Assembly (NCBI GenBank): GCA_011046055.1 | Contig: DSBN01000233.1 | Span: 1 to 10,290 of the forward strand | Source of the DNA: Sediminispirochaeta sp. | GTDB taxonomy: Bacteria; Spirochaetota; Spirochaetia; DSM-16054; Sediminispirochaetaceae | Reading direction: 5' to 3' | Length of the DNA: 10,290 nucleotides | Shown: positions 1 through 10,290 of the stretch, one piece after another | Position numbering within the stretch: position 1 is the first letter of the stretch | Layout: each line of letters starts with the position of its first letter | Program-made: the position numbers and the translations under genes | The notes under the pieces: generated by a model | Seen by the model: the letters and a program-made list of their open reading frames with translations, nothing else | The model's database searches: none | Told to the model about the DNA's origin: nothing

Positions 1-30
1 AGAAAATGAAATTTTACCTAAGTAAATGAA

Positions 31-77
31 GCAAATTCTCAGTTTGGAAGTCAGAAGACTTCCAAACTGAGAATTGC
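31..77. repeat. long perfect inverted repeat (hairpin) upstream of rlmE
   Basis: Arms 34-52 and 57-75 are perfectly complementary over 19 bp around a 4-nt AGAA loop. Two more G-C pairs (31-32 with 76-77) form if A33 bulges out. The stem is AT-rich, unlike the GC-rich coding DNA around it. No T-run follows on the + strand; on the minus strand the following bases are only mildly T-rich. It could be a bidirectional terminator for a gene left of the window, or a copy of a dispersed intergenic repeat. The structure is certain, the role is not. Confidence 0.6.
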
Positions 78-120
78 TATAAACGCCCGCCCCGTGGGCC
101 GAATGGTGCCGGACTGACCC

Positions 121-149
121 TTTCTCGGCAGCGCTTTTTTTACTATACT
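121..149 (+). promoter_or_regulatory. possible rlmE promoter (TATACT -10)
   Basis: A TATACT hexamer at 144-149 follows a T-tract. The hexamer 17 bp upstream (121-126, TTTCTC) is a poor -35 box. Transcription from it would begin near 156-158, on top of the second ATG of rlmE. There is no purine-rich ribosome binding site before either candidate ATG. The same TATACTCC octamer precedes the NusG-II gene start on the other strand. Weak because of the -35. Confidence 0.35.
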
Positions 150-157
150 CCATGGGT

Positions 158-787
158 ATGGATCGTCGCAAACCTGATCATTACACCCAGAAGGCAAAAA
201 AGGCGGGCTACCCCGCCAGGTCGGTCTACAAGCTCGAGGAGATACAGACCAAATACCGCCTCTTGCGTCCGAAACAGCGGGTCCTGGACATCGGCGCCGC
301 TCCGGGCAGCTGGAGTATGTACGCCGCCGAGCAGGTCAGCCCTCAAGGCTCGGTGGTCGCCGTCGACCTGCAGGACTGTCGAATTCCCGATTCCTACCGG
401 CAGATCACCATTCTCAAAGGGGACGCATTCTCCCCGGAGCTGACTGAAGCGATAAAGGCTCGGGGTCCTTACAACGTGGTACTCAGCGACGCCGCGCCGG
501 CAACCACCGGCAACCGTACCATCGACAGCACCGCTTCGGCGGCCCTGGCCGAGCAGTGCCTGCTCCTCGCCCCGTCTATTCTGCGTCCTCCGGGAGCCCT
601 GGTGATCAAAATCTTCCAGGGGGGCGAGGAGCAGGAGTTGATCCGTAGACTCCGCCAAATCTTCAAATCAGTCAAACCCTTCAAGCCCAAGTCCAGCCGC
701 AAAAACTCCTTCGAAATATTCTTGATTGCCACCGGACTGAAGTCGGAGGCGGTTCGATCCGATAGAGAGAAAGAGGAGAGTCTTTGA
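158..787 (+). CDS. rlmE: 23S rRNA (uridine-2'-O-)-methyltransferase RlmE (FtsJ family)
   Basis: A SAM-dependent enzyme that in this family methylates the 2'-OH of a uridine in the A-loop of 23S rRNA (U2552 in E. coli), a late step of 50S maturation in the cytoplasm. The 209-residue product matches the compact family length. Visible are the SAM-binding motif DIGAAPGSW (44-52) and the K-D-K-E catalytic tetrad: Lys25 (SVYKLEEI), Asp111 (LSDAAP), Lys151 (VIKIFQGG) and Glu186 (SFEIFLIATG). An in-frame ATG at 152 adds two residues. I prefer 158 because neither start has a Shine-Dalgarno sequence and a TATACT box at 144-149 would start the RNA near 158. The stop overlaps the TTG start of the next gene (TTGA), so the two are probably co-transcribed and translationally coupled. 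Family assignment is secure; the start is less so. Confidence 0.93.
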   Translation: MDRRKPDHYTQKAKKAGYPARSVYKLEEIQTKYRLLRPKQRVLDIGAAPGSWSMYAAEQVSPQGSVVAVDLQDCRIPDSYRQITILKGDAFSPELTEAIKARGPYNVVLSDAAPATTGNRTIDSTASAALAEQCLLLAPSILRPPGALVIKIFQGGEEQELIRRLRQIFKSVKPFKPKSSRKNSFEIFLIATGLKSEAVRSDREKEESL

Positions 788-1446
788 AACGTCAACACAA
801 GAAAAGCCACGGACTGCTACTGGCGCTGCTGGTACCGATATTTTTAGCCTCCTGTCAGAGCGTGGGGTTTTACGAGCCGCCGGTACCCGGAGACCTAGAG
901 CCTGTTCAGAGAAAGCTGGTCCAAGGAGCCCATAGGCTCCGGGGGGCACGGAGAATCTCCGTCCGCGGGCGGAACTTTCCCGCCGATTGTACCGGAACGG
1001 TGCTGGCACTCTACTGGTACGCCGGTATAGACCTGAGCTCCCCGCTGGCTGACTACCAGGGCAACGGCGTAGCTCGACTCTACCATTTTCTGGAAGATGC
1101 GGGGATGCTTCATCAATCCAGCAATCCCGCCCCGGGGGATATAATCTTCTGGGACAACACCTACGACCGCAACAACGACGGCAAACCCAACGACTACCTC
1201 ACCCACACGGGCATGGTGGTAGAGACCAAGGCCGACGGCACAATAGTCTACGTCCATCACAACTACCGCAAAGGGGTGGTCTTCGCCAGGATGAATCTAC
1301 AACGACCGGATGTCTACACCGAAGAAGTCGGAGGTGAAGTCAGAATAGTCAACTCACCGATGCGGATGCGGGGCTCCCCGGAGTACCACAGCTGGCTGGC
1401 CTCACAGCTCATCCGGGATTTTGGTCAGGCCTGGTTGGCATTTTAG
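784..1446 (+). CDS. lipoprotein with NlpC/P60-CHAP-like cysteine peptidase/amidase domain
   Basis: Probably a peptidoglycan hydrolase anchored to a membrane by lipid. The 220-residue product begins with a basic stretch, a hydrophobic segment (10-22) and a lipobox LASC whose Cys24 would be lipidated. Catalytic candidates are Cys69 (PADCTGTVLALYW), His141 (LTHTGMVV) and a third polar residue near His158-His159-Asn160. The PGDIIFWD motif (117-124) is typical of the NlpC/P60 and CHAP fold. Between it and the catalytic His lies DRNNDGKPND (128-137), a DxNxDG loop resembling a calcium-binding loop. The TTG start at 784 has GAGGAG (773-778) 5 nt upstream and overlaps the rlmE stop. The 3' end overlaps the convergent STAS gene by 4 bp. 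Fold assignment is good; substrate and cleavage specificity cannot be read from sequence. Confidence 0.8.
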   Translation: MKRQHKKSHGLLLALLVPIFLASCQSVGFYEPPVPGDLEPVQRKLVQGAHRLRGARRISVRGRNFPADCTGTVLALYWYAGIDLSSPLADYQGNGVARLYHFLEDAGMLHQSSNPAPGDIIFWDNTYDRNNDGKPNDYLTHTGMVVETKADGTIVYVHHNYRKGVVFARMNLQRPDVYTEEVGGEVRIVNSPMRMRGSPEYHSWLASQLIRDFGQAWLAF

Positions 1447-1931
1447 AAGTCACGAACCTCTTTTTCCAGCAGCTCCACCACGTCCTTGAACTTGGGCCGG
1501 TTCTCCTCGTCGATATCCATCAGGGCCCGATGAGCATCCAGGAGCATACGGAGGTCCTCTTGGCGGCCCCGCTGCTCGTCATCAATCTCGTCCAGCGCAT
1601 CCACTTCGGGCACCTTGTCGACGATGGTAAAAAGCTTATCGAATCGTACGCTCTCGAGGATCGCGTTGATATCCTCGTTGGGTGAGACGATACTCACGTG
1701 CATATCCTCCCTTCCACGAGCCCGCCCGGCAATTTTGGCAATCAAACCCAGATTGGTACTGTCGATATAATCGCTCTCGGACAGATCGATTACTACGTTG
1801 GAGAACCCCCGCTCCAACAGACTTTCGACGAACTGATCAAAGCCCGAACTGAAAGTGTACTTGAGGTTACCCACCATTTTTATATAAGTTATACCGTTTT
1901 TCTCGGCGAAAAAGTACCTACCCCGGGTCAT
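1443..1931 (-). CDS. STAS-domain anti-sigma factor antagonist
   Basis: A SpoIIAA/RsbV-type protein. In this family the unphosphorylated form binds an anti-sigma factor (or another partner) and is switched off by serine phosphorylation. Residues 1-110 form the STAS domain, with the phosphorylation loop DYIDSTNLGL and the acceptor Ser58 after Asp57. Residues 115-162 are an extra acidic, charged, probably helical tail rich in Asp, Glu and Arg, which the minimal family (about 110 residues) lacks. The ATG overlaps the TGA of the upstream phosphatase gene (ATGA), with AGGAG 6 nt before it, so the pair is translationally coupled. The phosphatase next door is the obvious enzyme to dephosphorylate Ser58. 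No SpoIIAB/RsbW-like kinase is encoded here. The sigma factor or other target is unknown. Confidence 0.88.
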   Translation of the reverse strand: MTRGRYFFAEKNGITYIKMVGNLKYTFSSGFDQFVESLLERGFSNVVIDLSESDYIDSTNLGLIAKIAGRARGREDMHVSIVSPNEDINAILESVRFDKLFTIVDKVPEVDALDEIDDEQRGRQEDLRMLLDAHRALMDIDEENRPKFKDVVELLEKEVRDF

Positions 1932-3208
1932 GCAAGACTCCTGTTCAACAGGAGGAAGGTCACGTCGTCGGGAAAACTGAAATGTTTGGTCATTCCGAGC
2001 CCATCGGTGATGCGATCCAAATTCATCTCCCCCTGTTCGAATATTCCGGCGATCATATCGCGTTTCTCTCTGATGCTCCCGTTGTGCAGAAGCTCCAGTA
2101 TCCCGTCGGAGATGACCAGCAGCGAGGCTTGCCGGCCTATCTCCGCCACCTCTTCCACAAACTCCGGACTCTGAAACATCCCCACCGGCGTCCCGCTGTG
2201 GGACAGGGGGATGGTTCGTTCGCCGTCTCGCAGCAGCGGCGGTGGGAACTGACCGCAGTTGCTGTACCGCAGAGTATTCTCTTTTTGATCCAGAACTCCA
2301 TAGAAAATGGTCAAATACTTGCCGAAGTTCTCCCGTAGCAGCTCGCTGTTGAGCTTGTGCATCAGCATAAGGGGTTTCATGACCAGATGGTTCCCCTCGT
2401 TCCAGTAGTTCTCCAGCTGCGTGTCGATAAAGTTTTTCAACAGAACCGTTATAAAGGCCGAAGAGATACCGTGACCCGAAACATCGGCCATATAGAAGCC
2501 GACCCGCTGGGGGTCGATCTCGAAATAGTCGAGGAAGTCCCCGCTGAGGTACATCGACGAGTAGACTCGGCTGGAAAAAGTCGTATCACCGTAGCTCTTC
2601 AGACTCTCGGGAAACAGCTTCTGCTGCATCCTGCCTCCGGCGGCTTGATCGCTCTCCAGACGAGAGATATAGGAGCGTAGCTTCAGATTGGCTTCCGAGA
2701 GGGCTTGTGTTCGCTCGCGAACCTTCTTCTCCAAGTTGTGCTGGAGCTCGTTGATTGTCAGTAGATTGGCGTAGGAACGAAAGGCGGAGACCAGTTCTCC
2801 TCGCAACCGGTAAAACACCGAGGGTCCCTGGTCGCTTATTCCGACCACATCGTACTCTCTGGCAATCTCCTCATGAAGAAGTTGGTCACCCGTCTTCGAA
2901 CGGATGATAATCCGCAGCTCCCCAAAACGCAGTTCGTGTCTGATCGACTCCAATAAGCCAAGCTCGGAGTTTTCGAAGGTCCCCGAGTCTCCTCCGATCA
3001 GGGCGACGGAAATCTGAGCGTTCTTCCGAAGGATCTTCAACGCCTCTTCGGGGGAGTACGCGTCCATTATCTGAACCTGACGATCCAGAAAGCAGAACCC
3101 CTCCAGCTCGTTCTTCGTCCGACGGTGCTCCCCCTCATCTCCGTCCACAATCAGGACCTTCCATACTGGGGGAATATCTTCTTCATTTCCAATCGGGTTC
3201 ACTGCCAC
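1928..3208 (-). CDS. receiver-like / PP2C (SpoIIE-type) serine phosphatase
   Basis: A 426-residue RsbU/SpoIIE-like phosphatase, probably acting on the STAS protein encoded directly downstream. Residues 16-145 look like a response-regulator receiver of the kind found with DUF3369 (KVLIVDGDEGEH...AFRSY). The expected phospho-acceptor is Gly72 (VALIGGD) and the conserved Lys position reads Ser125, so phosphorylation looks unlikely. A helical, probably coiled-coil linker spans 150-187, then QKLFP (196-200). The PP2C domain keeps its metal ligands: Asp224 (LSGDFLDYF), Asp242 (ADVSGHG), Asp368 (ISDGILE) and Asp414/415 (FPDDVTFLLL). The start is GTG with AGGA 8 nt upstream. A sigma-70-type promoter lies just before it, so the pair can be expressed independently of the cytochrome genes upstream. 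Confidence 0.9.
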   Translation of the reverse strand: MAVNPIGNEEDIPPVWKVLIVDGDEGEHRRTKNELEGFCFLDRQVQIMDAYSPEEALKILRKNAQISVALIGGDSGTFENSELGLLESIRHELRFGELRIIIRSKTGDQLLHEEIAREYDVVGISDQGPSVFYRLRGELVSAFRSYANLLTINELQHNLEKKVRERTQALSEANLKLRSYISRLESDQAAGGRMQQKLFPESLKSYGDTTFSSRVYSSMYLSGDFLDYFEIDPQRVGFYMADVSGHGISSAFITVLLKNFIDTQLENYWNEGNHLVMKPLMLMHKLNSELLRENFGKYLTIFYGVLDQKENTLRYSNCGQFPPPLLRDGERTIPLSHSGTPVGMFQSPEFVEEVAEIGRQASLLVISDGILELLHNGSIREKRDMIAGIFEQGEMNLDRITDGLGMTKHFSFPDDVTFLLLNRSLA

Positions 3209-3237
3209 GGGATCCGTCCTTTTCGCTCGCTAGCTTC

Positions 3238-3266
3238 AGAATACAAATTACACTTCCACAAGTCAA
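3238..3266 (-). promoter_or_regulatory. sigma-70-type promoter of the phosphatase-STAS operon
   Basis: Reading the minus strand, TTGACT (3266-3261) and TATTCT (3243-3238) are separated by exactly 17 bp. The predicted start near 3231 leaves a leader of about 23 nt that contains the AGGA ribosome binding site. A short inverted repeat, GACGAGGTCGTC (3274-3285), sits just upstream of the -35 box next to the ccsA stop codon. It could be an operator half-site or part of a weak terminator. Confidence 0.65.
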
Positions 3267-3285
3267 ATATCCGGACGAGGTCGTC

Positions 3286-4104
3286 TCACACGTAACTATG
3301 CAATCCAGGCATCAAATAGTTTACCCCAAAGAAGGTGAACATGGTCAGCAGAAAACCCAGAATCGCCAAAATTGCGGTGAGCCTTCCCTTTCTCTTCATC
3401 ACCAGCCTCACGTGAAGATAGAGCGTATAGGTGAGCCAGGTGATCAAGGCCCAAGTCTCCTTCGGATCCCAGCTCCAATAGGATCCCCAGGCTTGCTCCG
3501 CCCAGATCATGCCGAAGACCAGGGCACCCACGCTGAAGAGGAAGTATCCCACCAGAATCGAAGTGTAGCTCAGACGATCCGCCCTGTTCCGTCCCTCCTC
3601 GCTTTTGGCTCGAAAATACCCCAGCGCCGCGGCAAACGCCAGTACAAAAAACGCCTCTCCGGCGAAGCTCAAGACCACATGGGCCACCAGCCAGTAGGAC
3701 TGCAGCGCGGGAACCGGCGGCTGAACCGTTGATGGAACCAAGGGCGAAGAGCTGAGCGCCAGAAAAATAAATACCACCACCGTACCTACAAAGAGGATAA
3801 ACCGTCGACCCGACTCGGTATCGTCGATCTCCCGACCCACCGGGACGGAAGGAATCCTCCGAGCTTGAAAAAAAAGCAGCAGACAGATCATCGACGAGAA
3901 GAAGACCAAAGCCTCGTAGGTGTTGGTCAAAGCGGGAAAGGAGATCAAAAAAGAACGGTAGACGAAATCGACAAAGAGCAGAACCGATGCCAAGAGCATG
4001 AGCACTCCCTCGACTTCGTAGGTCAATTGGGAACGACGAAAGAGCTTTCTGATCTGAGCAATCAGGAGCACCACGACTATCAAAAAGGCCAAACTCGACA
4101 CCAT
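3286..4104 (-). CDS. ccsA: cytochrome c biogenesis protein CcsA/ResC (System II haem handling)
   Basis: A multi-spanning membrane protein that, with ResB, exports haem and attaches it to apocytochrome c outside the cytoplasmic membrane (System II). The 272-residue product has about eight hydrophobic segments. It carries the haem-binding WWD signature WGSYWSWD (206-213) in an external loop, and the conserved histidines expected to ligate haem: His142 (VAHVVLSFAG), His231 (LYLHVRL) and His269 (PGLHSYV). I place the start at the ATG at 4104, which has AAGGAG close upstream. A TTG at 4128 would extend it by eight unconvincing residues and overlap resB. The gap to the resB stop is 13 nt, so both belong to one operon. 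Assignment is secure; the names ccsA, ccsB and resC are used inconsistently for this family. Confidence 0.93.
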   Translation of the reverse strand: MVSSLAFLIVVVLLIAQIRKLFRRSQLTYEVEGVLMLLASVLLFVDFVYRSFLISFPALTNTYEALVFFSSMICLLLFFQARRIPSVPVGREIDDTESGRRFILFVGTVVVFIFLALSSSPLVPSTVQPPVPALQSYWLVAHVVLSFAGEAFFVLAFAAALGYFRAKSEEGRNRADRLSYTSILVGYFLFSVGALVFGMIWAEQAWGSYWSWDPKETWALITWLTYTLYLHVRLVMKRKGRLTAILAILGFLLTMFTFFGVNYLMPGLHSYV

Positions 4105-4117
4105 AATTCTCCTTGTA

Positions 4118-4897
4118 TCACAACCCAAAGTACAAATTCTTGATTCGGCCCAGCTTGTCGATAAAAAGCAGGATCATCCCCAGGCTACAAAAAACCGCCC
4201 CCCATACTATCAGAGAGCTCCCCGGATCGTACACCGCCTGCAGCACCGATACCGGGGCTTGAACTATCTCACCCTCAACCGGCCCGGCGGCCTCCGGACT
4301 CTGGTGACCGGTCTGGTAGATTTTCAACTTCCCCAGGACTAAGGGGCGATTCACCATAATCCTACGCGTCTCGCCGAAGGCTCTCCCGTCCTCCAAAACC
4401 TGGACCGTCGATACGTACTGAGCCACACTGCCGTCGGGGTTTTTGCGGAGACTAAAGTCCTCCAGCCGCAGACTGTAGTCCCCTCCCAACAGCACCTGTT
4501 CTCCGGGGCGCAGACTCACCACCCCCTCCACCCGGCCGTAATGGCTGAGCAGTCCCGCTATTATAAACAGTAGGATGGACAGGTGGATTAGATCAGGAGC
4601 GATTTTCAAAAACCCCCGGCCCTTGAAGTATACCCGGCGCCGAAACATCCTGATGAAGCGCATCAGGGCGCAGCCGAAAAGGTTAAGCATGAAAAGCAGC
4701 AGTGGAAACAGCAGCAGGATCGCTTCCAGTACTCTGCCTGCTGGATCCGGATCAAAACTCAAGGTACGGATGCCAAAAACTCCAGCCACCAAGACTATCG
4801 CCATCAGATAGACCAAGAGGGCCAGGGTCAGCTTCAAGGAGGTGAAAAAGCGGAGCAGCCCCGACAGCCCTTGCGAAACGTCAGTAGGTCGCCGCAT
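4118..4897 (-). CDS. resB: ResB/Ccs1-family cytochrome c biogenesis protein, short form
   Basis: Partner of CcsA in System II cytochrome c synthesis, thought to hold apocytochrome and help move haem. The 259-residue product has an N-terminal helix (about 25-42), a second (57-79), a third with the conserved His105 (PDLIHLSILLFIIAGLL), an external domain (about 120-225) opening with GVVSLRPGEQV, and a final helix (227-247). Many ResB proteins reach about 450 residues or more; here the external domain is much smaller. The chosen ATG at 4897 has GGAG 6 nt upstream. An ATG at 4909 would add four residues but has a poorly spaced site. The gene overlaps the end of the NusG-II gene by 17 bp, which points to coupling. 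Family fit rests on layout and motifs, not on a search. Confidence 0.85.
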   Translation of the reverse strand: MRRPTDVSQGLSGLLRFFTSLKLTLALLVYLMAIVLVAGVFGIRTLSFDPDPAGRVLEAILLLFPLLLFMLNLFGCALMRFIRMFRRRVYFKGRGFLKIAPDLIHLSILLFIIAGLLSHYGRVEGVVSLRPGEQVLLGGDYSLRLEDFSLRKNPDGSVAQYVSTVQVLEDGRAFGETRRIMVNRPLVLGKLKIYQTGHQSPEAAGPVEGEIVQAPVSVLQAVYDPGSSLIVWGAVFCSLGMILLFIDKLGRIKNLYFGL

Positions 4898-5249
4898 CGA
4901 CCTCTCCATCGGAACTACCGCCCTCGATCTGCAGGAAGATTTTATTGGGCATACAGGCGCTCCAATCGCCGTGTTTCTCCTGCTCCCCCGCCTGTACGCA
5001 GAGTTTGTTCGGACAGGGGGAGTCCACTATGGCCGCCTTGCCGTCGCGGATACGCACCACGGTGGTTCCCAGAGGGCCCTCGACCTCGATTTTCCGGTCG
5101 GTGTCCAAACTGTAGACGTAATCCTCAGCGGGGGTTTTGATCCGTACCCGTAGGTTGTCTTGCTCGCCGCCGTAGACGTAGACCGCCAAGGAGACGGTCA
5201 CCGCCATAGAGAAAAGAATACTGATATAATCTAAAGGCTTGAGCCGCAT
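4881..5249 (-). CDS. membrane-anchored NusG domain II-containing protein
   Basis: A 122-residue protein with one N-terminal membrane helix (about 8-26) and an external NusG-domain-II-like (PF07009-type) beta domain. Its hallmark is DSPCPNKLC followed by ACMPNK, placing cysteines at 79, 84 and 99. The family's function is not established. It is unrelated in role to transcription factor NusG and lacks the NGN domain. It heads a tight operon with resB and ccsA, which suggests a link to cytochrome c maturation or extracytoplasmic redox work. I place the start at the ATG at 5249. A TTG at 5303 would add 18 basic, aromatic residues encoded by the T-rich terminator-like region, and has no binding site. 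The ATG also lacks a Shine-Dalgarno sequence and lies 9 nt after a TATACT box. Confidence 0.82.
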   Translation of the reverse strand: MRLKPLDYISILFSMAVTVSLAVYVYGGEQDNLRVRIKTPAEDYVYSLDTDRKIEVEGPLGTTVVRIRDGKAAIVDSPCPNKLCVQAGEQEKHGDWSACMPNKIFLQIEGGSSDGEVDAATY

Positions 5250-5258
5250 ATCAGAAGG

Positions 5259-5287
5259 AGTATAAACTTTTCTTAAAAAGAAAAAAA
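5259..5287 (-). promoter_or_regulatory. possible promoter of the NusG-II-resB-ccsA operon
   Basis: On the minus strand TATACT occupies 5264-5259. The hexamer 17 bp upstream is TTTTTT (5287-5282), a weak -35, within a T-rich tract. Transcription would start near 5252-5250, at or just before the ATG at 5249, giving an mRNA with almost no leader. The T-tract doubles as the tail of the terminator-like structure behind htpG. Confidence 0.4.
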
Positions 5288-5332
5288 GCCGTCGGGAGGC
5301 CAAGAAAAAGGCCCTGGCAACCCAGCGGCTTT
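5275..5332 (-). terminator. rho-independent terminator-like structure behind htpG
   Basis: On the minus strand AAAGCCG (5332-5326) pairs with CGGCTTT (5291-5285), enclosing a smaller GGCC/GGCC stem (5313-5310 with 5301-5298). A run of Ts broken by one C (5287-5276) follows. The outer stem is interrupted by unpaired bases, so efficiency is uncertain, but stem plus T-tail is the expected architecture. Confidence 0.5.
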
Positions 5333-5351
5333 CCTAAGAGTTTCTTCAATG

Positions 5352-5378
5352 GCCTCAGGCCGGTCGGCGGCCTGAGGC
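5352..5378 (-). terminator. GC-rich hairpin directly after htpG
   Basis: Arms GCCTCAGGCC (5352-5361) and GGCCTGAGGC (5369-5378) form a perfect 10-bp stem, 11 bp if G5362-C5368 also pairs, with a 5-nt loop. It begins 5 nt past the htpG stop codon. No T-run follows directly, so it may protect the mRNA 3' end or act together with the T-tailed structure further downstream. Confidence 0.5.
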
Positions 5379-5383
5379 GGTGT

Positions 5384-7255
5384 TTATACCGCCTTCTCCA
5401 GGATTCGGTTCAGACGCTTCACGAAGTCCGCCGGCTTTTTGAGCTCCGCGCCTTCGACCAGCATCGCCTGTTCCAGCAGCAGGAAGCTCACATCCTCCAG
5501 CAAGGACTCGTCCTGGCTGTCGCGCAGCTTGTTGACAATCGGGTGATTGGGGTTCACCTCCAGGATCGGTTGGTACTCGGGAACGTCCTTCTGCCCCATC
5601 GCCTTGAGCATCTGCTGCATCTGCACGGTGGGGTCGTTCTCGTCGGCCACAATACAGGAGGGAGAGTCGCTCAAACGGCTGGAGGCGACCACATCTTTGA
5701 CTTTGTCGCCCAAGACCTTTTTGATCCGCTCCAGCAGGGGCTTGACCTCCTCTTCCTTCTCCTTGTCATCTTCGCTTTTCAGCTCCTCATCGGCTCCGGT
5801 ACGGTTGACCGATTTGAGCTCCAGCTCCCCGTACTTTCCGATGGAGGGAACCACGATCTCGTCGATGTCGTCGTCCATCAGCAGGACTTCTATCCCTTTC
5901 TTGCGGTAGGCTTCGAGGAGGGGAGAGTTGCGCAGGGTCTCCTCATCTTCGCCGGTGATGTAGTAGATCGCCTTTTGCTCCTCCTTCATCCGCTCCTGGT
6001 ACTCCGCCAAGCTGGTGTAACCCTCGGTCTCGGAGGACTTGAAGCGTACCAGCTCCAGCAGTGTCTCCCGGTTGGCGAAATCCGAATAGAGCCCCTCTTT
6101 GAGGGGGCGGTTGTACTGCTCGATGAACTTTTGGTATTTTTCCGGGTCCTTCTCGGCGATGTTCTTGAATTCGCCCAGCAGCTTCTTCACCGAGGAGTTT
6201 CTGATCTGACTCATCACCCGGTTCTGCTGCAGGATCTCCCGACTGACGTTCAGAGGCAGGTCGTCGGAGTCGATGACTCCCCGGACAAAACGCAGATAGG
6301 TGGGCATCAGCTCCTTCGAATCGTCGGTGATGAAGACCCGTTTCACGTAGAGTTTGACCCCCGGCTCGTAGTCCGCCTGGTACATGTCGAAGGGCGCGTG
6401 CTGGGGTACGAAGAAGAGAGTGGTGTACTGCAGGGTCCCTTCGGCCTGGGTATGGAGGTAGAACAGCGGATCCTCGTTGTCGTGGCCGATGCTCTTGTAG
6501 AACTCGTGGTACTCCTCCTCGGTGATATCAGACTTCGCCCTCTTCCACAGTGCCGAGGCCTTGTTCACCTGATCCCGCTTGTGTTCGATTTTTTCTTTTT
6601 TATCATCCCCCTCCCCTTCGTAGCTCTTCTGATCGTACTCGAGGAAAATGGGAAAGGCGATGTGGTCGGAGTACTTCTTCACCAGCTGTTCGATCTGCCA
6701 GCGGTTGGCGTACTCGCTGCCTTCGTCGTTCAGGTGGAGGGTGACGGTGGTCCCGTTCTCCTCCCGGGCAGCCTCCTTGATGGTGTAGGCCTCCTCACCG
6801 GTGCTGCTCCACAGCCAGGCCTGTTCTTCTCCGGCCTTGCGGGTGAGGACCTCAACCTTGTCGGCCACCATGAAGACGGAATAAAAACCGACTCCAAACT
6901 GACCGATCAGGTTGGCGTCCTTGCTGGCATCTCCGGTGAGCTGGTCGAGAAAGCTCCGAGTCCCGGATCGGGCGATGGTACCCAGCTGACCGTCCAGGTC
7001 TTCGCTGTTCATACCGATACCGTTGTCCGCCACGGTCAGAGTGCTCTTGTCCTCGTCGAACTCGATCTCGATTCGCGGTTCGAAGTGCATCTTTTTGAAC
7101 TCTTCGTCGGTGAGGGTGAGGTATTTCAGCTTGTCCAGGGCGTCGGAAGCGTTGGAGATGAGCTCCCGAAGAAATATCTCCTTGTGCGAGTAGAGACTGT
7201 GAATAATGAGTTTGAGTAGCTGTGAGACTTCCGTCTTAAACTTGTGCTTGGCCAT
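5384..7255 (-). CDS. htpG: molecular chaperone HtpG (Hsp90 family)
   Basis: The bacterial Hsp90, an ATP-driven homodimeric cytosolic chaperone that remodels partly folded clients. At 623 residues it is full length (E. coli about 624). The N-terminal GHKL ATPase domain shows Glu31 and Asn35 (FLRELISNASDAL), Asp77 in VADNGIGM, GTIARSGT (92-99) and the lid motif GQFGVGF (118-124). The middle domain has the catalytic Arg340 in LPLNVSREILQQN. The C-terminal dimerisation domain is complete and, as in other bacterial members, lacks the eukaryotic MEEVD tail. A charged linker (about 213-228) is rich in Glu, Asp and Lys. The ATG at 7255 has AAGGAG 6 nt upstream. The gene has its own promoter, and a complement of the ribosome binding site lies in its 5' UTR. 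No CIRCE element is visible. Confidence 0.98.
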   Translation of the reverse strand: MAKHKFKTEVSQLLKLIIHSLYSHKEIFLRELISNASDALDKLKYLTLTDEEFKKMHFEPRIEIEFDEDKSTLTVADNGIGMNSEDLDGQLGTIARSGTRSFLDQLTGDASKDANLIGQFGVGFYSVFMVADKVEVLTRKAGEEQAWLWSSTGEEAYTIKEAAREENGTTVTLHLNDEGSEYANRWQIEQLVKKYSDHIAFPIFLEYDQKSYEGEGDDKKEKIEHKRDQVNKASALWKRAKSDITEEEYHEFYKSIGHDNEDPLFYLHTQAEGTLQYTTLFFVPQHAPFDMYQADYEPGVKLYVKRVFITDDSKELMPTYLRFVRGVIDSDDLPLNVSREILQQNRVMSQIRNSSVKKLLGEFKNIAEKDPEKYQKFIEQYNRPLKEGLYSDFANRETLLELVRFKSSETEGYTSLAEYQERMKEEQKAIYYITGEDEETLRNSPLLEAYRKKGIEVLLMDDDIDEIVVPSIGKYGELELKSVNRTGADEELKSEDDKEKEEEVKPLLERIKKVLGDKVKDVVASSRLSDSPSCIVADENDPTVQMQQMLKAMGQKDVPEYQPILEVNPNHPIVNKLRDSQDESLLEDVSFLLLEQAMLVEGAELKKPADFVKRLNRILEKAV

Positions 7256-7261
7256 GCCAAT

Positions 7262-7300
7262 CTCCTTGCAGGTTTTGAAAATTTTATTGGGGAAAAGGAG
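7262..7300 (-). promoter_or_regulatory. possible Shine-Dalgarno-sequestering hairpin in the htpG leader
   Basis: In the minus-strand RNA the htpG ribosome binding site AAGGAG (7267-7262) is an exact complement of CUCCUU (7300-7295), 27 nt upstream. A competing pairing, CCAAU with AUUGG just before the start codon, is also possible. Such pairing could hide the site at low temperature. A 6-bp match can occur by chance in a leader of about 70 nt, so this is tentative. Confidence 0.3.
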
Positions 7301-7332
7301 GGACTCGACCCGGCGGCCATAAGCCCCTCAAA

Positions 7333-7361
7333 AATATACAAAAAAATACCCGCCCCGGCAA
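7333..7361 (-). promoter_or_regulatory. htpG promoter
   Basis: On the minus strand TTGCCG (7361-7356) and TATATT (7338-7333) are 17 bp apart. The predicted start near 7326 gives a leader of about 70 nt before the htpG ATG. It points away from the CNNM promoter, with 27 bp between the two -35 boxes. Confidence 0.55.
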
Positions 7362-7388
7362 ATATGAGCGTTGGCCATCATAGACGAC

Positions 7389-7417
7389 TTGCACTTAATC
7401 CTAACGCAAGATATAGT
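7389..7417 (+). promoter_or_regulatory. promoter of the leader ORF-CNNM unit
   Basis: TTGCAC (7389-7394) and TATAGT (7412-7417) are separated by exactly 17 bp. The predicted start near 7424 lies about 6 nt before the ATG of a 23-codon leader ORF and about 74 nt before the CNNM start codon. CTTGC (7388-7392) and GCAAG (7406-7410) form a small inverted repeat overlapping the promoter and could be a repressor site. Confidence 0.65.
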
Positions 7418-7429
7418 AAGGTTACGATC

Positions 7430-7501
7430 ATGGACGACGATCCGCTTCCTTCACATAACGACAAAAAACTCCGACTCGGTTGGTGCTGGGAAAAGCTATG
7501 A
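7430..7501 (+). CDS. putative 23-residue leader peptide (MgtL-like) before the CNNM gene
   Basis: A short ORF begins at ATG 7430, just after the predicted transcription start. It encodes 23 residues and ends at TGA 7499-7501, overlapping the CNNM ATG (7498-7500) as ATGA. The peptide opens MDDDPLP and continues through a DKKLRLGWCW segment. From memory, enterobacterial MgtL opens MEPDPTPLP and continues with a basic RRRLKL stretch; acidic/Pro N-termini like that destabilise translating ribosomes when Mg2+ is low. The downstream gene belongs to a Mg2+ transporter family. The CNNM start has only a weak GGGA-like site, so its translation may depend on ribosomes finishing this ORF. An AAGG (7418-7421) could be a ribosome binding site only if transcription starts earlier than predicted. 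The frame is open far upstream of the promoter, so openness itself is no evidence. Expression is unproven. Confidence 0.5.
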   Translation: MDDDPLPSHNDKKLRLGWCWEKL

Positions 7502-8742
7502 TTTTCCAAGCCCTGACCATCGTAGTGCTGATTTTTCTCTCAGCGGTATTCTCCTCCTCCGAGACAGCCTATACCTCGCTCTCCTTCCTCAAGCTTCAGG
7601 AACTTCTCAAGTACCACGGGCGAAGCGGCAGGTTGGTGAAATATCTCAGCGAACGTCCGAACATCCTGCTGACCACAATCTTGATCGGCAACAACCTGGT
7701 CAACATCGCCGCCTCCGCCTCGGCTACCCAGATGACCATTGTCCTCTTCGGCAATCAAGCGGTGGGAATCATGACCGGGGTTTTAACGCTGATCATTCTC
7801 ATCTTCGCCGAGGTCACCCCCAAACATCTGGCTATTCTCCACAGCGACAGGATCGCCCTCCGGATGGCCTACCCGATCAGGTTCCTCTCTATCCTGCTCT
7901 ACCCGGTGATCAAGCTCATCGGCTTCGTCAGTATCGCCATCACCAGCCTTTTTTCCAAGGAACAGCGATCCGAGATCTCCCTGGAGGGTATTTTGCACAT
8001 GGTGCACCTGGCCGAACGGGAGGGGGTGGTGGAAAATTACGAGACCAGGATGGTCAAGAGCGTGTTCCGCTTCAACGACACCCAGGTACAAACCATCATG
8101 ACCCACCGGACGGACGTCTTCAGCCTCGAAGCGGACAGAAGCCTGGGCGAGGTGCTGAAGGAGGTCACCGAGCGGGGTTACTCCCGAATTCCGGTCCACG
8201 ACGATAACCCGGAGCACATAGTGGGCATCCTGCTGGTCCGGGACATGATGAAGTACATCGCCGAAGAGGCGGAGCAGACGCTTATCCGAGACATCATGAC
8301 CCAGCCGATCTTCGTCTCGGAGACGCGCAAGGTGAACGAGCTTTTTTTTCTCTTCAAAAAAGAGAAGTTGAACATCGCCGTAGTGATGGACGAGTACGGC
8401 GGCTTGGCCGGGATAGTGACCTTGGAAGACGTGGCGGAGGAGCTTTTCGGGGAGCTCTACGACGAGAACGAAATCCAGGGCTGGGAAAAAATAACTCCCC
8501 TGGAGGACGGACAGTTTCGCATCACCGGCGATACCTCACTGCACCAGCTCAACGACCGTTTCAATATCAGCTTCGAGCACAGCAAGTACGTCCAGACCCT
8601 CGGCGGTTTTCTGATCGAGTATCTCGGAGCGATACCGGTACAGAACCAGAAAATCGAGACCCCCATGGGCAGCTTCGTCGTCGAATCGCTGAACAACAAG
8701 AGGATCGAGACGGTCATTTTCACTCCCGCCGCGCCGGATTAG
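7498..8742 (+). CDS. CNNM/CorC-type DUF21-CBS ion (Mg2+) transporter family protein
   Basis: An integral membrane protein of the HlyC/CorC (CNNM, MpfA, CorB) family, whose studied members move or help export Mg2+. The 414-residue product has an N-terminal DUF21 domain (1-150) with the family's ion-site motifs SSSETA (19-24), NNLVNI (65-70) and AEVTPKHLA (104-112). A CBS pair follows (about 197-255 and 262-318), ending in the signature DEYGGLAGIVTLEDV and EELFGEL. A C-terminal CorC/HlyC domain covers 333-409. Old labels such as haemolysin are misleading. The ATG at 7498 is preferred over TTG 7480 and GTG 7483, since it begins at the hydrophobic helix and overlaps the stop of the small upstream ORF. 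The true substrate (Mg2+, Co2+ or other) cannot be read from the sequence. Confidence 0.93.
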   Translation: MIFQALTIVVLIFLSAVFSSSETAYTSLSFLKLQELLKYHGRSGRLVKYLSERPNILLTTILIGNNLVNIAASASATQMTIVLFGNQAVGIMTGVLTLIILIFAEVTPKHLAILHSDRIALRMAYPIRFLSILLYPVIKLIGFVSIAITSLFSKEQRSEISLEGILHMVHLAEREGVVENYETRMVKSVFRFNDTQVQTIMTHRTDVFSLEADRSLGEVLKEVTERGYSRIPVHDDNPEHIVGILLVRDMMKYIAEEAEQTLIRDIMTQPIFVSETRKVNELFFLFKKEKLNIAVVMDEYGGLAGIVTLEDVAEELFGELYDENEIQGWEKITPLEDGQFRITGDTSLHQLNDRFNISFEHSKYVQTLGGFLIEYLGAIPVQNQKIETPMGSFVVESLNNKRIETVIFTPAAPD

Positions 8743-8812
8743 CACCGGGATACCCCTCCCCCCGGCACCTCCACCGACCGCTCGCACCAACGGGAGCCTC
8801 ACATTCTCATCC
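8743..8812 (+). other. C-rich, G-poor spacer, possible Rho-dependent termination region
   Basis: The 105-nt gap between the CNNM stop and leuS begins with a 5-bp CCGGG/CCCGG inverted repeat (8745-8749, 8761-8765) lacking a T-tail. It then becomes rich in C and poor in G with many pyrimidine-C steps, the composition of Rho loading sites. No intrinsic terminator is visible. The assignment rests on composition only. Confidence 0.25.
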
Positions 8813-8841
8813 TTGACGCAATGCCCAGGAGTGAATATCAT
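8813..8841 (+). promoter_or_regulatory. leuS promoter producing a leaderless mRNA
   Basis: TTGACG (8813-8818) and TATCAT (8836-8841) are separated by exactly 17 bp. The predicted start, seven bases past the -10 box, falls on the A of the leuS ATG at 8848. No Shine-Dalgarno sequence is properly spaced before that ATG; the nearest AGGAG is 17 nt away, inside the promoter. Confidence 0.6.
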
Positions 8842-8847
8842 TCGGCC

Positions 8848-10290
8848 ATGAGCAAGTACCCATTCAACGAAATCGAAAAGAAATGGCAGGACTACTGGGA
8901 GGAGCAGAAGACCTTCAAAGCGGTGGAAGATCCTTCGGTTCCTGAAGACAAGCGCCTGTATGTGCTGGACATGTTCCCCTATCCCTCTAGCCAGGGTTTG
9001 CACGTGGGACATCCGGAAGGATACACCGCGTCGGATATCTACAGTCGTTTCATGAAGATGCGGGGCTATCAGGTCCTCCATCCCATGGGATTTGACTCTT
9101 TCGGTCTACCGGCGGAGAACTACGCCATCAAGACCGGAACCCTCCCCAGGGTCTCTACGGAGCAGAATATTGAGCTGTTCACCACACAGATAAAGACTCT
9201 CGGTTTCAGCTACGACTGGGACCGCAAAATATCGACCCACGACCCGAACTACTACAAATGGACCCAGTGGATCTTTCTCAAGCTCTTCGAGCAGGGTCTG
9301 GCCTACGAAGACGAGGCGCCGATCAACTGGTGCCCCTCGTGCAAAACAGGACTGGCCAACGAAGAGGTCAAGGAGGGGCGCTGCGAGCGCTGCGGAGAGG
9401 AGGTCACCCGCAAGAGCATCCGCCAGTGGATCCTCAAAATCACCAACTACGCCGACCGTCTATTGGAGGACCTGGAGCTGCTGGACTGGTCCGAGTCGAT
9501 CAAGTCGATGCAGCGAAACTGGATCGGTCGCTCCGAGGGGGCCAACGTCAAGTTCAAGCTCGCCGACGGCAGTGACGAGTTTTCCGTATATACCACCAGG
9601 CCGGACACCCTCTTCGGCGCCACTTATATGGTACTCGCCCCGGAGCACCCCTTGGTGCACCGGATCACCACCGCGGACCTAAAAGCGGCGGTGGAGGAGT
9701 ACCTCGAAGAGGCACGGAAGAAGTCAGACCTAGAGCGGACCGATCTGGCCAAGGAGAAGACCGGCGTGTTCACCGGCGCCTACGCGATCAACCCGGTGAA
9801 CGACCAGAAGATACCCATCTGGGTCGCCGACTACGTGCTGATCAGCTACGGCTCCGGAGCGATCATGGCTGTTCCCGCCCACGACCAACGGGACTGGGAG
9901 TTCGCCAAGACCTTCGACCTGCCGATTGTCGAAGTCCTCTCCGGAGGCGACGTGGAAAAGGAGGCCTTCGTCGGCGACGGCCCCCATGTGAACTCCTCCT
10001 TCCTCGACGGTTTGGGCAAGGACGAGGCGATCGACAAGATCACCGCCTGGCTGGAAGAACGGAGCCTCGGCGAACGGGCGATCAACTACAAGCTGCGCGA
10101 CTGGATCTTCAGCCGTCAGCGCTACTGGGGCGAGCCCATTCCCCTGGTCCACTGCGAAAAGTGCGGCTCGGTACCCGTTCCCGAAGATGAGCTGCCCCTG
10201 ACCCTGCCGGAAGTGGATACCTACAAACCCACCGGCACCGGCGAGTCGCCCCTGGCGGCGATCGAAGATTGGGTCAACACCACCTGCCCC
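8848..10290 (+). CDS. leuS: leucyl-tRNA synthetase, N-terminal part (runs off the window)
   Basis: A class Ia synthetase that charges tRNA-Leu with leucine. The first 481 codons are present and open to the last base; the KMSKS loop and anticodon-binding domain lie beyond the edge. Visible are the HIGH-equivalent HVGH (52-55) after [11 protein letters not shown], the ZN1 module with Cys162, Cys165, Cys179 and Cys182 (WCPSC...CERC), and the CP1 editing domain with the Thr-rich TTRPDTLFG (249-257) and AVPAHDQRD, whose Asp346 matches the editing Asp of E. coli Leu[14 protein letters not shown] (421-432) marks the return to the catalytic core. The ATG at 8821 is in frame but lies between the -35 and -10 boxes, so 8848 is the better start. 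From memory the sequence is very close to Treponema/Spirochaeta LeuRS. Confidence 0.98.

Follow-up and report, generated by a model that had tools for sequence, protein, structure and literature searches.

Background

The bacterial Mg2+ leader peptides that we found in the literature are enterobacterial and mostly control importers via RNA structure. In E. coli, acidic residues were described to act within the first 30 amino acids, and the EPDP stretch of MgtL causes ribosome drop-off at low Mg2+ (PMC11282234). According to the same source MgtL acts via RNA conformation and Rho, raising the importer at low Mg2+. The mgtL stop is located 140 nt before mgtA, a gene for a P-type ATPase importer, and a long structured leader RNA lies between the two.

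Further systems share single features with the locus described here. In MgtQ of the Salmonella mgtC-mgtB region, acidic residues destabilise ribosomes and set the translation of a Mg2+ transporter; however, MgtQ is an intergenic peptide of 8 aa which frees the mgtB ribosome binding site from a stem-loop, raising mgtB (PMC8092293). CorL is likewise an upstream ORF linking Mg2+ to a Mg2+ transporter gene (corA), but it has a UUG start, a structured leader and a requirement for Rho, and its translation lowers corA (PMC11552253). The enterobacterial YoaL-MgpA (YoaE) pair and the N-terminus of CorC (YbeX) concern CorC-domain genes of Mg2+ protection, with the same predicted direction as proposed below. 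YoaL overlaps yoaE by 13 nt, and its start was reported to be needed for full MgpA translation (PMC12421838). With 53 codons including the stop (MDRHRRHFSIRPF...) and no acidic/Pro core the YoaL peptide is unlike the spirochaetal leader, and we rejected it as a homologue. For CorC the IRD sequence is described within the gene itself and not in a leader (PMC12421838).

CruR of Bordetella is a metal-responsive upstream ORF heading a metal-transport operon, here for copper. It differs in being a Rho-dependent arrest peptide with CXXC and RAPP motifs, followed by a 162-bp intergenic region that its authors state to be incompatible with coupling (PMC9426467). In human cells TRPM7 and PRL are under Mg2+ control via upstream ORFs, and PRL belongs to the CNNM pathway; these systems are eukaryotic, and their main product increases when Mg2+ is low (PMC11855589).

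The window, a stretch of 10,290 nt from a 68% complete genome of the spirochaete Sediminispirochaeta, resembles the mgtL locus in that a Mg2+ transport gene is preceded by a very short peptide that opens with acidic residues and Pro, and the drop-off at low Mg2+ is presumed to be shared. The first-pass annotation had drawn this parallel from the MgtL opening MEPDPTPLP, which is indeed that of the E. coli peptide record; the window leader opens with MDDDPLP. Unlike mgtL, the spirochaetal leader overlaps the start of its gene with no structured RNA in between and no conserved fold, the gene is of the CNNM/CBS/CorC_HlyC type and probably encodes an exporter, and the predicted polarity is opposite. 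We take the leaders to form a new family of putative regulators, of a known kind but with an architecture that is new for it. A literature text search, with most subscription papers and bioRxiv outside its coverage, gave no title or opening abstract on this leader among the matches listed.

Results and discussion

Structure of the leader-CNNM locus

The features of the region are listed in Table 1. On its two sides the CNNM gene is flanked by what we take by eye to be a divergent htpG-like gene (5384-7255, minus strand) and leuS, respectively. The nearest named CNNM record, from the MAG Spirochaetia bacterium Tobar18m-G11, shared 77% identity with the CNNM protein of the window.

Table 1. Features of the leader-CNNM region, numbered from the first letter of the window
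Feature	Position	Strand	Basis
Promoter: TTGCAC, 17-nt spacer, TATAGT	7389-7394 and 7412-7417	+	sequence read directly
Leader ORF, 23 codons, MDDDPLPSHNDKKLRLGWCWEKL, ATG 7430, stop TGA 7499-7501	7430..7501	+	read directly
Acidic/Pro core, leader codons 1-7 (MDDDPLP)	7430..7450	+	kept among relatives
Weak Shine-Dalgarno-like stretch GGGAAAAG of the CNNM gene, within the leader	7488..7495	+	read directly
ATGA: leader TGA overlapping the CNNM ATG (7498-7500)	7498..7501	+	read directly
CNNM/CorB-type gene, 414 aa, CNNM + CBS pair + CorC_HlyC	7498..8742	+	Pfam

The first-pass annotation had proposed a promoter with 17-bp spacing. Its layout and coordinates were right, but the -35 box is weak, with only 3/6 consensus matches, and the promoter was absent from the output of a generic promoter scan. 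Transcription typically starts 6-8 nt past the -10 box. On this assumption the window leader would have a 5' UTR of about 4-6 nt, in agreement with the earlier placement of the 23-codon ORF some 6 nt behind the predicted transcript start. Its coordinates were confirmed, as was the ATGA overlap with the CNNM gene. The duplex energy of the region around GGGAAAAG is about -4.2 kcal/mol.

Two strong terminator-like hairpins were also seen in the window: one of 19 pairs at 34-75 (minus strand) near the left edge, and one of 11 pairs at 5352-5378 (plus strand) just beyond the end of the htpG-like gene.

Distribution of the leader among Spirochaetia

CNNM orthologues of the class Spirochaetia were collected and their upstream DNA was inspected for leaders by a composition-blind rule. 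The rule accepts an ATG-initiated ORF of 10-75 aa with its stop at -15 to +21 relative to the CNNM start, picks the leader start by the best -10 box and scores the motif as [D/E]P within the first 25 residues. Two loci, L018 (47 nt of upstream DNA) and L002 (a paralogue), were excluded from the outset. Among 139 loci an ORF was present at 111 and a -10 box of at least 4/6 at 92, and 74 of these 92 carried [D/E]P. After the first counts we dropped two rows of family f25 (MEIEPEK...), which are probably the end of another gene. The numbers thereby changed from 74/92 to 72/90 and from 62 to 60 start-defined leaders; the codon test, the 63% stop-position null and the per-genus count given below still contain f25.

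As a control the same rule was applied to 396 ORFs, shadow ORFs included, in 400 kb of seven genomes. An ORF plus box was found at 50 of them, three with the motif, one of which was itself a CNNM leader, leaving 2/49. The difference from 72/90 is large (Fisher p 1.3e-19, with the loci not being independent). With the f25 rows removed, 32 of the 61 genera covered contained motif leaders, as did 18 of 32 families. The 23-codon ORF of the window thus belongs to a conserved leader family ahead of CNNM genes in Spirochaetia, in line with the first-pass annotation, which had proposed a spirochaetal leader-peptide system with an acidic/Pro short ORF.

A genome of the same genus carries the leader MDDDDPFSSKLKPHSTAWECSRTNSSPIMSEGVR* with an identical ATGA overlap. 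Other leaders read MDDDPLPDPIFLFPLPTA*, MDDDPYPEPIYTLEISAK*, MEDPLPSTDK..., MDDPDPFLCT..., MLDPDPLPNR... and MNDTDPLPLR.... Sphaerochaeta halotolerans (L188), a cultured species, has MDDPLPSIGC.... All 60 start-defined leaders contain at least two acidic residues in positions 2-8. The first [D/E]P is located at residues 2-18 in the 74 blind-rule leaders, an IRD-type placement inside the 30-aa range of E. coli. A core like Lys-Lys-Leu-Arg-Leu, previously put forward as an MgtL-like feature, was present in 1/60 leaders, that of the window itself, and is ruled out as a conserved feature.

A degenerate DNA pattern for MDDDPxP gave 10 matches, spread over six genera, in 297 Spirochaetia genomes, against one match of the reversed pattern. 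All 10 coincided with the leader start of the CNNM gene of the respective genome, and their codons varied synonymously.

Selection on the core and position of the leader stop

Codon differences were compared within genera, with the core defined as position 2 to two codons past the first [D/E]P. In 428 comparisons the core showed 75 synonymous versus 53 non-synonymous differences, and in 623 comparisons the next eight codons showed 46 versus 358. The synonymous share to be expected for single changes is 22% and 23%, respectively. The core is therefore under purifying selection as a peptide, and the remainder of the leader is not. An excess of synonymous substitutions had been suggested as a check on the leader; it was found, confined to the core.

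The first stop fell within -15 to +21 of the CNNM start in 60/60 start-defined leaders, with lengths of 12-49 aa. The figure has to be read against a null of 63% obtained by shuffling the intervening bases. Counted per genus, the stop was near the CNNM start in 28/28 (f25 genus included), the loci being related and not independent trials. The exact ATGA was present in 28/60, and in some leaders the overlap with CNNM extends to 13-17 nt or more. No conserved RNA fold was detected, the mean z being -0.22 across 60 loci and that of the window -1.20, and there was no Rfam match in the window at gathering thresholds, which argues for the stop-start overlap as the conserved output module.

Promoter and translation initiation of the leader

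TATAAT-like boxes (at least 5/6) were located 5-14 nt ahead of the leader ATG in 42/66 motif leaders, compared to 5/66 in each of two control windows. The leader -35 boxes scored 4.0 versus 2.47 after shuffling (n=56). Assuming from general knowledge a start 6-8 nt past the box, the predicted 5' UTR is about 0-7 nt family-wide. Shine-Dalgarno sequences were absent at leader starts (mean -1.05 kcal/mol, n=60, versus -4.83 in 302 control genes, p 9e-14). Since the ATG follows so soon after the TATAAT box and no Shine-Dalgarno sequence is found, the leader mRNA is probably near-leaderless.

The same layout was seen at leuS, whose loci were found among L003-L038 by an N-terminal pattern (in the window: region 8813-8850, ATG 8848). 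In 21/21 loci a TTGAC-type -35 box was followed, at 17-nt spacing, by a TATCAT-type box 5-7 nt ahead of the ATG, and the proteins started MSKYPF-type, not acidic. This suggests near-leaderless leuS mRNA across these spirochaetes, so that near-leaderless starts look ordinary here.

The CNNM gene

The assignment of the partner gene to the CNNM type was borne out by a Pfam search (CNNM transmembrane domain PF01595, E 1.3e-46; CBS PF00571, 3.7e-20; CorC_HlyC PF03471, 4.5e-16). Among the relatives of known structure are CorB/CorC-type chains from bacteria and archaea as well as human CNNM4. CNNM/CorC-type proteins have been tied to Mg2+ export, as for MpfA, and the export activity of MpfA and CNNM proteins is described as still debated (PMC6711546). 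The Salmonella genes corC and mgpA were reported to be induced by high Mg2+ (PMC12421838). By analogy the window CNNM protein is a probable Mg2+ exporter.

Behind leaders the CNNM start has an ordinary Shine-Dalgarno sequence (-4.70 versus -4.83 kcal/mol in controls, p 0.79). Raw accessibility was slightly lower than in controls (0.401 versus 0.441, p 0.012), but the difference vanished after control for flank composition (p 0.78), so that sequestration of the CNNM start was not adopted as an explanation. With Shine-Dalgarno and accessibility both ordinary, independent initiation at CNNM would thus be possible. Strict translational coupling of leader and CNNM is what we infer from the overlap.

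Loci without leader and history of the family

The test of orthologues that the first-pass annotation had suggested came out mostly in favour of its reading, with exceptions: no such leader was present in the Borreliaceae, in either genome of the sister genus g2 or in a number of further families. In total, 28/139 loci had no ORF by the blind rule, both g2 genomes among them. Two of the 28 (L098 and L102) in fact carry MDDPLS/MEDPLS leaders and were missed, an ATG further upstream having been mistaken for the CNNM start. The ORF was absent by this rule in three of four Borreliaceae-like loci, and the fourth had an ORF without the motif. About half of the sampled genera had no called motif leader. 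In g2 (L004, L005) a GATAAT box precedes the CNNM ATG by about 8 nt; the leader seems to be missing there, with CNNM as the first, near-leaderless ORF of the transcript.

Degenerate leaders exist as well, for example MDDYHSY... and MEVPLI.... The MDDYHSY/H... ORFs at L044, L047, L048 and L049 (f43, g88) kept the acidic start and the overlap and lacked the acidic-Pro pair.

Among named loci a [D/E]P leader was flagged in 40/80, with 0/8 in Borrelia/Borreliella, 0/6 in Thermus, where the CNNM starts are uncertain (TTG picked by the script), and 0/6 in Bacillota/Actinomycetota. From other classes of the phylum, 43 of 46 genomes had a match; 30 CNNM loci were fetched and 27 inspected, L297 and L300 being excluded for a missing N-terminal part and L280 having no start. 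These 27 loci yielded a single borderline leader. It belongs to L278, a non-Spirochaetia locus, where MDDGDQPLHHRPSAK... follows a TATAGT box with its stop at +7 past the CNNM start and may be a leader.

A midpoint-rooted CNNM tree was built from 58 rows, namely 56 of the 80 named loci, the window and L004. The leader label required 11 changes on it, versus a shuffled mean of 19.0. All 33 leader rows were inside a 51-row spirochaete group and scattered across it, and the rows of Thermus, Bacillota and Actinomycetota were all leaderless. It is plausible, though not proven by the tree, that the leader is old among spirochaete CNNM orthologues and was lost repeatedly.

Proposed mechanism and alternatives

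We propose that the leader is a cis-acting Mg2+ sensor which works through its own translation. At low cytosolic Mg2+, ribosomes on the [D/E]n-P core, with the exit tunnel almost empty, would be destabilised and drop off, as in E. coli MgtL. Judged from the architecture, fewer ribosomes would then arrive at the leader stop, re-initiation on the overlapping CNNM ATG would decrease and less exporter would be made; with ample Mg2+ the leader would be completed and the exporter produced. Beyond the core the leader would be a mere open frame carrying the ribosome to the CNNM start. The switch would be OFF when Mg2+ is low, with a logic opposite to that of mgtL-mgtA. Less CNNM at low Mg2+ agrees with the link of this family to Mg2+ export. 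For CorC, in whose N-terminus an IRD sequence is reported, regulation in this direction was proposed as well (PMC12421838). We put the probability of this reading, a coupled sensor based on ribosome destabilisation that lowers a Mg2+ exporter at low Mg2+, at roughly 0.6.

The same sensor might also operate with opposite polarity, translating ribosomes covering the CNNM Shine-Dalgarno sequence so that their abortion at low Mg2+ raises CNNM. That this sequence sits inside the leader and that the overlap reaches 13-17 nt or more in some leaders would suit such an arrangement, and there are precedents: destabilisation at Asp2/Glu5 of Salmonella mgtQ raises mgtB translation (PMC8092293), and translation of corL and mgtL lowers corA and mgtA, respectively (PMC11552253). 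Yet mgtQ, corL and mgtL make use of RNA structure over longer stretches, whereas the spirochaetal leaders have no conserved fold, and it would be maladaptive to make extra exporter when Mg2+ is scarce. An ATGA overlap is, moreover, the usual layout of positive coupling. We therefore regard the opposite polarity as unlikely. Even less probable, in our view, is that the leader senses nothing and constitutively boosts re-initiation, loading ribosomes on a near-leaderless mRNA and handing them to CNNM. The absence of Shine-Dalgarno sequences at leader starts and their presence at CNNM starts would be expected from this, short upstream ORFs are common (150/396 control ORFs), and a survey suggested that re-initiation from short leaders increases expression in numerous bacteria, among them Spirochaetales (PMC4833913). 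That survey, as it describes its scope, covered leaders not overlapping the structural gene. Such a booster leaves unexplained why the acidic/Pro core alone is conserved, and its tie to CNNM.

The core might respond to a translation state other than Mg2+, such as EttA, EF-P, the bL31 level or ribosome stress. Acidic motifs are EttA-dependent in E. coli (PMC11282234). The EttA-type model TIGR03719 scored above cut-off in 6/10 genomes and bL31 was found in 9/10 (the miss being the incomplete G000), but the leader-bearing G194, G236 and G010 had no TIGR03719 match above cut-off. PP occurred within the first 12 residues in 7/60 leaders and was missing there from the other 53. Given that the partner is a gene of Mg2+ homeostasis, we consider sensing of another state rather improbable. 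A nucleotide signal in place of a peptide, such as an enhancer acting on the start codon of leaderless mRNA, could account for a motif always close behind the ATG of a seemingly near-leaderless mRNA. It is contradicted by the variation of Asp codons (GAC 94, GAT 56) and Pro codons (CCT 67, CCG 24, CCC 17, CCA 15), by the confinement of the synonymous excess to the core, and by leuS, which shares the promoter-ATG layout yet has a non-acidic start in 21/21 loci; we rejected this reading as hardly credible.

Initiation on leaderless mRNA uses 70S ribosomes. To the coupled sensor that lowers the exporter, leaderless initiation may add a second Mg2+-dependent step. The fuller model would be a thermostat that evolved independently, in which a near-leaderless mRNA carries drop-off trap codons and the leader stop is the exporter start. 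Mg2+ would be read twice by the ribosome, in 70S-dependent leaderless initiation and then in early elongation across the acidic/Pro codons. The survival of ribosomes would translate directly into exporter synthesis, and neither an RNA switch nor Rho nor a protein regulator would be involved. The polarity would be the reverse of that of MgtL, and the origin old, with repeated losses. We offer this model tentatively and place it a little short of even odds.

Such a leader, joined by stop-start overlap to a probable exporter gene in another phylum, would imply that intrinsic ribosome destabilisation came into use for Mg2+ sensing on more than one occasion, that it can be wired in either direction and that an RNA switch is not required. 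The leader family offers a testable hypothesis on the control of Mg2+ efflux in spirochaetes. Its natural variants, of 12-49 aa and with many cores, would be useful for learning which sequences destabilise ribosomes.

Pattern matches outside CNNM loci

A wider regulon sharing TATANT and an M[DE]DPL/F-type start was considered and rejected. In 392 genomes of the phylum the pattern gave 17 matches (reversed control 3), nine of them at CNNM leaders. Of the other eight, four coincided with the beginning of one common 177-aa ORF, three were found at ORFs of 59, 11 and 14 aa, and one fell inside an ORF which by eye we presume to be DegP-like. As these eight have no shared partner, no regulon is claimed. 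The 177-aa ORF was seen at L257-L260, four genomes of family f20 (Borreliaceae, judged by position and size), unlinked to CNNM, where TATANT lies about 9 nt before an ORF start reading MEDPFDF....
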